Shown: piece after piece, positions 1 to 64,000 of the stretch
How the letters are laid out: each line of letters begins with the position of its first letter
Position numbering within the stretch: the stretch's first letter is position 1
Origin: Byssovorax sp.
GTDB lineage: Bacteria > Myxococcota_A > Polyangia > Polyangiales > Polyangiaceae
Direction of reading: 5' to 3'
Assembly: GCA_025362495.1 (NCBI GenBank)
Contig: JANYGI010000005.1
Span: 1-64,000, forward strand
DNA length: 64,000 nt
Position numbers and translations under genes: made by a program
Notes under the pieces: generated by a model
The model's input: the letters and a program-made list of their open reading frames with translations, nothing else
Databases searched by the model: none
What the model was told of the DNA's origin: nothing

Positions 1-112
1 GGGCGCGCACCGCCCGTCGTGCACCAGCGCCTTGCTGGACGGCTGCTTGGCTGTCGTGGGATCGCTGTAGTGATGTAGTGCTCGGGCTGCTCGCCATGGA
101 GAGCCGGATTTG

Positions 113-146
113 AACGCAAAGGCGCGGAGACGCAGAGGCGCGAAAA
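113..146. repeat. Left arm of inverted repeat flanking a GxxExxY relic
   Basis: This 34-bp arm is the reverse complement of 501-534 with only three mismatches. Similarity continues outward for about eight more bases (105-112 against 535-542) with two mismatches. The core reads AACGCAAAGGCGCGGAGACG. Arms of this kind next to GxxExxY genes translate as Asn-Ala-Lys/Arg-rich peptides. The symmetric layout suggests a small mobile or formerly mobile unit; no target-site duplication could be made out. Confidence 0.75.
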
Positions 147-167
147 GGCGAAGAGGGAGATTGAGGT

Positions 168-488
168 TCACTCCTGGAGCCCGTTCACCACGCGATGGAT
201 GCCCTGCCTTACCTGCCGTTCGCCGGAGTTGACCACGAGCGCGAGCCGGAGGTCGCACAGACGAAGGTAGGTCAGAGCCTGAGCCTCGAACAGGCTATTG
301 CAGGTGGTCGTCGCCTTGCACTCCACGATGACAAGGTCGTTGATCAACAGGTCGAGGCGAAGGTCGAAGTCGAGCTCGAAGGCCAGCGCCTACTCGTACA
401 CGACCTCGAGCAGCCCTGGCCCTCCGAGCGTGCGATGGACCTCGATCGCCGCAGCGACGACGATCGCAGCTATCTCATTGTCCTTCAT
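168..488 (-). pseudogene. GxxExxY family protein, decayed (in-frame stop, internal deletion)
   Basis: Read on the minus strand from an ATG at 488, the frame is 107 codons. It carries the family signature: VVAAAIEVHRTLGGPGLLEVVYE, interrupted here only for quoting limits as IEVHRTLGGPGLLE followed by VVYE, then a TAG where the family has Glu, then ALAFELD. The frame then resumes with DLLINDLVIVECKAT and SLFEAQALTYLRL, and ends VNGL. About 25-30 residues normally found between the ALAFEL and LDLL motifs are missing, so there is an in-frame deletion as well as the stop. GxxExxY proteins resemble PD-(D/E)XK nucleases (DLLV...VIVE.K core) but have no established function. The gene is dead as read unless the stop is suppressed. 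Confidence 0.75.
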
Positions 489-500
489 TCAATCCCCGTC

Positions 501-534
501 TTTTTGCGTCCCTGCGTCTCCGCGCCTTTGCGTT
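501..534. repeat. Right arm of inverted repeat flanking the GxxExxY relic
   Basis: Reverse-complement partner of 113-146 (31 of 34 positions match). It lies immediately upstream of the relic's start on the minus strand, so in the intact unit it would have been the 5' leader of the gene. Confidence 0.75.
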
Positions 535-763
535 GAATTCCGAGATTCGAGGCGGTGCCCGACGGATGAGTGAGGACTTCGGATCTGCACGGAATGAGCT
601 GCGCTCCCGCCCGCCCAACACCCATTCGATTGCGAGCCGCCGCCCCCCCGACCTGCCGAGCTCGACCCAACCCCACTTCGCCCGACCCACCTATCCCCAC
701 CGCCCCCGCCCGGCCTGTTCCTGCGGAGCGACGCAAGGTTCGCCTGACGACCACCAGCCAGCT

Positions 764-931
764 CCCTGCAACCGCGAGACGGTAGCCGACGACCGCCAGC
801 CGGTCCGCCCGGCCATCGCGGATGTTCCCTGCAACCGCGAGCCGGTACCCGACGACCGGGACCTGATACCGGACGACCGCACACCGGTACCTTGCGACCG
901 CGAGCCGGTACCCTGCAACGGCACCGGCTCG
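764..931. repeat. 21-bp tandem repeat, eight units
   Basis: Eight consecutive 21-bp units can be laid out from 764 to 931. The clearest are at 764, 827, 869, 890 and 911, based on CCCTGCAACCGCGAGCCGGT plus A. Units at 785, 806 and 848 are more diverged. On the minus strand each unit would read as a heptapeptide like Tyr-Arg-Leu-Ala-Val-Ala-Gly, but nothing else supports a coding role there. The repeat fills most of the 467-bp gap between the GxxExxY relic and the next gene; the rest of that gap shows nothing recognisable. Confidence 0.8.
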
Positions 932-955
932 CAACCTCGCGAAACTCCCCGCGCT

Positions 956-1927
956 TCAGCCCGCGGGCGGCGTCGCCACGACCGTCGGCGTCGCCACGAC
1001 CGCCGGAGCCTCCGGCGCCGCCTTCGCTGCCGTGCGCCCCGTCGGCGCGAGCACATGCCGCGTCGCCGGCCCGGGGATCAACCGCGACACCACGTCGTTC
1101 TCCTCATGCGCTTCCTCGAACACCTCCATCGCGTAGGCCATCTCCAGGAGCACATTGCCCTCTTCGAGGTTCACAATCGGAGAATCGTTCGCATTCTTCC
1201 GGCCTTCGAGCGCGGCGTCCACGTGGGCGCCCCCGAGCGCCGCCGCGGTCGTGATCGCGTTCATGATCACCGCCTCATCGAGCACCGCGAGCTTGGCCGC
1301 CTCCACGTTCACCGCGTCCGTACGCACACGCCACGACTGGGCAAGCTCGACCGCCTTTCCGATCGAACGGCTGAGATCGTCGTTCGTCCGTGCCTTGGCC
1401 GGCACACCGTCGATCTCCTTGGTCTCGGCGTCGCGCTTGCCCGCGAAGCGCTTGAGACGGTTCAAGAGCTTCGTCCGTGCCTTGTCGGCGCGCTCGTGAG
1501 CATTCGCCGCGGTCCCACGCGCCGCGCCGAGCTTCTCCTCGCGGGCCCCGCTGCCTTCGATCAACGCGTCGAGCGCGAGCAGCGATTCGAGGAAGTAGGC
1601 GAAGCGCGGGAGAACGTACGTCTCGGTGAGGCTGGGGAACGTGGCAATCTGCTGGTCAATCGTGATCGCCATCGTCACGCCGTCCCCCAGTACGCCGCGT
1701 GCCTTGGTCTGACGCCCAAGGTCGCTCCGCTGCGCGTCAGTCGCCAGCGACCGGAGCGCGGCGCGCGTGGTTGCGCCGAGGGGTGAGAGCTTGTCGAGGA
1801 GCTTCCGCGCGAGCTCGGCCGCGCTCGTCCCGGCTTCGGTGGTGGTCTTTGGCGAGGACGTAGCCGCCGCGTCCTTGCTCTTCTTCTCGGCCTTCTTGCT
1901 GACTTTCTTCGACTTTGTATCAGGCAT
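956..1927 (-). CDS. Hypothetical Lys/Ala-rich protein
   Basis: A 323-residue protein of unknown function. It opens with a strongly basic tract of alternating Lys-Ser/Lys-Ala residues (about 1-25), followed by an Ala-rich predicted helical body (about 35-280) and an Ala/Pro/Val-rich tail with two VVATP repeats. No signal peptide or membrane segment is seen. I chose the ATG at 1927 over the GTG three bases upstream because a TAGCGT hexamer ends 6 nt before it and there is no Shine-Dalgarno sequence. The basic N-terminus could bind nucleic acid or be disordered; this is inference. Confidence 0.75.
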   Translation of the reverse strand: MPDTKSKKVSKKAEKKSKDAAATSSPKTTTEAGTSAAELARKLLDKLSPLGATTRAALRSLATDAQRSDLGRQTKARGVLGDGVTMAITIDQQIATFPSLTETYVLPRFAYFLESLLALDALIEGSGAREEKLGAARGTAANAHERADKARTKLLNRLKRFAGKRDAETKEIDGVPAKARTNDDLSRSIGKAVELAQSWRVRTDAVNVEAAKLAVLDEAVIMNAITTAAALGGAHVDAALEGRKNANDSPIVNLEEGNVLLEMAYAMEVFEEAHEENDVVSRLIPGPATRHVLAPTGRTAAKAAPEAPAVVATPTVVATPPAG

Positions 1928-1933
1928 CACGCA

Positions 1934-1939
1934 ACGCTA
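1934..1939 (-). promoter_or_regulatory. Putative -10 box, leaderless start
   Basis: TAGCGT on the minus strand, ending 6 nt before the ATG at 1927. No convincing -35 is seen at 17 bp. It belongs to the recurring TA-N3-T/start-codon arrangement found across this window. Confidence 0.4.
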
Positions 1940-2060
1940 TCCAGGCGCTGGCTCCGAGGATGACCGCCAAGAAGGCTTAGCCAAGGCACTGGACCGTCCC
2001 GATCCTGCTCTCGTCGAGCGCGGTTGGGCTGGCATGGGCCGTCGCGCGGCGCCGCCCGGA

Positions 2061-2378
2061 TCATCGACCGATTGCAGCCGTTCTCACGGTCGGCCTCGCC
2101 GCGCCGGTCGGCACCGGATCGGCCAGCGTGATCTCGATCGACGTGGCCATGAGCGCGTCGGGCTTCGGGGTGATGAAGCCAATCCGCGCCTGGAACGAGC
2201 CGATTTGCAGCGTGTCGCCGGCCGGCTCACAGAGGTTGTCGATCGTCGCCGGATCGTCGCGGAGCTGGCGCCGTCGGACTGGGAGAGACGCGGCCCGCGC
2301 ACCGGAGGGGTGCGCGGATCCGGCGCCATGGGAAGACGCTATCGGGGGGACTTCGGCGCGCGTCAACCCACGAGCCAT
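2061..2378 (-). CDS. Possible small protein or gene remnant
   Basis: An open frame of 105 residues that starts five bases after the stop of the upstream membrane-protein gene. The first 40 residues are low-complexity and Arg-rich. The second half (DNLCEPAGDTLQ..., ARIGFITPKPDAL..., IEITLADPVPTG) looks like real protein of unknown family. It could be the 3' part of a decayed gene or a short translated gene. The rest of the 455-bp gap 1928-2382 shows nothing else. Confidence 0.3.
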   Translation of the reverse strand: MARGLTRAEVPPIASSHGAGSAHPSGARAASLPVRRRQLRDDPATIDNLCEPAGDTLQIGSFQARIGFITPKPDALMATSIEITLADPVPTGAARPTVRTAAIGR

Positions 2379-2382
2379 GGTT

Positions 2383-4653
2383 TCACGGGAACAGGAGCTT
2401 GGCAGTCACGGAGACGCTGCCACCCTCGGGGTGCGGAAAAGAGATGACACGCGTGGTGAGCTGGATGCACCCGTTGAGGACAGCGCTCGTGGCCGGAGTC
2501 ACCGTCGCCGGGCCCGGCACGCCCTGACGATCGATGACGAACCGCAGCGCGACCTCCTCCGGCGGAGCGGCCTTGTCGTGAAGCTTCGCGTCGTCACGGC
2601 AACGCGCGTAGCGGCCGAGGTTCTGCCGGAGGATGCGCGTCACCACCTCGACGGGGAGGCGGCCGTTCACCGTCACGTCGCGAAGCTGGACCCCGCCCGT
2701 GGCGCGGGCCTCCGCGGCGCGCGCGCCGCCCGCCGGGAGAGCCTCGATCCCCGCACGATCCGTCGTGACCACGAGATCGAGCCGGGCGTCGTCGAGGCCG
2801 TCGACGATGGATGTGAGCAGGCCTGTGAGCTGTCCCATCGTCTCTCCCGACGACGGCGCGACCACCACCATTCCAAGGCCTGGATGCACTCTTGAAAGCG
2901 TGGAGAGCACGCTCGCTCGCGCGGTGTCGCCGGCGGCCGTGTCTTCGATCGGCAGAGTCTCGGCGAGGAGCGTACCGGCGCTGGGAGCCTTCACGGAGAA
3001 GACGAACAGACGGGCGTTGTCGGCGTCCACGAGCACGCCGAGGGCGCGATCGCGGGCCGCCGGCGGATCGGGCGAATAGCCGGTGTAGCTCGAGCGGCCG
3101 GAGGTCGATCCGGGCGGGAGGCCATCGGCGATCTGATCGTCGAGCTGCACCTCGACCATCTCGAGGTCAGAGCCGAGGAGGCCAGCGTACGCGCCGAGGC
3201 GGCTGTAGTCGTGGCGCTGCGGCGGCGCGACGACGAGGCCAAGAGTCCGCTCGGCGCCGCCCTTGCCGAGCGCCGGGACGACCTTGCTCGTGAAGAGCTC
3301 GAAGGGGAGCGCCGCGTCGACCGCGAGGGGGATCGTCTCGTGTCCGTAGGAGGGTTCGCCGCCGCGCGGATCGACGACCGTGCCGTCGCGCTGCGCCGAC
3401 GGACCCGGGGCGCCCGAGAACGACGCCGACCGGCCCGTGATCCGCGCGACCGGCAGCGTGATCCCGCGGGAAACGAAGGACTTTTCGAGCGCGACCGTGA
3501 CCTCGCGCTCCCTCGACGCACCGCTGTCGATGCGCGATCCAGTCCCCAGCGATGCAGCGAACATCAAGAGCGCCGCGGCTCCGGCGATCGCGCCGGCGAT
3601 CGAGAATTTCTTCTTCGCAGCGAGCCCGGCGAAGAGCGGCGCCGAGAACGCGGCGAGGCAGCCGAGGGCGTCGACGATCATCACCACCAGGCGCCCGTGC
3701 ATCTCTTCGCCGGTCACGGCGAGGATCGTCGCGCGCTGCGAGGGATCGATGCTCTGCCCGGCGATGGCGTCGAGCATGCGGCGATCGAGCGCGGCCATCG
3801 AGGCGCGATCGAGGAAGAGCATCGCGGCCGCGAACGCCAGCGCCGCGACGAGGAGCAAGCGCCACGCGGGGCCGGCCTCGTCGTCGTTTCGTGAGGCGAT
3901 GAGCGCGGGCAACGGCTGCGCGGCGAGCGCGGCGACGAGGCCGACCGTGAGCAGCCCGAAGACGGCCAGCAGGTCGAGGCCGCCCAGGCTCTGGTGGTGC
4001 AGGATCCGCGCGGCCACGGCGAGGATCGCCGAAGCGACGCCCGCGATCGGGCCGGCGATCCAGGCCTTGCTCGTGGAGATCGGGCCGAGCGGATCGGGAT
4101 CGACGGTGATCAACGTGAACGCGGCGGCGAGCCCCGCGAGGTACATCGCGAACGACGCGCCGAGGCCCCCGTAGACGTAGAGATTCGACGTCTCGCTCAG
4201 GCCTTCGGCGAGGATCCGGGCCTTCTGCGACGGATCGATGCTCGCGCCCGAGATGGCGCCGAGGATCACGTGGAGCGACGCGAGCGTGCCGATCATCGCC
4301 GCCGCGAACGGGCTGAACGCGAGCGTGAAGATCACGGCGCCGGGCACGCGCTTGCCCCGGATCATCAGCGCGCCGAGCACCGCGCTCAGCAGCGCGAGGA
4401 GCATGAGGAGCAGCGTGATCAGCCACATTCCCCAGCCGCCTTCGCGAAAATGAGCCCAGATGTGCATCGGCGCAGCCGACCTGTCGCCGGCCCCGAGCAG
4501 CACGATCGGCGCGAACACGATCAGCCCCGAGAGCGCCACATGCAGGAGCGTGAGGGGCAGGACGGCGCGGCGAGCGAGCGGTCGTGGCGTGGTGGACGCC
4601 GGCGTGTAGCCCGGCGGCGGCGCCGGGAACGGAGAGGGAAGTTGAGCGCTCAT
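2383..4653 (-). CDS. Polytopic membrane protein with duplicated TolQ/ExbB-like segments and AgmX/PglI-type C-terminus
   Basis: 756 residues from the ATG at 4653; a longer frame exists but this start gives the natural MSAQLPSP N-terminus. A Pro-rich head is followed by about eight hydrophobic segments (residues 30-380). The segment ASIDPSQKARILAEGLSE occurs near residue 145 and again near 305 as QSIDPSQRATILAVTGEE, so the membrane part is an internal duplication. These segments resemble the periplasmic loop of MotA/TolQ/ExbB proton channels. The soluble C-terminus ends with a module like the AgmX/PglI C-terminal domain (VNGRLPVEVVTRILRQNLGR, CRDD, then a beta-rich end). A gliding or envelope-energised role is conceivable but not shown. 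It is divergent from the glycosyltransferase gene at 4781. Confidence 0.8.
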   Translation of the reverse strand: MSAQLPSPFPAPPPGYTPASTTPRPLARRAVLPLTLLHVALSGLIVFAPIVLLGAGDRSAAPMHIWAHFREGGWGMWLITLLLMLLALLSAVLGALMIRGKRVPGAVIFTLAFSPFAAAMIGTLASLHVILGAISGASIDPSQKARILAEGLSETSNLYVYGGLGASFAMYLAGLAAAFTLITVDPDPLGPISTSKAWIAGPIAGVASAILAVAARILHHQSLGGLDLLAVFGLLTVGLVAALAAQPLPALIASRNDDEAGPAWRLLLVAALAFAAAMLFLDRASMAALDRRMLDAIAGQSIDPSQRATILAVTGEEMHGRLVVMIVDALGCLAAFSAPLFAGLAAKKKFSIAGAIAGAAALLMFAASLGTGSRIDSGASREREVTVALEKSFVSRGITLPVARITGRSASFSGAPGPSAQRDGTVVDPRGGEPSYGHETIPLAVDAALPFELFTSKVVPALGKGGAERTLGLVVAPPQRHDYSRLGAYAGLLGSDLEMVEVQLDDQIADGLPPGSTSGRSSYTGYSPDPPAARDRALGVLVDADNARLFVFSVKAPSAGTLLAETLPIEDTAAGDTARASVLSTLSRVHPGLGMVVVAPSSGETMGQLTGLLTSIVDGLDDARLDLVVTTDRAGIEALPAGGARAAEARATGGVQLRDVTVNGRLPVEVVTRILRQNLGRYARCRDDAKLHDKAAPPEEVALRFVIDRQGVPGPATVTPATSAVLNGCIQLTTRVISFPHPEGGSVSVTAKLLFP

Positions 4654-4780
4654 GCCCGCATGGGAGCCTGGCGCGATCAGCACGGCAAGCTCGGCGCGAC
4701 GCGCGCTGCTTTGCCCCCGCTCGCAAAGTTGCTACTGCGGACGCCGAGCCTCCTGGTCTACCCAGGCGGAGGCGCACCCC

Positions 4781-7732
4781 ATGAGCGAACCTTCGACCCC
4801 GCCCGACGACGAGCCCGAAAAGACCCCGGATCCGGCTGAATCCGCTGCCTCGATCGGAGCCCCCGAAGGCGAGCCCCCGCTCCTGCCGATCGGAAATAGC
4901 CTGCGTTTCGGCCGTGGATCGATCGCGATCGCCGTCGGCGTGCTCGGCGCGTTCGCCCTCATGGCCGTCCGCGCGCAGTACCGCTTCGGCGTGCCGCTCG
5001 GCGCCCTCTGCGTCTTCATCGCGACGTTTGGCGTGCTCGATCTCGCCGGATCCTTCGACGACTCCGAGGACCGCGTCGCCGGCCGCGCCACCCTCGCCGA
5101 GCTCGCGCGCCCGCTCGGCCTCTTCCTCGGCGGGGCGTTCTCGCTCTGGGGCCTCATCACCCTCGCCGTCGCTGGACGCCTTGATTTCCCGGGTCTTCAT
5201 CACCCGGTCCTCGCCGCGGGGGTGCTCGTCCCGGCCGCGTTCCTGACGACGATCGTCGGCGCCTACCGCGTGGGCGAGGCCCTCTCGATCTGGGACAAGC
5301 TCCCTGACGGATCGACAAGGCCTCTCCTGCGCCGCCATGGATTCTGGCTCATCGTCGCGATGACGCTGGTGTACTTGCCGAGCCTGGGCAGCCACTCGCT
5401 CAGCGATCCGTGGGAGACGCACTATGGCGAGGTCTCGCGCGAGATCCTCTCGCGCAACGACTGGATCTCGCTCTGGTGGGCCCAGGACGGCTGGTTCTGG
5501 TCGAAGCCGATCCTCGATTTCTGGATCCAGGCCCTGGCGATGGCCACGTTCGGCGTGCGCTGGCAGCCGGATCGGATGCTCTCGGCCATGCGCGAAGGGT
5601 ACGTGCCCTGGCCCGAGTGGGCCGTGCGACTCCCGATCTTCCTGCTGACGATCCTGGCCGTCTATCTGCTCTACAAGGCCGTGGCGAAGGTGTTTGGTCG
5701 CCGCGCCGGGCTGCTCGGCGGCGTGGTGTTGATCACCATGCCCCAGTGGTTCCTGGTCACCCATCAGACGGTGACGGACATGCCCTTCGTGGCGCCGATG
5801 GCCGCGGCGATGGCGCTGCTCCTGCTGGGCGCCCACACCGATCCCGACGAGGAGGTGAACGTCTACGAGATCGCGATCGGGGAGGCCCGGCTCCGGCTCT
5901 CGCTCTATCACGTCGTGCTCGGCGCGGTCGTCGCCTGCGCGCTGCCGCAGATACTTTATCTACTGTCGCGCAACGTCGATCTCGGGGCCTTCGGCGTCCG
6001 CTTCCACCTCGACGCGTTCACCGCCGGATCCCCGGGCAACTGCGGTCTCCCCGGCAACGAGGCCTGCCATGGCGCCAGCCCCGTGCTCCGCGGCCTGCAC
6101 CCCGCGCTCCAGGCCTTGATCTGGGCGCAGGCCCTCGGCCTCGTGCTCTACATGAACTGGGGCGAGCGCCGCCGACAGCGCCTGTTCTACCTCGCGGCCT
6201 GGCTCTTCGCCGCGCTCTCGACGATGGCCAAGGGGCCCGCCGGCTTCATCCTGCCCATCCTCTGCGTCCTCGCGTACATCGTGGTGTCGCGCCGCTGGAA
6301 GGAGCTCCTGAGCCTCGAAATCGCCTCCGGCGTGCTGATCCTCCTCGCCGTGGGCCTGCCGTGGTTCGTCGCCATGTACGCGCGCCACGGGCAGCCGTTC
6401 ACCGACCGGCTGCTCTTTCACGACATGTTCAAGCGGGCCTTCACCCACGTTCACGACACGAACGAGGGCGACGACACCAGCTTCCGCTTCTACGTCTGGC
6501 AGCTCGGCTACGCGATGTTCCCGTGGACTGGCCTGGTCCCGGCGGCGCTCGTCTACTGGCTCCGCCACCGCGAAGAGGGCAAGCGCGAGAGCGACGCCTC
6601 GGTCTTCCTGGTGATGTGGTTCGTCTTCGCGTTCGCGCTCTTCTCGCTGATGCTGACGAAGTTCCACCATTACATCCTGCCGGCCGTCCCGCCCGCGGCG
6701 ATGCTGACTGGCATCCTCCTCGACGGGATGCTGAAGCGCGTCGAGAAGACGGCGGCTCCCCCGCTCCAGGAGACGGCGCTCTACGCGGCTGGCGTCGGCG
6801 GAGGCACGCTGCTCGGGCTCGCTGGCCTCACCCGCTCCATCAACCTGGCGCGGGCGCCCGCGGCCGCTACCGGCAGCGCGCTGATTCACCTGTTCGCGTC
6901 GGTGATGATGGCCCGCGTCCTCGTGGCGACTGGCTTCCTCGTCGCGATCGGGGCAGCGTACTACTCCTCCCGGCAGAGCGCGGCGCGCGTCGCGGGCGTG
7001 GGCCCGGTCGTTGACGATGGTCCCGCGGCGGACACGCTGGGCGACGAGGCGCCCGAGCCGCGCGCAGCGGCGTCGATCCGGGAGCGCTTCAACCGGGTTC
7101 AGCTCGGCGCAGTGGGCCTCGCCGGGGCGCTCCTGGTGTTCTTCGTCGGGCGCGATCTCTCGGCCAATTTCGAGGGGATGCCGAACCAGATCCGGCTGCT
7201 CCACCTCTTCACGTACAACTACCGTCGCGGCTGGCCGGCCTCGCTCGATTTCACGGCGACGCTCTGGGCCTTCACCATCGGCGCGACGCTGCTGATGGCC
7301 TTGCTGGCCTGGGCCAGCATCCGCCGCCACGTGATCACGGCCCTCTTGGCGGTGAGCCTGGGCTTCGCGGTGTGGGGCCTCGACTCGTACTTCATGAAGA
7401 CGTCGCCCCACTGGGGACAGCGCGAGACGGTGCTCGCCTATTACGATCAGTCGCGCACCGTCCCCGGCCCACTCGTGGCGTACCAGATGAACTGGAAGGG
7501 CGAGAACTTCTACTCGGGTAACCACATCCCGGCGTTCGTTTCCAGCGGGCAGAAGTTCCAGGACTACGTGAAGGAAGAACGCAAGAAGGGCACGCGCACG
7601 TTCTACTTCATGACCGAGCACGCCCGGACTGGCACGCTCCAGAACGAGATCGGCCCGACGGTGAGCTTCGAGAAGCTGACGCCGCCCGAGCTGAACAACA
7701 AGTTCCTGCTGGTGCGCGCCGTCTTCGAGTGA
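4781..7732 (+). CDS. GT39/ArnT-type membrane glycosyltransferase
   Basis: 983 residues, a probable inner-membrane transferase using polyprenyl-phosphate sugars. After a cytoplasmic acidic/Pro-rich N-terminus (1-55) there are more than ten transmembrane segments. The first large periplasmic loop after about residue 195 carries the acidic catalytic-type motif SDPWETHYGEVSREIL (near 207), typical of ArnT/PMT-family enzymes. A further extracytoplasmic domain fills the C-terminus. It is longer than ArnT (about 550), owing to extra N-terminal membrane segments and large loops. The ATG at 4781 is preceded by GGAGG at proper spacing. The substrate (lipid A, protein or polysaccharide) cannot be read from sequence. 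Confidence 0.85.
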   Translation: MSEPSTPPDDEPEKTPDPAESAASIGAPEGEPPLLPIGNSLRFGRGSIAIAVGVLGAFALMAVRAQYRFGVPLGALCVFIATFGVLDLAGSFDDSEDRVAGRATLAELARPLGLFLGGAFSLWGLITLAVAGRLDFPGLHHPVLAAGVLVPAAFLTTIVGAYRVGEALSIWDKLPDGSTRPLLRRHGFWLIVAMTLVYLPSLGSHSLSDPWETHYGEVSREILSRNDWISLWWAQDGWFWSKPILDFWIQALAMATFGVRWQPDRMLSAMREGYVPWPEWAVRLPIFLLTILAVYLLYKAVAKVFGRRAGLLGGVVLITMPQWFLVTHQTVTDMPFVAPMAAAMALLLLGAHTDPDEEVNVYEIAIGEARLRLSLYHVVLGAVVACALPQILYLLSRNVDLGAFGVRFHLDAFTAGSPGNCGLPGNEACHGASPVLRGLHPALQALIWAQALGLVLYMNWGERRRQRLFYLAAWLFAALSTMAKGPAGFILPILCVLAYIVVSRRWKELLSLEIASGVLILLAVGLPWFVAMYARHGQPFTDRLLFHDMFKRAFTHVHDTNEGDDTSFRFYVWQLGYAMFPWTGLVPAALVYWLRHREEGKRESDASVFLVMWFVFAFALFSLMLTKFHHYILPAVPPAAMLTGILLDGMLKRVEKTAAPPLQETALYAAGVGGGTLLGLAGLTRSINLARAPAAATGSALIHLFASVMMARVLVATGFLVAIGAAYYSSRQSAARVAGVGPVVDDGPAADTLGDEAPEPRAAASIRERFNRVQLGAVGLAGALLVFFVGRDLSANFEGMPNQIRLLHLFTYNYRRGWPASLDFTATLWAFTIGATLLMALLAWASIRRHVITALLAVSLGFAVWGLDSYFMKTSPHWGQRETVLAYYDQSRTVPGPLVAYQMNWKGENFYSGNHIPAFVSSGQKFQDYVKEERKKGTRTFYFMTEHARTGTLQNEIGPTVSFEKLTPPELNNKFLLVRAVFE

Positions 7733-7739
7733 CGGCGGC

Positions 7740-8546
7740 TCAGCGCGCCAGATCCTGCAAATCCATCATCTCGTCGACGTCGGGCATCACCACGAGCTCG
7801 CAGCGGCGGTTCTTCTGCTGGCCGTCTTTGGTGGCGTTGGCGGCCACGGGATCCGTCTCGGCGAAGCCGGCGGCGCTCCAGTGGCGGCGCGGCAGGCTGC
7901 CGCCCTTGCCGATCAGGAACGTCAGCACCGCGCGCGAGCGCATCAACGATAGGCCCCAGTTGTCGCGGAACTGGCCCCCTTTGAGGGGCTGATCGTCGGT
8001 GTGCCCGGCGACCTGGTAGTCGCGCTCGGCGAGGCTGCGATCGCCGCGGATCACCGCCGCGACCTTGCGCAAGATGTCCTGTCCGTCGGCGCGAAGGGTG
8101 TCTTTGCCGCTGTCGAAGACCACGTCGCCCGGCAGCGAGATCACCATCTTGTTGTGACGGATGCTGACGGCGAGTCCGAACCGCGTCAGCTCGTCGAGCT
8201 TGTGGCGCAGGGCATCGAAGCGGGCCTTGACCTGCTCGAGCTTCTGCGCGCGCGAGCGGTATTCGGCCAGGGCGCGCTCGCGCTCTTCGAGCGTCGAGGA
8301 CAGCTTGGTCACCTCGGTTCGATGGGTCTCGAGGTCGATCCCCGCCGCGTGGAGCCTGGCCGTGAGATCATCCTCGCGCACCCGCGCCGCGGCGAGCTCT
8401 CCCTCGAGCCGCTGAGCGTCCACGTTGCACTGACCCTGGAGCTTGTCGTAGCGGCCGATCTGAGATTGCCACTCTGCGTTGGAGTGTCCGCAGCCGATTG
8501 CAGCGAGGCAAGCTAGCGAGACAACCGCGATCAATCGCGTTTTCAT
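7740..8546 (-). CDS. OmpA-family peptidoglycan-binding lipoprotein
   Basis: 268 residues. A short signal peptide ends in a lipobox (LAAIGC, Cys near 19), indicating a lipidated outer-membrane or periplasmic protein. Residues 30-125 form a predicted coiled coil. An OmpA/MotB C-terminal domain follows (about 130-255) with VVFDSGKDTLRADG, VAGHTDDQPL, the Asn-Trp-Leu helix and NRRCELVV, which are the diaminopimelate-contacting elements. It probably anchors the outer membrane to peptidoglycan, with the coiled coil as a spacer. It is convergent with the glycosyltransferase gene, seven bases away. Confidence 0.9.
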   Translation of the reverse strand: MKTRLIAVVSLACLAAIGCGHSNAEWQSQIGRYDKLQGQCNVDAQRLEGELAAARVREDDLTARLHAAGIDLETHRTEVTKLSSTLEERERALAEYRSRAQKLEQVKARFDALRHKLDELTRFGLAVSIRHNKMVISLPGDVVFDSGKDTLRADGQDILRKVAAVIRGDRSLAERDYQVAGHTDDQPLKGGQFRDNWGLSLMRSRAVLTFLIGKGGSLPRRHWSAAGFAETDPVAANATKDGQQKNRRCELVVMPDVDEMMDLQDLAR

Positions 8547-8633
8547 GGGGCCTGAGGCTGACCCAGGCGAGCGGGCCGAGCCAGCGATTTGCGGCGGAGA
8601 CCCCGACTGGAGAGTGGCTATCGCCCGGGGCGC

Positions 8634-10280
8634 TCAGGCATTCTCGCGGTAGTGGATCTCCAGCGCGTCGAGGACGCCCGCCACGGTGCTCTCCGCTGCG
8701 GTCACCCCCACGGTGAGCCCGCGCCGCTCTGCGGTCGCCGTGGTGACAGGGCCGATGCTGGCCACGAGCACGCCTTGCAAGAGCGCGGTCGCGCGCGAGC
8801 CCAGGAGGTCGACGAGGCTGTCGGCGGTGCTCGACGAGGTCAGCATCACGCAGTCGAGCGCGCGCGCTTCGAGCCTGGAAACAAGCTCGTCGCGGCGCTC
8901 GGCCGAGGCGGGGCGCGTCTCGTACACCGGGACGACGTCCACCTCGCACCCGGCAGCGCGGAGCCGCTCGGGCACGACCTCGCGGGCCACGAGCGCGCGG
9001 GGAATGAGCACGCGTGGCGGCCTGTCCCGCAGAATGGTTTGAACCGCGGGATCGGCGAGAATGGCTGAAGCGAACGCCTCGCCCACGAACTCGCCAGGTA
9101 CGATGTCGGCGCGGAGGCCGCGGGGCGCGAGCGCCGCCGCGGTGCCGCTGCCGATCGCGGCGAGGCGCGCCCGGCCAAAGGCCCTGGCGTCGCGCCCCGC
9201 GGCGTCGATCGCCTGGAAAAAGCGGACGACCCCGTTCTCGCTGGTGAACGCGACGACGTCGTAGCGCTCGAGATCACGCACGGCCGCCGCGACGCGCGCC
9301 GGCTCCGGCGGCGGGGTGATCGCGATGGTGGGCAATTCGAACGGCTCGGCGCCGCGGAGTCGCACCATGCGCGCTGTCGTCGCCGACTGGCCCTCTGGCC
9401 TGGTGATCAAGATCCGCTTGCCGGAGAGCGGCCTCGAATCGAACCACCGCAGCTTGCTCCGCAGCCCGGCGACGGCGCCCACCACGATGATGGAAGGGCT
9501 CCCGAGCCCGGCCTCGCGGGCCTTGACGGCGATCTCGTCGAGGCGCCCCTCGGCGACGGCCTGCTCGGGGCGTGTACCCCACTGGATCACGGCCGCCGGC
9601 GTGGCGGGATCGCGCCCGGCGGCGGCGATCAGGCTCTTCGCGATGCTGTCGATATCGCGCATGCCCATGAGAATACAGATCGTCCCGCGCACGCGATCGA
9701 GCTCGGACCAGTCGAACCCGACGCCGTCACGCTGCGTCCCGCTGACGAAGGTGACGCTGGAGGCGAGATCACGGTGGGTGACCGAGATACCCGCGTACGC
9801 CGTGGCGCCGAGCGGAGAGGGGATACCGGGGACGACCTCGAAGGGAATACCGGCCTCGGCGAGGGCCTCGGCCTCCTCGGAGCCACGGCCGAAGAGGAAC
9901 GGATCACCCCCCTTGAGGCGAACCACGCTGCGCCCGGCCCGCGCGAGAGTGACAATCTCGACGTCGATGGCCTCCTGACTGGCCTGCTTCTGCAGCGGAT
10001 CGCCGCCGCGCTTGCCGACGGATCGCACCTCGGCGTCGGGCCGCACCGCGTCGAGGAGCGCCGGGTGAGAGAGCTCGTCGTGGAGGACGACATCGGCGCT
10101 GGCGAGGAGCTCGGCGCCGCGGACCGTGAGGAGACCAGGGTCGCCCGGGCCACCGCCGACGAGATACACAAACCCGGGCATGGCCCGGCCCGGTCCGGCG
10201 TTGAGGCCCGACGCACGGGGTCCGGGGCCAGTCGTGTCTTCGCGGGCCGTGGAAGGGGTGGGATCTTGTTTGTCCGACAT
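8634..10280 (-). CDS. cobA-hemD: Uroporphyrin-III C-methyltransferase / uroporphyrinogen-III synthase fusion
   Basis: 548 residues. The N-terminal half (about 35-290) is a SUMT methyltransferase that adds two methyl groups to uroporphyrinogen III to give precorrin-2. Motifs are VGGGPGDPGLLTVRG, DVVLHDEL, RLKGGDPFLFGRG and VPGIPSPLGATAYAGI. The C-terminal half (about 300-548) is HemD, which cyclises hydroxymethylbilane (RILITRPEGQS, FTSENGV, VPVYETRPA, LTSSSTAD). The fusion performs two consecutive steps toward siroheme or cobalamin. The start is the ATG at 10280; the preceding Ser/Thr/Pro-rich 30 residues look disordered. hemB lies 2.5 kb away, suggesting a loose tetrapyrrole neighbourhood. 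Confidence 0.93.
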   Translation of the reverse strand: MSDKQDPTPSTAREDTTGPGPRASGLNAGPGRAMPGFVYLVGGGPGDPGLLTVRGAELLASADVVLHDELSHPALLDAVRPDAEVRSVGKRGGDPLQKQASQEAIDVEIVTLARAGRSVVRLKGGDPFLFGRGSEEAEALAEAGIPFEVVPGIPSPLGATAYAGISVTHRDLASSVTFVSGTQRDGVGFDWSELDRVRGTICILMGMRDIDSIAKSLIAAAGRDPATPAAVIQWGTRPEQAVAEGRLDEIAVKAREAGLGSPSIIVVGAVAGLRSKLRWFDSRPLSGKRILITRPEGQSATTARMVRLRGAEPFELPTIAITPPPEPARVAAAVRDLERYDVVAFTSENGVVRFFQAIDAAGRDARAFGRARLAAIGSGTAAALAPRGLRADIVPGEFVGEAFASAILADPAVQTILRDRPPRVLIPRALVAREVVPERLRAAGCEVDVVPVYETRPASAERRDELVSRLEARALDCVMLTSSSTADSLVDLLGSRATALLQGVLVASIGPVTTATAERRGLTVGVTAAESTVAGVLDALEIHYRENA

Positions 10281-10305
10281 AGAGAACGCCTGTTCAGTGC
10301 ACCGC

Positions 10306-10334
10306 TTGACACGACGCGCCATCGCTTCTAGAGT
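10306..10334 (+). promoter_or_regulatory. Sigma70-type promoter
   Basis: TTGACA (10306-10311), 17 bp, then TAGAGT (10329-10334). The start codon of the next gene is at 10362, giving a leader of about 20 nt that contains GGAGG. This and the fadI promoter are the best consensus promoters in the window. Confidence 0.65.
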
Positions 10335-10361
10335 GGCCGCCCACTTTGGAGGATTCCACCC

Positions 10362-11129
10362 GTGCAGGAAGACATCTTTATGACCCAGGTGAAGATCCTG
10401 CCCCACGTGCTCGACGTCGCGCGAGCCGGGTCGGATCGCTGGTACGTGACCGACGGCGCCACCTCGGTGGGGCCCGTCAACCTCGATCTGCTGGCTCGCG
10501 GCGTCGAGGCGGGCAAGGTCCCGGTGGAAAGCTTCGTTCGTCACGAGGCGTGGAAGGTGTGGCGCCCGCTGCGCGAGCTGGCGGAGATCACGGATGACGA
10601 CGGCGTGCCGATCGTGGGTCGCCCGTCGACGGACGATATCTCGGCCGCGGGCCTTCGTCCTTCGATGCCGCAGGATTTTCTGCCGTCCGACGCCGTGGCG
10701 GGCGCGGTCGATCGGCGCGACGCGCTCTTGCTGCTGCTCGCCGCGGCCGTGGCGCGTGGTCACGCCGAGGTAGCGATGATCCACGAGCTGAACAACGACG
10801 GCGCCGTCGCCGTGAGCGCGCACGGGCCGCAGGTGTTCGAGGCGCTCGGGATGCGGACGAAGCTGCTCGATCCGGCGCTCGTCGCCGCCGCCGCGGGGAT
10901 CCTCGTGCTGGCCGAGCCGCAGCCGGGCCCCGCCGGCGAGGCGATCGTCGGCCGCTTGAGCCGCCTCGGCCTCCCGGTGACGGGCGCGGTGATGCTGCCG
11001 ATCCGCCCGCACGGCCGCCTCTACGGGACGATCGAGCTCGGTCGACGCACGCCGTTCCGCGCGATCGAGGTCGCCGGTCTCGAGGCGCTGGTCGAGGCGC
11101 TGGTGTTCAAGCTCGAAGCGCTGTCGTGA
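10362..11129 (+). CDS. GYF_2 domain plus GAF-like domain protein
   Basis: 255 residues from a GTG start at 10362. That start is fixed by GGAGG nine bases upstream and the promoter at 10306; the ATG 18 bases later is less well placed. Residues 20-75 (WYVTDGATSVGPVNLDLLA...SFVRHEAWKVWRPLREL) match the GYF_2 / DUF4339 pattern, a small protein-interaction module. Residues 120-255 resemble a GAF domain (RRDALLLLLAAAV..., LPIRPHGRLYGTIELG, the final EALVEALVFKLE helix). Such pairings are seen in myxobacterial signalling proteins. The ligand and partner are unknown. Confidence 0.8.
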   Translation: MQEDIFMTQVKILPHVLDVARAGSDRWYVTDGATSVGPVNLDLLARGVEAGKVPVESFVRHEAWKVWRPLRELAEITDDDGVPIVGRPSTDDISAAGLRPSMPQDFLPSDAVAGAVDRRDALLLLLAAAVARGHAEVAMIHELNNDGAVAVSAHGPQVFEALGMRTKLLDPALVAAAAGILVLAEPQPGPAGEAIVGRLSRLGLPVTGAVMLPIRPHGRLYGTIELGRRTPFRAIEVAGLEALVEALVFKLEALS

Positions 11130-11185
11130 TCCGGTGCGTTGACGGACCGGCGCCGTGGTGATGTGCTGCTCGCCGAGGGCTCGCA

Positions 11186-11752
11186 ATGCACGGCGTGTGG
11201 CGGATCGGCAGCTTCCCTGACGAGGTGTGGATCACGCGGGCGTTCGGGGGATCGATCCCCGCGAGCGCGACGCTGATCTCGCCCGCGAACGCCGGCTGGC
11301 GCGTGACGGAGTGGTTCCCCGAGGGCGGCCTCGCGCGGCAGGTGCTGGCCGAGATCCACGAGCAGCTCGGCTCGCCGACGCTGGCGCGGCCGACGCTCGA
11401 GCTGGAGGCGCTGCACGATCTGGTGCGCAAGGCGCTGCGCGAGGGCTCGCTCAAGGCCTTTCGCGTGCCGGTGAAGCTCTCGGGCGCCCCGGTCAACGCC
11501 GCGCCGGAGCCGAAGAAGAGCCGGGACGACGGCCCCGCCGAGCAGAAGACGTGGATCGCGATCGAGCTGATGGACGACAGCGACACGCCGAAGCCGGTGC
11601 CCTTCAAGAAGTACCGGATCGAGCTGCCCGATCAGTCGATCCGCGAGGGCATGCTCGACGAGAACGGCCAGGCCCGCGTCAGCGGCTTCGATCCGGGCGC
11701 CTGCAAGGTGAGCTTCCCCGACTTCCACGGACCGGACTGGGACCGGGCGTAG
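11186..11752 (+). CDS. Protein with T6SS-type carboxypeptidase-regulatory-like domain
   Basis: 188 residues. The N-terminal 100 residues are unassigned. The C-terminal 70 (KTWIAIELMDDSDTPKP, YRIELPDQS, GMLDENGQARVSGFDPG, CKVSFPD) match a beta-sandwich domain commonly found attached to VgrG/PAAR or LysM proteins in Polyangiales type VI loci. No VgrG, PAAR or sheath gene is nearby, so this is an orphan copy. An extracellular or tip-associated role is inferred only from the domain. The start has no strong ribosome-binding site, so an alternative start is possible. Confidence 0.65.
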   Translation: MHGVWRIGSFPDEVWITRAFGGSIPASATLISPANAGWRVTEWFPEGGLARQVLAEIHEQLGSPTLARPTLELEALHDLVRKALREGSLKAFRVPVKLSGAPVNAAPEPKKSRDDGPAEQKTWIAIELMDDSDTPKPVPFKKYRIELPDQSIREGMLDENGQARVSGFDPGACKVSFPDFHGPDWDRA

Positions 11753-11797
11753 GGAGCGAGAATCGTTGGAGCTCAAACCATTTCGTTTGAGCTGCAA

Positions 11798-12676
11798 CTA
11801 AAACGCGTAGCTGGCGGACATGCGGCCGAGCAAGCGAGGCGACTGCGGGGAGAGGCCGAACGAGGGCCCGGCGCCGATCTGGACGTGGCGGGCGAGCTTG
11901 AGGGTCGCGACCGGGCCGATGAAGTGGCGGACGCCGCCGTCGAGCTCGCCGGGGTCCCAGAGGCCCTCGAGGTCTTGCACCACGTACTCGGCGCCGAGCT
12001 GGAAGGTGTCCGTCACGCGGAAGGAGGCGCCGGCGGTGAGCAGGAGATCGATGCCGTCGCGGGGCGCGCTGCCGGGGCCCGTGGTGGAGAAGACGTGCTC
12101 GCCGAGGCCGGTGAGGATCAGGCGAAAGCGGCCGATGTCCCCGGCGATCGCGGCGCGGCCCCAGACGCCGTTCGCGCCGCCCAGCTCGCGCAGGTAGCCG
12201 CCCGAGAAGACGAGGCCGACGGGGCTCTTCGGGCCGAGCACGTAGATGGACGCGCCCAGCATCGCGCCGCCGTTGACGTTGCCGCCGTCGCCCGCGAGGA
12301 GGCCCTCGGCGTGGAGCGAGGCGAACTTGAAGATGCCGACCTCGGCCCCGGCGCTGAAGACCGCGCCGGAGTGGGCGACGTTGGCGGCGAAGGGGCGCGC
12401 GGCGCCGCGATCGATCTGAGCGACGCCGACGCCGAGCGACGTGAGGACGTGACCGGCAGGCGGCGCCGTCGGGTCGGACGCGTAGAGCCAGGGGCGACGG
12501 ACATCAACCCACGGATCGGCTTGTTTTGCAGGCTCGATGGCGTCCGGCGCGGGCGGGAGCGCCGTCGCCTCGGGGAGCGGATCGGCCGCGGCGTCACGGG
12601 GATCGGAGGCCACGAGCAGCGCGGCGGCGAAGAGGATCGAGGCGCCGCGCGATCCGGCGGACGGGGTCGAGGCCAT
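11798..12676 (-). CDS. Secreted outer-membrane beta-barrel-like protein
   Basis: 292 residues with a signal peptide (hydrophobic AASILFAAALLVAS-like stretch, cleavage after the Ala-rich DAAA). The mature part alternates short amphipathic strands (GHVLTSLGVGVAQI, AGAEVGIFKFASL, GASFRVTDTFQLGAEY) and ends with the aromatic-terminated strand MSASYAF. A terminal Phe is the usual outer-membrane barrel signature. No specific family is recognised. It is divergent from hemB; a TAGGAT box lies 27 nt upstream of its ATG. Confidence 0.75.
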   Translation of the reverse strand: MASTPSAGSRGASILFAAALLVASDPRDAAADPLPEATALPPAPDAIEPAKQADPWVDVRRPWLYASDPTAPPAGHVLTSLGVGVAQIDRGAARPFAANVAHSGAVFSAGAEVGIFKFASLHAEGLLAGDGGNVNGGAMLGASIYVLGPKSPVGLVFSGGYLRELGGANGVWGRAAIAGDIGRFRLILTGLGEHVFSTTGPGSAPRDGIDLLLTAGASFRVTDTFQLGAEYVVQDLEGLWDPGELDGGVRHFIGPVATLKLARHVQIGAGPSFGLSPQSPRLLGRMSASYAF

Positions 12677-12703
12677 GCGAGCGGGACCTTTCGTGCGAGG
12701 AGC

Positions 12704-12709
12704 ATCCTA
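12704..12709 (-). promoter_or_regulatory. Putative -10 box for the outer-membrane protein gene
   Basis: TAGGAT on the minus strand, preceded by C. It would give a leader of about 20 nt containing AAGG ahead of the ATG at 12676. It lies back to back with the hemB box at 12732. Confidence 0.35.
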
Positions 12710-12731
12710 GCGCGGGGCGGGTGCGCGGGGC

Positions 12732-12737
12732 TAAGCT
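12732..12737 (+). promoter_or_regulatory. Putative -10 box, leaderless hemB start
   Basis: TAAGCT, preceded by C, ends 7 nt before the GTG at 12745. There is no Shine-Dalgarno sequence between them. Confidence 0.4.
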
Positions 12738-12744
12738 CGCGCGC

Positions 12745-13731
12745 GTGTTCCCCACGCAAAGGCCCAGAAGGCTCCGCCGCACCGCCGCCATCCGCACCCT
12801 GGTCCGCGAGACGACGCTGTCGCCTTCGGATCTGATCCTGCCGCTCTTCTTCAACGAGGTGCTCGACGCTCCGCGGCCGATCTCGACGATGCCCGGCGTG
12901 TCGCAGCTCCCGGTGAGCGCCGCGGCCGAGACGGCGCGGATCGCGCAGGCGGCGGGACTCGGCGGGGTGATCCTCTTCGGCCTCCCGCGCACGAAGGACG
13001 CGATTGGTTCGAGCTCGTACGATCCCGAGGGCCCCGTCCCGCGCGCCGTCCGGGCGATGAAGGACGCGGCGCCCGACCTCGTGGTGATCACCGACGTGTG
13101 CGTCGACGAGTACACCGATCACGGCCACTGCGGCGTGCTCAAGGCCAACCTCCGCGGCGAGCTCGAGGTCGACAACGACGCGACGCTCTCGATCCTGGCG
13201 AAGTCGGCGCTGGTGCACGCGAAGGCCGGGGCCGACATCGTGGCGCCGAGCGACATGATGGATGGCCGCGTGGCCGCGCTGCGCAAGGCGCTCGACGGCG
13301 AGGGCTTCAGCGAGACGCCGATCCTCTCCTACGCGGTGAAGTACGCGTCGTCGTTCTACGGGCCGTTCCGCGAGGCGGCCGACTGCGCGCCGAAGTTCGG
13401 CGATCGATCGGGCTACCAGATGGATCCGGGCAACGCGCGCGAGGCGCTGCTGGAGGCGAGGCTCGACGAGGACGAGGGCGCCGACATGCTGATGGTGAAG
13501 CCGGCGCTGCCGTACCTCGACATCGTCGCCAGGGTGCGCGCGGTGACGACGCTGCCGATCGGGGCCTACAACGTCAGCGGTGAGTACGCGATGATCAAGG
13601 CCGCCGCCGCGGCGAACATGATCGACGAGCGGCGCGCGGTGCTCGAGCTGCTGACGTCGATCCGGCGCGCCGGCGCGGATTTCATCCTCACGTACCACGC
13701 GCTCGACGCCGCGCGCTGGATGCGGGGATGA
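12745..13731 (+). CDS. hemB: Porphobilinogen synthase (delta-aminolevulinate dehydratase)
   Basis: 328 residues, the usual HemB length. It condenses two 5-aminolevulinate molecules to porphobilinogen. Catalytic lysines are in YAVKYASSFYGPFREA (near 215) and MLMVKPALPYLD (near 250). The metal loop reads VCVDEYTDHGHCG, in which the second of the three Zn-binding Cys of the E. coli enzyme is Asp. This is a hybrid between the all-Cys zinc type and the all-Asp magnesium type. The GTG start is chosen because it gives the family-typical N-terminus (FPTQRPRRLRRT) and lies 7 nt after a -10-like box. The stop overlaps the next ATG (ATGA). Confidence 0.95.
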   Translation: MFPTQRPRRLRRTAAIRTLVRETTLSPSDLILPLFFNEVLDAPRPISTMPGVSQLPVSAAAETARIAQAAGLGGVILFGLPRTKDAIGSSSYDPEGPVPRAVRAMKDAAPDLVVITDVCVDEYTDHGHCGVLKANLRGELEVDNDATLSILAKSALVHAKAGADIVAPSDMMDGRVAALRKALDGEGFSETPILSYAVKYASSFYGPFREAADCAPKFGDRSGYQMDPGNAREALLEARLDEDEGADMLMVKPALPYLDIVARVRAVTTLPIGAYNVSGEYAMIKAAAAANMIDERRAVLELLTSIRRAGADFILTYHALDAARWMRG

Positions 13732-14159
13732 GGCGCGCCGCGGCGATCCTCTTCGTGGCGTGGGCGGCGATCGCCGCGGGCTCGCTCGGCTGCGGACGCG
13801 GCGGCCCGCTCACGTGCGACCGCACGGCCGAGGGCAACCCCGTCGTGCGGTACACCGAGGGCGCGGTCGCGAACGAGGTCTACATGAGCTCGCCCTGGGG
13901 CGGCGAGCTGCTCTATTTCCCGGGCGGAATGCACTACGCGATCGAGCACGAGCTCGGCGCCGAGCCGCGCTGGATCACCTCGTACCTGGCCTTCGATCGC
14001 TACGCCGCGGGCGACTCGGGCCTCGCTCCCGCGGCAGGCAATCAGGTGGTGATCCTCGACGTGAACGCGACGACGGTGACGCTCGCGAACGACAGCTGCG
14101 TCGACTACTGGCTGCTGGTGACGGCCGGCACCGGCGCCGAGCCACCGCCCGCGCCGTAG
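13728..14159 (+). CDS. Small predicted lipoprotein
   Basis: 143 residues. A signal peptide with lipobox (AAGSLGC, Cys near 22) is followed by a compact domain rich in aromatic residues (YMSSPWGGELLYFPGGMHYAIEHEL) and ends in a Pro-rich tail. No known family. It overlaps hemB by four bases (ATGA), so it is probably translationally coupled to it, although a functional link to heme synthesis is not evident. Confidence 0.75.
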   Translation: MRRAAAILFVAWAAIAAGSLGCGRGGPLTCDRTAEGNPVVRYTEGAVANEVYMSSPWGGELLYFPGGMHYAIEHELGAEPRWITSYLAFDRYAAGDSGLAPAAGNQVVILDVNATTVTLANDSCVDYWLLVTAGTGAEPPPAP

Positions 14160-14163
14160 CGAA

Positions 14164-15408
14164 TCAGCGACGCGGGCCGGCGGCCCCGCGCGACGATCCC
14201 GGCCCGCCCGCGGCCGATCGTCGCTGCGGCGCCGTCGCTCGAGCGACGCCGCGCGAGGGCGCCTTGGCCGTGAGCTTCTGCGGGATCCGGTAGACGACGC
14301 CCTGCTTGAGCGCGATCGATTTCAGGCCGTTTGCTCGCTGAATTTCCTCGATCGTGGTGCCGTAGTGCTTCGCCAGGATGACGAGCGTGTCGCCGCTGCG
14401 GGCGCGGTGCTGCGCGTAGGTGACGTTCGCGGCGGCGGTGGCCGAGGCGAGCGCGTGGGCCGCGGGGGATCGCGGCGGGAGGAGGAACGCGCAGCGGCGG
14501 CCGAGCTCTTCTGCAACCGGGTTGTGAAAGCGGATGTGCAGGTGCGTGCCGTGCCCCTTGGCGTGACGGATGATCGAGCGCCCGTTCTTGCCGCGGACCT
14601 GGAACACGTCGTCGAGCCAGGCGGTGTCCTCGCCGATGGAGACGGCGTACTGCGCGAGGCCGCGCTGGATCGCCGTGTCGATGAAGATCCACTCGACGTC
14701 GGTGTCCTTCAGCGCGGAGCGAACCAGGGCCCAGGTGCGGGGATAATCGAGGTTCCCGTCGTTGGCGTTGGCGAAGCCGTGCGGGCTTATCGTGCGGTAG
14801 TAGTAGCCAACGTCGACGTCGCGGCCGGCCTGGTGGCTGACGTGCGGCGAGAGGTGCCCGCCGTCCTTCGCGCTGATGTGGCCGATCTGGACGGGCTGTG
14901 AGCCGGGGAACTGCTCGTTGACCTTGTCGATCACGTGGGTGAGCGAGTCGACCGTCTCCTTCGTGCCCCACGCGCAGCTCGGCGAGATCAGCTCCCAGTG
15001 GTCGCCGCGCGGCATCTGCACGCCGTTGACGAGGGCCCCGGCGCTGGCGCGGCCGAGCGAGATCGAGCCGATGGACGAAGGGTCTTTTTTGAGGCGCTCG
15101 CGGATCTCGGCGTCGCTCAGCGCGAGCGTCGGCGACTTCGGCGGTGAGCCCGACGGCGGGCCGTCTTCGGCGTCGGCGTAGGCGTCGTCCTGGCCGTCGT
15201 CAACGTCGTCGTCCATCGTTGCCGGGGGGTCGGCGGCGGGCGGAATGACGGCCGGCGGCGGCGCGGACGCGTCGAGCGGCGGGGTGGCCTGGGCCACGAC
15301 GAGCGGCGCGGGGGCTGCCTGCGGCCGGGGCTGCGCCGCGGCCCGCGCAGGCGGCACGGCGCATCCGTACAGCGCGAGGAGCGCCGGTAGCAGGGGCCAT
15401 CGATACAT
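14164..15408 (-). CDS. Penicillin-insensitive murein endopeptidase-like (M74) with LysM domain
   Basis: 414 residues. An N-terminal signal ends at a lipobox-like Leu-Tyr-Gly-Cys (Cys 16), then about 80 residues of Pro/Ala/Asp-rich linker. The M74 zinc metallopeptidase domain (about 110-310) shows SPHVSHQAGRDVDVGYY and KGHGTHLHIRFHN, supplying the His/Asp/His zinc ligands of MepA. It would cleave D-Ala-mesoDAP crosslinks in peptidoglycan. A C-terminal LysM repeat (about 335-380, RSGDTLVILAKHYGTTIEEI) binds glycan. MepA of E. coli lacks the LysM and linker. The start lies 8 nt after a TATAGT box with no Shine-Dalgarno sequence. Confidence 0.9.
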   Translation of the reverse strand: MYRWPLLPALLALYGCAVPPARAAAQPRPQAAPAPLVVAQATPPLDASAPPPAVIPPAADPPATMDDDVDDGQDDAYADAEDGPPSGSPPKSPTLALSDAEIRERLKKDPSSIGSISLGRASAGALVNGVQMPRGDHWELISPSCAWGTKETVDSLTHVIDKVNEQFPGSQPVQIGHISAKDGGHLSPHVSHQAGRDVDVGYYYRTISPHGFANANDGNLDYPRTWALVRSALKDTDVEWIFIDTAIQRGLAQYAVSIGEDTAWLDDVFQVRGKNGRSIIRHAKGHGTHLHIRFHNPVAEELGRRCAFLLPPRSPAAHALASATAAANVTYAQHRARSGDTLVILAKHYGTTIEEIQRANGLKSIALKQGVVYRIPQKLTAKAPSRGVARATAPQRRSAAGGPGSSRGAAGPRR

Positions 15409-15416
15409 CGGCCGGC

Positions 15417-15422
15417 ACTATA
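15417..15422 (-). promoter_or_regulatory. Putative -10 box, leaderless M74 endopeptidase start
   Basis: TATAGT on the minus strand, preceded by C, with an 8-nt gap to the ATG at 15408. This is one of the closest matches to a canonical -10 in the set. Confidence 0.45.
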
Positions 15423-15467
15423 GCCAGCGAACCCGTGCACGCGCCAGGCGAACCGGCCGGGGTGCGA

Positions 15468-17354
15468 TCACGCTGACGCCGGCGCGACCTCGTGGAGCTG
15501 CGCCTTCTTCACCGTCTCCTTGGCGAACTGCAGCGTGTGGAGGCGCGCGTAGAGGCCGCCCGCGGCGAGCAGCGCCTCGTGCGTGCCCTGCTCCACGACG
15601 CGACCTTTGTGGAACACGACGATGCGATCGACGGCTTTGATCGTGGAGAGTCGGTGGGCGATGATCAGCGCCGTACGTCCCTTCATCGCGGCGTCGAGCG
15701 CGCGCTGGAGGCGAGCCTCGGTGTCGCTGTCGACGTTGGCCGTGGCCTCGTCGAGGACGAGGATCGGCGGGTCGCGGTAGAGCGCGCGCGCGAAGGCGAT
15801 GAGCTGGCGCTCGCCCGCGGAGAAGTTGTTGCCGCGCTCGAGGACCGGCGCGTCGAGGCCGCCCTCGCGGCGCTCGAAGAGATCGAGCGCGCCGATGCGC
15901 TCGAGGGCGCGGTTGACCTTGGCGCGATCGGGCGTGGTGTCGCCCGCCGCGATGTTGGTGGCGACCGTGCCGGGGAAGAGGAACACGTCCTGCGGGACGA
16001 CGGCGAAGTTGCGCCGCAGCTCACCGCGGCCCATCGACGTCACGTCCTTGCCGAAGACGCGGACGTGGCCCGACCTCACGTCGTAGAGGCGGAGCAGCAC
16101 AGAAGCGATGGTGCTCTTGCCCGCGCCCGTCGCGCCCACGAGGGCGATCTTCTCGCCCTTCTTCGCGTGGATCGAGACGTCGCGCAGGATGGGGATGCCG
16201 GCCTTGTACTCGAACGAAACGTCGTCGAGCTCGAAGGCCGTGTCGTCGTCGAGCGCCGAGGTCGCCGACTCCTGGGCCTGCGCCGGCGCGTCTTCTTCCT
16301 TGTTCTCGAGCAGCTCGAACACGCGCTCGGCGCCGGCCATCGCCGACTGGAGCAGCGTGTAGCGGGCCGAGAGATCGCGGATCGGGACGAAGAACATCTC
16401 GATGTAGGCGACGAAGGCGACGAGCGTCCCGAAGTCGAGCTTCTGCGAGAGCGAGTGGACGCCGACGTACCAGAGCACCGAGGCGATGCAGACGCTGGAG
16501 ATCATCTCGATCACCGCGTCGAGCGAGGCGTCGTAGACGATGGAGCGGTTGTTGGCGTTGCGGTACGCGAGGTTGATGTCGTCGAACTCTTCGGCGCTCG
16601 ACTCTTCGCGGGCGTAGGCCTGGACGACGGCCATGCCGGAGATCTGCTCGTTGACGTAGGCGTTCATGCGCGCCGTCTTGGAGCGGATTTCGCGGAAAGC
16701 GTCGCGGATCCGGCGCCTGGTCCAGTTGACGAAGATGGCGACGACGGGGAGCGCCGCGAAGGCGATCAGCGACATCTTCCACTCGAGCGAGACCATGATC
16801 ACGACGATCGCCACGAGCCGCGTGAGGTCGCCGACGGCGTTGAGGGCGCCCGACGCGAACATCTCGTTGATGGCGTCGACGTCGTTGGTCACGCGCGTGA
16901 CGAGGCGGCCGACCGGCGTGCGATCGAAGAACCCGAGCCGCCGCGTGTGGAGGAACTGGAACACGTGGCGGCGCAGATCGGCCATGGCCCGCGCCCCGGC
17001 GAGCTGCATGAAATACATCTGCGGGAAGGCGATGAGCTGCTCCGAGAGCAGCACCGCGCCGAGGATGATTCCGCAGCGGGTGAGCGTGCCCTGCGGGTCG
17101 GCGCCGTCGAAGCCTTCGAAGGCCGCGCGCATCAGCAGCGGGCGCACCATCGCCAGGCCCGAGCTCAGGAGCAGGAGCCCGATCGAGAGCGCGAGGTGGC
17201 GCGCGTGCGGCTTCACGAAGGGCCAGATGCGCCCGAGGTTCTTGATGTCGTAGGACTGCTCGAGCTTGCTCTCCTCGTGGAAGCGGCTGAGCGCGGCCTC
17301 GGCGCGGGTGATGGGCTTCTTCGCCTGCAATTTACGGGGAACGGGCGCGCTCAC
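15468..17354 (-). CDS. ABC exporter half-transporter, catalytic-Walker-B subunit
   Basis: 628 residues from a GTG overlapping the upstream stop (GTGA). An ABC_membrane domain with six transmembrane helices (about 60-360) precedes the nucleotide-binding domain (about 375-610). Visible motifs: Walker A GATGAGKST, Q-loop VPQDVFLFPGT, signature FSAGERQ instead of LSGGQ, Walker B ILVLDEATANVD with the catalytic Glu, and H-loop IIAHRL. It pairs with the gene just upstream in the MdlAB/TM287-288 manner: its Walker B serves the active site, while its degenerate signature serves the inactive one. The substrate is unknown. Confidence 0.93.
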   Translation of the reverse strand: MSAPVPRKLQAKKPITRAEAALSRFHEESKLEQSYDIKNLGRIWPFVKPHARHLALSIGLLLLSSGLAMVRPLLMRAAFEGFDGADPQGTLTRCGIILGAVLLSEQLIAFPQMYFMQLAGARAMADLRRHVFQFLHTRRLGFFDRTPVGRLVTRVTNDVDAINEMFASGALNAVGDLTRLVAIVVIMVSLEWKMSLIAFAALPVVAIFVNWTRRRIRDAFREIRSKTARMNAYVNEQISGMAVVQAYAREESSAEEFDDINLAYRNANNRSIVYDASLDAVIEMISSVCIASVLWYVGVHSLSQKLDFGTLVAFVAYIEMFFVPIRDLSARYTLLQSAMAGAERVFELLENKEEDAPAQAQESATSALDDDTAFELDDVSFEYKAGIPILRDVSIHAKKGEKIALVGATGAGKSTIASVLLRLYDVRSGHVRVFGKDVTSMGRGELRRNFAVVPQDVFLFPGTVATNIAAGDTTPDRAKVNRALERIGALDLFERREGGLDAPVLERGNNFSAGERQLIAFARALYRDPPILVLDEATANVDSDTEARLQRALDAAMKGRTALIIAHRLSTIKAVDRIVVFHKGRVVEQGTHEALLAAGGLYARLHTLQFAKETVKKAQLHEVAPASA

Positions 17355-19183
17355 GAGGCCTCCACCGCGCCGGTGGCGCCGGGTAACGGGGTGGTCGTCG
17401 CGACGACTCCAGCGTCGAGCTCGCTCAGCGCGGCGAGGTCTTCTTCGATGCGCTGCTCCTCGGCGAACGAGGCGTAGAGGCCGCCGTTCTTGCAGAGGTC
17501 TTCGTGGCGTCCGCGCTCGACGACCTTGCCGGCTTCGAGGACGATGATCGAGTCGCAGCGGCGCGCGGCGGCGACGCGGTGGGTGATGAGGATGACGGTG
17601 CGGCGCGCGGCCTGGCGCTCGATCGCCGCGAGGATCGCCGCCTCGGTCTTGGCGTCGACGGCCGAGAGCGGATCGTCGAGCACGAGGACTGGGGGCTCGC
17701 GCACGAGGGCCCGGGCCAGGGCGACGCGCTGCCGCTGGCCGCCCGAGAGCTGCACGCCGCGCTCGCCGACGACGGTGTCGAAGCCCTCGGGGAGCGACAT
17801 CACCTCGGCCAGCACCTCGGCCTCTTCGGCGGCGTGGCGGATCGTCTCGGTGCCCGCCTCGCACTCGGGATCGTCGAGCGAATAGCCGATGTTGCGCGTG
17901 ACCGTCGTCGAGAACAGGAAAGCGTCTTGCTGCGCGTAGCCGATGCTCGCGCGCACCGTCTCGAGCGGCAGATCGCAGATGTCGTTGCCGTCGAGGAACA
18001 CGGACTTGGTCGGCGTCGGGAGGAGCCGCGCGAGGAGCACGGCGATGGTGCTCTTGCCCGATCCGGTGCGGCCGACGATCGCCAGCGACCCGCCGGCGGC
18101 GACGTCGAAGCTCACCCCGTCGACGACCTTGCGGACGCCGTACGCGAACGAGAGATCCTCGACCTTGATGGCGCCGGCGACGTGATCGGGCGCGGCGAGC
18201 GTGCCGCTCTGCACCTCGGGGACGGCGTCGAAGACGACCTTGAGGCGCTCGTAGCCGGCACGGCCACGCTGGATGATCGAGAACACGAAGCCGAGCGCGA
18301 GCATCGGCCAGATCAGGCGATTCAGCGCGATCGAGAAGGCGAGGAAGTCGCCCTTGCTGATCTCGCGCGAGAGGACGAGGCCGCCGCCGTACCAGAACAC
18401 GACGAGAATCCCGATGGAGCTTATCCACCCCATCATCGGCCCCATCGAGCCGCGGAGGCGCGCGAGGGCGAGGTTCTTCTCGAGGAAGGCGACGTTCGAC
18501 TCTTCGAACGACCTCTGCTCGGCCTCTTCGAGCGCGAACGATCGCACCACGCGCACGCCGGCGAGGCTCGCGAGGACGCGGTCGCTCATCTTGCCGATCG
18601 CCTCCTGGTTCTCGCGGTTGAACTTGAAGAGCTTGCCCGAGAACGAGCGCGTCACCATGGCCAGCGCCGGTAGCGTGATCAGCGACGCGAGCGTGAGCTT
18701 GACCGAGATGTGGAGCATCACGTAGAGCGCGCTCGAGAGGGCGAAGAGCGAGCCGGCGACGTTGAGCACGCCGAAGCCGAGGAGGAGGCGCACCTGCCCG
18801 AGATCGTTGGTCGCGCGGCTCATGATCTCGCCGGTGGGCATCTTGCGGAAGAAGGCCGGGCCGAGCTTGTGCAGGCGCGAGAGGAGCACGGCGCGGAGCT
18901 CGTACTCGACGTTGCGGCCGCCGGTGAAGACGGTGATCCGCGACAGCACGCGCATCACCGCGGCGGAGACGCTGACCACCAGCATCAAGATCGCGGCTGT
19001 TTTACCGGCTGATCCTTGCTTCGCGTCGGCGGCGTCGACGGCGGCCTTCACGAGGAAGTCGCGCTTGGCCATGAGCAGCTGCTGGGCTGCGAGAAGGCCG
19101 GCGCCCGCTGCGTAGAGGACGAGGTTGCGGCGAAACTGGGCGCCGAGGCCGACGGGAAAATTCTCGGGATCGTTCTTGGGCAT
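17351..19183 (-). CDS. ABC exporter half-transporter, degenerate-Walker-B subunit
   Basis: 610 residues: six-helix exporter membrane domain (about 20-320) and nucleotide-binding domain (about 345-580). Walker A GRTGSGKST, canonical signature LSGGQRQRVALARAL, Walker B VLVLDDPLSAVD with Asp in place of the catalytic Glu, H-loop ITHRV. The Asp substitution together with the partner's FSAGE signature predicts one degenerate and one consensus ATP site, as in heterodimeric exporters such as BmrCD and TM287/288. The start ATG overlaps the upstream stop (TGATG) and the stop overlaps the next GTG, so all three genes are coupled. Confidence 0.93.
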   Translation of the reverse strand: MPKNDPENFPVGLGAQFRRNLVLYAAGAGLLAAQQLLMAKRDFLVKAAVDAADAKQGSAGKTAAILMLVVSVSAAVMRVLSRITVFTGGRNVEYELRAVLLSRLHKLGPAFFRKMPTGEIMSRATNDLGQVRLLLGFGVLNVAGSLFALSSALYVMLHISVKLTLASLITLPALAMVTRSFSGKLFKFNRENQEAIGKMSDRVLASLAGVRVVRSFALEEAEQRSFEESNVAFLEKNLALARLRGSMGPMMGWISSIGILVVFWYGGGLVLSREISKGDFLAFSIALNRLIWPMLALGFVFSIIQRGRAGYERLKVVFDAVPEVQSGTLAAPDHVAGAIKVEDLSFAYGVRKVVDGVSFDVAAGGSLAIVGRTGSGKSTIAVLLARLLPTPTKSVFLDGNDICDLPLETVRASIGYAQQDAFLFSTTVTRNIGYSLDDPECEAGTETIRHAAEEAEVLAEVMSLPEGFDTVVGERGVQLSGGQRQRVALARALVREPPVLVLDDPLSAVDAKTEAAILAAIERQAARRTVILITHRVAAARRCDSIIVLEAGKVVERGRHEDLCKNGGLYASFAEEQRIEEDLAALSELDAGVVATTTPLPGATGAVEAS

Positions 19184-20571
19184 CAGCGGGCTTTACGGGG
19201 GAGGGGCGCGAGAGGGCGGCGATGCGACGACTGCATCGCCGGGCGCTCGCGAGTCTCCACGGCGAGCTCGAGATCGTGGAGCTCGAGCCGGGTGGAGAGC
19301 AAACCGAGGAGGACACGAGCGCCGCCGCGGCTGTCGAGATCGCCGATGACGCCGATCTTGTCGATGAACGGGCCGGAGCGGACGCGAACCTTCGCGCCCT
19401 TCTCCAGCGTCATAGGGGCGGGGCGCGACGGCGACGAGGGGGCTGCCGCCGCCGCGACCGGCGACGCCGCGGTCGGGAGCGCGGCGATCGAGGCATGCTC
19501 GGTGGGAGCCGCGATCGCCGTGGGCGCGGGCGCGACGATATCGACGCGAGGCACCGGGCCGCTCGCGGGCGGCTCGTGGCGAGGCCGCTGGCTCGACGGC
19601 GGCGACGCGCCCTTGCCAGCGAAGAGCGTGCTCAGCGAAGGGCGACGCGTCGACGAGATCGGCGGGTTGCGACGGGCCTCCTCGGCGCGGGCGATCGCCA
19701 CTTCTTGAGAGCGCTTGCGCGACTCTTCCTGCTCGGTGCGCCAGCGCTCCGTCTCCGCGTGGGCCTCGGCGTGGGCGCGCGCGCGCTCTTTCTCGACGCC
19801 CTCGAGGCGGCGATCGAGGGCCACGCGATCGTTGTCGCGCGACCAGGCGACGAGGCGGTAAATCGGCGCGAGCGCGACCAGCGCGTCTTCCAGCTGCTCG
19901 TCGAGGATCTCCGCGTGCTCGAGCGCCGTCTCGCGCGCGACGCGCCAGCCCACCCAGACGGGGATCTGCTCCGCCGAGGCGCGCGCGACGAGGTGCCGCA
20001 GCGCCTCGGGCGTCGCCGCGCTGGAGGCGATCCGCCCCGCCGCGCCGTCGCCGCCGGCGCCGATCGTGAACTCTTCCGGCAGCGCGACGAGGGCCTCGAT
20101 CAGCGCGCGGACGAGCGCGCCGTCCGCGCTCGCGTCCACGCGCGCCCGGAGGTTGTCGAGGTCGACCTCGGCCTCGGAGGGGATCGCGAAGCAGACCTCG
20201 ACGGCGCGGGCGTCGAGGCGGAGCGCGAGGAAAGCATGGCGATCGTAGGGGCTCTGATCGCCCATCACGTCGGAGATGGAGCGGCCGCGATCGAGGAGGC
20301 GCGAGAGCTCGTCGCGAGCGGCCTCGTTGCGCGAGAAGAAGATCCACTGACAGTCGACGTGCTTCCGGTTGCGGAGCGAGGGGTGCTCGTCCGAGCCATG
20401 GACGTCGACCGCCAAGCCCTGGGCGGCGAGGCGCGCGACGACCCCGCGCGCCCACACCAGGGCCCGCTGCTTCACCTCGAGGCGAGGCCGCGAGTACGCG
20501 TTCGAGGTCGCCTTCTCGGCCGCGTAGGCGTCGAAGTCACGAGCGTTGAGGTGCAGGGACGTTTGGCTCAT
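19183..20571 (-). CDS. KOW-motif protein coupled to an ABC exporter operon
   Basis: 462 residues, start at the ATG of MSQTSLHLN. Residues 1-250 form an unrecognised globular domain (VDVHGSDEHPSLRNRKHVDCQW..., LDARAVEVCFAIPSEAEVD). Residues 260-320 are a charged Glu/Arg/Ala helix, probably coiled coil. Then comes a Pro/Ala-rich linker. The C-terminal 60 residues contain a KOW-type motif (KGAKVRVRSGPFIDKIGVIG) like the one in NusG and some ribosomal proteins. Its stop overlaps the exporter start (TGATG). What an RNA/RNAP-type KOW module does with an exporter is unknown. Confidence 0.75.
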   Translation of the reverse strand: MSQTSLHLNARDFDAYAAEKATSNAYSRPRLEVKQRALVWARGVVARLAAQGLAVDVHGSDEHPSLRNRKHVDCQWIFFSRNEAARDELSRLLDRGRSISDVMGDQSPYDRHAFLALRLDARAVEVCFAIPSEAEVDLDNLRARVDASADGALVRALIEALVALPEEFTIGAGGDGAAGRIASSAATPEALRHLVARASAEQIPVWVGWRVARETALEHAEILDEQLEDALVALAPIYRLVAWSRDNDRVALDRRLEGVEKERARAHAEAHAETERWRTEQEESRKRSQEVAIARAEEARRNPPISSTRRPSLSTLFAGKGASPPSSQRPRHEPPASGPVPRVDIVAPAPTAIAAPTEHASIAALPTAASPVAAAAAPSSPSRPAPMTLEKGAKVRVRSGPFIDKIGVIGDLDSRGGARVLLGLLSTRLELHDLELAVETRERPAMQSSHRRPLAPLPRKAR

Positions 20572-20596
20572 GGCTCCGGATCGGACACGACGCCGC

Positions 20597-20632
20597 GAGC
20601 CCCGGGCGAACGAGCTCGCCCGACCGGGGCTC
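20597..20632 (-). promoter_or_regulatory. Leader hairpin before the KOW-ABC operon
   Basis: GAGCCCC (20597-20603) pairs with GGGGCTC (20626-20632), and GGGCGA (20604-20609) with TCGCCC (20616-20621), with a 4-nt bulge and 6-nt loop: 13 paired positions. It sits 26 nt upstream of the KOW gene start, inside its predicted leader. There is no U-run, so a simple terminator is less likely than a translational or attenuation element. Confidence 0.5.
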
Positions 20633-20654
20633 GTGACCCTCGTGAAGGGGGCGG

Positions 20655-20682
20655 ATCGTATCCTGCGCGGCAGCGAAATCAA
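20655..20682 (-). promoter_or_regulatory. Putative promoter of the KOW-ABC operon
   Basis: On the minus strand TTGATT (20682-20677), 16 bp, TACGAT (20660-20655). The predicted transcript starts near 20648 and would carry the hairpin at 20597-20632. The rest of the gap 20572-21168 (597 bp) is the shared upstream region of this operon and the divergent zinc-ribbon gene and shows no gene. Confidence 0.35.
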
Positions 20683-21168
20683 TGCTCCACAATTGCTCTC
20701 GTTGAGCCCCCGCATTCACGCCGAATTCAGCCGCGCGACAGGGCGTCGCGAAGGACGGGACACGCTTGACCGATCGGGGCGGCGTGTCACCTTGAGCGGC
20801 GGGGCTCTCGCACGGCGAATCATGCGAGATTGCGATGCCTCGACGAAACGACTACGGAGAATAAAGCGACCGCACCGCCGCGCTGCAGTCCGTCACGGAC
20901 AGGGCCCCCGCAGGCCTTTCCTGACAGACCGCAGCATTATCCGGAGGGGTCCATGCGGCGCCCTCACGAACCGAATTGCCTGAAGCTCGCGCGGGCATCG
21001 ATCATTCATCCCGCGCCCACAACGAGATCCGCACGACGAATCTGACCGGACCGAGCCCGTGAACCGTCCGCGCAAGCCCCCACAACCGCCCGATGCCCGG
21101 CTCCGCCGAGGGGTGTCGCGCGGCCGGACGTTCAGCCTCGAGCAGGCTCGCTCCCTCTGAAAGGACCC

Positions 21169-21945
21169 ATGGAACAATATCGAGACGAGCACATTGCCTG
21201 TGCGAACTGCGGCGCGTCGTTTCTCTTCTCCGCGGGCGAGGCCGCGGTCTTCGCCGAGCGCAGCCTGGCAGCACCGAAGCGCTGCAAGGAGTGTCGGCGG
21301 GCTCGAAAAGAGCAGGGTGGCGGCGCCCCCGGCCAGGGTCGGCCGGCTCCGGCGTGGGGCGGTGGAAACGGTGGCGGCGGCGGGCAGCGCGACTTCGCGC
21401 CGCGCGGCCAGGCGGCCCCCCCGCGCTACACGGGCGACGTGAACGAGTACCGCAGCCCGATGCAGGACAACAGCTACGGCAACCGCCCTGCATGGGGCGG
21501 CGGCAACCAGGGCGGCGGAGGCAACGGGTTCGGCGGCGGCGGTGGCTATGCAGCGCGCGGTCCGCGTCCTCCGATGGGCGGCGGCCGACCGGCGTTCGGC
21601 GGCGCTCCTCCCGGCGGCGCGCGCGCCCCGCAGCGCGGCGGCCCGCCTCCGTGGCAAGGCAGCGGCGACGGTAACTACCGCGCGCCCTCGTCGCACGGCG
21701 GCAACGGTGGCTACGACCAGCGCGACAACCGCTTCGCCGGCCCGCCGCGCGGCGCACCGCAAGACGGCGGGTTCGCGGCAGGCGCTCCGGGCGCGGAGGG
21801 CGCGCAAGCGCGTCGGCGCCCCACCGCGGAGATGTTCTCGATCACGTGCAACTCGTGCGGCGCGCACGCCGAGGTCCCGTTCCGTCCCGCCGAGGGGCGT
21901 GACGTATTCTGTCAGGCCTGCTACCGCGCCCGCAAGCCCACCTGA
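21169..21945 (+). CDS. Two-zinc-ribbon protein with glycine/arginine-rich centre
   Basis: 258 residues. The N-terminus is a zf-trcl-type zinc ribbon (CANCGASFLFSAGE..., then CKEC, residues 10-45). Residues 50-220 are disordered, rich in Gly/Pro/Arg/Gln/Tyr/Asn with many RG, GGG and NG repeats. The C-terminus is a second CxxC...CxxC ribbon (CNSCGAHAEVPFRPAEGRDVFCQAC) of the CxxC-x-CxxC type found in myxobacterial proteins. The architecture resembles RNA-binding RGG proteins. The start has a GAAAGGA Shine-Dalgarno sequence. A role in RNA metabolism or condensates is inferred only from composition. Confidence 0.85.
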   Translation: MEQYRDEHIACANCGASFLFSAGEAAVFAERSLAAPKRCKECRRARKEQGGGAPGQGRPAPAWGGGNGGGGGQRDFAPRGQAAPPRYTGDVNEYRSPMQDNSYGNRPAWGGGNQGGGGNGFGGGGGYAARGPRPPMGGGRPAFGGAPPGGARAPQRGGPPPWQGSGDGNYRAPSSHGGNGGYDQRDNRFAGPPRGAPQDGGFAAGAPGAEGAQARRRPTAEMFSITCNSCGAHAEVPFRPAEGRDVFCQACYRARKPT

Positions 21946-22027
21946 GCAGCGCCGAGGCCGCGTCCCGGATCTCCCGGGCGCGGCCGTCCGGCTCGCGGTC
22001 GCGCCGAGCGCCGCGAAACCCTTCGAT

Positions 22028-23881
22028 TCAGCCTATTTCGCAGACCAGCTCGGGTGAGAAGCTCTGCTCGCCCGCGGTGATGACCACGCGCGCGTCGATG
22101 CGGACCGCGCGGCGCACCGTCTGCTCGACGACGCCGGCGATCCAGTAGCGGAGCGGCTGCGCGGCCGGCTCGAACTCGACGATGTGGAGCTCGGCGCGGC
22201 CGTCGGCGCGCGCCGACACGCGCCAGCCGCCGAAGCTGAAGAGCCGCGCCCAGATCGACGTGCCCCGGCGCAGCACCGCCGCCAGATCGGGCGTGGTGCG
22301 CAGCAGCGTGCGGACGACGTTGTAGAGCTCGCCGTCGACGGCGACGCGGCCGATCTCGCGCCAGCGGCCGGGATCGCGCACCACGATCACCGTCGCGTGC
22401 TCCATGTACGCGTCGAGCGCCTCGAGCTCGTACGCGACGAGCGCGTTGATCGATCCGTTGCGAAAATCGCCGGCGTACGCGGCCGGCATCTGGGCCACGA
22501 TCTCGTCGCGCGCGGCGGCGCCGAACAGATCCTGGATGACCTTGTCGACGCTGCGGAGGACGGGGCCGCGCACCTGGAACCGACCGGCGAAGCGCTGCGG
22601 CAAGGCGCGCACCGGCGAGATGCTGCTCATCGGCGCGCCGGAGCCGACGCCGACGAGCGTCGTCGTGGGATCCTCCGAGCGCGAGCTGACCGAGATCGGC
22701 GCCTCGAGAGCGCTGCGCACCGTCTTGGGGAAATCGCCCGGCATCGCGCGGGGCGACGACTTCGCGGCCTCCGGCAGCTGCGCCGGGCCCGCCTTGACGA
22801 TGGGCGCGCTCACCTCGTGGCGCTGCGGGGAGTCGGGCCCGCGCGACGACGGCATGCTCTGCATCGTCCGCTGCTGGAGCTGCGAGGCGAAGCCGAGATC
22901 GGGGTTGCTGCGTCGCTCGCGCGAGGCGTTCGTCTCCTCGCGCAGGCTCGCGCCGGCGACGGGCAGCATCCGCCGCGCGATGTTGATGATCCGCCCCAGC
23001 GCGGCGACGCGACGCGCCGGATCGGGGACGATGCGCTCGAGCTCGCGGATGACCTCGATCGCCGTGGGAAAGCGCTTTGCCGGGTCCTTCTGGAGGAGCT
23101 TCTGCACGATCGCTTCGACCTTGGGATCGACGTGGGCGCCCGACGACGAGAGCGACGGAGTCTCGGCGTGGACGACGCGGAACGCCGTCGCGACGGCCGT
23201 CGGCCCGCGGAACGGTCGCGAGCCGGTGAGCAGCTCGAACAGGAGCACGCCGACGGCGAAGAGATCGCTGCGCCCGTCGAGCGGCGTGTCGCCGGTGGCC
23301 TGCTCGGGCGAGAGATAATCGGGGGTGCCGAACACGACGCCGGTGCGCGTGCGCGGGCTCGGCCCCGTGTTGTCCGTCATCTTCGCGATGCCAAAATCGA
23401 GGAGGCGAACCGTGGCCATCCCGCGCGCGGCGTCGAAGGCGATGAAGACGTTCTCGGGCTTGAGATCGCGGTGAATGATGCCCGCGCGGTGAGCGGCGTC
23501 GAGCGCCTCGAGGACCGGGATGCAGGTGCCGACGGCGGCGTCGATGTCGAACCGGGCGACGCGCAGGAGGGCGGCGCCCACCGACTCGCCGTCGAGGTAC
23601 TCCATCACCATGTACGGGCCCATGTCGCACACGCCCATGTCCGTCACCTCGACGACGTTGGTGTGGCGGATGCGGCTCACGGCCTGCGCTTCCTGGAAGA
23701 AGCGCTGTGACAGCTCGGTGTTCTGGGCGAGCTCGTGATGGAGGAACTTCACCGCGACGGATCGACCGCCGCCGACGGGCTCAGCGCGGAAAACGTCGCC
23801 CATCCCGCCGCCGCCGATTCTCTCGGCGAGGCGATACTTGTTGTCCAGGAGGACGCCGGAGCTAGGGGGACGAAACGACAT
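22028..23881 (-). CDS. Ser/Thr protein kinase with C-terminal DUF2378-like domain
   Basis: 617 residues. The kinase domain (about 15-280) is complete: glycine loop GGGGMGDVF, Lys in VAVKFLHH, HRDLKPENVF, LDFGIAKM, YLSPEQAT. A long linker (285-430) rich in Ser/Pro/Arg follows. The C-terminal 180 residues (VRGPVLRSVDKVIQDLFG..., YMEHATVIVVRDPGRW, LRRGTSIWARLFSFGGWRV) resemble the myxobacterial DUF2378/TIGR02265 family, but I am not certain. There is no transmembrane segment, so it is likely a cytoplasmic signalling kinase. The ATG at 23881 is preferred over the TTG three bases upstream. No Shine-Dalgarno sequence is visible. Confidence 0.88.
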   Translation of the reverse strand: MSFRPPSSGVLLDNKYRLAERIGGGGMGDVFRAEPVGGGRSVAVKFLHHELAQNTELSQRFFQEAQAVSRIRHTNVVEVTDMGVCDMGPYMVMEYLDGESVGAALLRVARFDIDAAVGTCIPVLEALDAAHRAGIIHRDLKPENVFIAFDAARGMATVRLLDFGIAKMTDNTGPSPRTRTGVVFGTPDYLSPEQATGDTPLDGRSDLFAVGVLLFELLTGSRPFRGPTAVATAFRVVHAETPSLSSSGAHVDPKVEAIVQKLLQKDPAKRFPTAIEVIRELERIVPDPARRVAALGRIINIARRMLPVAGASLREETNASRERRSNPDLGFASQLQQRTMQSMPSSRGPDSPQRHEVSAPIVKAGPAQLPEAAKSSPRAMPGDFPKTVRSALEAPISVSSRSEDPTTTLVGVGSGAPMSSISPVRALPQRFAGRFQVRGPVLRSVDKVIQDLFGAAARDEIVAQMPAAYAGDFRNGSINALVAYELEALDAYMEHATVIVVRDPGRWREIGRVAVDGELYNVVRTLLRTTPDLAAVLRRGTSIWARLFSFGGWRVSARADGRAELHIVEFEPAAQPLRYWIAGVVEQTVRRAVRIDARVVITAGEQSFSPELVCEIG

Positions 23882-24062
23882 CAAGCACTGCAGTCATGCG
23901 CGGATCGTGGCCGATCGCCTCGGGATCGAACCTCAAGTAGAGCGCCGTCTCGGCCTCGTGAAAAGGGAATCCTACGCTCACCCCTCTCCGGGTCGTCTGG
24001 TCGACGTTTTCCCTTGTAACACCGGTCCTGTGCGGCACCTCGCGCCGACGGCGGGGGCATGC

Positions 24063-24872
24063 TCAGGTCGCCTTCGCGTCGCGGAGCTCGGTCAAGCGCG
24101 CCGCGAAGGCCGCGAAGCCCTGGCCCATGGGCTCGTCGGTGATGAAGCGCGGGGGCACGCTGAGACGCCGCGCCGGGCCGCGAACATTGGCCACGCCGAA
24201 GGTGAGCGTGAACGCGGCGAAGGGCGCGGCGTCGTTGCCGCTGTCGCCGATGTACGCGTAGCGAGCGCGCGCGGCCGTCGCGTCCTCACCGAAGCGACGG
24301 ACGAGCAGGCGGATCGTCCCCGAGGCCTTGTCGTCGGGCTCGCTGGTCAGGTGCAGGTGCACGCTCGACACGAGGGTGCGCGCGCCTCGCTCCGCCGCGA
24401 GCCGCTGCATCGCGACGATCGCCTCGCGCGGGACGCGCCGGTGCTCGCCGATGTCGATCGTCACGTCGGTGCGCCGCGCGTCGTTGTCGTCGGCGAGCTC
24501 GGCCTCGGGGAAGCGGGTCACCAGCTCGGCGGCGAGGTCGAGCAGCGCGCGGCGACGCTCGCGGCGCACCGCGGGATCGAGCGGATCCAGCGCCACGATC
24601 CGCCGTGATCCTCCCTCGTCCGCGACGAGCGCGATGGCCCCGTTCTCGACCACGGTCGCGTCGAGCGGCCACTGCCTCTGGATCACCTCGCCCCAGCCCG
24701 CGGGGCGTCCCGTGCAGGCGATCAGCCGCAGGCCCGACCCGCGCAGCCGGAACAGCGCGGCGTAGGCGGCCGCGGAGAGCGCGCCGTGATCGAGCAGCGT
24801 GTCGTCGAGATCGAAGATCACGCCGCGGAGGCCGCGCGCCTCGGCGGCGGAGAGACGCCCGAGCGGCAGCAC
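24063..24872 (-). CDS. HAD-superfamily hydrolase, sugar-phosphatase-like
   Basis: 269 residues from a GTG start one base after the upstream stop. HAD motifs: FDLDDTLLDHG (nucleophile Asp and acid/base Asp, near 21), IACTGRPAGWG (motif II Thr), an Arg/Lys region around residues 180-200, and YIGDSGNDAAPF (motif IV). The cap between motifs II and III resembles the C2B caps of mannosyl-3-phosphoglycerate or trehalose-6-phosphate phosphatases. The substrate is not determinable. It is co-transcribed with rlmI. Confidence 0.85.
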   Translation of the reverse strand: MLPLGRLSAAEARGLRGVIFDLDDTLLDHGALSAAAYAALFRLRGSGLRLIACTGRPAGWGEVIQRQWPLDATVVENGAIALVADEGGSRRIVALDPLDPAVRRERRRALLDLAAELVTRFPEAELADDNDARRTDVTIDIGEHRRVPREAIVAMQRLAAERGARTLVSSVHLHLTSEPDDKASGTIRLLVRRFGEDATAARARYAYIGDSGNDAAPFAAFTLTFGVANVRGPARRLSVPPRFITDEPMGQGFAAFAARLTELRDAKAT

Positions 24873-24873
24873 G

Positions 24874-26073
24874 TCAGATCGCGTCCACGCGAGCGATCAA
24901 CGCCTTCAAATACAGGCCTTCCGGGAACGCGGCCGGCACCGGGTGATCGCCGCCTTGAAAGTGTCGATCGAACACCATGGCCGACATCCGCGCGTCGCGG
25001 GCGCCGAGCGCGAGCGCGCGCGTGAGGTCGTCGAGGCTGACGGCGCTCGAGCACGAGCAGAACACGAGGACGCCGCCCGGCTTGGTGGCGCGGCACGCGG
25101 CCGACGCGAGGCGAGCGTAGGCGCCGAGCGCGCCGTCCTTCGCGCCGCGCGAGGGCGCGAGCTTCGGCGGATCGCAGATCACGAGATCGAACCCGCCGCG
25201 CGTCGAGGCGTCCTGGAAGGCCTGCTTGGCGTCCTCGCGCACGTGCTTGATGCGATCGGAGAGCCCGTTGATTCGCGCACACTCGGCGCCGATCTCGATG
25301 GCGATGGCGCTCTCGTCGACGGCCACGACCTCGGTCGCCCCGCCGCGCGCCGCCGCCATCGCGAAGCTGCCGACGAACGAGTACGCGTCGAGCACGCGCC
25401 GGCCCCGCGCGAGCTGCTCGATCCGCGCTCGCAGCGCGCGCTGATCGAAGTAGAAGCCCGTCTTCTGGGTGAGCGAGAGCGGGATCTCGTAGCGCAGCCC
25501 GCGCTCGTGGAAGCGAAGCGCGTCGACGCCGGTGTCGCCGCGGACGACGCCGACGCCGGGCGTGAACCCTTCCATCTTGGCCTGCATCGCGGGGGTACGA
25601 TCGATGATCGCGCGCGGCGCGAGCGTGGCCTGGAGCGCGTCGAACACCACGCCCTCGCGCAGCTTCACGCCGATGGTGTTGAGCTGGACGACGGCGACGT
25701 CGGCGAACATGTCGATGATGAGCGAAGGCAGCCCGTCGCCCTCGGCGTGGACGAGGCGGAACGCGTCTGTCTCGTGGCCGGCCGCAGCGCTCGGGAGCCC
25801 GAGCTCGCGACGATGCGCCAGCGCGCGCTCGATGCGTCGGCGAAAGACGGCGCCGTCGATGGGCGAATCGTCGCGGGTGAAGAGGCGCACCGGGATGGCC
25901 GATCGCGGCGTGTACAGGCCGCGACCGAGGATCGTCCCGTGGGGATCGACGACGGTGACCTCGTCCCCGGCGACGGCGCCGCCTTCGATCCGCGCGATGG
26001 CCTGCGCGAAGACCCACGGGTGGCCCGACCACACGGGCCGGACATGACCGGGCTTGAGGGTGACGATGGGCAT
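24874..26073 (-). CDS. rlmI: Class I rRNA methyltransferase, RlmI-type
   Basis: 399 residues, matching RlmI (396 in E. coli), which methylates C1962 of 23S rRNA at C5. An N-terminal PUA domain (about 1-80, LKPGHVRPVWSGHPWVFAQAI) is followed by the central EEHEE-type region and a Rossmann methyltransferase domain. Motifs: TGFYFDQRALR, VLDAYSFVGSFAMAAARGGA (SAM binding), FDLVICDPPKLAPSR and the catalytic Cys in VFCSCSSAV. The start ATG gives MPIVTLKPGH. The downstream HAD gene follows after one base. Confidence 0.93.
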   Translation of the reverse strand: MPIVTLKPGHVRPVWSGHPWVFAQAIARIEGGAVAGDEVTVVDPHGTILGRGLYTPRSAIPVRLFTRDDSPIDGAVFRRRIERALAHRRELGLPSAAAGHETDAFRLVHAEGDGLPSLIIDMFADVAVVQLNTIGVKLREGVVFDALQATLAPRAIIDRTPAMQAKMEGFTPGVGVVRGDTGVDALRFHERGLRYEIPLSLTQKTGFYFDQRALRARIEQLARGRRVLDAYSFVGSFAMAAARGGATEVVAVDESAIAIEIGAECARINGLSDRIKHVREDAKQAFQDASTRGGFDLVICDPPKLAPSRGAKDGALGAYARLASAACRATKPGGVLVFCSCSSAVSLDDLTRALALGARDARMSAMVFDRHFQGGDHPVPAAFPEGLYLKALIARVDAI

Positions 26074-26256
26074 GATCGAGCAGCAATCCTCGCGAGAGAA
26101 ACCGCCGTGGAGCTAGCACGGGATGGCTCCGCGGGGATCCAGGTGCGCGCGAGCGATCCAGTGGCCCGGTCGGGTCGCCTTGCAGTATTCTTCAGGTCCG
26201 TGTGAACCTCACGTCACACAGCGCCGTGGCGACCGATGCACGGCGGCGTGGGATGC

Positions 26257-26291
26257 CCGCCATCCGCCCGGGTAAACCGATAGGATGGCGG
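26257..26291. promoter_or_regulatory. Inverted repeat beside a sigma54-type promoter
   Basis: CCGCCATCC (26257-26265) and GGATGGCGG (26283-26291) are perfect 9-bp inverted repeats separated by 17 bp. They lie immediately upstream of the -24 element, a plausible site for an additional regulator or a DNA-bending protein. Confidence 0.45.
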
Positions 26292-26292
26292 A

Positions 26293-26308
26293 TGGCATCC
26301 TGGTTGCT
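26293..26308 (+). promoter_or_regulatory. Sigma54-type (-24/-12) promoter
   Basis: TGGCATCCTGGTTGCT matches TGGCAC/T-N5-TTGCW with exact GG-N10-GC spacing. The predicted start near 26319 gives a leader of about 20 nt that contains GAGGAG before the ATG at 26340. Such a promoter would need an enhancer-binding activator. Confidence 0.65.
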
Positions 26309-26339
26309 AGGTTGTCGACGTCGAACGAGGAGTCGCCCG

Positions 26340-27278
26340 ATGCGCCGTTGCTTGACCCCAGTCGTATTTGCTGCCGCGATGAGCCTGTCTCTGCCTGCCC
26401 TGGCGCAGAACTGTCCCCCAGGGGCATGGTTCTGCGAGCAGGCCGAGGTGCAGACGCCGCCTGCTGTCGCGCCCCAGCGGCAGGCGCCGCCGGTGCAACT
26501 CAACAACGATGACGAAGACGACGCCGTCCAGGTGGCGCCGCCTCCCGCGGTGCGATCGGCGCCGCCGGTCGTCGTTTACCAGCCGGTCCCCGCCGCGCCG
26601 ATGACGCGCGTGATCATCATCGCCCCGGGCTACGGTGGCGGTGGCTATTACGCCCCTCCCCCGCCCCGCCCGCACATGGTGCGGATGGTCCCGCAGGCCG
26701 CTCCGCCGCCGCCGCCTCCGCGGTGGCACGGCGACACGAAGTGGGGCCTCAACCTTCGCGTGGAAGGCATGACGTTCGGCCACAACGAGCGCGCCGCGCA
26801 GGACTCGGGCATGGGCGGCCTCGGCCTCAGCCTTCGTTACCGGCCGATCCCGCACTTCGCGTTCGACGTTGGCGTCGACGTGCTCGGCGGCACTGACTTC
26901 AACGGCTTCAAGCGCACGGAGACGCCGCTCACCGTGAGCGGGATGATTTACCTGAACCCGCGCAGCCCCGTGCAGCTCTACATCCTCGGCGGCATGAACT
27001 TCTCGCATGCCGACGTGACGTCGGACATCTCGTCGCCGCTCCTCTCCCAGAAGGCGGACGGCTCGTTCGGCGCGTCCTACAGCTATTTCGGTGGGCAAGC
27101 CGGCGGCGGGCTCGAGCTCCGCGCCTCGCGTCACGTCGCGCTCAACATCGACGTCATCGGCTTCATGCGCAAGCGAACCGACGACGGCCGCATCCCCGAG
27201 TTCTCGGATCCCGACAGGGGCACGACCAACTCGTCGGGCGGCGCTCTGCTCCGCGGCGGCCTCACCTTCTGGTGGTAG
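26340..27278 (+). CDS. Secreted outer-membrane barrel-like protein
   Basis: 312 residues. The ATG at 26340 is fixed by GAGGAG seven bases upstream. A signal peptide (VVFAAAMSLSLPALAQ, cleavage near 22) is followed by a Pro/Val/Ala-rich disordered stretch (40-130) containing a GGGGYYAPPPP segment. The C-terminal 170 residues look like an eight-strand barrel (GLNLRVEGMTFG, GGLGLSLRYRPIPHFAFDVGVDV, ending GGLTFWW). The terminal aromatic residues are typical of outer-membrane barrels. The promoter is of sigma54 type, implying regulated production, perhaps in development or stress; this is inference. Confidence 0.82.
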   Translation: MRRCLTPVVFAAAMSLSLPALAQNCPPGAWFCEQAEVQTPPAVAPQRQAPPVQLNNDDEDDAVQVAPPPAVRSAPPVVVYQPVPAAPMTRVIIIAPGYGGGGYYAPPPPRPHMVRMVPQAAPPPPPPRWHGDTKWGLNLRVEGMTFGHNERAAQDSGMGGLGLSLRYRPIPHFAFDVGVDVLGGTDFNGFKRTETPLTVSGMIYLNPRSPVQLYILGGMNFSHADVTSDISSPLLSQKADGSFGASYSYFGGQAGGGLELRASRHVALNIDVIGFMRKRTDDGRIPEFSDPDRGTTNSSGGALLRGGLTFWW

Positions 27279-27305
27279 TCGCCTCGCGCCTCGCTCGCCG
27301 CACGG

Positions 27306-27311
27306 TATAAC
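27306..27311 (+). promoter_or_regulatory. Putative -10 box, near-leaderless lnt start
   Basis: TATAAC, 11 nt before the lnt ATG at 27323, with no Shine-Dalgarno sequence between. The 44-bp gap after the barrel gene has no clear terminator. Confidence 0.45.
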
Positions 27312-27322
27312 CCGCTGCGGCG

Positions 27323-29017
27323 ATGCGTTTTCTCCGAAGCCACCGCGCTCTTCTCCTCGCCGTCGCGGGCGGTGTCCTCTTCGCGCTCACCTCGCCTCCC
27401 ACCAACATTTATCCGGCGGTCATCGTCGGTCTGGCGCTGCTCGCGGCGTCGCTCACGCTCCCTCCCGAGCCACGGGGATCGGCGATCGCGCCGGGCGAGC
27501 TCGGGTTCTGGCGGGCGTTCGGTCGTGGCGGGGCGTGGGGGACGGCGGCGGGGATCGTCGGGCTCCGCTTCGTCCCGGCCGTCATCCAGCGCTTCACTCC
27601 GCTCGGCGTCTTCGCGGCGTACCTCGCGCTGGTCTTGCTCGCGGCGGCTCAGTCACTGATCTGGGCATTTGCCGCGGGGATCACGGCCGTTTTGCGTCGC
27701 CATGCGCGGGTGCCGTTCGAGCTTTCGTTCGCGATCGGGGTCTTCGTCGCGGTGTCGCTGCCGACGGTGTTCGCGTGGACGCCGGCGGGGCTCATCAGCC
27801 CGTGGCCCGCGTTCGTGCAGCTCGCCGATCTCGTCGGCGAGCGCGGCGTTTCAGCCGTCTTTGCCGTCGGGGCTGCGCTCCTTTGCCGCGCCGCCCTCGC
27901 GCTCGGCGGCGCCACGCCGGAGCCGAGCGATGCTTCCGTTTCACCCGCGCCGCTCCGCTTCGGCCCGGCCGCGCGCTGGCCTGCGCTCGCGGCCCTCGCC
28001 CTCTTCGCGCTGCTCGCGATTCATGGCGCGCTTCGCATCCGATCGCTCACGGCCGACGCGCCCGCGCTGCCCAGCGTGAAGATCGGCCTCGTCGATCATG
28101 CCGTCCCGCCGCTCGAACGATGGGACCCCAAGAACAGCGCGCCGATCCTCCGCTCGCTCCGCGAGCTCACCCGCAAGCTCGAGAATGACGGCGTCGAGCT
28201 GACGATCTGGCCCGAGGCGGCGTACCCCTATGCGCTCGAGCACGACGCTCGCGCGGTGCCGCACGCGGGGCCGATGACCATCCTCGGTGGCCGCGTGCGC
28301 GGGCCGCTGCTGATCGGCTTGATCACCCGAGAAAAACCGACGTTCACGACCGCGGGCGAGGTCGAGTACAACAGCTACAACTCGGCCACGCTGATCACGC
28401 CCGACGGGGCGATGCAGGCGCCGTACGACAAGCTCCAGCTGCTCTGGTTCGGTGAGATGGTGCCGCTCGGGGCCGAGCTGCCCTGGCTGCGTCACCTGTT
28501 CCAGAAGAGCGGCGGGCTCATCCCCGGGAGCGAGCCGCGGGCCCTCACGCTCGAGCGCGCCACGGGGCCTTCGCTGCGGATGGGCGTGCTCAATTGCTAC
28601 GAGGACACGCTCACGACCGTGGGCCGTCGCGTCGCCGTCGAGCTCGCGCCAAACCTGCTCGTCAACGTCACCAACGATGCCTGGTTCCAGGGCACCGCGG
28701 AGCCCGAGCTCCACGCGCGACTCGCCGCGATGCGCGCCGTCGAGCTGCGTCGCGATCTGGTGCGCGCCGTCAACCTGGGCGTCGTCTCGTGGGTCGACGC
28801 GGCCGGCGTCGTGCGAGCGCGCTATGCCGGCGAAGAGGCCGGGACACTTCAAGTCACGCCGACGATCCGCAACGCCAGCCTCACCGCCTATGCGCGGGTC
28901 GGCGATGCGCCGCTGCGCATCACGTTCGGGATCGCGGCGCTCTTCTTCGCCCTGCGAAAACGCCGGGCGAAGAAGAAGCCGTCGATCGAGCGGTCGACTA
29001 ACCCAGAAGGTCTTTGA
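27323..29017 (+). CDS. lnt: Apolipoprotein N-acyltransferase
   Basis: 564 residues (E. coli Lnt 512). It acylates the N-terminal Cys amine of diacylated lipoproteins at the periplasmic face of the inner membrane. About seven transmembrane segments (1-250 plus one at the C-terminus) surround a nitrilase-like domain (about 250-520). The catalytic triad is visible: Glu in TIWPEAAYPY, Lys in PYDKLQLLWFGE, Cys in GVLNCYEDTL. This fits the window's abundance of lipoproteins. The 3' end overlaps the convergent HU gene by 20 bp. Confidence 0.93.
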   Translation: MRFLRSHRALLLAVAGGVLFALTSPPTNIYPAVIVGLALLAASLTLPPEPRGSAIAPGELGFWRAFGRGGAWGTAAGIVGLRFVPAVIQRFTPLGVFAAYLALVLLAAAQSLIWAFAAGITAVLRRHARVPFELSFAIGVFVAVSLPTVFAWTPAGLISPWPAFVQLADLVGERGVSAVFAVGAALLCRAALALGGATPEPSDASVSPAPLRFGPAARWPALAALALFALLAIHGALRIRSLTADAPALPSVKIGLVDHAVPPLERWDPKNSAPILRSLRELTRKLENDGVELTIWPEAAYPYALEHDARAVPHAGPMTILGGRVRGPLLIGLITREKPTFTTAGEVEYNSYNSATLITPDGAMQAPYDKLQLLWFGEMVPLGAELPWLRHLFQKSGGLIPGSEPRALTLERATGPSLRMGVLNCYEDTLTTVGRRVAVELAPNLLVNVTNDAWFQGTAEPELHARLAAMRAVELRRDLVRAVNLGVVSWVDAAGVVRARYAGEEAGTLQVTPTIRNASLTAYARVGDAPLRITFGIAALFFALRKRRAKKKPSIERSTNPEGL

Positions 29018-29312
29018 GGGCCTTCACGGGCGTGGCGCGGACCTTGAGGCTCGCGGGCTTGCCCTTGATCGTCGTCGGCTGCTTCGTGAAGGGATTGACC
29101 CCGGGACGATCCGCGGTGGCGGGCGTCGACTTGGCCTTGAGCTTCACGAGGTTGGGGATGGTGAACTCGCCCGGACCGTCTTTGCCGAGCTCCTTCTTGA
29201 TGAGCCCAGCGAGGGAGTCGAGGAGGCTGCTGACAGCCTTCTTGTCGAGGCCTGAGCCCTCGGCGAGCGCCGCGATGATTTGCGACTTGGTAAGCTTGTT
29301 TGAACCCGGCAT
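28998..29312 (-). CDS. HU-family DNA-binding protein
   Basis: 104 residues from the ATG at 29312 (MPGSNKLTKSQII), with AAGGTGG upstream. The HU/IHF fold is clear: N-terminal helical pair (LTKSQIIAALAEGSGLDKKAV), beta saddle and arm (FTIPNLVKLKAKSTPATADRPGVNPFTKQPTTI) and C-terminal helix (KVRATPVKALKDLL). The arm is slightly longer and differs from the RNP motif of canonical HU. It bends or compacts DNA. It is probably a nucleoid or accessory HU paralogue. Confidence 0.92.
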   Translation of the reverse strand: MPGSNKLTKSQIIAALAEGSGLDKKAVSSLLDSLAGLIKKELGKDGPGEFTIPNLVKLKAKSTPATADRPGVNPFTKQPTTIKGKPASLKVRATPVKALKDLLG

Positions 29313-29341
29313 TTTGCCCACCTTGTTTGGAGAGGGCGCAC

Positions 29342-29370
29342 CTCTTAACAAGCGCGATTGAGCCTCGCAA
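29342..29370 (-). promoter_or_regulatory. Putative promoter of the HU gene
   Basis: On the minus strand TTGCGA (29370-29365), 17 bp, TAAGAG (29347-29342). It lies about 30 nt upstream of the HU ATG, leaving room for a short leader with its Shine-Dalgarno sequence. Confidence 0.4.
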
Positions 29371-29435
29371 GGGAGAAATCCGTCGGCTGGGCCGTTTTTT
29401 GTCCGGAGTGGCCTTCGGGGCAGGCCGAAAAGGCA

Positions 29436-29960
29436 TCAATCCGAGGGCGGACGAGCCCCCGCGCGGCGGGTGGCGGCCCCGGTGAGATCCCCGGTCTTCG
29501 CAGTCATTTCGCGCTCTTCCGCGTCAGTGCGATGGTCGTAACCGATCAGGTGCAAGAGGCCGTGAGCGAGGAGCATCGTCAGCTCGTCGAGGAGCGGCCG
29601 TCGATGCGTTTTTGCCTGACGACGGCCCGTCTCGATCGAGAGGATCACGTCGCCGAGCATCCCTTCGAGGGACTCGGGCGCGGGCCGCGAGCCCTTTCCC
29701 GGCTTCGGCGGCACGTGCTCGACGACCGGGAACGCCAGCACGTCGGTCGCCTTGTTCATCTTGCGGTAGGTGCGGTTGAGCTCGTGGATCTCGTCGTCAC
29801 CGACCAGCGCGATCGAGAGCTCGACCCCGCGCATACCCAGGTGACGGAGCATCTTTTCGGCGCGGCGACGCAGCACGGCCGGCGACGTGTCCGTGAACGG
29901 ACCGCCGCGGGTGGTGATCTCGACGACAGCTTCGGGCCTGATCACGGGCTTCTTTTTCAC
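29436..29960 (-). CDS. ybeY: Endoribonuclease YbeY
   Basis: 174 residues from a GTG start. A single-strand endoribonuclease needed for 16S rRNA 3' maturation and ribosome quality control. The zinc-binding signature is complete: HGLLHLIGYDHRTDAEE (three His, near 135). The family segment LNRTYRKMNKATDVLAFP is also clear. The C-terminus has a short unrelated basic tail. No obvious promoter was recognised. Confidence 0.93.
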   Translation of the reverse strand: MKKKPVIRPEAVVEITTRGGPFTDTSPAVLRRRAEKMLRHLGMRGVELSIALVGDDEIHELNRTYRKMNKATDVLAFPVVEHVPPKPGKGSRPAPESLEGMLGDVILSIETGRRQAKTHRRPLLDELTMLLAHGLLHLIGYDHRTDAEEREMTAKTGDLTGAATRRAGARPPSD

Positions 29961-30030
29961 GTGGGGTGCGCCCTCGCTACCGCGACCGCCCGGCCGCGTC
30001 GACCCGCTAGGGATGGCTCACCGAACCTGC

Positions 30031-30036
30031 TACCGT
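30031..30036 (+). promoter_or_regulatory. Putative -10 box, leaderless start
   Basis: TACCGT, preceded by C, 9 nt before the ATG at 30046, with no Shine-Dalgarno sequence. Confidence 0.4.
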
Positions 30037-30045
30037 GCGCGGCCG

Positions 30046-30909
30046 ATGTGGTGGATGTGGATCGTCGGGCCGATTCTTCTGGTGTTGATCTGGCTCACGA
30101 CCGGGTGGCGCGATCGTCGTCGTGAGCGCGAGGTCGAGGCCTGGCGGCGCACGATGGGCCCCAAGAAGGCCGTCGGCAAAGAGGCGGCCGGCTACCGCAG
30201 CACGAAGAAGATCGGCAACCCCGCGACGGGCCCCGGCGCCAAGATCGTGGGCGCGCTCCCCGGCCCTCTCCAGCGCCTGCTCGACACCGCCGGCGGCGGC
30301 GACGCGCTCGGCCACTACGAGCTCGTCCCCAAGCTCGCCTACCTGTCCGCGACGAGCGCGAACCTCTTCACGGGCAGCGATCTCCACGCCGTCACGGGCA
30401 AGCTCGAGGCGGCCGCGCCGGCCTTCATCGTACAACCGCTGGCGATCATCGAGGGCGAGCGCATCGCCAACACCGGGATCGACTTCAAGAAAGATCCCGA
30501 CTTCATGGCGCTCTTCCAGGTCGACGCCGTCGTCGAGCCCGCGAAGTCGCCGGTCGCGGGAGCCAAGGTGACGGCGGCGAGCCCCGACGAGATGACGGCC
30601 GCCAGCGCGAAGAAGATCCGTGCCTGGCTCTCGCGCCCGGTGCGCGAGGCCCTGCGCGATCTCCCGGATGCGTGGCTCTACGTGCAGGGAAAGGCGATGG
30701 CGCTCGTGCTCTACGGGCCGATCGACGCGCCCAAGCTCGACGAGCTCGTGACGACCGCCGACGTGATCTTCGCCGAGTACGGCGAAGACGGCGGCCCCTC
30801 GCTCTTCGACGACGAAGACGAGGACGACGAGGAAGCCGCCGCGCCCGCGCCTCCCCCGCCCTCGAGGAAGAGCAAGCCCGCCGCGAAGACGGCCTCCGCG
30901 AAGGGCTGA
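30046..30909 (+). CDS. Membrane-anchored protein of unknown function
   Basis: 287 residues. The ATG of MWWMWIVGP is chosen because it begins the hydrophobic anchor (WIVGPILLVLIWLTTGW, residues 4-20) and is preceded by a -10-like box. The anchor is followed by a basic linker, then a compact cytoplasmic-looking domain (HYELVPKLAYLSATSANLF..., FIVQPLAIIEGERI, DAWLYVQGKAMALVLYGP). The end is a strongly acidic Asp/Glu run (near 255) followed by a Lys/Ala/Pro tail. No family is recognised. Confidence 0.75.
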   Translation: MWWMWIVGPILLVLIWLTTGWRDRRREREVEAWRRTMGPKKAVGKEAAGYRSTKKIGNPATGPGAKIVGALPGPLQRLLDTAGGGDALGHYELVPKLAYLSATSANLFTGSDLHAVTGKLEAAAPAFIVQPLAIIEGERIANTGIDFKKDPDFMALFQVDAVVEPAKSPVAGAKVTAASPDEMTAASAKKIRAWLSRPVREALRDLPDAWLYVQGKAMALVLYGPIDAPKLDELVTTADVIFAEYGEDGGPSLFDDEDEDDEEAAAPAPPPPSRKSKPAAKTASAKG

Positions 30910-30912
30910 TCG

Positions 30913-31545
30913 CTAGACCACGCGCATCGCCTCGCGCACGCCGTCGATGACGAACTGCGCGGCCGTCGCGGCGAGGATCAGGCCCATGATCCGGCTGATC
31001 ACGTTGATCCCCGTCTTGCCGAAGAAGCGCACCACGCGCGATCCGAAGATCAACGTCACGAGCGCGATGGCGACGACGAGCACGATCGACGCGTAGAGCG
31101 CGACCTTCTCGCCCACCTCCTGCGCGCGCGCGGACCACATCATCGCGGTGGCGATCGCGCCCGGGCCCGAGAGGATCGGGATGCCGAGCGGCACGATCGC
31201 CACGTCGTCCTTGTGCTGCGCCTCCGACGTCTCCTCGGGCGTGGTGCGCACCGGCGACGTCTTCGCGCGCATCATCTCGAGCGCCATCGTGAAGAGCAGG
31301 ATGCCGCCCGCGACCTTGAACGCCGGGATGGTGATCCCGAAGAAATGGAAGATCGCCGTCCCCGTCGCGGCGAAGAGCAGCAGCACGATCAGCGCCGTCA
31401 GCGAGGCGCGCACGGCGATCGCTCGCTGCGAGAGGCGATGCTCTCCACCGGCGAGCGCGAGGAAGACCGGGACGCAGGCGATCGGATCCACGATCGAGAA
31501 GAGCGACGGAAAACAGAGCGTGAAGAATCCAAGCGCACCCGACAT
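30913..31545 (-). CDS. MarC/SnatA-family integral membrane protein
   Basis: 210 residues with six hydrophobic segments. Family signatures: LFSIVDPIACVPVFLAL near the N-terminus, AFKVAGGILLFTMALEMM in the middle and IVPLGIPILSGPGAIATAMM. The family comprises MarC/SnatA proteins, some of which transport neutral amino acids while others have no known function. The ATG at 31545 is preferred over the preceding TTG. It is convergent with the anchored protein gene, three bases away. Confidence 0.9.
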   Translation of the reverse strand: MSGALGFFTLCFPSLFSIVDPIACVPVFLALAGGEHRLSQRAIAVRASLTALIVLLLFAATGTAIFHFFGITIPAFKVAGGILLFTMALEMMRAKTSPVRTTPEETSEAQHKDDVAIVPLGIPILSGPGAIATAMMWSARAQEVGEKVALYASIVLVVAIALVTLIFGSRVVRFFGKTGINVISRIMGLILAATAAQFVIDGVREAMRVV

Positions 31546-31597
31546 CAAGCGGGGGTAAGGCAGGCCGCGCCCTGCGGCAACCCCCGCCGCAGCCTGA

Positions 31598-31626
31598 TTG
31601 ACACGTCGCGTTATTGCACCTAGAGC
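31598..31626 (+). promoter_or_regulatory. Sigma70-type promoter of fadI-fadJ
   Basis: TTGACA (31598-31603), 17 bp, TAGAGC (31621-31626). The leader of about 38 nt holds GGGAGGGAG before the ATG at 31671. Confidence 0.65.
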
Positions 31627-31670
31627 AGAGGCCGCCCGGCGCTCTTTTTCAGCGGCGGGAGGGAGTGCTC

Positions 31671-32969
31671 ATGAACGAGTCATCTGGACGCGATCGCGTC
31701 GCCGTCGTGGCGGGCCTCCGCACGCCGTTCACCAAGGCCGGTACCGCGCAGAGGTCGATGCGCACGGTCGATCTCGCCACCGCCGTCGTCAAGGAGCTGA
31801 TGGCGCGGAGCGAGGTCCCCGCGAAGGAGGTCACGCTCTGCGTCTACGGCCAGGTCGTGCCCACGCTCGACTGGCTCAACCTCGCGCGCGAGGTGGTGCT
31901 GCGCGCCGGCCTCCCGAAGGAGATCGACGCGTACAGCGTCTCGCGCGCCTGCGCGACGTCGATCCAGGCGATGACCTCGGCGGCGCAGGAGATCCTCACC
32001 GGCCAGCACGACGTGGCGATCGCCGGCGGCGCCGACAGCATGAGCGACGTCCCGCTCGGCGTGAGCAAGAAGCTCGCGCTGGCGCTGATGGAAGCGCAGA
32101 AGGCGAAATCGTTGGGGCTCAAACTGAAAGCTTTCTCGAAGCTCTCGCCGATGGACATCCTCCCGCCGATCCCTGGCTTCTCGCGCGAGCCCACGACCGG
32201 CGAGCAGATGGGCGAGGCCGCCGAGAAGATGGCCAAGCTCAACGGGATCACCCGCGAAGAGCAGGACAAGATCGCGCACCTCTCGCACGTCAACGCCGCG
32301 CGCGCCTGGAAAGACGGCACCTACGCCGCCGAGGTCATGCACGTGATCCCGCCGCCGTACGACGCGCCCGTGAGCCGCGACAACCTCGTGCGCGACGACT
32401 CGACCCTCGAAGGCTACGCCAGGCTCTTGCCCGCCTTCGATCGCCAGCACGGGACGATCACCGCCGGCAACGCGTCGCCGCTGACGGACGGGGCGAGCGC
32501 GCTCCTGATCATGCGGGAATCGAAGGCGAAATCGCTCGGCTACGCGCCCCTCGGCTTCGTGAAATCGTGGAGCTACGCCGCGGTGGATCCGGGCTGGCAG
32601 CTCCTGATGGCGCCGGTGTTCGCCGCGCCGAAGGCCCTCGATCGCGCCGGGCTCACGCTCGCCGACATGGACCTCGTCGACATGCACGAGGCCTTCGCGG
32701 CCCAGGTCGCGGCCAATTTGAAGGCGCTCGCGTCGAAGCAGTTCGCCGTCGAGCGGCTCGGGCGCTCGGCCGCGGTCGGCGAGATCGATCCCGCGAAGCT
32801 CAACGTCAACGGCGGGTCGATCGCCATCGGTCATCCCTTCGCGGCCACGGGCGGGCGCATGGTGCTCTCGACCCTGAACGAGCTGAAGAGGCGCGGCGGG
32901 AAGCACGCTCTCCTCACTGTCTGCGCGGCGGGCGGCCTCGGCGCCGCCGTCGTCCTGGAGTCCGCATGA
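31671..32969 (+). CDS. fadI: Acetyl-CoA acyltransferase (3-ketoacyl-CoA thiolase)
   Basis: 432 residues, close to E. coli FadI (436). It cleaves 3-ketoacyl-CoA with CoA to acetyl-CoA and a shortened acyl-CoA. Thiolase features: nucleophile Cys in YSVSRACATSIQAM (near 90), GNASPLTDGASALLIM, the His of NGGSIAIGHPFAATGGR, and the second Cys in LTVCAAGGLGAA. It forms the anaerobic/trifunctional-type complex with FadJ; the stop overlaps the fadJ start (ATGA). It has a strong Shine-Dalgarno sequence and a consensus promoter. Confidence 0.93.
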   Translation: MNESSGRDRVAVVAGLRTPFTKAGTAQRSMRTVDLATAVVKELMARSEVPAKEVTLCVYGQVVPTLDWLNLAREVVLRAGLPKEIDAYSVSRACATSIQAMTSAAQEILTGQHDVAIAGGADSMSDVPLGVSKKLALALMEAQKAKSLGLKLKAFSKLSPMDILPPIPGFSREPTTGEQMGEAAEKMAKLNGITREEQDKIAHLSHVNAARAWKDGTYAAEVMHVIPPPYDAPVSRDNLVRDDSTLEGYARLLPAFDRQHGTITAGNASPLTDGASALLIMRESKAKSLGYAPLGFVKSWSYAAVDPGWQLLMAPVFAAPKALDRAGLTLADMDLVDMHEAFAAQVAANLKALASKQFAVERLGRSAAVGEIDPAKLNVNGGSIAIGHPFAATGGRMVLSTLNELKRRGGKHALLTVCAAGGLGAAVVLESA

Positions 32970-35176
32970 GCACGAAGACCAGCCACGGTGCCGCGCCCTC
33001 GGCGCTCTCGCTCACGGTGCGCCCCGACGGCGTCGCCGTGGTCACGTACGACGTCGTAGGTGCGCCGGTGAACACGCTCAACGCTTCGTTTGCAGCTGAT
33101 TTCGAGCGCGTCTTCGGCGAGGTCGCGAGCGATCCGAAGATCAAGGCCGCGATATTGGTGTCAGGCAAGGCTGACACCTGGATCGCCGGCGCCGACATCG
33201 AGATGCTCCAGACGATGAAGACCGCGGGCGAGGCCGAGGCCATGGTGCGCGCCGGCCACCACGCGATCTTGAAGATCGTCGACTCGCCCAAGCCCGTCGT
33301 CGCGGCGGTGCACGGCGCGGCGCTCGGCGGCGGCTTTGAGGTCGCGCTCGCGTGCCACGGGCGCATCGCCAGCGACGACAGGAAGACGACGTTCGCGCTC
33401 CCCGAGGTGCAGCTCGGCCTGCTCCCGGGGATGAACGGGCTCCAGCGCCTCGCCGAGAAGGTCGGCCTCCAGGTCGCGCTCGACCATGGCCTCACCGGCA
33501 AGAATCTCCGCGCTGCGAAGGCGAAATCGCTCGGCGTCGTCGATGACGTCGTGCCCGCGCCGATCCTCGTCGACGTCGCCGCGGCCTTCGCGCTCTCGCT
33601 CGCCGAGAAGGGCGCGCCATTCACCAGGCGCGCGCCGAAGAAGGGCACCAGCCTGCAAGACTCGCTCGCGCGCCTCGCCCTCGAAGCGAACCCGATCGGC
33701 CGCAAGCTGCTCTTTCGCAAGGCCAAGGAGGAGCTCGAGAAGAAGACCGGCGGCCACTACCCCGCTCCCGAGCGCATCCTCGAGGTGCTGCAAACCTGGG
33801 CGGAGAAAGGCTTTGCGGCCTCGAAGGACGTCGAGGCCAGGGCCTTCGGCGAGCTCGTCGTCGGAAGCGTCGCGCACCGCCTGATCGAGATCTTCTTCGC
33901 CACGACGGCGATGAAGAAGGACTCGGGCGTCGACGATCCGGCCGTCAAGCCGCGCAAGATCGAGAAGATCGCCATGCTCGGCGCCGGCCTGATGGGCGGC
34001 GGGATCGCCTACGTCACGCTCAACGCCGGCATCCCCGTCCGCCTCAAGGATCGCGACGACGCCTCGGTCGCGCGCGGCGTGAAGTACGTGGCCGGCATCC
34101 TCGACGAGGACGTGAAGCGGAAGAAGCTCACGCGGATCGAGCGCGAAAAGAAGCTCGCTTTGCTCACGGCGACCACCGACTACTCGGGCATGAAGGGCAC
34201 CGATCTGGTGATCGAGGCGGTGTTCGAGGACCTCGCCGTCAAGCGCGCCGTGGTGCGCGAGATCGAGGCCGCCTGCAAGCCCGGCGTGATCATCGCCTCC
34301 AACACCTCGTCGATCCCGATTGGCAAGATCGCCTCGGCGGCGGCGCACCCCGGGAACGTGGTCGGCATGCATTACTTCAGCCCCGTGCACAAGATGCCTC
34401 TGCTCGAGGTGATCCAGACCAAGCGGACGTCGCCCGAGGTCGTGGCCACGGCCGTGGCCATCGGCAAGAAGCAGGGCAAGACGGTCATCGTCGTCAACGA
34501 TGGATACGGCTTCTACACCAGCCGGATCCTCGGTCCCCTGATGAGCGAGGCCAGCTACATGCTGATGGAGGGCGCGCCCATCGACTTCATCGATAAGGCC
34601 ATGACGGCGTGGGGATGGCCCGTTGGCCCGATTGCCCTCCTCGACGAGGTGGGTATCGACGTCGCCGCCCACGTCGGCCCGATCATGCTGGAGGCCTTCG
34701 GCGACCGCCTCGCGCCCCCGCCCACCATGGCCAGGCTCGTCGCCGACGACCGGAAAGGCCGCAAAAACAAGCGCGGATTCTACATCTACAGCGACGAGGC
34801 GCGCAAGAAGGGCCGGGGCAAGCGCGTCGACGAGAGCGTCTATGCGGTGCTCGGGCTCGACGCGCCGGACCCGCAGGTCAAACCGGCGATCCTGCGCGAA
34901 GAGGTGCAGATGCGCTGCTCGCTCCAGTTCGTCAACGAGGCGATGCACTGCCTCGGCGAAGGCATCCTCCGCAGCGTGCGTGACGGCGACATCGGCGCGG
35001 TGTTCGGCCTCGGGTTCCCGCCCTTCCGCGGCGGCCCGTTCCGCTACACCGACGCTGTGGGCCCGGCGGAGGTGCTGAAGCGGATCCAGGACTACGAGGC
35101 TCGCTTCGGCAAGCGCTGGGCGCCGGCGCCCGCGCTGGTGGAGATGGTGAAATCGGGCAAGCGCTTCTATCCGTGA
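32966..35176 (+). CDS. fadJ: Multifunctional enoyl-CoA hydratase / 3-hydroxyacyl-CoA dehydrogenase
   Basis: 736 residues. The N-terminal crotonase domain (about 10-200) hydrates trans-2-enoyl-CoA; the oxyanion-hole region is HGAALGGGFEVALACHGRI and the catalytic Glu segment LPEVQLGLLPG. The NAD-binding domain (about 325-510) starts MLGAGLMGGGIAYVTLNAG. SNTSSIPI, GMHYFSPVHKMPLLEVI and DGYGFYTSRIL mark the dehydrogenase. The C-terminal domain ends GDIGAVFGLGFPPFRGGPFRY. It is coupled to fadI by ATGA, giving a complete beta-oxidation spiral apart from the acyl-CoA dehydrogenase. Confidence 0.94.
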   Translation: MSTKTSHGAAPSALSLTVRPDGVAVVTYDVVGAPVNTLNASFAADFERVFGEVASDPKIKAAILVSGKADTWIAGADIEMLQTMKTAGEAEAMVRAGHHAILKIVDSPKPVVAAVHGAALGGGFEVALACHGRIASDDRKTTFALPEVQLGLLPGMNGLQRLAEKVGLQVALDHGLTGKNLRAAKAKSLGVVDDVVPAPILVDVAAAFALSLAEKGAPFTRRAPKKGTSLQDSLARLALEANPIGRKLLFRKAKEELEKKTGGHYPAPERILEVLQTWAEKGFAASKDVEARAFGELVVGSVAHRLIEIFFATTAMKKDSGVDDPAVKPRKIEKIAMLGAGLMGGGIAYVTLNAGIPVRLKDRDDASVARGVKYVAGILDEDVKRKKLTRIEREKKLALLTATTDYSGMKGTDLVIEAVFEDLAVKRAVVREIEAACKPGVIIASNTSSIPIGKIASAAAHPGNVVGMHYFSPVHKMPLLEVIQTKRTSPEVVATAVAIGKKQGKTVIVVNDGYGFYTSRILGPLMSEASYMLMEGAPIDFIDKAMTAWGWPVGPIALLDEVGIDVAAHVGPIMLEAFGDRLAPPPTMARLVADDRKGRKNKRGFYIYSDEARKKGRGKRVDESVYAVLGLDAPDPQVKPAILREEVQMRCSLQFVNEAMHCLGEGILRSVRDGDIGAVFGLGFPPFRGGPFRYTDAVGPAEVLKRIQDYEARFGKRWAPAPALVEMVKSGKRFYP

Positions 35177-35194
35177 GAGAGCGGCCGAGCGTGG

Positions 35195-35848
35195 CTATTT
35201 CCCGGCGGCGGCAAACACGTTGATTGCCGTCGCCAGCAGCCAGTGCAGGAGCCATGCGCCCAGGAACGACTCGCCGCGCCAGGCGATCACCGCGAACAGC
35301 AGGCCTCCGCCGATCGACGCGAAGGCCTCGGGCTCCGACTTCGGATAATGAGCCATCACGAAGGGCAGGAGCTGCACGAAGATCGCCACCGATCCGAGGC
35401 GCCGGCCCAGGCCGAAGAGCAGAAAGCCGCGGAAGAAGAACTCCCACGCGAAGCAGTAGAGTCCCCAGCCGAGCGTCGTCGGGATCCAGAGCCACGGCTC
35501 GGTGAGCACGTAGCGGTACGTGGGATACGCGTCGCGGATGGCGGGGATCCGCGCGGCGAAGAAGGCGATTGGCAAGAGCCCGAGGGCGAGGACGCCGAGA
35601 TCGCGACCCCACACGCGAGCGTTGCCGAGGCGGAGGCCATAGGCGTGGAGGCGCTCGTGGAAGCCGCCACGGATCACCAGCGCGGGGACGACCAGGAGCG
35701 CGCCGACGTTGACGGCGAACCAGCCGAAGAGCTGCGCGCGCGGGCCCAGCGAGGGGACGTAGCCGTGAAAATGAACGACCGTGAGCAGCACCGCGGCACA
35801 GAGGAGAATGGACGCCTCGCGGACCGGATCGTCGATCGAGATCTTCAT
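35195..35848 (-). CDS. CPBP-family intramembrane metalloprotease-like protein
   Basis: 217 residues, start at MKISIDDPV. Six or more hydrophobic segments. The CPBP/Abi motifs are in a variant form: WEFFFRGFLLFGL (EExxxR type with Phe at the second position) and FVMAHYPKSEPEAFASIGGGLLFAVIAW containing the His of motif 2. The closing helix WLLHWLLATAINVF carries another His/Asn. CPBP proteins are CAAX-protease relatives; the substrate is unknown. It is divergent from the MFS gene; no ribosome-binding site decides the start beyond GGAG 8 nt upstream. Confidence 0.85.
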   Translation of the reverse strand: MKISIDDPVREASILLCAAVLLTVVHFHGYVPSLGPRAQLFGWFAVNVGALLVVPALVIRGGFHERLHAYGLRLGNARVWGRDLGVLALGLLPIAFFAARIPAIRDAYPTYRYVLTEPWLWIPTTLGWGLYCFAWEFFFRGFLLFGLGRRLGSVAIFVQLLPFVMAHYPKSEPEAFASIGGGLLFAVIAWRGESFLGAWLLHWLLATAINVFAAAGK

Positions 35849-35916
35849 GCTCGCGCTCCGATATACACCTGGACGCGCCGCGCCGCGGGCCACAGAGTGT
35901 CGGCCCCGAGCAAAGC

Positions 35917-37182
35917 ATGGATCACCCCAGAAGAAACGCGGCGGTCCCGTTCATCCTCGTGACTCTGCTCCTCGATACGCTCGGCATCGGCGTGATCGTA
36001 CCGGTGTTGCCCCGCCTGATCGGCAGCTTCCTCCAGGGCGATTTCGAGCGCGCGTCCGCGTATTACGGGGTGTTCATCGCGCTCTACGCGGCGATGCAGT
36101 TCTTCTTCGCGCCGATCCTCGGCGGGCTCAGCGATCGCTTCGGCAGGCGGCCGGTGATCCTCACCTCGCTCGCGGGCGCGGCGGTCGACTACCTCCTGCT
36201 CGCGTTCGCGCCGACGCTGCCATGGCTCTTCGCGGGGCGCGTCTTCTCGGGGATCACCGGCGCGAGCTTCTCCGCGGCCACGGCCTACATCGCCGACGTG
36301 ACGCCGGCGGAGAAGCGGGCGCAGAGCTTCGGGCTGATGGGCGCGGCGTTTGGGCTCGGGTTCATCCTCGGGCCGGCGATCGGCGGCGCGCTCGGCGGGA
36401 TCAGCCTGCGTCTGCCGTTCCTCGTCGCGGCCGGGCTCAACCTGCTGAACTTCGTCTATGGCAGCTTCGTCTTGCCGGAGTCGCTTGCGGCCCCGCACCG
36501 GCGGGCGTTCACGCTCCGTCGCGCCAACCCGCTCTCGGCGATGCGGAACCTCGGTCGCCATCCGGTGCTCTTCGGCCTGACTGCCACGCTGGTGTGCAGC
36601 TACCTCGCGCAGCAGATGCTCCAGACCATCTGGGCGCTCCACACCCAGGCTCGCTTCGGGTGGGAGCCGTACCAGATCGGCGCCTCGCTCGCGGTCGTCG
36701 GCATCTCGGCGGCGGTGGTGCAAGGCGGGTTGATTCGCCTGATCTTGCCGCGCCTGGGCGAGCGCCGCGCCCTGCTGCTGGGGCTCACCGTCAACATCCT
36801 CGGCTATCTGGCCCTCGGCGCCGCCACCCGCGGATGGATGATGTACGCCATCTGCGTGCCATTCGCCCTTGGCGGGCTGGCCGGGCCGGCGACGCAAGCC
36901 ATCCTCTCGCGCGAGGTCGGCCCGTCCGAGCAGGGCGAACTGCAAGGCTCGCTCAGCAGCCTGCAGAGCCTGACAGCCATCCTCGGGCCGCTGCTCGCCA
37001 CGGCGCTCTTCGCGCGATTCGCCGCGCCCACGGCCGTTCCCCACGTCCCCGGAGCCACGTTCTACGCGGCCGCGGCGTTCAACGTCGCCGGCATGCTGCT
37101 CGCGCTGCGCCTTTTCGCGAAGACGCCGCCGCGGCCCGTGACCGGCGCCGATACCGTACCTCCTGCCAGCGTCCCGCACTGA
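35917..37182 (+). CDS. MFS drug-efflux transporter, TetA-like
   Basis: 421 residues with twelve transmembrane segments. Diagnostic motifs are motif A in loop 2-3 ([14 protein letters not shown]), and in helix 5 [19 protein letters not shown] (motif C of antiporters), as in Tet(A)-class proteins. [18 protein letters not shown] at helix 1 is characteristic of the TCR/Tet family. It would export an unknown hydrophobic compound in exchange for protons. The next gene begins 13 bases after its stop, so the two may be co-transcribed. Confidence 0.9.
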
Positions 37183-37195
37183 CGCGCTACCGCCG

Positions 37196-37912
37196 ATGAT
37201 CCCCGAGATTCACGCGACCTCGATCCCGGTCGGGCCGATTGTCCTCCACCCGTTTGGCCTCCTCGTCGTGGCCGGGATCATCGTGGCGCACACGGCGCTC
37301 GTGCGCCGCGCGAGGGCGCGGGCCGTCGCGTCGGCGCGGGTGATCGAGGGTTTTGCGATCGCCCTGGGCGCGGGAGGTCTCCTGGTCTCGCTCATCGTCG
37401 ATCGCCTGGCTGGCTCGCTCGGCTCCTTGCCTGCCGCTTCTGGAGCCCTCGTGGCGGGCGCGATATACGGAGCGTCGTTTCGCCTCGATCTGCTCGAGCT
37501 CGGTGATCTCGCGGCCTGGGCGTTCCCGTTCGGCTGGGCCTTCGCGCGCCTCGGCTGCGCGCTCGTCCACGATCACCTCGGGCCCCTCTCGAGCTCGTGG
37601 CTCGCGGTGCGCTTCGCCGCGGGATCGCGGCTCGATCTGGGCCTGATCGAGTGGCTGCTCGTCCCGGTCCTGTTCGCTGCGGTGGAGATCGCGAGGCGCA
37701 CCCGCCGGCCCGGCGCCATGGCCGGGGCGCTGGCGTCGGTCTATGCGTTGATCCGGTTTCCCCTCGATTTCCTGCGTGAAAGCGACGCGCGCCTCGGCGG
37801 CCTCACCGCGGCGCAGTGGGGAACACTCCCCCTCTTCGCGGCGGGCGTCGTCCTGCTCGGGATCGTTTTCACCCGCGCGGCGCCGCCGACTCGGGTATCT
37901 CTCGAAGAATGA
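37196..37912 (+). CDS. Divergent prolipoprotein diacylglyceryl transferase (Lgt) paralogue
   Basis: 238 residues versus about 290 in Lgt, with about seven transmembrane segments. Lgt-like elements: HPFGLLVVAGIIV, FGWAFARLGCALVHDHLG (the Lgt signature RxGNFxNGExxG altered, with Arg kept but the Asn and catalytic-type Glu replaced) and DFLRESDARLGGLTAAQW (the C-terminal Arg/Glu motif kept). The His-Gly-Gly motif appears as ASGALVAG. It is probably a paralogue of altered activity or substrate. Its stop overlaps the next start (ATGA), coupling it to a lipoprotein gene. Confidence 0.75.
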   Translation: MIPEIHATSIPVGPIVLHPFGLLVVAGIIVAHTALVRRARARAVASARVIEGFAIALGAGGLLVSLIVDRLAGSLGSLPAASGALVAGAIYGASFRLDLLELGDLAAWAFPFGWAFARLGCALVHDHLGPLSSSWLAVRFAAGSRLDLGLIEWLLVPVLFAAVEIARRTRRPGAMAGALASVYALIRFPLDFLRESDARLGGLTAAQWGTLPLFAAGVVLLGIVFTRAAPPTRVSLEE

Positions 37913-39546
37913 TCCGATCTGCAATCGCGCTCTCGGCGGCCTCGCTCCTCTCGCTTCCCCTCCTCGCCGGATGCGGCACCGGGACGCTCGGCGGCGCCGA
38001 CACCACCAGCGCGAGCGCGACGACGGGCGCGGGCGGCGGGACGGGCGGAAACGGCGCCGGCAGCAGCGCCAGCGCGACGTCGTCGGGCGCCGGCGGACAC
38101 GGCGGCAGCGCGCCCACGATCCTGCCTTCACCGTTCGACTGGACGGGTATCGTGAGCACGGGACAGAGCCTGTCGGTCGGCGCCACGGGGACCCCCGTCG
38201 TGAGCGTCACCCAGCCGTACAAGAACCTGATGCTCTCCGATGCTTCCCCGGATCCCAAGTACGATGGCCAGGGCGACATGCTCTCGCTCGTCCCGCTCAC
38301 GGCGCCGATCCGGCCGCCCGCGGGCGGCGGGCCGGGCTATCCGAGCAACATCGCCGGAGAGACGCCGAGCGAGGGCACGTCCAACCAGATCTCGGCGCTC
38401 ACCCTCGCTCGCGGAGGCTTCGACACGGTGAGCGTCGCCTCCAACGTGGGTGAGTCGGGACAGAGCATCTCTGTGATCAAGAAGAACGGGACCGGCAAGG
38501 CTTATGCGGCGACGCTCTACGAGGGAGCCGCGATCAAGGCCCTCGCCGCGGCGCAGGGGAAGAGCTTCGGCTACGGCGCGATCCTGCTGACGCACGGCGA
38601 GACCGACGCCAACGACGCGAATTACGCCGCCGAGATAACCCAGCTCCAGGCGGATTACACTGCCGATTTGAAGGCCCTCACCGGACAGCAGCAAGACATT
38701 CCGATGCTGATCTCGCAGCAAGGCACCTTCCCCCTCGATGCCGGGAGCTTCGCGCAATCGACGCTGGCCGAGTGGCAGCTCGGGGTGACTCTGCCTGGCA
38801 AGTTCCTCTGCGTCGGGCCGAAGTACCAGTACGAATACTCCGGGGACAACGTCCACCTCCCCGCCCCGCAGTACCGGCGCCTCGGCGAGAAATACGGCGA
38901 GGTCTACGTCCGCGCGATCCTGATGAAGGAGCCGTGGGCCCCGCTCCAGCCGACTAGCGTGAGCCGCAGCGGCGCGGTGATCACCGTGGATTTCCACGTC
39001 CCCGATCCCCCGCTCGCCTGGGAAGACACGATGTCTCCGCCGCACCAGGAGATCACCAAGCAGTGGGCCGCCGGGAAGGGCTTCGAGGTCGCCGACTCGA
39101 CCGGTGCGCTCACCATCACGAGCGTGGCAATCACCGGGACCTCGGTGGCGATCACGCTCGCCGCGCCCCCAACGGGGCAGAATTTGACGCTGAGCTACGC
39201 GCTGATCCAGGACAAAGCCGGCTATTCGGGCGGCACCGACAACGGCCGTCGCGGGCAGCTCCGCGACTCGGACGCCTTCCTCGGCTACGACGCCGAGGCG
39301 ATCGCCTGCAACGTGCAGATGGGCTCGACCAGCGTCATCGCCGCGACCCCGGGTGGCCTCGCGGCGCGCAGCAGGACGGATGTCGTCACGGGCAGCAGCC
39401 TCGCCAAAGGAGCGGTGGTGATGGCCGACGCGGGCGATACACTGACGCTGAGCCAGCCGTGGACGGGCCCGAGCGGCGTCGTGATGCTGGGGTTCCACGC
39501 CGATCAGCGCAACTACGCGGTCCAGTTCTCGCTCCCGGTGCCCTGA
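37909..39546 (+). CDS. SGNH/sialate O-acetylesterase-like lipoprotein
   Basis: 545 residues. Lipobox LPLLAGC (Cys near 20) is followed by a Ser/Gly/Ala-rich linker (25-65). The SGNH-type hydrolase domain shows IVSTGQSLSVGA (nucleophile Ser in a GQS block), AILLTHGETDANDANYA (the block III-type segment with His and Asp) and YSGDNVHLPAPQY (catalytic Asp/His). This order matches DUF303/SASA carbohydrate acetylesterases. A C-terminal beta domain (about 345-545) may bind sugar. It is likely surface-exposed. Translation is coupled to the Lgt-like gene by ATGA. Confidence 0.82.
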   Translation: MIRSAIALSAASLLSLPLLAGCGTGTLGGADTTSASATTGAGGGTGGNGAGSSASATSSGAGGHGGSAPTILPSPFDWTGIVSTGQSLSVGATGTPVVSVTQPYKNLMLSDASPDPKYDGQGDMLSLVPLTAPIRPPAGGGPGYPSNIAGETPSEGTSNQISALTLARGGFDTVSVASNVGESGQSISVIKKNGTGKAYAATLYEGAAIKALAAAQGKSFGYGAILLTHGETDANDANYAAEITQLQADYTADLKALTGQQQDIPMLISQQGTFPLDAGSFAQSTLAEWQLGVTLPGKFLCVGPKYQYEYSGDNVHLPAPQYRRLGEKYGEVYVRAILMKEPWAPLQPTSVSRSGAVITVDFHVPDPPLAWEDTMSPPHQEITKQWAAGKGFEVADSTGALTITSVAITGTSVAITLAAPPTGQNLTLSYALIQDKAGYSGGTDNGRRGQLRDSDAFLGYDAEAIACNVQMGSTSVIAATPGGLAARSRTDVVTGSSLAKGAVVMADAGDTLTLSQPWTGPSGVVMLGFHADQRNYAVQFSLPVP

Positions 39547-39574
39547 TTGCACCAATGACCCTCCTGGAGGATCG

Positions 39575-39982
39575 ATGAAAGCTCACCTTCGCGTCGCCCG
39601 CGCCATGGACCACCTCGACGAGATCCTCCGCTTTTACCGCGACGGCCTCGGCTTCGAGGTCGTCGGCGAGTTCCACGATCACGAGGGCTTCGACGGCGTC
39701 ATGCTCGGCCACGCGGGGTTGCCGTATCACTTCGAATTCACGCGCGAGCGCGGGGCGACGGCCGGGCGCGCGCCGAACGCGGAGAATTTACTGGTGTTCT
39801 ATTTGCCGGAGGCAGCGGTGTGGCAGAGCGCGGTTGATCGGCTGGAAGCGCTGGGAGTCGCGGCGGTGAGGTCGCACAATCCTTACTGGGATCGCGCGGG
39901 GAAGACGTACGAAGACGCGGACGGGTATCGCGTGGTGCTGTGTCGGAACGGGTGGGAGAACAAGCCGGTCGCGGTGGGGTGA
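39575..39982 (+). CDS. VOC/glyoxalase-superfamily protein
   Basis: 135 residues, a single-chain vicinal-oxygen-chelate fold with two beta-alpha-beta-beta-beta modules: HLRVARAMDHLDEILRFYRDGLGFEVVGEF and NPYWDRAGKTYEDADGYRVVLC. Potential metal ligands are His near 4, His/Glu around FEFTRE and Glu in the second module. It resembles the YycE-like group of unknown function. The start has an excellent Shine-Dalgarno sequence (CTGGAGGATCG before ATG). Confidence 0.88.
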   Translation: MKAHLRVARAMDHLDEILRFYRDGLGFEVVGEFHDHEGFDGVMLGHAGLPYHFEFTRERGATAGRAPNAENLLVFYLPEAAVWQSAVDRLEALGVAAVRSHNPYWDRAGKTYEDADGYRVVLCRNGWENKPVAVG

Positions 39983-40017
39983 GATGGCTTTGAAGCGCTC
40001 GATCCGACGTGGGGGAA

Positions 40018-40328
40018 TCAGCCTCGCTTGAGGCGTTCGATCTCGGCCAGCGCGTCGGCGAGGCGGCGCTCCGCCTCGTCCAGCCTCGATTCAAGCCGCG
40101 CGATCCGCTCCGCTACATCTCGATCGGCACATCGTCCGGCAAGACGCGCCACTCGGAGCTACCGCCGATGACTCGACGCACGAGCGCCTCCGAGGTGGAG
40201 TCCCCCGAGGGCAGCAAAGCGATGGCGCGCGCTCGCTCGACCGGGCTCATCTGCTCCCATTGCTCGTGCGTAGGGGCACGCGGATCGTTGAGGTCGAAGA
40301 CATAGCCGGTCGGGATGTGCTGGACCAC
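40018..40328 (-). pseudogene. Uma2-family-like gene, frameshifted and shortened
   Basis: From a GTG at 40328 (6 nt after a TATGCT box) the protein opens with the Uma2 N-terminal pattern GYVFDLNDPRAPTHEQWEQM then SPVERARAIALLPS. It stops at a TAG (40113-40115) after DDVPIEM. In another frame the sequence continues ERIARLESRLDEAERRLADA then LAEIERLKRG and a TGA at 40018, the coiled-coil tail typical of Uma2 proteins. The length is 311 nt, not a multiple of three. The PD-(D/E)XK-like core expected between the two is absent, so there is both a deletion and a frameshift. Confidence 0.6.
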
Positions 40329-40378
40329 GGCGAGAGCATAGCCGATCCAGCGCGCGTTTCCTCGCGTCCGACCGACCT

Positions 40379-40792
40379 TCACGGCCACCCGAAGATCAGC
40401 GAGCAACAGAGCCCCAGCGACGCGCTCGTGAAGTTCACGGCGAGGGACCACAGCAACGCTCGACGCAGCCCGAACGCCCTCAGGTAGATTGCCTCGACGC
40501 CCACGGCAAAGCCCTCACAGCACGCCGCGAGCACGATCCACCGGAACGCCCCGCTCCAGACCAGGCCCATTCCCCGCTGCGCCATCCACGCAAAAAGCCT
40601 CTCCACCAGCGGTGGGATCACGAACGTCACCACAGGATGGGTGATCGCGCTCGCCCCGAACCCGATCGCCGCGGCGCGGACAAGCGAGGGCTTCACGGCG
40701 AGATGGCGCCGCAAGACAACCACGTAGAGCGGGATCTCCACGGTCTGGGTGAAGGCGAAGATCGCCGCCCACTGCAGGAGCGTCGCCCGCAT
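40379..40792 (-). CDS. Small polytopic membrane protein
   Basis: 137 residues with about four transmembrane helices: AAIFAFTQTVEIPLYVVVL, AAAIGFGASAITHPVVTFVI, FRWIVLAACCEGFAVGV and ALLWSLAVNFTSASLGLCC. No family name can be given. The His-Pro in helix 2 and the Glu-Gly in helix 3 are the polar features inside the membrane. The start lies seven bases after the stop of the larger membrane protein upstream, so they form an operon. Confidence 0.75.
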   Translation of the reverse strand: MRATLLQWAAIFAFTQTVEIPLYVVVLRRHLAVKPSLVRAAAIGFGASAITHPVVTFVIPPLVERLFAWMAQRGMGLVWSGAFRWIVLAACCEGFAVGVEAIYLRAFGLRRALLWSLAVNFTSASLGLCCSLIFGWP

Positions 40793-40799
40793 CAACCCA

Positions 40800-41870
40800 T
40801 CACGCGACGATGGCGGGTAGGGCGCGCGGTCGCCCGACTGGCACGCGCAGCCCCGATTCGGCCCAGAGCAGCGACGCCGCCACCAGCTCGAGATAGCCGT
40901 GGAAGAAGGCCAGATCGATGTACCGATCCCGCGCCTCGCCGATGCCGCGCCAGAACGCCCAGCACGCGAGGGCGAGCATGCCAATCAGCGCCAGCCACAG
41001 GATTACTCCGCCGACATCGACCCTGAGCGCGCGGAGGCTCTGCGCGAAGGAGCGCGGCGTCGGGCTGGGGCGATCGTCCTCGGGCATCAAGCGCAGCCAC
41101 ACGAGGTAGTGAGCCGACTGGCCGAAGGCGTAGAGCATGAAGAAGCGAGGCACGAGCGGGCCTGTGAGCACCGGGCTCGAGCTCCAGGCGAGGCGATGGA
41201 GATCGAGGCCAGTCCACGACGCACGGAGGCCGCCGGTGAGCGCGGGGATCACATCGACGCTGCCGGCGAGGATCAGCGCGCAGCCCGCGGCGAAGAGCGC
41301 GAGCGGCGCCCAGTGAAGCCTCGATTCGCGTCGACGCCACGCCCACCACAGGCCGACGCCGACGAGGTTGTGGAGGTGCACGAACGCGAGATCGGCCTTC
41401 CATCCGGCCCACTGCGCGAGCGCGAAGAGCGCGCCCACCACCGCGACGCCGAGCGCGCGCCGGGGCAGCGACGCCCGCGCGAGCATGAGCGCGACGACCG
41501 CGCCGGCGAGGGCGCCGCGCACCCCGAGGCCGAGCGCCCCGGCGATCACCGCGCCGCCGATCACCACCAGGATCCACGGCCGCCGGTGCAGCCGCGGGCG
41601 CGCCACGAGATAGCGTACATCCGACACGATGTGCGGGATGCCCCAGAGCAGCGGGCCAACCGCGATCACCCAGACTGGCAGCGCGCAGGCGGCGACGAAG
41701 GCCGAGGCGAGCACCAGCGACGCCACGATGGCCACGCGCGGCTCGCGCGCGACGACGAGGTGGCGCGCGCCGGGGATCAGCGTGAGCGTGCGGAGCAGGC
41801 GCGATCGCACGGCGTCGAGAGGCCTGATCAGGCCTCCGAGCGGCGGCGCGGCGATCGCCCAGAGGCCCAC
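40800..41870 (-). CDS. Polytopic membrane protein of unknown function
   Basis: 356 residues from a GTG four bases after the stop of the small upstream gene; longer in-frame extensions into that gene are unlikely because their composition is Arg/Pro junk. About nine transmembrane segments. Polar features in helices or loops: LLWGIPHIVSDVRYLVARPRLHRR, AFVHLHNLVGVGLWW, FMLYAFGQSAHYLVWLRLMPEDDRP, LAFFHGYLELVAASLLW. The recurring His in helices suggests a heme- or metal-handling or beta-carotene 15,15'-dioxygenase (Brp/Blh)-like fold; this is a guess. Confidence 0.75.
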   Translation of the reverse strand: MGLWAIAAPPLGGLIRPLDAVRSRLLRTLTLIPGARHLVVAREPRVAIVASLVLASAFVAACALPVWVIAVGPLLWGIPHIVSDVRYLVARPRLHRRPWILVVIGGAVIAGALGLGVRGALAGAVVALMLARASLPRRALGVAVVGALFALAQWAGWKADLAFVHLHNLVGVGLWWAWRRRESRLHWAPLALFAAGCALILAGSVDVIPALTGGLRASWTGLDLHRLAWSSSPVLTGPLVPRFFMLYAFGQSAHYLVWLRLMPEDDRPSPTPRSFAQSLRALRVDVGGVILWLALIGMLALACWAFWRGIGEARDRYIDLAFFHGYLELVAASLLWAESGLRVPVGRPRALPAIVA

Positions 41871-41874
41871 GCGC

Positions 41875-42081
41875 TCAGCCGGGCGGCGGGAGATTCTGGG
41901 GCGGCGTCGGCGGCGTGGGAGGCGTCGGCGCGACGGCGGACATCGTCGGCGCGACGGGAGGCACGGGATCAACCGGGCGCTTGGCGCCGCCGAGGCAAGC
42001 GTCTTTGCCGGCGAGCGCCGCGCCGACGAGAACGAACCAGCCATAGCGCGACGCGTTCCACCACGAAACATTGCGAGCCAT
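41875..42081 (-). CDS. Small membrane-anchored Pro-rich protein
   Basis: 68 residues, supported by AGGAGG nine bases before the ATG at 42081. One transmembrane stretch (YGWFVLVGAALAGKDACLGG) is followed by a periplasm- or cytoplasm-facing tail of Thr-Pro-Pro repeats. The following membrane-protein gene starts four bases after its stop. Upstream, a 22-codon frame at 42086-42154 (MDGPLSDLDAAQRPIDEALQ...) ends on top of the Shine-Dalgarno sequence and could be a leader peptide; there is no independent evidence for it. Confidence 0.65.
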   Translation of the reverse strand: MARNVSWWNASRYGWFVLVGAALAGKDACLGGAKRPVDPVPPVAPTMSAVAPTPPTPPTPPQNLPPPG

Positions 42082-42231
42082 CGAATCAGGCCTCCTGCAG
42101 CGCTTCATCGATCGGGCGCTGCGCGGCGTCCAGATCGGATAGTGGCCCGTCCATCGCGGCGTCGGCCGCCGCGCGGCGCCTCCGGGAGAGGCGCGGCGCG
42201 CGGTGCGAGGAGCCATCGCTCCAGGGAGCGA

Positions 42232-42786
42232 CTACTTGACGTTGTACTGCAGATCGACGTCGTCGACCTCGGTGCCCGAGAACGCCTGGGTGATCGTACA
42301 GGTCGGGATCGCCGTGGTGCAGGTGGTACCCGAGCACACGAATGAGCTCGTGGTGACGCCCGTCCCGCCGATGCTCTTGCCGTCGAGAGTCACGTTGATC
42401 ACCACGTCGACCGTCGCCGTGCGCTTGGTCTGCGACGCGTCATCCATGTCGAACTCGACGTCGACCTTGGTCGAGGTGAACGAGATGCCGGTGTCGGTCT
42501 GCTTGCCCTGGAGCGTGGCCGCGCCGAGGTCCAGGAAGTAGTTCGCGCTGGCGTCGGTCGTCATCACCCACGTCGCCGAGGCGAGCGCGGTGTCCGAGTC
42601 GCTCTTGGTGTTCGGATCCGGGCCGGTGACGGGGAAGCAGCCGCTCGACTTCGAGCCGTTCTGGAACTCCATCTTGTACACGCGGTAGTCGCCGGGCTTG
42701 AGCGCGTTGCCGCAACCCGCGATCATCGGAGCGCCAAGGGCCATGAAGCCAACCAGCGCACAGAATCGAGCCATCTTCGTCGCCAT
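42232..42786 (-). CDS. Predicted lipoprotein
   Basis: 184 residues from the ATG at 42786 (GGAGA Shine-Dalgarno sequence seven bases upstream). Signal peptide with lipobox APMIAGC (Cys near 25). The mature domain is beta-rich: YRVYKMEFQNGSKSSGCFPV, WVMTTDASANYFLDLG, ISFTSTKVDVEFDMDD, VDVVINVTLDG, and a closing region with two Cys pairs (VCSGTTCTTAIPTC). No family is recognised. It lies 101 bp downstream of the Cys-rich lipoprotein gene, with a hairpin between. Confidence 0.8.
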   Translation of the reverse strand: MATKMARFCALVGFMALGAPMIAGCGNALKPGDYRVYKMEFQNGSKSSGCFPVTGPDPNTKSDSDTALASATWVMTTDASANYFLDLGAATLQGKQTDTGISFTSTKVDVEFDMDDASQTKRTATVDVVINVTLDGKSIGGTGVTTSSFVCSGTTCTTAIPTCTITQAFSGTEVDDVDLQYNVK

Positions 42787-42829
42787 ATCCAAGTCTCCTG
42801 TCGAAACCAAACCAAGGTGTCTGGGGGGC

Positions 42830-42851
42830 GGCGGAGCGAAGTGGCTCCGCC
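42830..42851 (-). terminator. Intergenic hairpin between two lipoprotein genes
   Basis: GGCGGAGC (42830-42837), a 6-nt loop, and GCTCCGCC (42844-42851): a perfect 8-bp GC-rich stem. It follows the Cys-rich gene by 36 bp and precedes the next gene by 43 bp. It lacks a U-tract, so it may be a weak terminator or an mRNA-processing/stability element. Confidence 0.45.
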
Positions 42852-42887
42852 GTGGAAATGCGGCCAGAGCCGCTCCCGCCGGGGAAA

Positions 42888-43982
42888 TCAGGGGCACTGC
42901 GTGGCGCAGGCGAACGTCGCGACCTCGGTGACGCACATGGCGTCCCACTTCGTGCTGCAGCAGAACGCGTCTTGCGCGCAGACGCAGGTCTTCATCGCGG
43001 CGTTGGTGCAGCCAACCGTGGTGTGCGCCGTGCAGCAGTCGCCGACGCCCGTCGTCGCGGGCCCGCAGACGCTGTTGGTGCATGCGTTGTTGCAGCACTG
43101 CGCGTTGGTGGAGCAGGCGACGCCGTCGGCCTTGCAGACCGGGCCCGAGCCGCAAACGCCGTTCATGCAGGTGTTGCCAGTGCAGCACTCCGCGTCCGTC
43201 CCGCAGGCGCCGCCCTTGGGCTTGCACACGCCGCAGCTGTTGTTGATGCAGGTGTTACCGGCGCAGCACTCGGCGCTGGTGGTGCAATCGTTCCCGGCGG
43301 GGAGGCAGCCACCGCAGGTGCCGTTGACGCAGGACTTGCCGCAGCAATCCGCGTTGCCGTTGCAGACCTCGCCCGCGGGCAGGCACGCCGCGCACATGCC
43401 AGCGACGCAGAACTTCCCGCCGCAGCACTGGCCCGCGTCGGTGCAAGCGCCGCCGATCGGCGCGCAGCACTGGCTGTTCTGACAGGTGGTGCCGTTGCAG
43501 CAGGCGCTGTTGCCCGCGCCGCACTCGCTGCCGACGCTGGAGCAGTGCTCGCAGACACCGCCGTTGCAGATGTTGGAGCAGCAGTCGCTCGCGAGCGTGC
43601 AGGTCGCCGCGTCGCCGAGGCACGAACCGCAGGAGTTGTTGTAGCAAGTGAGGCCGTTGCAGCAGCCGTCCGGCCCGCAGGCTTGCCCCTTGCCGCCGCA
43701 GGCCGTGCACACCTGGTTGGCGCAGGCGCCGCTGCAGCACTCCGCGAAGGCCTGACAGGCCGTGCCGCCGGCCTTGCAGCTGCCGCCGCTCGACGTCGTC
43801 GTGCCGCTGGGATCGCCGCCGCCCATCGAGGCGCCGGTGCTGAGGGTGCCGGACGATACGTCGCTCCCGCCGGCGCCGGTCGAGCCAGTGAGCGGGTTCG
43901 GGTGGCTGCCGCACGCGGCCGTGGAGGCCATCGCCAGCGCGGCGAGGACGAAGACAAAGTTGAGAATGCTGGGGCGTTTCAT
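42888..43982 (-). CDS. Cysteine-rich repeat lipoprotein
   Basis: 364 residues from the ATG at 43982 (GAGG upstream). Lipobox AMASTAAC (Cys near 24), then a Gly/Ser/Thr-rich linker (25-70). Residues 70-305 are nine tandem six-Cys modules of about 25-28 residues with the pattern C-x2-C-x3-7-C-x5-CC-x3-C-x4-C, for example CLPAGEVCNGNADCCGKSC. The C-terminal 60 residues are a different Cys module common in Myxococcota secreted proteins (GDCCTAHTTVGC, CVCAQDAFCCSTKWDAMC, ending CATQC). This is a heavily disulfide-bonded, probably cell-surface adhesive or scaffold protein. Function unknown. Confidence 0.85.
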   Translation of the reverse strand: MKRPSILNFVFVLAALAMASTAACGSHPNPLTGSTGAGGSDVSSGTLSTGASMGGGDPSGTTTSSGGSCKAGGTACQAFAECCSGACANQVCTACGGKGQACGPDGCCNGLTCYNNSCGSCLGDAATCTLASDCCSNICNGGVCEHCSSVGSECGAGNSACCNGTTCQNSQCCAPIGGACTDAGQCCGGKFCVAGMCAACLPAGEVCNGNADCCGKSCVNGTCGGCLPAGNDCTTSAECCAGNTCINNSCGVCKPKGGACGTDAECCTGNTCMNGVCGSGPVCKADGVACSTNAQCCNNACTNSVCGPATTGVGDCCTAHTTVGCTNAAMKTCVCAQDAFCCSTKWDAMCVTEVATFACATQCP

Positions 43983-44105
43983 GTGAACCTCGGCGAGAAA
44001 AGAGGAAGCTACGCGACCGTTCGGCCGCAAGGTCGCCGATCGCGTCAGCGAGGCCACCACCCGCGCCGCGCCCTTGGACGTGGGCGCCCGGCAACAGATT
44101 CTTCC

Positions 44106-44134
44106 GGCTTAGTTGTTTTTTTCCACGATGACAA
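44106..44134 (-). promoter_or_regulatory. Putative promoter of the Cys-rich lipoprotein
   Basis: On the minus strand TTGTCA (44134-44129), 17 bp containing an A-tract, TAAGCC (44111-44106). It gives a leader of about 115 nt. The spacer's A-run stands out in this GC-rich region. Confidence 0.4.
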
Positions 44135-44225
44135 TCCGGAACGCGGTCCGGCAATGTCCGGGCCCCCGCCCCCGCGAAGGCCGCCCCGCCCCGCCTCGAA
44201 GCCCCCTGGGGCGGCCGTCGGTTCT

Positions 44226-46199
44226 TCAGTTCGCGGGGCGCGCCGCCGGATTCTCGAAGGAGAACAGCTTGTTCTTCTCGAGCTTGTAGGACTCGACCGA
44301 GTTCCAGAGCGGGTTCATGTCGGTCACCCAGAACACTTCGCCGGACACCAGGGTGTCCTCGGGGTGCCCCGTCCGCTGGGGGAGCTTGAGGAGGTAGTCC
44401 TTCATCGCATCACGCACCGCGCCCGCGCCGTGGGCGCGGTTGAAGTAGTCGCCCCAGATCTGGTTGGTGCGCAGGCTCTTCGCGTGGAGAAGATCGAAGT
44501 CGGGCGCGCGGAGCGTGTACGGCTCGACGTGGATGCTGAAGGGATCGACGTGCCGGCCGTCGACCGTGATCGCGTCGACCACCAGCGTGCCGTCGTCCAT
44601 CACCGGGTTGGGCGAGAACATGAACCACCCCTGGTTGAGCTGGAGCTTGTGCGCGAGCGAGCGCAGCGGCTCGGGCTGCCCGACGGTGATCCGGCTCTTC
44701 ACGACCCAGAGCTCGGTCATCGCCTGGTTCACCGCGGCGACGAAGAGCGCGAGGGCCAGCGCCTCGCGGAAGATCACGCCGGCGCGACGCACCCCGCGGC
44801 GGAGCGGCGACGGCGCGCTCGCGGTGAAGCTCGGCGCGGTCGCGAGGCCGAGCCAGGTCGAGAGGGATCGTCGCTCGATCGCCTGGAAAACAAGGTCGAA
44901 CAGCCGAGCTAACCCGCGGATGGGGAGCGCCACCAGCGGCCCGAGCGGGAGCGCCGAGACGATCTCCACGAAGGCCCGGGAGCGCTGGAGCTTCTCGCCC
45001 TCGGGGTCGACGACGCTGATCCCGAGCGGCCCCGGCTTGCCCGCGCGGAACGTCAGCAGCTCGAAGCGATCGAGCCGCATCAGGACGCGACACACCAGCA
45101 TCGCGCCCGGCGATCGCCGATTGAAGATCACCGTGCGGGCGCGGTGCTCGCGGCGCATCGTGCGCGCGGCGATCTCCCAGTCGTCGGCGCTGAAGAGCAG
45201 CGTGGAGAAGATGCAGAGCGCCCACGAGAACGGGCCGAGGACGAACGTGAGCCCGAAGACGATGTGGAGCGCGTTCATCAACACGATCGCCACGCGCCGC
45301 GACCACACCCGCGCGACCGGCTGGAGGAGCACGATCCACAGGCTCATCTCGATGGCCATCGCCGAGCGCGTCATGAACAGGATCGCCCAGTTTGGAAGGT
45401 GATCGCGCACCTGGGCGACGAGCGGCGTCGCCATGCGATCGACGTAGAGCACGTAGTGAACGGCGGTGCCGTTCTTCCACGCCGGGCCGGTCTTGTGGAT
45501 GACGTTGAAGAAGTAAATCGCCGCGAGCTGGATGAGGAGGATGGGCCCCATCGCCGTCATGAGCGGGGCCTGCTGCTCGGGCGTGAGCACGTCGCTGCGG
45601 TCGGCGAGCTCGGCCGACGTCGCCTCGCAGCGGCGCTTCATCGAGGCGCGCAGGGCGTCGATCGAGAAGCGATCGCCGAGCGGCAGCAAGCACGTCCACA
45701 CGAGGAGTAGGTTCTGCACCACGTACCCCCCGTTCTCGATCGCCGGGAGGCGGATGTTCATCCCGGTCACGAGGAAGACCGCGGCGATCTGCGCGACCCT
45801 GGTGCGGTAGCCGATCATCAGGCAGGTGAACGTCACCAGCATGAGCGCCCAGAGGACGCGGACTTCGCCCGCCGAGGAGAAGGCGTCGAAGATCGAGAAC
45901 ATCCCCTGGGTGTGCCAGAGGTTGAGCATGCTCGGGTAGACGCCGTCGGCCGAGTAGAGGGCAGTCCACGAGCGGCCGCGGTGGAGCAGATCGAGGATCA
46001 GATAAAAGCCGAGCAGGAGCCGCGTGAGGCCCAGCGTGCGCCGATCGAACGTGAGATAGCCGTCGCGCAGCAGCCGGAGAAATGTGGGATCCGGTGGTGG
46101 CGCCGCGGCCCGAGGGGCGCCCTCGGGATCGGGATCCGGGAGCGCCTCGCTCGGTGATTCCTCGGCGGGCGCTGCCTCGTTCGTCGTCAAGCCATCCAT
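44226..46199 (-). CDS. HTTM-domain membrane protein (vitamin-K-dependent carboxylase-like)
   Basis: 657 residues, start ATG of MDGLTTNEA. Residues 45-340 form the HTTM multi-helix domain (TRLLLGFYLILDLLHRG, GVYPSMLNLWHTQGMFSIFD, AAVFLVTGMNIRLPAIENGGYVVQNLLL, FNVIHKTGPAWKNGTAVHYVL), related to vitamin-K-dependent gamma-carboxylase. The Lys-Asn/His region of KTGPAWKNG corresponds to the family's conserved patch. The C-terminal third (about 470-657) is a soluble extension with WFMFSPNPVMDDGTLVV. The function in bacteria is unknown. It is divergent from the TPR/DUF3857 gene, each with its own -10-like box. Confidence 0.85.
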   Translation of the reverse strand: MDGLTTNEAAPAEESPSEALPDPDPEGAPRAAAPPPDPTFLRLLRDGYLTFDRRTLGLTRLLLGFYLILDLLHRGRSWTALYSADGVYPSMLNLWHTQGMFSIFDAFSSAGEVRVLWALMLVTFTCLMIGYRTRVAQIAAVFLVTGMNIRLPAIENGGYVVQNLLLVWTCLLPLGDRFSIDALRASMKRRCEATSAELADRSDVLTPEQQAPLMTAMGPILLIQLAAIYFFNVIHKTGPAWKNGTAVHYVLYVDRMATPLVAQVRDHLPNWAILFMTRSAMAIEMSLWIVLLQPVARVWSRRVAIVLMNALHIVFGLTFVLGPFSWALCIFSTLLFSADDWEIAARTMRREHRARTVIFNRRSPGAMLVCRVLMRLDRFELLTFRAGKPGPLGISVVDPEGEKLQRSRAFVEIVSALPLGPLVALPIRGLARLFDLVFQAIERRSLSTWLGLATAPSFTASAPSPLRRGVRRAGVIFREALALALFVAAVNQAMTELWVVKSRITVGQPEPLRSLAHKLQLNQGWFMFSPNPVMDDGTLVVDAITVDGRHVDPFSIHVEPYTLRAPDFDLLHAKSLRTNQIWGDYFNRAHGAGAVRDAMKDYLLKLPQRTGHPEDTLVSGEVFWVTDMNPLWNSVESYKLEKNKLFSFENPAARPAN

Positions 46200-46209
46200 G
46201 AGGGCGGCG

Positions 46210-46215
46210 AGGCTA
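46210..46215 (-). promoter_or_regulatory. Putative -10 box, leaderless HTTM gene
   Basis: TAGCCT on the minus strand, preceded by C, 10 nt before the ATG at 46199, with no Shine-Dalgarno sequence. Confidence 0.4.
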
Positions 46216-46296
46216 GTCCATTCCGGCGAGCAGCGCGCCTCCGATCCTTTCGCTGGAATCCGCACGAGCGCGCGCGAAACTCGAAGCCCTATCGAC

Positions 46297-46302
46297 TACT
46301 GT
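46297..46302 (+). promoter_or_regulatory. Putative -10 box, leaderless TPR/DUF3857 gene
   Basis: TACTGT, preceded by C, 9 nt before the ATG at 46312. It is divergent from the box at 46210, so a 112-bp region serves both genes. Confidence 0.42.
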
Positions 46303-46311
46303 CGCGCTCCC

Positions 46312-49300
46312 ATGCGTCGATCGTTGCTCCTCGCGCTCCTCGTCTCTCTCCCCACCGGCGGCTGCGCGGCGATCGGCCCGACCTACCGCGACTTCACGCC
46401 CGAGCCGACTCCGACGCTCGGCGCCTCCGCGCCCTCGCCCGAAGCGGAGAGAACGATTGCCTCGTTCTACGGCAAGGACAGCGGGGATGTCGGGGCCTCG
46501 CTCGCCGCCGCCGTCGCACGCGCGCCGCGGCACGGTGGGCTGCGCGAGATCGCCGCGTATCAGGCGCTCCTCGAGGGCGACTCGCACGCGGCGTTCACGC
46601 ACTTCGTCAACGCCGCCGCCGATCGCGACGCCGTCGCGGTCGAGCTCTACCTGTGGGAGCTGCACGAGCTCGAAGAGACGGTGACGGAGCGGCTCACGGC
46701 GATCGAGCTGTATCGCGGGCTCGCCGCCTCGCACCCGCGCGCCGCGGTGCGCGATCTCGCCACGTACTACCTCGCGCAAGATCTCCGGCTGCTCGCTCGC
46801 TTCGACGAGGCGCGCGCGGCCTCCGCGTCGCTCGGCTTCATCGACGCGTGGTCGATCCTCGGGGCCTTCGACAACGAGCAAGGCAAAGGCTTCTTCACCG
46901 CGTATCCGCCGGAATTGCCGGGCGATCTGCGCGGCCAGTACCAGGGCGCGCGCCTGCCGATCAGCTGGCGGCCGAGCGACGTCGCGCCGTTTCAAGGCAT
47001 CCTCTCGCTCGGCAACACCATCTGGCCCTCGGAGTCCGCGGTGGCCTACGCCGAGACGTTCGTGACCTCGCCGCGCCGGCGCGAGATCGACCTCCACCTC
47101 TCGACGACCAACGACGTTCGCGCCTGGATCAATGGCCATCTGGTGCTCTCCGACGAGAAGGTCTTTCACGACGATCTCGACAACGTCGTCACCCGCGTCG
47201 TGCTCGAGGCCGGGACGAGCCGGCTCCTGATCAAGTCGGCGCACGGCACCGGCGCCTGGCGGCTCGGCGCGCGCTTCACCGAGGTCGACGGCAAACGCCC
47301 TCTCGATCTCGTGTTCTCGCGCAGCGCACCCGCCGCCGGCGCGGCCCTCATCGCGGCTCCCTCGACGTCGCCCGAGGCCGCGCCGAGGCTCCTCGAGACC
47401 GAGATCGCCGCGCGCGTCGCGGCGCTCCCCGACACGAACCGGCGCCGCTTCCTCCAGGGTCGACTGGCGGCCAAGATCGGCCACACCAAGAAGACACCGC
47501 AGTTCTTCCAGCCGCTCCTCGAGGCCGCGCCGAAGAACCCGCTCGCGATGTACTTCACGGCGGTGAGCCACTGGGACACGGGCGAGGCCGGCAAGGCGCT
47601 CGATCTGCTCAACGTCGGCGTCGCGGCGTTCCCGCGCCTCGCGGCGTTCCCGATCCAGCGCGCCCGCTTCTACAAGCAGCGCCGGCTCTTCGACAAAGCG
47701 CAGAAAGACGTCGAGGCCGCCCTCCGCACCAGCCCGCGATCGCGCGACGCGTTCTTCGAGCTGTCGCACGTCCACGCGGCGCGCGGCTGGGCGATCGATC
47801 GCTGCACGGCGCTGACCGGCGAGCTCGCGCTGTGGCCCGACTCGCCCGACGCGCTGATCGAGCTCTCGCAGTGCAAGGCCGATCAAGGCCTCGCGCGCGA
47901 CGCCGAGGCCTGCGCGCGGCGCGCCACGGCGCTGCTCCCCGGCGACTCCACGGGGCTCGGGCGCGTGGCCAAGCTCGCTCAGCTCCGCCTCGACGACGAC
48001 GCGGCCCTCGAAGCGCTCCACGCGATCCGCGCGGCGTTTCCAGCCTCGATCGACTACACGTTCGATGAGGCCGATCTCCAGCGCCGCGCCGGGCACGACG
48101 CCGAGGCGCAGCGCCTGTTCGAGCTCGTGCGCGCCGCGAACCCCGACTCGCCGCGCGCGTACGCCGCGATGGCCTCGATGGCGTACGCGTCGAATCACGT
48201 CGCCGAGGCCGCGCGCCTCTATCGCCTCGCCCTCGATCGCGACGCCGACGACGCCGCGCTCACCGAGCGCGTGGCGGCGCTCGATCCCGCGGCGCCCGCG
48301 CTGGGCGAGCGGCTCGCCCCGACGAGCGACGACATCGATCGCGCTGTTCGCTCGGCCGACACCGTCGTCGTGCACCCGGGGAGCCACTATGTCGTGCTCC
48401 TCGAAGACGAGGTGACGACGGTCAACCCCGACGGCAGCAGCCGCCGGATCGAGACCTTCGTCGCTCAGGCGCTCACCACCGAGGGGCGCGACGCGCTGAT
48501 CCAGGCCCATTTGCCCACGAGCGGCAAGGTGCGAATGATCGAGTCGTACGCAGTCCGCAAAGACGGTGAGCGCCAGGAGGTCTCGTCGCTCACGGGCGGG
48601 ATGGTGCGGTATCGTAACCTCGACATCGGCTCTGTCGTCGTGCGGCAGTTCGTCCACTACGCGCCTCCGCCGCCGTTCTTGCCCAACGAGTACGCCGCGC
48701 AGCGCTTCAGCTTCCAGCAGCAGAACGCGCAGGTCGAGAAGGCGCGCTGGGTCCTCATCCTCGGCAAGGATCGCTCCCTCAACGTGCGCAAGCGCGGCGA
48801 CGTCGACGAAAAGCACGAGACCATCGACGACAAGCAGGTGTGGTCGTTCTCGTCGCGCCACGCCGCGCCGCTCCTGCCCGAGCTCGACATGCCGCCCGCG
48901 CAAGACTCGCTCGCCATGGCCGCCGTGAGCACCGTGCAGAGCTGGGACAGCTACGTTCGCTGGGAGAGGGCGCTCCTCGACGACGTCTTCCCCGCGAGCG
49001 AGAGCCTCGACCGGCTGGCGCAGAAGATCACCCTCGGCGCGAAGACACCGCGCGAGAAGCTCGACCGACTCTGGGGCTACGTGGCCCGCGAGATCCGCTA
49101 TCAGCAGGAGTACGAGGACACCATCGCCGGCGTGAAGCCGCACCAGGCCACGGTGGTCGTCGAGCGCGGGTACGGCGACTGCAAGGACAAATCGGTCCTG
49201 CTCATCCGCCTCGGCCGCGCCGTCGGGCTCGATCTGCGCTTCGCGCTCCTCCGCACCACCCCCGTCGGCGAGGTGCTGCGCGAGATACCGAATCAGCAGT

Positions 49301-50142
49301 TCAACCACGCGATCACCTACGCCCCGAAGCAGGACGGCATCGCCGAGGGGTTCTTCATCGACACCACGACCAACGGCCTCGACATCGGCAACCTGCGCTC
49401 CGACGATCAGGGCGCCACGAGCCTGGTGCTCGATCCGAAGACGGGCGCGTTCGATCTCGTCCAGATACCGTATCAGGAGCCCGAGCTCGATCGCGTCACG
49501 CACACCATCGCCCTCGATCTATCGGATCCGGCGAAGGCCCACGGGACCGACCGGATGGAAGTCCGCGGCGACTACGCCTCCCGGCTCCGGCGCACGCTGC
49601 GGAGCGGGGAGAGCGCGAAGAAGGCCTATCAGTCGATCTCCGAGAGCCTGTTCGCCGCGACGACGCTGATCTCCGGCAAGTCCGAGCACGATCAAGATCT
49701 GACGCAGCCCCTCCAGGTGGCGCTCGACATCGATCTCTCCAGCGCGCTGCAGCCGGACGGGGCGCGCTCACGGCTGGATCTCCCGTTCCTGTTTCCCCTC
49801 GGCAGCGAGGCGACGCTGACGGTGCGCAAGCTCCCGCTGCTGCTCCCGCGCGGGACGCGGACCGTGGCCATCACGGCCGAGCTGCCCGAGGGACAGGAGG
49901 TGCTGCACGCGCCGGCCGATCTCGACGTCAAGCACCCTTGCTTCTCGATGCGTCGCACCACGGTGGCCGCCGGGCGCAAGGTGACGATCACCACCGACCT
50001 GCGCAGCTCGTGCGCCCGCGTCGCCGTGGACGATTATCCGGCCTTCCGCGCCGCCGTGCAGAAGGCCGTGGTGCAGAGCCGCGAGAACCTGGTCTATGGC
50101 CCCAAGGAGCCCGCGAAGGGCAAGGCCAAGGGCAGTAAATAG
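46312..50142 (+). CDS. TPR / DUF3857 / transglutaminase-like lipoprotein
   Basis: 1276 residues. Lipobox SLPTGGC (Cys near 18). The first half (about 120-650) is helical TPR-type repeats (for example AMYFTAVSHWDTGEAGKALDLL) with an inserted beta domain (about 200-340, YAETFVTSPRRREIDLHLST). DUF3857 follows (about 680-850), then a transglutaminase-like domain (about 890-1010): GYGDCKDKSVLLIRL (Cys), FNHAITYAP (His), GFFIDTTTNGLD (Asp). The C-terminal beta region ends in a Lys-rich tail. Such proteins are periplasmic and of unknown substrate; the triad suggests peptidase or crosslinking chemistry. Confidence 0.88.
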   Translation: MRRSLLLALLVSLPTGGCAAIGPTYRDFTPEPTPTLGASAPSPEAERTIASFYGKDSGDVGASLAAAVARAPRHGGLREIAAYQALLEGDSHAAFTHFVNAAADRDAVAVELYLWELHELEETVTERLTAIELYRGLAASHPRAAVRDLATYYLAQDLRLLARFDEARAASASLGFIDAWSILGAFDNEQGKGFFTAYPPELPGDLRGQYQGARLPISWRPSDVAPFQGILSLGNTIWPSESAVAYAETFVTSPRRREIDLHLSTTNDVRAWINGHLVLSDEKVFHDDLDNVVTRVVLEAGTSRLLIKSAHGTGAWRLGARFTEVDGKRPLDLVFSRSAPAAGAALIAAPSTSPEAAPRLLETEIAARVAALPDTNRRRFLQGRLAAKIGHTKKTPQFFQPLLEAAPKNPLAMYFTAVSHWDTGEAGKALDLLNVGVAAFPRLAAFPIQRARFYKQRRLFDKAQKDVEAALRTSPRSRDAFFELSHVHAARGWAIDRCTALTGELALWPDSPDALIELSQCKADQGLARDAEACARRATALLPGDSTGLGRVAKLAQLRLDDDAALEALHAIRAAFPASIDYTFDEADLQRRAGHDAEAQRLFELVRAANPDSPRAYAAMASMAYASNHVAEAARLYRLALDRDADDAALTERVAALDPAAPALGERLAPTSDDIDRAVRSADTVVVHPGSHYVVLLEDEVTTVNPDGSSRRIETFVAQALTTEGRDALIQAHLPTSGKVRMIESYAVRKDGERQEVSSLTGGMVRYRNLDIGSVVVRQFVHYAPPPPFLPNEYAAQRFSFQQQNAQVEKARWVLILGKDRSLNVRKRGDVDEKHETIDDKQVWSFSSRHAAPLLPELDMPPAQDSLAMAAVSTVQSWDSYVRWERALLDDVFPASESLDRLAQKITLGAKTPREKLDRLWGYVAREIRYQQEYEDTIAGVKPHQATVVVERGYGDCKDKSVLLIRLGRAVGLDLRFALLRTTPVGEVLREIPNQQFNHAITYAPKQDGIAEGFFIDTTTNGLDIGNLRSDDQGATSLVLDPKTGAFDLVQIPYQEPELDRVTHTIALDLSDPAKAHGTDRMEVRGDYASRLRRTLRSGESAKKAYQSISESLFAATTLISGKSEHDQDLTQPLQVALDIDLSSALQPDGARSRLDLPFLFPLGSEATLTVRKLPLLLPRGTRTVAITAELPEGQEVLHAPADLDVKHPCFSMRRTTVAAGRKVTITTDLRSSCARVAVDDYPAFRAAVQKAVVQSRENLVYGPKEPAKGKAKGSK

Positions 50143-50262
50143 CGTTTTCCTCCTTGTTTCGTCCACTCGACACCGACGCTCGGTGGTCGATCGATCGCTC
50201 ATCCTTTGCCCCGCGTCCGCGCCCTTCAAGCGCGGGTGAGAGGGAGTCGAATCGAGGTTCTC

Positions 50263-50738
50263 ATGTCCCACGAGATCCGTCATTTCCTGGTCTTCGTCGA
50301 GCAAGACAGCACCCTCGTCCGCCCGGTCTCCGACGAGAGCGTCGCGCTGCCGTTCTCGTCGGCGCTGAAGGAGCATTTCGGCGTCCGCACCGGCGAGGGC
50401 TCGAGTGCGCCCGCGGCGATCGACCAGGGGCAAACGCCCCTCCGACGCGGCGTCGAACCCGGGTCGAGGTGATCAAGCGGGATTGGCGCGTGAGTCCGGT
50501 GGTGCTCGCGTCTCTCCTGGTGGGGCTCGGCGCCGACGAAGAGTGCGTCGAAGCGGCGAGCGCGATCGTCGCTGGCCCCGAGGCGGAGAGTGACACTCTC
50601 TTCGCTCCGAGCCTGGCGGCCGTCCGGCTCGCTCGAGGGGCCGAGCGGGCGCTCGGAGTCCGCTGGATCGCCCTACACCACCCGCGACGACATCGACGCT
50701 CTGGTCGCGACCGTGAGACGCCTTCAGAGGGCACCGTG
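50263..50738 (+). pseudogene. Decayed gene region with a cysteine-desulfurase-like C-terminal relic
   Basis: A frame opens at 50263 with a GAGG site (MSHEIRHFLVFVEQDSTLV, 69 codons). The coding look continues in another frame from about 50466 (VIKRDWRVSPVVLASLLVGLG, GADEECVEAASAIVAG, quoted in pieces). At 50660-50738 a third frame ends SPYTTRDDIDALVATVRRLQ then a TGA. That is the usual C-terminal motif of NifS/SufS-type PLP desulfurases, but no PLP-binding domain is present. I read this as stacked remnants, not a working gene. It overlaps the GNAT gene end by 15 bp. Confidence 0.4.
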
Positions 50739-51530
50739 AGCGGGCGCAGCGGTCGAGGGACCGTACAGATACGGGACGGTCGTGCCGAGACGGACGAAGC
50801 CGAGCCGGGACAGGATGGGTAGGCTGTCGGGCATGGCGTCGACCTGGAGATAGCGATAGCCTCGCTCGACTGCGATCCGCGTCCGGTACGCCACGAGCGC
50901 CTTGTAAATACCGCGCCCGCGCCACGCCGGCGCGGTCCCACCGCCCCACAGGCTGGCGAACTGCGTCCCGCGGCTGAGCTCGATCCGGGCGCCGCAAACG
51001 GGGACATCACCGGCCATCGCCACGACCGCAGCCATCGCGTCGGGCCCGTCCGCGAGCTGGGCCAGCAATCTGCGTCCGAGCGACGTGTGAGGTGTTCCAA
51101 AGGCCCCTTCGTGGGCCCGGACGACGAGCCGCACGCCCTCCGCGTCCGTCACCGGGAGCAGGCGCACGCCCTCGGGGAGCGTGAAAGCGGTGGGGAGCTC
51201 GGCCGTGTCGGCGACGAGGAGCGCCTCTTCTTCTCCGGGGCGAAACCCCGCTGCGATCAGGCGCTGTCCCAGATCGGACGGGTGATCATGCGAATAGAGC
51301 TTCCACTCGAAATCGCTTCCCAGCGGGGCAAAACGAGCGATCTGCGCCGCGATCGCGGCATCCGCCGTGGACTCGGCGAGGTCGGACCAGACGACGGTCG
51401 CCCAGCTCCCCTCCGCCCCGATGACTCGCACGGTCTCGCGAGCGAGGGCGGAAGACGCCGGGCCAGGCTCGGCCGACAGCCCCTGTCGGATTTGATGATC
51501 GAAGAGCGCGAGCGCGGCGGCGGGGTTCAT
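50724..51530 (-). CDS. GNAT-family N-acetyltransferase
   Basis: 268 residues. The N-terminal half (1-125) is a less conserved GNAT-like fold (WKLYSHDHPSDLGQRLIAAGF), the C-terminal half (126-268) a clear one with the acetyl-CoA loop GGGTAPAWRGRGIYKALVAYR and YLQVDAMPDSLPILSRLGF, VRLGTTVPY. This double-domain layout is common in uncharacterised GNAT enzymes. The acceptor substrate is unknown. It is isolated among relics. Confidence 0.88.
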   Translation of the reverse strand: MNPAAALALFDHQIRQGLSAEPGPASSALARETVRVIGAEGSWATVVWSDLAESTADAAIAAQIARFAPLGSDFEWKLYSHDHPSDLGQRLIAAGFRPGEEEALLVADTAELPTAFTLPEGVRLLPVTDAEGVRLVVRAHEGAFGTPHTSLGRRLLAQLADGPDAMAAVVAMAGDVPVCGARIELSRGTQFASLWGGGTAPAWRGRGIYKALVAYRTRIAVERGYRYLQVDAMPDSLPILSRLGFVRLGTTVPYLYGPSTAAPAHGAL

Positions 51531-51566
51531 CGCGGCAGGTCATCACCGCGCGCCCACCGTGGCAAC

Positions 51567-51764
51567 TCAGAACGTGTGGCGGTCGGTCTCGACCACGTCG
51601 TACGAACCGCGGATGACGTCGAGGCCCAGCCCCACCTTCGAGCAAGCGACGGACGTGGTGATGCTCTTCTTGTTCGAGCCGACGATGTCACCGCGGCAGT
51701 CGTCCGGATTGATGCCACTCCGCACGAGGTAGGCGCGCGCCGCGGTCTCCACACGTGGCGGCAT
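51567..51764 (-). CDS. Possible small protein or 3' fragment
   Basis: 65 codons from an ATG at 51764: an Ala/Arg-rich start, then GINPDDCRGDIVGSNKKSIT and VGLGLDVIRGSYDVVETDRH. The composition looks like coding sequence but no family is recognised, no ribosome-binding site is convincing, and it could be the 3' end of a lost gene. Confidence 0.3.
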   Translation of the reverse strand: MPPRVETAARAYLVRSGINPDDCRGDIVGSNKKSITTSVACSKVGLGLDVIRGSYDVVETDRHTF

Positions 51765-51834
51765 CGCCGACGCCGCCGCGCTGGAGCCATGGCGGCACCG
51801 CATTACAATCAATCAGGCACCTATTTTACATCCC

Positions 51835-51863
51835 TTGCCTGTACCCGTTCAGGCAATTAGCGT
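51835..51863 (+). promoter_or_regulatory. Putative promoter, leaderless PD-(D/E)XK gene
   Basis: TTGCCT (51835-51840), 17 bp, TAGCGT (51858-51863), ending 7 nt before the ATG at 51871. Of the leaderless boxes this has the best-placed -35-like element. It supports the ATG at 51871 over the upstream TTG/GTG codons. The surrounding 51800-51860 is more AT-rich than its neighbourhood. Confidence 0.45.
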
Positions 51864-51870
51864 GGTCTCG

Positions 51871-52776
51871 ATGCCGACGCTCGAACACAATGGCCTCGTC
51901 GACCTGTTCCGCGAGAATCCCTCTCTCGCGCCACATTTCGTCTCGACCCTCTTTCACCTGGAGGTCCCGCGCCACGCGTCTGTCGCCGTGGTCGAGTCTG
52001 CGCTCGATCAGCTCATCCCCGTGGAGTTCCGAGCCGATCTCGTGCTCGAGCTTCGCGACGCGAGCGGCGCCACCGTGCTGGCCATCGTTCTCGAGGTCCA
52101 GCGGGAAAGAGATCCGGACAAGAAGTATTCATGGCTCGCCTACGTCGCTGCGGTGCGCGCCAGGAAACGCTGCCCGACTATCGTGCTCGTGGTTGCGCCG
52201 GACGCCGACGTGTCCGCCTGGGCCGTGGAGATCATCGACATCGGCCTGGGGCGTGGCACCCTCGCTCCGCTGGTCCTTGGCCCGGCGATTGTGCCGGAGG
52301 TCACCGACGAGACCCTCGCCGAGCAGGAAACAGAGCTCGCGATCCTGTCGGCCGTGGCGCATGGGAACGGACCGAACGGGCTCGACGTCGTTCAGGCCGC
52401 GCTGAAGGCGCTCGGGCGCTTTGATCGGGATCACGCGGCCGTCTACTTTCAAATCGTTTATACTGCGTTGCGCAAACCCATGCGGGAAGCGCTGGAGGCG
52501 TTGATCATGGAACGGCAGGCCCACGACAAAGCTACTTTCCCCGCCTTCGCTCAGCAGCTCATCGACCGCGGCAAGGTCGAGGGCCTTCTCGAAGGCAAGC
52601 TCGAGGGCAAGCTCGAGGGCACGCGCGGCGTGCTGCTTCGGCTCGCGGCGCGCGCCGGGATAACGCTCAGCGACGGCGACCGCGCCCGCGTCGAAGCTTG
52701 CACTGATCTCGCGACGCTGGACCGGTGGGTCGACAACGTCATTGACGCGAAGACCGCCGCCAACGTGCTCCGCTGA
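51871..52776 (+). CDS. Rpn/PD-(D/E)XK-like nuclease-family protein
   Basis: 301 residues. Residues 1-130 contain a PD-(D/E)XK-type core: FRADLVLELRD (Asp), then VLAIVLEVQRERDPDKKYSW (Glu-x-Gln), then a Tyr-Val-Ala helix (YVAAVRARKRCPTIVLVVAP). The middle is helical. Residues 230-250 carry repeats of Leu-Glu-Gly-Lys (KVEGLLEGKLEGKLEGTRG). The C-terminus (ARVEACTDLATLDRWVDNVI) is typical of large myxobacterial families of this type. Related Rpn proteins promote recombination or act in defence, but this branch is uncharacterised. Confidence 0.82.
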   Translation: MPTLEHNGLVDLFRENPSLAPHFVSTLFHLEVPRHASVAVVESALDQLIPVEFRADLVLELRDASGATVLAIVLEVQRERDPDKKYSWLAYVAAVRARKRCPTIVLVVAPDADVSAWAVEIIDIGLGRGTLAPLVLGPAIVPEVTDETLAEQETELAILSAVAHGNGPNGLDVVQAALKALGRFDRDHAAVYFQIVYTALRKPMREALEALIMERQAHDKATFPAFAQQLIDRGKVEGLLEGKLEGKLEGTRGVLLRLAARAGITLSDGDRARVEACTDLATLDRWVDNVIDAKTAANVLR

Positions 52777-52789
52777 TCGGCTCGACGTC

Positions 52790-53998
52790 ATGGCCAGGTC
52801 TGCAGTGCATCGCGCCTGGTCACGGAGCCGTCTGAACCCGCGCTTCGGCCTGCTCGTCGTATTCTCGAGCGCCGCGCTGATCGGTTGCCCGGCGAGCATC
52901 GTCGCGTCCTCGCAAGGCTCCACGGCCACGGCCGCGAGCTCCGGGAGCGGGGGTGGCGGCGGCATCGGTGGACCGGACTTGCCCGAGGTCCATGCCGTCT
53001 GCGAGGATCGTATCGATTACTGCGCCGGCGGTGAGTGCCCGTCCGAGCGCGCTGCGACCTTCGGTTACGACGACGGCGGGCGCCTCGTGAGCTACGACGA
53101 GATCACGCCCGCGGGGCAACGCCTCTTCGCGCTCACGCGCGAATACGACAGCGCCGGACGGCGCGTCCGCCAGGAAGAAGAAGATCACGAGTACGGGCCC
53201 CTCCACCGCAGCGTGACCTGGGACTACGACGACGGCAATCGCGTCAAGAGCACCACGGCCGCCAGCTTCGCCTCCCCGGGATCGACGCTCGAAACCCGCT
53301 TTGCGTATGACGACATGGGTCGCCCGGTGCGCTTCGAAACGTGGACCGATGGCGTCCTGACCGAGGTGACTCGCCTCCTCCGGAGCGAGGGTGAGCCGCT
53401 GATCCTGCAGCAAGTGCGCGACACCGGGCTCGATGGGACGACGGAGCTCATGGCACGCTGGACGCTGGCCGAGGGGCGCTGGTTGACGCGGTTCGAGCAG
53501 TTCCACGACGGCGTCGTCGTCGCGCGCGAAGACTACACCTATGCCGATCAGAGCAAAGGCCAGGTCAGCGGGCGCGACTTCGACTCCAACGCCGACGGCG
53601 TGGTCGACGAGACGGACGCCATCCTCAGGGACGCGAGCGGCCACGTGTACCACAGCAGCATCACCGTCGGTGGCGTCCTCGAACAGACCAGCGACTACCT
53701 CCATGACTCCGGAGGTAGGGTGTCGCAGCTCCGGTGGACGGCGAGCACCCCGGTGGGAGCGCCCCCCTTCGATGCGACGACCACCTTCACCTGGAGCAAT
53801 GGCCGCCTCGATCGCGTGGTGCGGGGCGATACCCTCACTCATGCGATCTGGGATAGCTGGACGTTCGTCCGTGGCTGCAGCGGGGATCCATCCAAAGACG
53901 TGATGATCGCGCCTGTTTACAGCTGGGAACAGGAGCTCAGGACAGTGCCCTTCGAGATCGACGCGAGCACGTGGTGGGGATTCCCGGAAGCCCTGTGA
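52790..53998 (+). CDS. Lipoprotein with YD/RHS-like strand repeats
   Basis: 402 residues from the ATG at 52790, 13 bases after the nuclease-family gene. Lipobox AALIGC (Cys near 33) and a Ser/Gly linker. Residues 80-350 are short beta repeats of the YD type (TFGYDDGGRLVSYDEIT, REYDSAGRRVRQEEED, WDYDDGNRVKSTT, FAYDDMGRPVRFETW), as in Rhs/teneurin shells but far fewer. A Cys pair brackets the start of the repeat domain (VCEDRIDYCAGGEC). It is probably a small surface or secreted protein of unknown role. Confidence 0.8.
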   Translation: MARSAVHRAWSRSRLNPRFGLLVVFSSAALIGCPASIVASSQGSTATAASSGSGGGGGIGGPDLPEVHAVCEDRIDYCAGGECPSERAATFGYDDGGRLVSYDEITPAGQRLFALTREYDSAGRRVRQEEEDHEYGPLHRSVTWDYDDGNRVKSTTAASFASPGSTLETRFAYDDMGRPVRFETWTDGVLTEVTRLLRSEGEPLILQQVRDTGLDGTTELMARWTLAEGRWLTRFEQFHDGVVVAREDYTYADQSKGQVSGRDFDSNADGVVDETDAILRDASGHVYHSSITVGGVLEQTSDYLHDSGGRVSQLRWTASTPVGAPPFDATTTFTWSNGRLDRVVRGDTLTHAIWDSWTFVRGCSGDPSKDVMIAPVYSWEQELRTVPFEIDASTWWGFPEAL

Positions 53999-54107
53999 GG
54001 CGCGACGCCTCCGACGCGGAGCCCCCTGACTCCCCGGATCGGATCGCTCGCTCGCGGCCCTCCCGATACCCGTTCACGCCCCGCGCTCAGCAGCCGTGCA
54101 TCTCCTT

Positions 54108-54474
54108 CTATCGCGCCACCGTCGCCTCGTCCATGGCCCCTGTCACTGGCAGTCCCTGGGAGATCTGGTTGGCGCTCGCCCATCCGCCGATGGTCGGTGA
54201 CTCGAGCTTCCAGGCATTCAGCTCGGCAGTGTCCAGCGCGGCCCGGGACCGTCGGGACCGCTTTGGTCGCGCGCTCCACGCATGTCGTCTTCGCGCTCCA
54301 GTCGTCGCCGGCGAGCGCGAGCGCGTGACGCGACCAGAACTTGCCGATACCCTCGATGATGTCTCTCCGGTAACCGACGAAGATGGCCGGATCGAGGAAC
54401 ATCGTCGCAGGAGGTTTGACGAAGGCAGGGATCATCCCCGGACCGATGATGGGCAGCGCGGGGACGTCGCTCAT
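54108..54474 (-). pseudogene. Small gene with apparent frameshift
   Basis: Starts at an ATG overlapping the upstream stop (ATGA) with MSDVPALPIIGPGMIPAFVK and FVGYRRDIIEGIGKFWSRHA, LAGDDWSAKTTCVERATKAV. After about residue 78 the coding look shifts one frame to LDTAELNAWKLESPTIGGWA, SANQISQGLPVTGAMDEATV and a TAG at 54108. The length of 367 nt is one more than a multiple of three. The second part ends like a peptidoglycan-binding domain (LPVTG-x-MDEATV). It could be a sequencing error, a true pseudogene or programmed frameshifting; the family is unknown. Confidence 0.5.
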
Positions 54475-54641
54475 GTGTTGTCCGGCGGTGAGCTCCAGAA
54501 CGCGTTGTCGAGGTTGAGATGAGCGCCCCGCACGGCCACCATCCGATCGAGGAACGAGCGCTTGAGCGTCTCGCGCAGGACCGGATCGAGATCTTTCAGC
54601 GGATCCGTATCCGATGGATCGAGGTTCCACGCCGGCTTCAT
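54471..54641 (-). CDS. Short protein upstream of a coupled small gene
   Basis: 56 codons from an ATG at 54641 (MKPAWNLDPSDTDPLKDLDP, then TLKRSFLDRMVAVRGAHLNL). The frame remains open further upstream but the composition becomes Pro/Arg-rich. Its stop overlaps the next ATG (ATGA), so the two form a translationally coupled pair. No family is recognised. The 480-bp stretch 54642-55122 upstream shows no gene, only GC-rich sequence with short GGTCGAC/GTCGACC motifs. Confidence 0.4.
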   Translation of the reverse strand: MKPAWNLDPSDTDPLKDLDPVLRETLKRSFLDRMVAVRGAHLNLDNAFWSSPPDNT

Positions 54642-55122
54642 GGGCAGCCGGATGGTCGTCGGATCGGGCGCGCGCGGCGTCCCCCCCGCCGTCGCGATGA
54701 GGCTTGACGCGGACCGGGGGAGTCGGGTTGGCGCCCGGCGGATGTGGACCGCGAGCAAGAGCCTGGTCACCGGTCTGCCGGCGGAGGTCTACCCCGGCTC
54801 GATGGCGTGTCCGGCGGCTGTCGCTCCGGGTCGACCCTCATTTTCGCCGGTAATACCGGGTCGTCGCTGGGGATAGACCACGCGACTGCGGGCGGCTGCC
54901 GGGCCTCGCATGGCGGTCGACCCACGAGTCCTGCCCTGGTGCCGGGTTACCGCTGGTCGCGCCTTCCGCGGGATGCCCGGTCACCGGGCTCTTCTCGGGG
55001 TTGACGTCCGACGACAGCCCCCGTTCCAGGCCGCTGATGGCGGTCCACCCCCAGCGCCCACCCGGTCGAGGAGAGTACGCTGAGGGTCGACCTGCGCGGC
55101 ATGGCAGACGACGGGCGTGAGG

Positions 55123-55989
55123 TCAGGGCGCCTTGCCGCCGGCCTCGCCGGCACCCGGTGCAGCGGGCGCCTCGGGAGCGGCAGGCGCGCCGGGATCGGC
55201 TGCGCCCGTTTCCGGGTTCACGTCAGCCACGGAGCGACGTCCCTTGAGGGCCACGCCGATTGCGTCGTTCTGATCGAGGATGGGCCCGAGCAGATCACTG
55301 CGCGCCGCGACGTCGTCTGCCGAGCTGCTGTGGTGTTTGCCGATGATCATGGCGACCGCCTCGAGCAGGAGATCTTGCCCTTTGAGCTTCGCGGCGCGCA
55401 CATCGGCGAAGGCCAACACTCCGGCTGGCTGAGCGAGCTGCGAGGCGCGGTAGACGACGGCGAGATCGGCGAGCCGCTTGACGAGGCGGCCGAGGCCGAG
55501 GTCTTTCACCACGGCGGAGAGGTCTTTGCTCTGCAGGAGTCCAACGATGATGTCGACGGCGGCGAGCTCTTCGACGAAGCCGAGCTTGGTGACCTCCGCG
55601 ACGCCGGCCGGGTAGATCTCCTTGAGAAACGCCGCGACCGTGGCGTGGATCGGATCGTCGGGCGCCGCGCCGGCTGTCTGGCTCACGGCATGATCACGAA
55701 TCGCGGTGAGCGTGCGGTCGACGAGGGGATCGACATCGGCCGCGTTCGGCGGGGCGCCGGCCGCGGGCGGCGCCGGAGCGGCCTTGCCCCTGGACTCGGC
55801 CACCATGCCCTCCCAGCGGCGCTCCAGAGAGAGGCACTCGCGATCGTGGGAGATGGCGCCGGAACAGTGTTTGGCCAGCTCCGGGAAGTCGCGAGTCTTG
55901 GCGCGACCGGCGACCTGGGCGAGGGCGAACTGGCGGCGGCCGGTGGGGAAGACGTAGAGGTTGATGAGCGCGGAGAGGGAGCTGTCCAT
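55123..55989 (-). CDS. Hypothetical helical protein
   Basis: 288 residues. AGGA six bases before the ATG supports the start. The N-terminal 65 residues (FPTGRRQFALAQVAGRAKTR, HDRECLSLERRWEGMVAES) are followed by a Pro/Ala linker and a predicted all-helical body (90-240, ATVAAFLKEIYPAGVAEVTK, LGRLVKRLADLAVVYRASQL), then an Ala/Pro/Gly tail. No signal or membrane segment, no family recognised. Confidence 0.72.
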   Translation of the reverse strand: MDSSLSALINLYVFPTGRRQFALAQVAGRAKTRDFPELAKHCSGAISHDRECLSLERRWEGMVAESRGKAAPAPPAAGAPPNAADVDPLVDRTLTAIRDHAVSQTAGAAPDDPIHATVAAFLKEIYPAGVAEVTKLGFVEELAAVDIIVGLLQSKDLSAVVKDLGLGRLVKRLADLAVVYRASQLAQPAGVLAFADVRAAKLKGQDLLLEAVAMIIGKHHSSSADDVAARSDLLGPILDQNDAIGVALKGRRSVADVNPETGAADPGAPAAPEAPAAPGAGEAGGKAP

Positions 55990-56223
55990 GGTGGTCCTGT
56001 TGCGGGCGATGGAGGAGCGGGAAGTAAGTAAGGCGATACGACGGATAGCAGGTCACCGAGGATCTCGGGAAGCGCAACCGGCGAGCGGCATACGATTCGC
56101 CCGCGCCCGCCACCTGGGCTCGACAGGGGTCGCTCGAGACGTCGACGGGTCGCGAGACACTGAGACTCGTGCGTCTCCGAGATGCGGCGACGAGAGCGCA
56201 CCCGCTCCGTTGACCCGAGTGGC

Positions 56224-57846
56224 TCAGCCCTGCGCGTAGGTGCGAGGCTCAGCGCGGAGGTCCACGTTACCGGCGCGTCGCTGTACCCACAAGGTCTCTG
56301 CCTCCTGGATGGCGACGCGGCGACGCTCGAAGAATTCTTCCAGCTCGCCGCGGATGAGGGCGTCGTGGGCCTCGATGGTGACGAGGTGGCTGCGAAGGAT
56401 GGTGTCAGGACAGGATGCCTGAAAAAGAGCAGATCGAAGGGCGGGCAATGCTTCAGGCGGACATACCATACGGTTCGCGGGCGAGCGGAGCGCGGCGCCA
56501 CCGCGATTCTCCCTGGCCAGTTGCCTCAGTGAAGAGGTGACAATGGCCCCTCCTCCGTCCGCGATGAACATCCCGATGCCGTCCGTACCTCGCGCAACCA
56601 GCGCATATGGATCATGAACAGAGTTGTCATGTCCATCCCTGGGTGCCTGGTCCGCCAGCACCAGCGCCGTGCCCCGGCTCCGCGCCCACGCCATCGAAAA
56701 GCGCCAGCATTCCTTCGCTGGATGGCGTTTCTCGTCCCTCGCACGGGGCGGATCGGAGTGCGGCAGGCCGAGTCGATGAGCGAGCGCACGCCACTCGGCC
56801 TGGATCATGTGGGTCGGCGCTGCACCAAAGCGCTCATCGATACAGACCTCAGCCACCCAACCAGCCAATTTGTCTTGTTGATCGAGCGTCAGATCGCCCC
56901 CCGCCAGATCGAGCGCGCGGGCGACGAACACCAGGATCTGGGTATACGGCAGAGACCCCGGCCCAGCGATGCCCAGCAGGCCACCTTCGCGGCGAAGGCG
57001 CTCAAGAGCGACGACGAGGGGGAACACCTGTTGAAGGCCCTCTCCCGCATCCGGGAACGGGACGTCGTACCCGGCGGCGCCGAGAGGCCGCAACACCAGT
57101 CGTTGCATCTCGGCGCCCAGGGCCTCTGGCTCTACATCCTTGCGGGAGTGCGCGCGGAACCATTCGGAGACGGTCCTGCGCAGACCGACGTCCGCGAGCA
57201 CGAGAGCAGAGGCCTCTTCGCCGTCTCCGAACAGATTCCCGCGGGCCCCACGAGCTATTCCTTCACGCGTGGGCCCCTGGCGCATTGCACCGAGCCAGGC
57301 CACCCCGTCGAGTGCGTTGCTCAGCCCATCGCGGTGACGATCGATCAACGTGCTTGCACCAGCCCGGGGAACGAGCCCGTCGAACACGAGGCGGACAGGC
57401 CCTTCTGGCCCGCTGTAGTCCGCATCTTTCGGGTTTCGCCCGGCGCGCTCGATGATATCGAATTCGGTCTTCTGGCCGCCCACCTCGATCTCGAGGCGCT
57501 GGATCACGGCCATGGCCCGCAGGTCGAGCCACCGGAACGTCCATGTCCAGGTTGCTCCGTCCGCGAGGCCTAGACCGAGGACCAGATCAGGATCCGAATC
57601 GGTGGGGAGTGGACCGCGCCATTGTACTTCCCTGAAACCCGCTCTGCGCAGGACCGGCGCATCCAGGTTGAGTCCAGGCCGGCCGCTCGTTCGGCTCCCT
57701 GCGAGCAGCGGAAGAATACGAACCAGCGCGCTCTTCCCGGCGTTGTTCTCACCGTACAAGAGGTTCAGGCGCGCGAGAGATAATTTCTGAGGATCGCGGA
57801 ATCCACGGTAGCGAACGAGCTGAATGGATTGAACCTGCGGTGCCAC
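56224..57846 (-). CDS. AAA-family ATPase with atypical Walker B region
   Basis: 540 residues from a GTG. The N-terminus is of the RecF/SMC-OLD type: QLVRYRGFRDPQKLSLARLN followed by Walker A YGENNAGKSALVRI (near 30). The mid region FPDAGEGLQQVFPLVVALER corresponds to the signature region of such ATPases. The following Walker B/His segment, usually hydrophobic-EEPE-x-HLHP, reads LLGIAGPGSLPYTQILVFVA with no acidic residues. The C-terminal 150 residues are unassigned. It may be inactive for ATP hydrolysis or use different residues. No partner nuclease gene sits beside it. Confidence 0.7.
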   Translation of the reverse strand: MAPQVQSIQLVRYRGFRDPQKLSLARLNLLYGENNAGKSALVRILPLLAGSRTSGRPGLNLDAPVLRRAGFREVQWRGPLPTDSDPDLVLGLGLADGATWTWTFRWLDLRAMAVIQRLEIEVGGQKTEFDIIERAGRNPKDADYSGPEGPVRLVFDGLVPRAGASTLIDRHRDGLSNALDGVAWLGAMRQGPTREGIARGARGNLFGDGEEASALVLADVGLRRTVSEWFRAHSRKDVEPEALGAEMQRLVLRPLGAAGYDVPFPDAGEGLQQVFPLVVALERLRREGGLLGIAGPGSLPYTQILVFVARALDLAGGDLTLDQQDKLAGWVAEVCIDERFGAAPTHMIQAEWRALAHRLGLPHSDPPRARDEKRHPAKECWRFSMAWARSRGTALVLADQAPRDGHDNSVHDPYALVARGTDGIGMFIADGGGAIVTSSLRQLARENRGGAALRSPANRMVCPPEALPALRSALFQASCPDTILRSHLVTIEAHDALIRGELEEFFERRRVAIQEAETLWVQRRAGNVDLRAEPRTYAQG

Positions 57847-57978
57847 GCTTTCTGGATAACACGGCGGCCGGTGAGATGCTAGCTCGGCCCTTCTCCGTAT
57901 CGCGGAGCCGACGTCAGCCTGCTACAACCTCGGGCGACTCCATTCTCTCCAGCCTTCGGCGTCAGGCGTGCAATGTTC

Positions 57979-58002
57979 AGAGCACGTGCTGATACGTGCT
58001 CT
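57979..58002. promoter_or_regulatory. Perfect inverted repeat upstream of the AAA gene
   Basis: AGAGCACGT (57979-57987), 6-nt spacer, ACGTGCTCT (57994-58002). It lies 132 bp upstream of the ATPase start. It looks like a dimeric regulator site, or it could form a hairpin in the RNA. Confidence 0.5.
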
Positions 58003-58021
58003 CCCGACTCTGCAACATGGA

Positions 58022-58052
58022 GATCGTGAAAGAGCGGCGAGCGCTCACGATC
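58022..58052 (-). terminator. Hairpin after the gene at 58082-59080
   Basis: GATCGTGA (58022-58029) pairs perfectly with TCACGATC (58045-58052) around a 15-nt loop that itself can form a short AGCG/CGCT stem. It lies 30 bp after the upstream gene's stop. It has no U-run, so termination strength is uncertain. Confidence 0.45.
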
Positions 58053-58081
58053 CATCTGCGCCAGATCCTCTGGAAGAGGGC

Positions 58082-59080
58082 CTATTGCTCGCGGCTGAGA
58101 ACGCGCCGCAATAGCTCCAGCGGGTGGAAGCCAAGAACGCTCTTCACGTCGCGCTCACCCGAGGTCAGATCGCGGAAGGCCTGGATTGACGGCCCGACGA
58201 TGCCAATCGGATCGACGCGCTCGGCGATGGACTTCAGAGCCGATAACGCCGCCCAGCCGGCGTCGATGCCGAGCGGAATGGCCAGTGCAGCGGGAACGGG
58301 GGACAGGATAACGTCTCTCACGGCGACGGCGCGGGCCCAGGCTCCGGGGTTCGGATCGACCTCGAGCTTGCGAATCGTGGAGACCTCGGCAAAGCACCCG
58401 AGCGCCGGAGGCCCCGCGCGGTGCTCGATGGCGCGCGCGAGATGGCGGTAATCACGGCGCCAGTCGCCCGCGAGCAAACCCATGTCGCCGCGGACCTCGT
58501 CGGGGCCGAGGATCAGATCGAAGCCGCCGGGGCCGCGGTGCAGAGCGATGCTCGTCCAGAGCTCGCCGTCCTCGAACAGGCCCACGATCAGCGTCTTGCC
58601 GACGGCGCACACCGAGTCGAGGCTGCTGTTGACCATGCCCGGCGATGGGATGGGGACGCCGCGGAGGCGCGCGGGCCAGAGATCGATATGCCCATTGATC
58701 GTCTCCTCGCGCACGCAGAGGGCGAGGTTCACCACCTGGGTCGTGATGTCGTCGCCGCGGCGGCTGCGGGCGCCGAAGCTTTCCATGATCTGCTCGAGCG
58801 TGCCCGCTTCGAGCGCGAGGCCCCAGCTCGCGTGGTGGCGACGGGCGAGCTCCTCGGCGGGGATTGGCCAGGCGGCGACGGCGTCGTCGAGGCGGAGGCG
58901 ACCGACCTCGGTGTGGACGAGCTTGATCAGCCGCCCGCCGCGGTGAACGGCGACGACACCGCCGCGCGCGCGATCGGGTGAGCGCTGCTCGCCCGAGGCG
59001 CGGCGCGGGACGAAGAGCGAGAGGACGCGCGTCCAGTCGGTGGTGGTGAAGCCTTCGAAGCGGACGTCGGCAGAGAGCAC
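58082..59080 (-). CDS. Hypothetical protein
   Basis: 332 residues from a GTG that lies 6 nt after a TAGGCT box. Segments: FTTTDWTRVLSLFVPRRA, GGRLIKLVHTEVGRLRLDDA, ELARRHHASWGLALEAGTLE, GELWTSIALHRGPGGFDLIL, WRRDYRHLARAIEHRAG, PVPAALAIPLGIDAG (possibly membrane-associated). It appears globular and cytoplasmic. No family is recognised. It lies beside the kinase/PEGA cluster on the same strand, 27 bases after the PEGA gene. Confidence 0.75.
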   Translation of the reverse strand: MLSADVRFEGFTTTDWTRVLSLFVPRRASGEQRSPDRARGGVVAVHRGGRLIKLVHTEVGRLRLDDAVAAWPIPAEELARRHHASWGLALEAGTLEQIMESFGARSRRGDDITTQVVNLALCVREETINGHIDLWPARLRGVPIPSPGMVNSSLDSVCAVGKTLIVGLFEDGELWTSIALHRGPGGFDLILGPDEVRGDMGLLAGDWRRDYRHLARAIEHRAGPPALGCFAEVSTIRKLEVDPNPGAWARAVAVRDVILSPVPAALAIPLGIDAGWAALSALKSIAERVDPIGIVGPSIQAFRDLTSGERDVKSVLGFHPLELLRRVLSREQ

Positions 59081-59086
59081 GGCGGG

Positions 59087-59092
59087 AGCCTA
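59087..59092 (-). promoter_or_regulatory. Putative -10 box, leaderless start
   Basis: TAGGCT on the minus strand, preceded by C, 6 nt before the GTG at 59080. It lies in the 26-bp gap after the PEGA gene, so this gene may have its own promoter inside the cluster. Confidence 0.4.
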
Positions 59093-59106
59093 GAACGACA
59101 ACGGCG

Positions 59107-60069
59107 CTAGAACCACCCGCGGATTGCAGCTCCGCTCGAAAGCGGCACGAGGGCCACTCCCGCCGGGGGCGGCGAGGCAGGGTTCGCGCTCGAACGTGGC
59201 GTGAGCACGAGGCCGACGACGCCGAGCCCAACGAAGGCGATCCCGGCGCCGAAGCCGACGTTGCTGATGTTGGCCATCGTCAACGATCGATCGAGATCGG
59301 GCTGCGCGCCGGCCGGGCAGGCGCCGCTCGCCGCGCAGATTTTCTTCGCGGAGGAGACAGCGCCGAGCGACAGGAGCCCGGTGATCGTACCGACGACGAG
59401 GCCCGCGCCGCCGAGGCCGAAGCTTGCGTAGACGAGCGCCGATCGCCCGCTGGATCCCGGGGGATCGACGCGCGGCGCGAGTGTGAGGGTGAGCGTCGAG
59501 GTCTGCCCTTCGGCCAGCGTCGTCGTGCCCGAGGCCGGCGCGAAGCCGCGCGCCGAGGCGCGGATCACGCGCTCGCCCGGGTTGACCTTCAGCGCGTCGT
59601 GGACCTCCTCGGCGGGCACCTTCGCGCCGTCGATCGTGATCTCGATCGCCGCGCCGGGCGGAGCGCCGACGGCCGCGATCCGCAGCGTGGGGATGCGCGG
59701 GAGGAGCGACTCGATCAGCACCTCGGCGTCGCGACGGGCATGCGTGAACGCCTCGGGCTCGGTCGCCTTGCGCGGGAAGCGCGTGACGTTGGTCGCGACC
59801 CGCCAGGCCTCGACGAGCTGGCCGAGCAGCACGTGCGTGCGCGCCACGTCGATGCCCGTCGTCGGCACGCCCATGATGGCGTCGGCCTTCCGGTAAGCCT
59901 CGAGCGCGCCGCGGTAGTCCTTGATTTCAGCCTTGCGATCGCCGTCGTCCATGAGGTGGCGGGCGACGGCGCGATCGGCCGGATCGGGCGCCGCGAGCGC
60001 GGGGCAAGGCGCGAGCAGGGCCGTCAGCGCGAGCAGCGCAGCGAGGGGAGGGAGGCGATCAGAAGCCAC
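59107..60069 (-). CDS. PEGA-domain secreted/membrane protein of the kinase cluster
   Basis: 320 residues from a GTG that overlaps the kinase stop by 11 bp. Signal peptide (LAALLALTALLAPCPALAA), then a TPR-like helical part (30-100, GDRKAEIKDYRGALEAYRKA). A PEGA-type beta domain follows (about 110-195, PPGAAIEITIDGAKVPAEEV, GERVIRASARGFAP). Two transmembrane segments (about 210-235 and 270-290) come next. Kinase-PEGA gene pairs are frequent in Myxococcota; the protein may be a target or sensor partner of the kinase at 60059. Confidence 0.82.
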   Translation of the reverse strand: MASDRLPPLAALLALTALLAPCPALAAPDPADRAVARHLMDDGDRKAEIKDYRGALEAYRKADAIMGVPTTGIDVARTHVLLGQLVEAWRVATNVTRFPRKATEPEAFTHARRDAEVLIESLLPRIPTLRIAAVGAPPGAAIEITIDGAKVPAEEVHDALKVNPGERVIRASARGFAPASGTTTLAEGQTSTLTLTLAPRVDPPGSSGRSALVYASFGLGGAGLVVGTITGLLSLGAVSSAKKICAASGACPAGAQPDLDRSLTMANISNVGFGAGIAFVGLGVVGLVLTPRSSANPASPPPAGVALVPLSSGAAIRGWF

Positions 60070-61387
60070 GATCTTTGGGGTGAGCTGGCGCGCCCGGGGC
60101 TTTGATCGCCGGGGGACGCGCGGTGGACGGGGAGGCCGGCAGAGCGACCTTCGAGGCGAGCGCCGAGGATACCGGGGGAACGGCGCGAGCCTCGACGGAA
60201 TCGGCGACGGTCGGCGGCGGCGCCGGCCAGATCACCGGCGATGGCGCCTCTGACGCGGAATTCAGGGTCGAGATCGTGGCCACGGGCCCCGGCGCGATCA
60301 CCGGATCGGCCGCGCGTGATCGCGTCACCAGCAAGGTGATCGCGACCGAGGCGAGCACCAGGGCGATGCCCGAGGCGATGACCGCCGAGATCTGCATGGC
60401 GCGCGACGACGCCGGCTCGATGCGCGACGGCGCTCCGGGCGCGCTGATCGCCGAGGGCGCCGCGGTCAGCGCATCGCTCGCTCCGAGCGAGGCGCCGGGC
60501 ACGTACGTCGGGAAGCTCGGCAGCTCGGTCGCGCCCGCGTTCGAGTCCGCCACCGCGAGGGTGAGGCCCTGCACGAAATCTTTGAGCGAGCCGAAGCGCG
60601 CCGCCGGGTTGCGATCGAGCGCTCGCGAAAACCAGGCGTCGAGCGCGGGCGGCACCTCGGAACGAAGCGCGCTCGCCGGGCGAAATTTCCCCTCGTGCAC
60701 CTTGAGCGCGAGGGCGCCGAGCGTGTCGCCGTGAAAGGGGAGCTGCCCCGTCGTGGCGCGGTACGCGACGACCGCGAGCGACCAGAGATCGCACTGAAAA
60801 TCGACGTGCTTGGCGCTGAGGAGCTGCTCCGGGCTCATGTAGAAAGGAGTGCCGACGGTGCTCCCCGTGGACGTCATGGTGCTGCTCGATTCGAGGAGCT
60901 TGGCCACGCCGAAGTCGAGCACCTTCACGAAGAGCTCGCCGTCGTCGTCGTGCACGAAGATGTTGTCGGGCTTGATGTCGCGGTGGAGCACGCCCGCCTG
61001 GTGTGCCTTCGAGAGCGCCTTGCCGACCTGGAGCACGACGACGGCGATCTCGGCGAACGGGAGCGGCCCGCGTCGCTTGAGCCGGCGCGCGAGATCTTCC
61101 CCGGCGAGCAGCTCCATCACGATGAAGGGCAGCCCCTCGGGCAGCACGCCGTGGTCGAGGATCTGGACGACGTGCGGGCTCTTGATCTGCGCCGCCGTCG
61201 TGGCCTCGCGGGTGAAGCGCGTGACGAGATCTTCGCTCTCCAGGTAGTGCGGCGACATGAACTTCACCGCGACCTCGGTGCCGAGCGAGAGGTGCTCGGC
61301 GCACCACACCTGGCCCATGCCGCCACGACGAAGGAGCCGCACGAGCCGGACGTTGGCCGTCACCCTTCGGCCCGGCTCGAGGCTCAT
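60059..61387 (-). CDS. Ser/Thr protein kinase, membrane-anchored
   Basis: 442 residues. Complete kinase domain (about 10-270): RRGGMGQVW, VAVKFMSPHY, LHRDIKPDNIF, LDFGVAKL, YMSPEQLL. A linker with Thr/Ser/Pro leads to one transmembrane helix (near 335-358, ISAVIASGIALVLASVAITL) and a short Pro/Ala-rich extracytoplasmic tail. PknB-type topology without a recognisable sensor domain. It overlaps the PEGA gene by 11 bp. Confidence 0.92.
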   Translation of the reverse strand: MSLEPGRRVTANVRLVRLLRRGGMGQVWCAEHLSLGTEVAVKFMSPHYLESEDLVTRFTREATTAAQIKSPHVVQILDHGVLPEGLPFIVMELLAGEDLARRLKRRGPLPFAEIAVVVLQVGKALSKAHQAGVLHRDIKPDNIFVHDDDGELFVKVLDFGVAKLLESSSTMTSTGSTVGTPFYMSPEQLLSAKHVDFQCDLWSLAVVAYRATTGQLPFHGDTLGALALKVHEGKFRPASALRSEVPPALDAWFSRALDRNPAARFGSLKDFVQGLTLAVADSNAGATELPSFPTYVPGASLGASDALTAAPSAISAPGAPSRIEPASSRAMQISAVIASGIALVLASVAITLLVTRSRAADPVIAPGPVATISTLNSASEAPSPVIWPAPPPTVADSVEARAVPPVSSALASKVALPASPSTARPPAIKAPGAPAHPKDRGF

Positions 61388-61440
61388 GATTCACCGATAA
61401 CACACCCGAAATCAGGGAGGGTGCCGCCGGAGAGCATCGT

Positions 61441-62838
<1,398 letters not shown>

Positions 62839-62902
62839 GAGGTCATCTCCGATCGCTTCAACGGTGCGGTGGCGGGGATCTTGAGGACGATGCTCGCCGA
62901 GC

Positions 62903-64000
62903 TCAGCGCGATTTGTCGGCGACGGCGCGCGCGGTGGGGAGCGCGCGCGGCTTCGCTGCCGGCGCGGCCCTGGCGCTGGGCGCGGGGATCAACGTCGGCG
63001 CGAGGGCCGACACCGAGGGCGCGGCGCACGCCGGCACTGTCGTCGCCGCGCACAGCGCCGTCGAGGTCGAGGTCGAGGCCGAGGCCGACGGCGCCATCGT
63101 CGGCGCGGTCGCCGCGGCGAAGGCTGACGACACCGGCTGCCCGACGTCTTCGCCCTCGAAGCTCCCCGCGTTCGCGGCGACGGGTCGACCGTTCGCTCCC
63201 GCGAGGCGGACGGCGATCAACGCGGCCGCGGCCAGCGCCGTGACCGTGGCCGACGCCGCGGCGACCGCGCGGTAGCGCCGACCGAGCGGCGGCAAGAGCT
63301 CGCTCACGCGCGTCCGCGCCAGACCGCCGCCCGGGATCGACGGCCCCGGCGGGGGTCGCGTCGTCGCGACGGCGAACCGCGAGCTCGACACCGAGTCGCG
63401 TAAATCCGGGCCGCGACGGCTCGGCAAGAGCGAGCTCCGCGGCAGATCGAAGGCCGCAGCGAGCGCGTCGATCTGCTCCTTCGCGCTCGAGAACCGATCG
63501 CGGCGCTCGCGCGACACCGCGCGCCACCACCACACGTCGAAGGCCCGCGGCAGCCCGAGCGACACCGGCGGCATCGGCGTCGGCCCGGCGATGATCTGCA
63601 TCGCGATGTCGAGCACGTTGCTCCCCGCGAACGGCAGCGCCCCGGTCAGGCACTCGTGAGCGACGACGGCGAGCGACCACAGGTCCGATCGCAGATCGAT
63701 GTCCTGCTGCCCCATCGCCTGCTCCGGGCTCATGTAGCTCGGCGTCCCGATCATCATCCCGCGCCGCGTCACCCGCGGATCCGTCCGCCGCGCGTCCAGG
63801 CGCACGATGCCGAAGTCGAGGACCTTGACGATCTCGCGATCGTCGTCGCGCACCAGGAAGATGTTGTCGGGCTTCAGATCCCGGTGAACCAGGCCCGCAG
63901 CGTGCGCCTTTGCCAGCCCCCGGCTGACCTGCGCCAGGATGGCGATCGTCTCGCTCGGCGTGAGCCGCCCGCGCCGCTCCAGGCGCTGCGACAGGTCTTC
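62903..64000 (-). CDS. Ser/Thr protein kinase, N-terminus beyond the window
   Basis: The last 365 residues are visible, in frame to the window edge (EDLSQRLERRGRL at the border). Visible: VHRDLKPDNIFLV, LDFGIVRLD, GTPSYMSPEQAMGQQDIDLR, WSLAVVAHECLTGALPF. A single transmembrane stretch near residue 225 of the visible part (VAAASATVTALAAAALIAV) and an Ala/Ser-rich tail. The glycine loop and catalytic Lys lie outside. It is separated from the next kinase by 64 bp. Confidence 0.9.
   Translation of the reverse strand, partial: EDLSQRLERRGRLTPSETIAILAQVSRGLAKAHAAGLVHRDLKPDNIFLVRDDDREIVKVLDFGIVRLDARRTDPRVTRRGMMIGTPSYMSPEQAMGQQDIDLRSDLWSLAVVAHECLTGALPFAGSNVLDIAMQIIAGPTPMPPVSLGLPRAFDVWWWRAVSRERRDRFSSAKEQIDALAAAFDLPRSSLLPSRRGPDLRDSVSSSRFAVATTRPPPGPSIPGGGLARTRVSELLPPLGRRYRAVAAASATVTALAAAALIAVRLAGANGRPVAANAGSFEGEDVGQPVSSAFAAATAPTMAPSASASTSTSTALCAATTVPACAAPSVSALAPTLIPAPSARAAPAAKPRALPTARAVADKSR

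Follow-up and report, generated by a model that had tools for sequence, protein, structure and literature searches.

Does a short Lgt-like gene, the end of which overlaps the start of a lipoprotein gene, encode an enzyme devoted to that single lipoprotein? This question was raised by a locus in the 10.8-Mb genome of a Byssovorax sp., of which we analyzed one stretch of 64,000 nucleotides, referred to here as the window. An earlier note had described the two genes and proposed that they work as a pair; the short Lgt-like open reading frame (ORF) and the overlapping lipoprotein gene are indeed both present as described, including their coordinates and the shared ATGA (Table 1). The encoded proteins are referred to below as mini-Lgt and P0002.

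Table 1. Features of the mini-Lgt locus (positions are those of the window)
Feature	Coordinates	Strand	Remarks
Rce1-like (CPBP) intramembrane protease	35195..35893	-	Nearest relatives divergent beside mini-Lgt in six Polyangium genomes
MFS transporter gene	35917..37182	+	13-bp gap before mini-Lgt; unmatched in six Polyangium mini-Lgt loci
mini-Lgt (P0001, short Lgt-like protein)	37196..37912	+	ATG at 37196, stop ends at 37912; 238 aa; 7 predicted TM helices; arm-2 missing
ATGA start/stop overlap of the P0002 gene with the mini-Lgt gene	37909..37912	+	
P0002 lipoprotein, SASA/SGNH esterase-like domain	37909..39546	+	ATG at 37909, stop ends at 39546; 545 aa; lipobox LAGC
YycE-like glyoxalase/VOC protein gene	39575..39982	+	28 bp past P0002; unmatched in six Polyangium mini-Lgt loci
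Membrane protein, no Pfam match	40379..40984	-	Part matches a 131-aa protein near Polyangium mini-Lgt (35-38%)
Membrane protein, multi-TM, no Pfam match	40800..42071	-	55-58% identity to a 359-aa protein near Polyangium mini-Lgt

The earliest possible start of the P0002 reading frame in the ORF list is a GTG at 37816, which would yield 576 amino acids, but the later ATG was chosen since, as judged by eye, it opens the signal peptide MIRSAIALSAASLLSLPLLAGC; the lipoprotein signal and lipobox were likewise recognized by eye. The protein passed the SASA family threshold marginally (PF03629, 25.2 bits; cutoff, 24.8) and contains the blocks GQS (from residue 85), HGE (from residue 229), and DNVH (D-x-x-H, from residue 313), which we take to be SGNH blocks. 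Since the MFS, mini-Lgt, P0002, and VOC genes lie close together on one strand, they may form one operon, and P0002 is probably coexpressed with mini-Lgt.

Against the Pfam LGT family (PF01790), mini-Lgt scored 60.9 bits, above the gathering cutoff of 24.9, whereas against the NCBIfam equivalog TIGR00544 it scored 40.1 bits, below the cutoff of 118.9. Alignment with Escherichia coli Lgt (PDB 5azb/5azc; PMC4728403) identified equivalents of R143 (R118 in mini-Lgt), G154 (G129), E202 (E152), Y235 (Y183), R239 (R187), and R246 (R194), and R118 and R187 were invariant across both of our alignments, A1 and A2. Four other positions are changed, with Y26 corresponding to F20, N146 to C121, E151 to D126, and E243 to D191. 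Where the signature GRLGNFINGELWG would stand, mini-Lgt carries ARLGCALVHDHLG; the stretch A-R-L-G-C-A-L-V-H-D-H-L-G thus departs from the canonical G-R-L-G-N-F-I-N-G-E-L-W-G. The H103-G-G motif was not found in mini-Lgt: the alignment, ambiguous at H103, places L78-P-A there (A-S-G if shifted by hand), and the protein does not match the canonical H103GGL motif even when Y, W, or F is allowed in place of the histidine. By the same alignment, none of Y80, S101, F102, and H103 is kept, and arm-2, the stretch between TM2 and TM3 in E. coli Lgt, corresponds to a gap. The earlier note had seen a loss of both the His-Gly-Gly and the catalytic-type Glu signatures with retention of the Arg motifs; this holds for His-Gly-Gly and for the equivalents of Arg143 and Arg239, but the supposedly lost Glu is in fact an Asp.

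The predicted structure agrees with the gap in the alignment. An AlphaFold2 model built from alignment A2 (mean pLDDT, 94.0; pTM, 0.87) has seven long stretches of helix plus a head that is small and made up of short strands, and at the place where arm-2 would be, a helix spanning residues 47 to 72 is followed by another spanning residues 77 to 94. When this model was used as a Foldseek query, the sole match at an E value of ≤0.001 was 5azb (E = 4e-9), with which it superimposed at a Z score of 20.0 (2.7 Å over 226 residues; 25% identity in the structural alignment); the next row reached a Z score of 6.0. The predicted fold of mini-Lgt is therefore, according to this model, the seven-TM Lgt fold without arm-2 and with a smaller head region than that of E. 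coli Lgt.

The retained and missing parts fall on different sides of the mechanism outlined for E. coli Lgt. In the sections of PMC4728403 drawn on here, phosphatidylglycerol binds near R143 and R239, and the authors suggest that these arginines, together with E243, R246, and Y235, promote transfer to the cysteine of the acceptor; the acceptor peptide itself is proposed to be bound by the H103GGL motif, and no complementation is reported for H103A/N/Q/R/Y or for Y80F/Q, S101D, and F102A/W. According to the sections of PMC13251419 used here, Y26A and N146A did not complement either, E151A and E243A retained function in a strain lacking lpp, and substrate specificity is linked to arm-2, H103, and the head. 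The same sections describe species in which Y, W, or F takes the place of H103 and, among more distant Lgts, replacement of N146 by C and of E151 by C or D; mini-Lgt, with its Cys146 and Asp151, resembles the latter. By contrast, a Myxococcales-containing subgroup mentioned there lacks R143 and R239, both of which mini-Lgt keeps, and those sections mention no H-D-H motif and no Lgt lacking arm-2. That remark on Myxococcales apart, the literature matches listed contained no paper on a myxobacterial Lgt paralog or on an H-D-H motif in Lgt.

The source genome gave six matches to PF01790, which fall in five genes: mini-Lgt, C10, C11, C41, and C178 (two segments). The C178 gene comes after lspA, with overlapping frames, and is likely the housekeeping Lgt copy. 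The earlier note had taken mini-Lgt for a divergent paralog and suggested looking for a canonical lgt elsewhere in the genome; the four additional LGT genes, one of them adjoining lspA, bear out this view and rule out mini-Lgt as the genome's only lgt. When the four other Lgts were mapped on the E. coli protein, all had Tyr103 and Cys146, and position 151 was Cys in C178, C11, and C10 and Asp in C41. With His103 and Glu151 absent from all four, such losses are ordinary in this genome. Their TIGR00544 scores (97.1, 106.7, 55.0, and 71.6 bits) all lie under the cutoff of 118.9. The lspA-linked Lgt (L002:1444-3163), with Cys146, Cys151, and a score below that cutoff, may consequently be missed by automatic naming. 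Another paralog (L001:886-2418) is 510 amino acids long, with an N-terminal extension and a C-terminal tail that is acidic and then Lys/Ala rich.

On the basis of its signature region, mini-Lgt belongs to a branch that we call HDH-type (a name coined here), characterized by R-x-G-C-x3-H-D-H-x-G. H-D-H-x-G following R-x-G/A-C was present in mini-Lgt and in all 30 of its non-self BLAST relatives, which were not selected by motif. A wider scan retained 80 loci, in which the constancy of H-D-H is partly by construction, since one of the two search patterns and the extraction rule include part of the motif. The branch is mostly Myxococcota, with some loci labeled Acidobacteria, Verrucomicrobiales, or Proteobacteria. 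Alignment A2 drew on 55 of the 80 loci; its 56 sequences showed no variation at the positions equivalent to R143, C146, H-D-H, G154, Y235, R239, and R246 and almost none at D243. The branch also has full-length members, including C41 of the source genome (L003) and proteins of Sorangium, Minicystis, and Polyangium; these share with mini-Lgt not only the defining motif but also D-L-G-x-x-E, R-F-x-L-D-F-L-R, and G-L-T-x-x-Q. Unlike mini-Lgt, however, they keep arm-2 and S-S-F/Y-G-G; mini-Lgt has lost both and lies in a separate clade. At four loci (L065, L066, L071, and L074), a gene cluster recognized by eye as mreB-like lies near the HDH-type gene. One HDH-type Lgt (L127) comes from a record titled as a Klebsiella pneumoniae metagenome-assembled genome (MAG) and falls in the tree among MAGs of delta-proteobacteria and of unclassified proteobacteria; this record is probably a mislabeled bin.

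Lgts without arm-2 were also found in six Polyangium genomes (among them, P. fumosum DSM 14668 and Polyangium sp. 15x6 and 6x1), which are all genomes of that genus in the family set with a completeness of 95% or more. Short Lgts were thus found in 7 of 108 family genomes, these being the best-scoring genomes of the family search; arm-2 was checked outside the 61 of the 108 genomes that fell below E = 1e-20 and, for weaker matches, at fetched loci. The Polyangium proteins have the same short architecture as mini-Lgt but keep S-S-A-G-G, the G-G being lost in mini-Lgt alone; at position 103 the alignment shows Ala in the Polyangium proteins and Leu in mini-Lgt. A tree of 65 rows was built from 55 of the 80 loci (the other 25 being duplicates, over-long frames, or removed by thinning) and included four of the six Polyangium short proteins. 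In this tree, mini-Lgt joined these four (support, 98/90), the sister of this short clade was a full-length clade of seven proteins from Myxococcota-type MAGs (98/91), and the 12 rows together were supported at 100/100; C41 fell in another clade. For the 15 pairs of Polyangium short Lgts, dN/dS was 0.15 to 0.30 over the first 215 aligned columns, similar to the 0.12 to 0.32 of a neighboring membrane-protein gene. The Polyangium copies are under purifying selection; mini-Lgt itself is only 43 to 45% identical to the copies on which this was measured and has lost the G-G.

As for the proposed partner, relatives of P0002 at E = 1e-20 or better were found in 34 of the 108 family genomes, and the overlap with the seven genomes carrying a short Lgt consisted of the source genome only; at that threshold, none of the six Polyangium genomes with a short Lgt had a P0002 relative. 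Conversely, no Lgt relative was detected in 24 loci around P0002 relatives (approximately 1.5 kb on each side), and at least nine of these P0002 relatives have a lipobox of their own by a pattern rule, and others do by eye. The pair is thus not conserved across these genomes, and the earlier note's suggestion of an activity dedicated to one client does not survive the survey of co-occurrence that it had itself called for. A more general coupling of HDH-type Lgts with lipoprotein genes found no support either, as lipoprotein genes were not enriched downstream of the HDH-type gene in the 80 loci. At 20 of these loci, an ORF that starts directly after the Lgt gene was scored, and a number of these ORFs are probably spurious; one carried a lipobox by rule and two did by eye, the second being that at L138. 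Overall, 48 of 677 genes had a lipobox, but this baseline used a laxer choice of start, so that the comparison with the 20 ORFs is rough. The pairing of mini-Lgt and P0002 is local, with P0002 probably a lineage-specific neighbor, and the general pathway, on which the relatives of P0002 elsewhere must depend, would lipidate P0002 too.

A different set of neighbors is shared with Polyangium. At all six short-Lgt loci of that genus, a CPBP gene is adjacent and divergent, and two membrane-protein genes lie nearby; all three have homologs in the window (Table 1), the homologous part of the larger membrane protein spanning 40854 to 41861. No match to the MFS, SASA lipoprotein, or VOC gene was found at any of the six loci. 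Among the 108 genomes, those six Polyangium genomes contain the best relatives of the window's CPBP protein (E values of 1.9e-25 to 8.1e-30, with 1.0e-19 for the next), and relatives of the larger membrane protein occurred in 44 genomes, in 37 of which no short Lgt was detected. The conserved surroundings suggest a link between the CPBP protease and mini-Lgt, but since all seven genomes belong to two genera, this may be a single inherited linkage. The Rce1-like protease (with its counterparts at L064 and L099 to L103) is a better candidate partner than P0002.

Taken together, these data lead us to favor, with moderate confidence, the reading that mini-Lgt is a putative accessory, miniaturized prolipoprotein diacylglyceryl transferase paralog of the HDH type without a dedicated client. 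With the lipid side retained and the acceptor side lost, an accessory transferase that recognizes its acceptor differently seems the likeliest: mini-Lgt would still bind phosphatidylglycerol at the two arginines and transfer diacylglycerol to the cysteine of some prolipoprotein, with a changed or looser choice of acceptor, alongside the lspA-linked Lgt. The main rival, to which we assign a smaller but substantial probability, is an Lgt relative that has lost catalysis and is retained in the membrane to bind phospholipid or to act as a scaffold. With Y80, S101, F102, and H103 gone and Y26F and N146C in place, mini-Lgt could well be inactive and serve to bind lipid or as a scaffold; Leu at position 103 (Ala in the Polyangium proteins), the missing arm-2, and the essentiality of H103 and N146 reported in the E. 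coli work cited above point the same way, and, judging from the sequence, mini-Lgt may have a chaperone-like role without catalysis. However, mini-Lgt retains R143, Y235, R239, R246, and G154, which are likewise required in E. coli, the lspA-linked Lgt of the same genome likewise has Tyr103, Cys146, and Cys151, and the sections of PMC13251419 used here describe other Lgts in which H103, N146, and E151 are replaced. Outright decay into a pseudogene seems very unlikely: although mini-Lgt is shorter and more divergent than its relatives and alone has lost the G-G, its 238-codon frame is intact, the fold is confidently predicted, the polar network is conserved, and the Polyangium copies are under purifying selection.

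Two further readings look instead to the neighboring genes. That mini-Lgt and the Rce1-like protease act together in the Polyangium lineage as a small module for membrane modification is unlikely; the divergent, adjacent CPBP genes in the six genomes that also hold the best CPBP relatives argue for it, as does the occurrence of the flanking membrane-protein gene mostly in genomes without a detected mini-Lgt, but the linkage may have been inherited once, two further genes share the synteny, the MFS gene stands between the two in the window, and two full-length sister-clade loci that were inspected (L062 and L063) have other neighbors. Still less probable is that mini-Lgt modifies or chaperones P0002 only. 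The same-strand ATGA overlap fits such a pair, and given the specificity link described in the cited sections of PMC13251419, loss of arm-2 and HGGL could mean a narrower acceptor choice; yet the pair is confined to the source genome among 108, the lipobox of P0002 is ordinary, its relatives elsewhere are lipoproteins without mini-Lgt, and Polyangium has mini-Lgt without P0002.

A bolder extension of the accessory-transferase reading is that HDH-type Lgts are functionally distinct, having given up the acceptor-side His103 for a His-Asp-His cluster at the junction of TM4 and the head, and that proteins of the short clade, no longer constrained by arm-2 and HGGL, modify an unusual acceptor by using phosphatidylglycerol, with the nearby Rce1-like protease releasing or trimming that acceptor; we regard this as speculative and improbable. 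In keeping the lipid-handling arginines without arm-2 and HGGL, the short clade nevertheless offers a natural way to tell the parts of Lgt needed for the chemistry from those needed for acceptor choice. It also carries a warning for annotation: a myxobacterial PF01790 gene that adjoins a lipoprotein gene need not encode the enzyme for that lipoprotein, since each of the 61 most complete family genomes holds two to seven PF01790 match segments (counted as segments, not genes).
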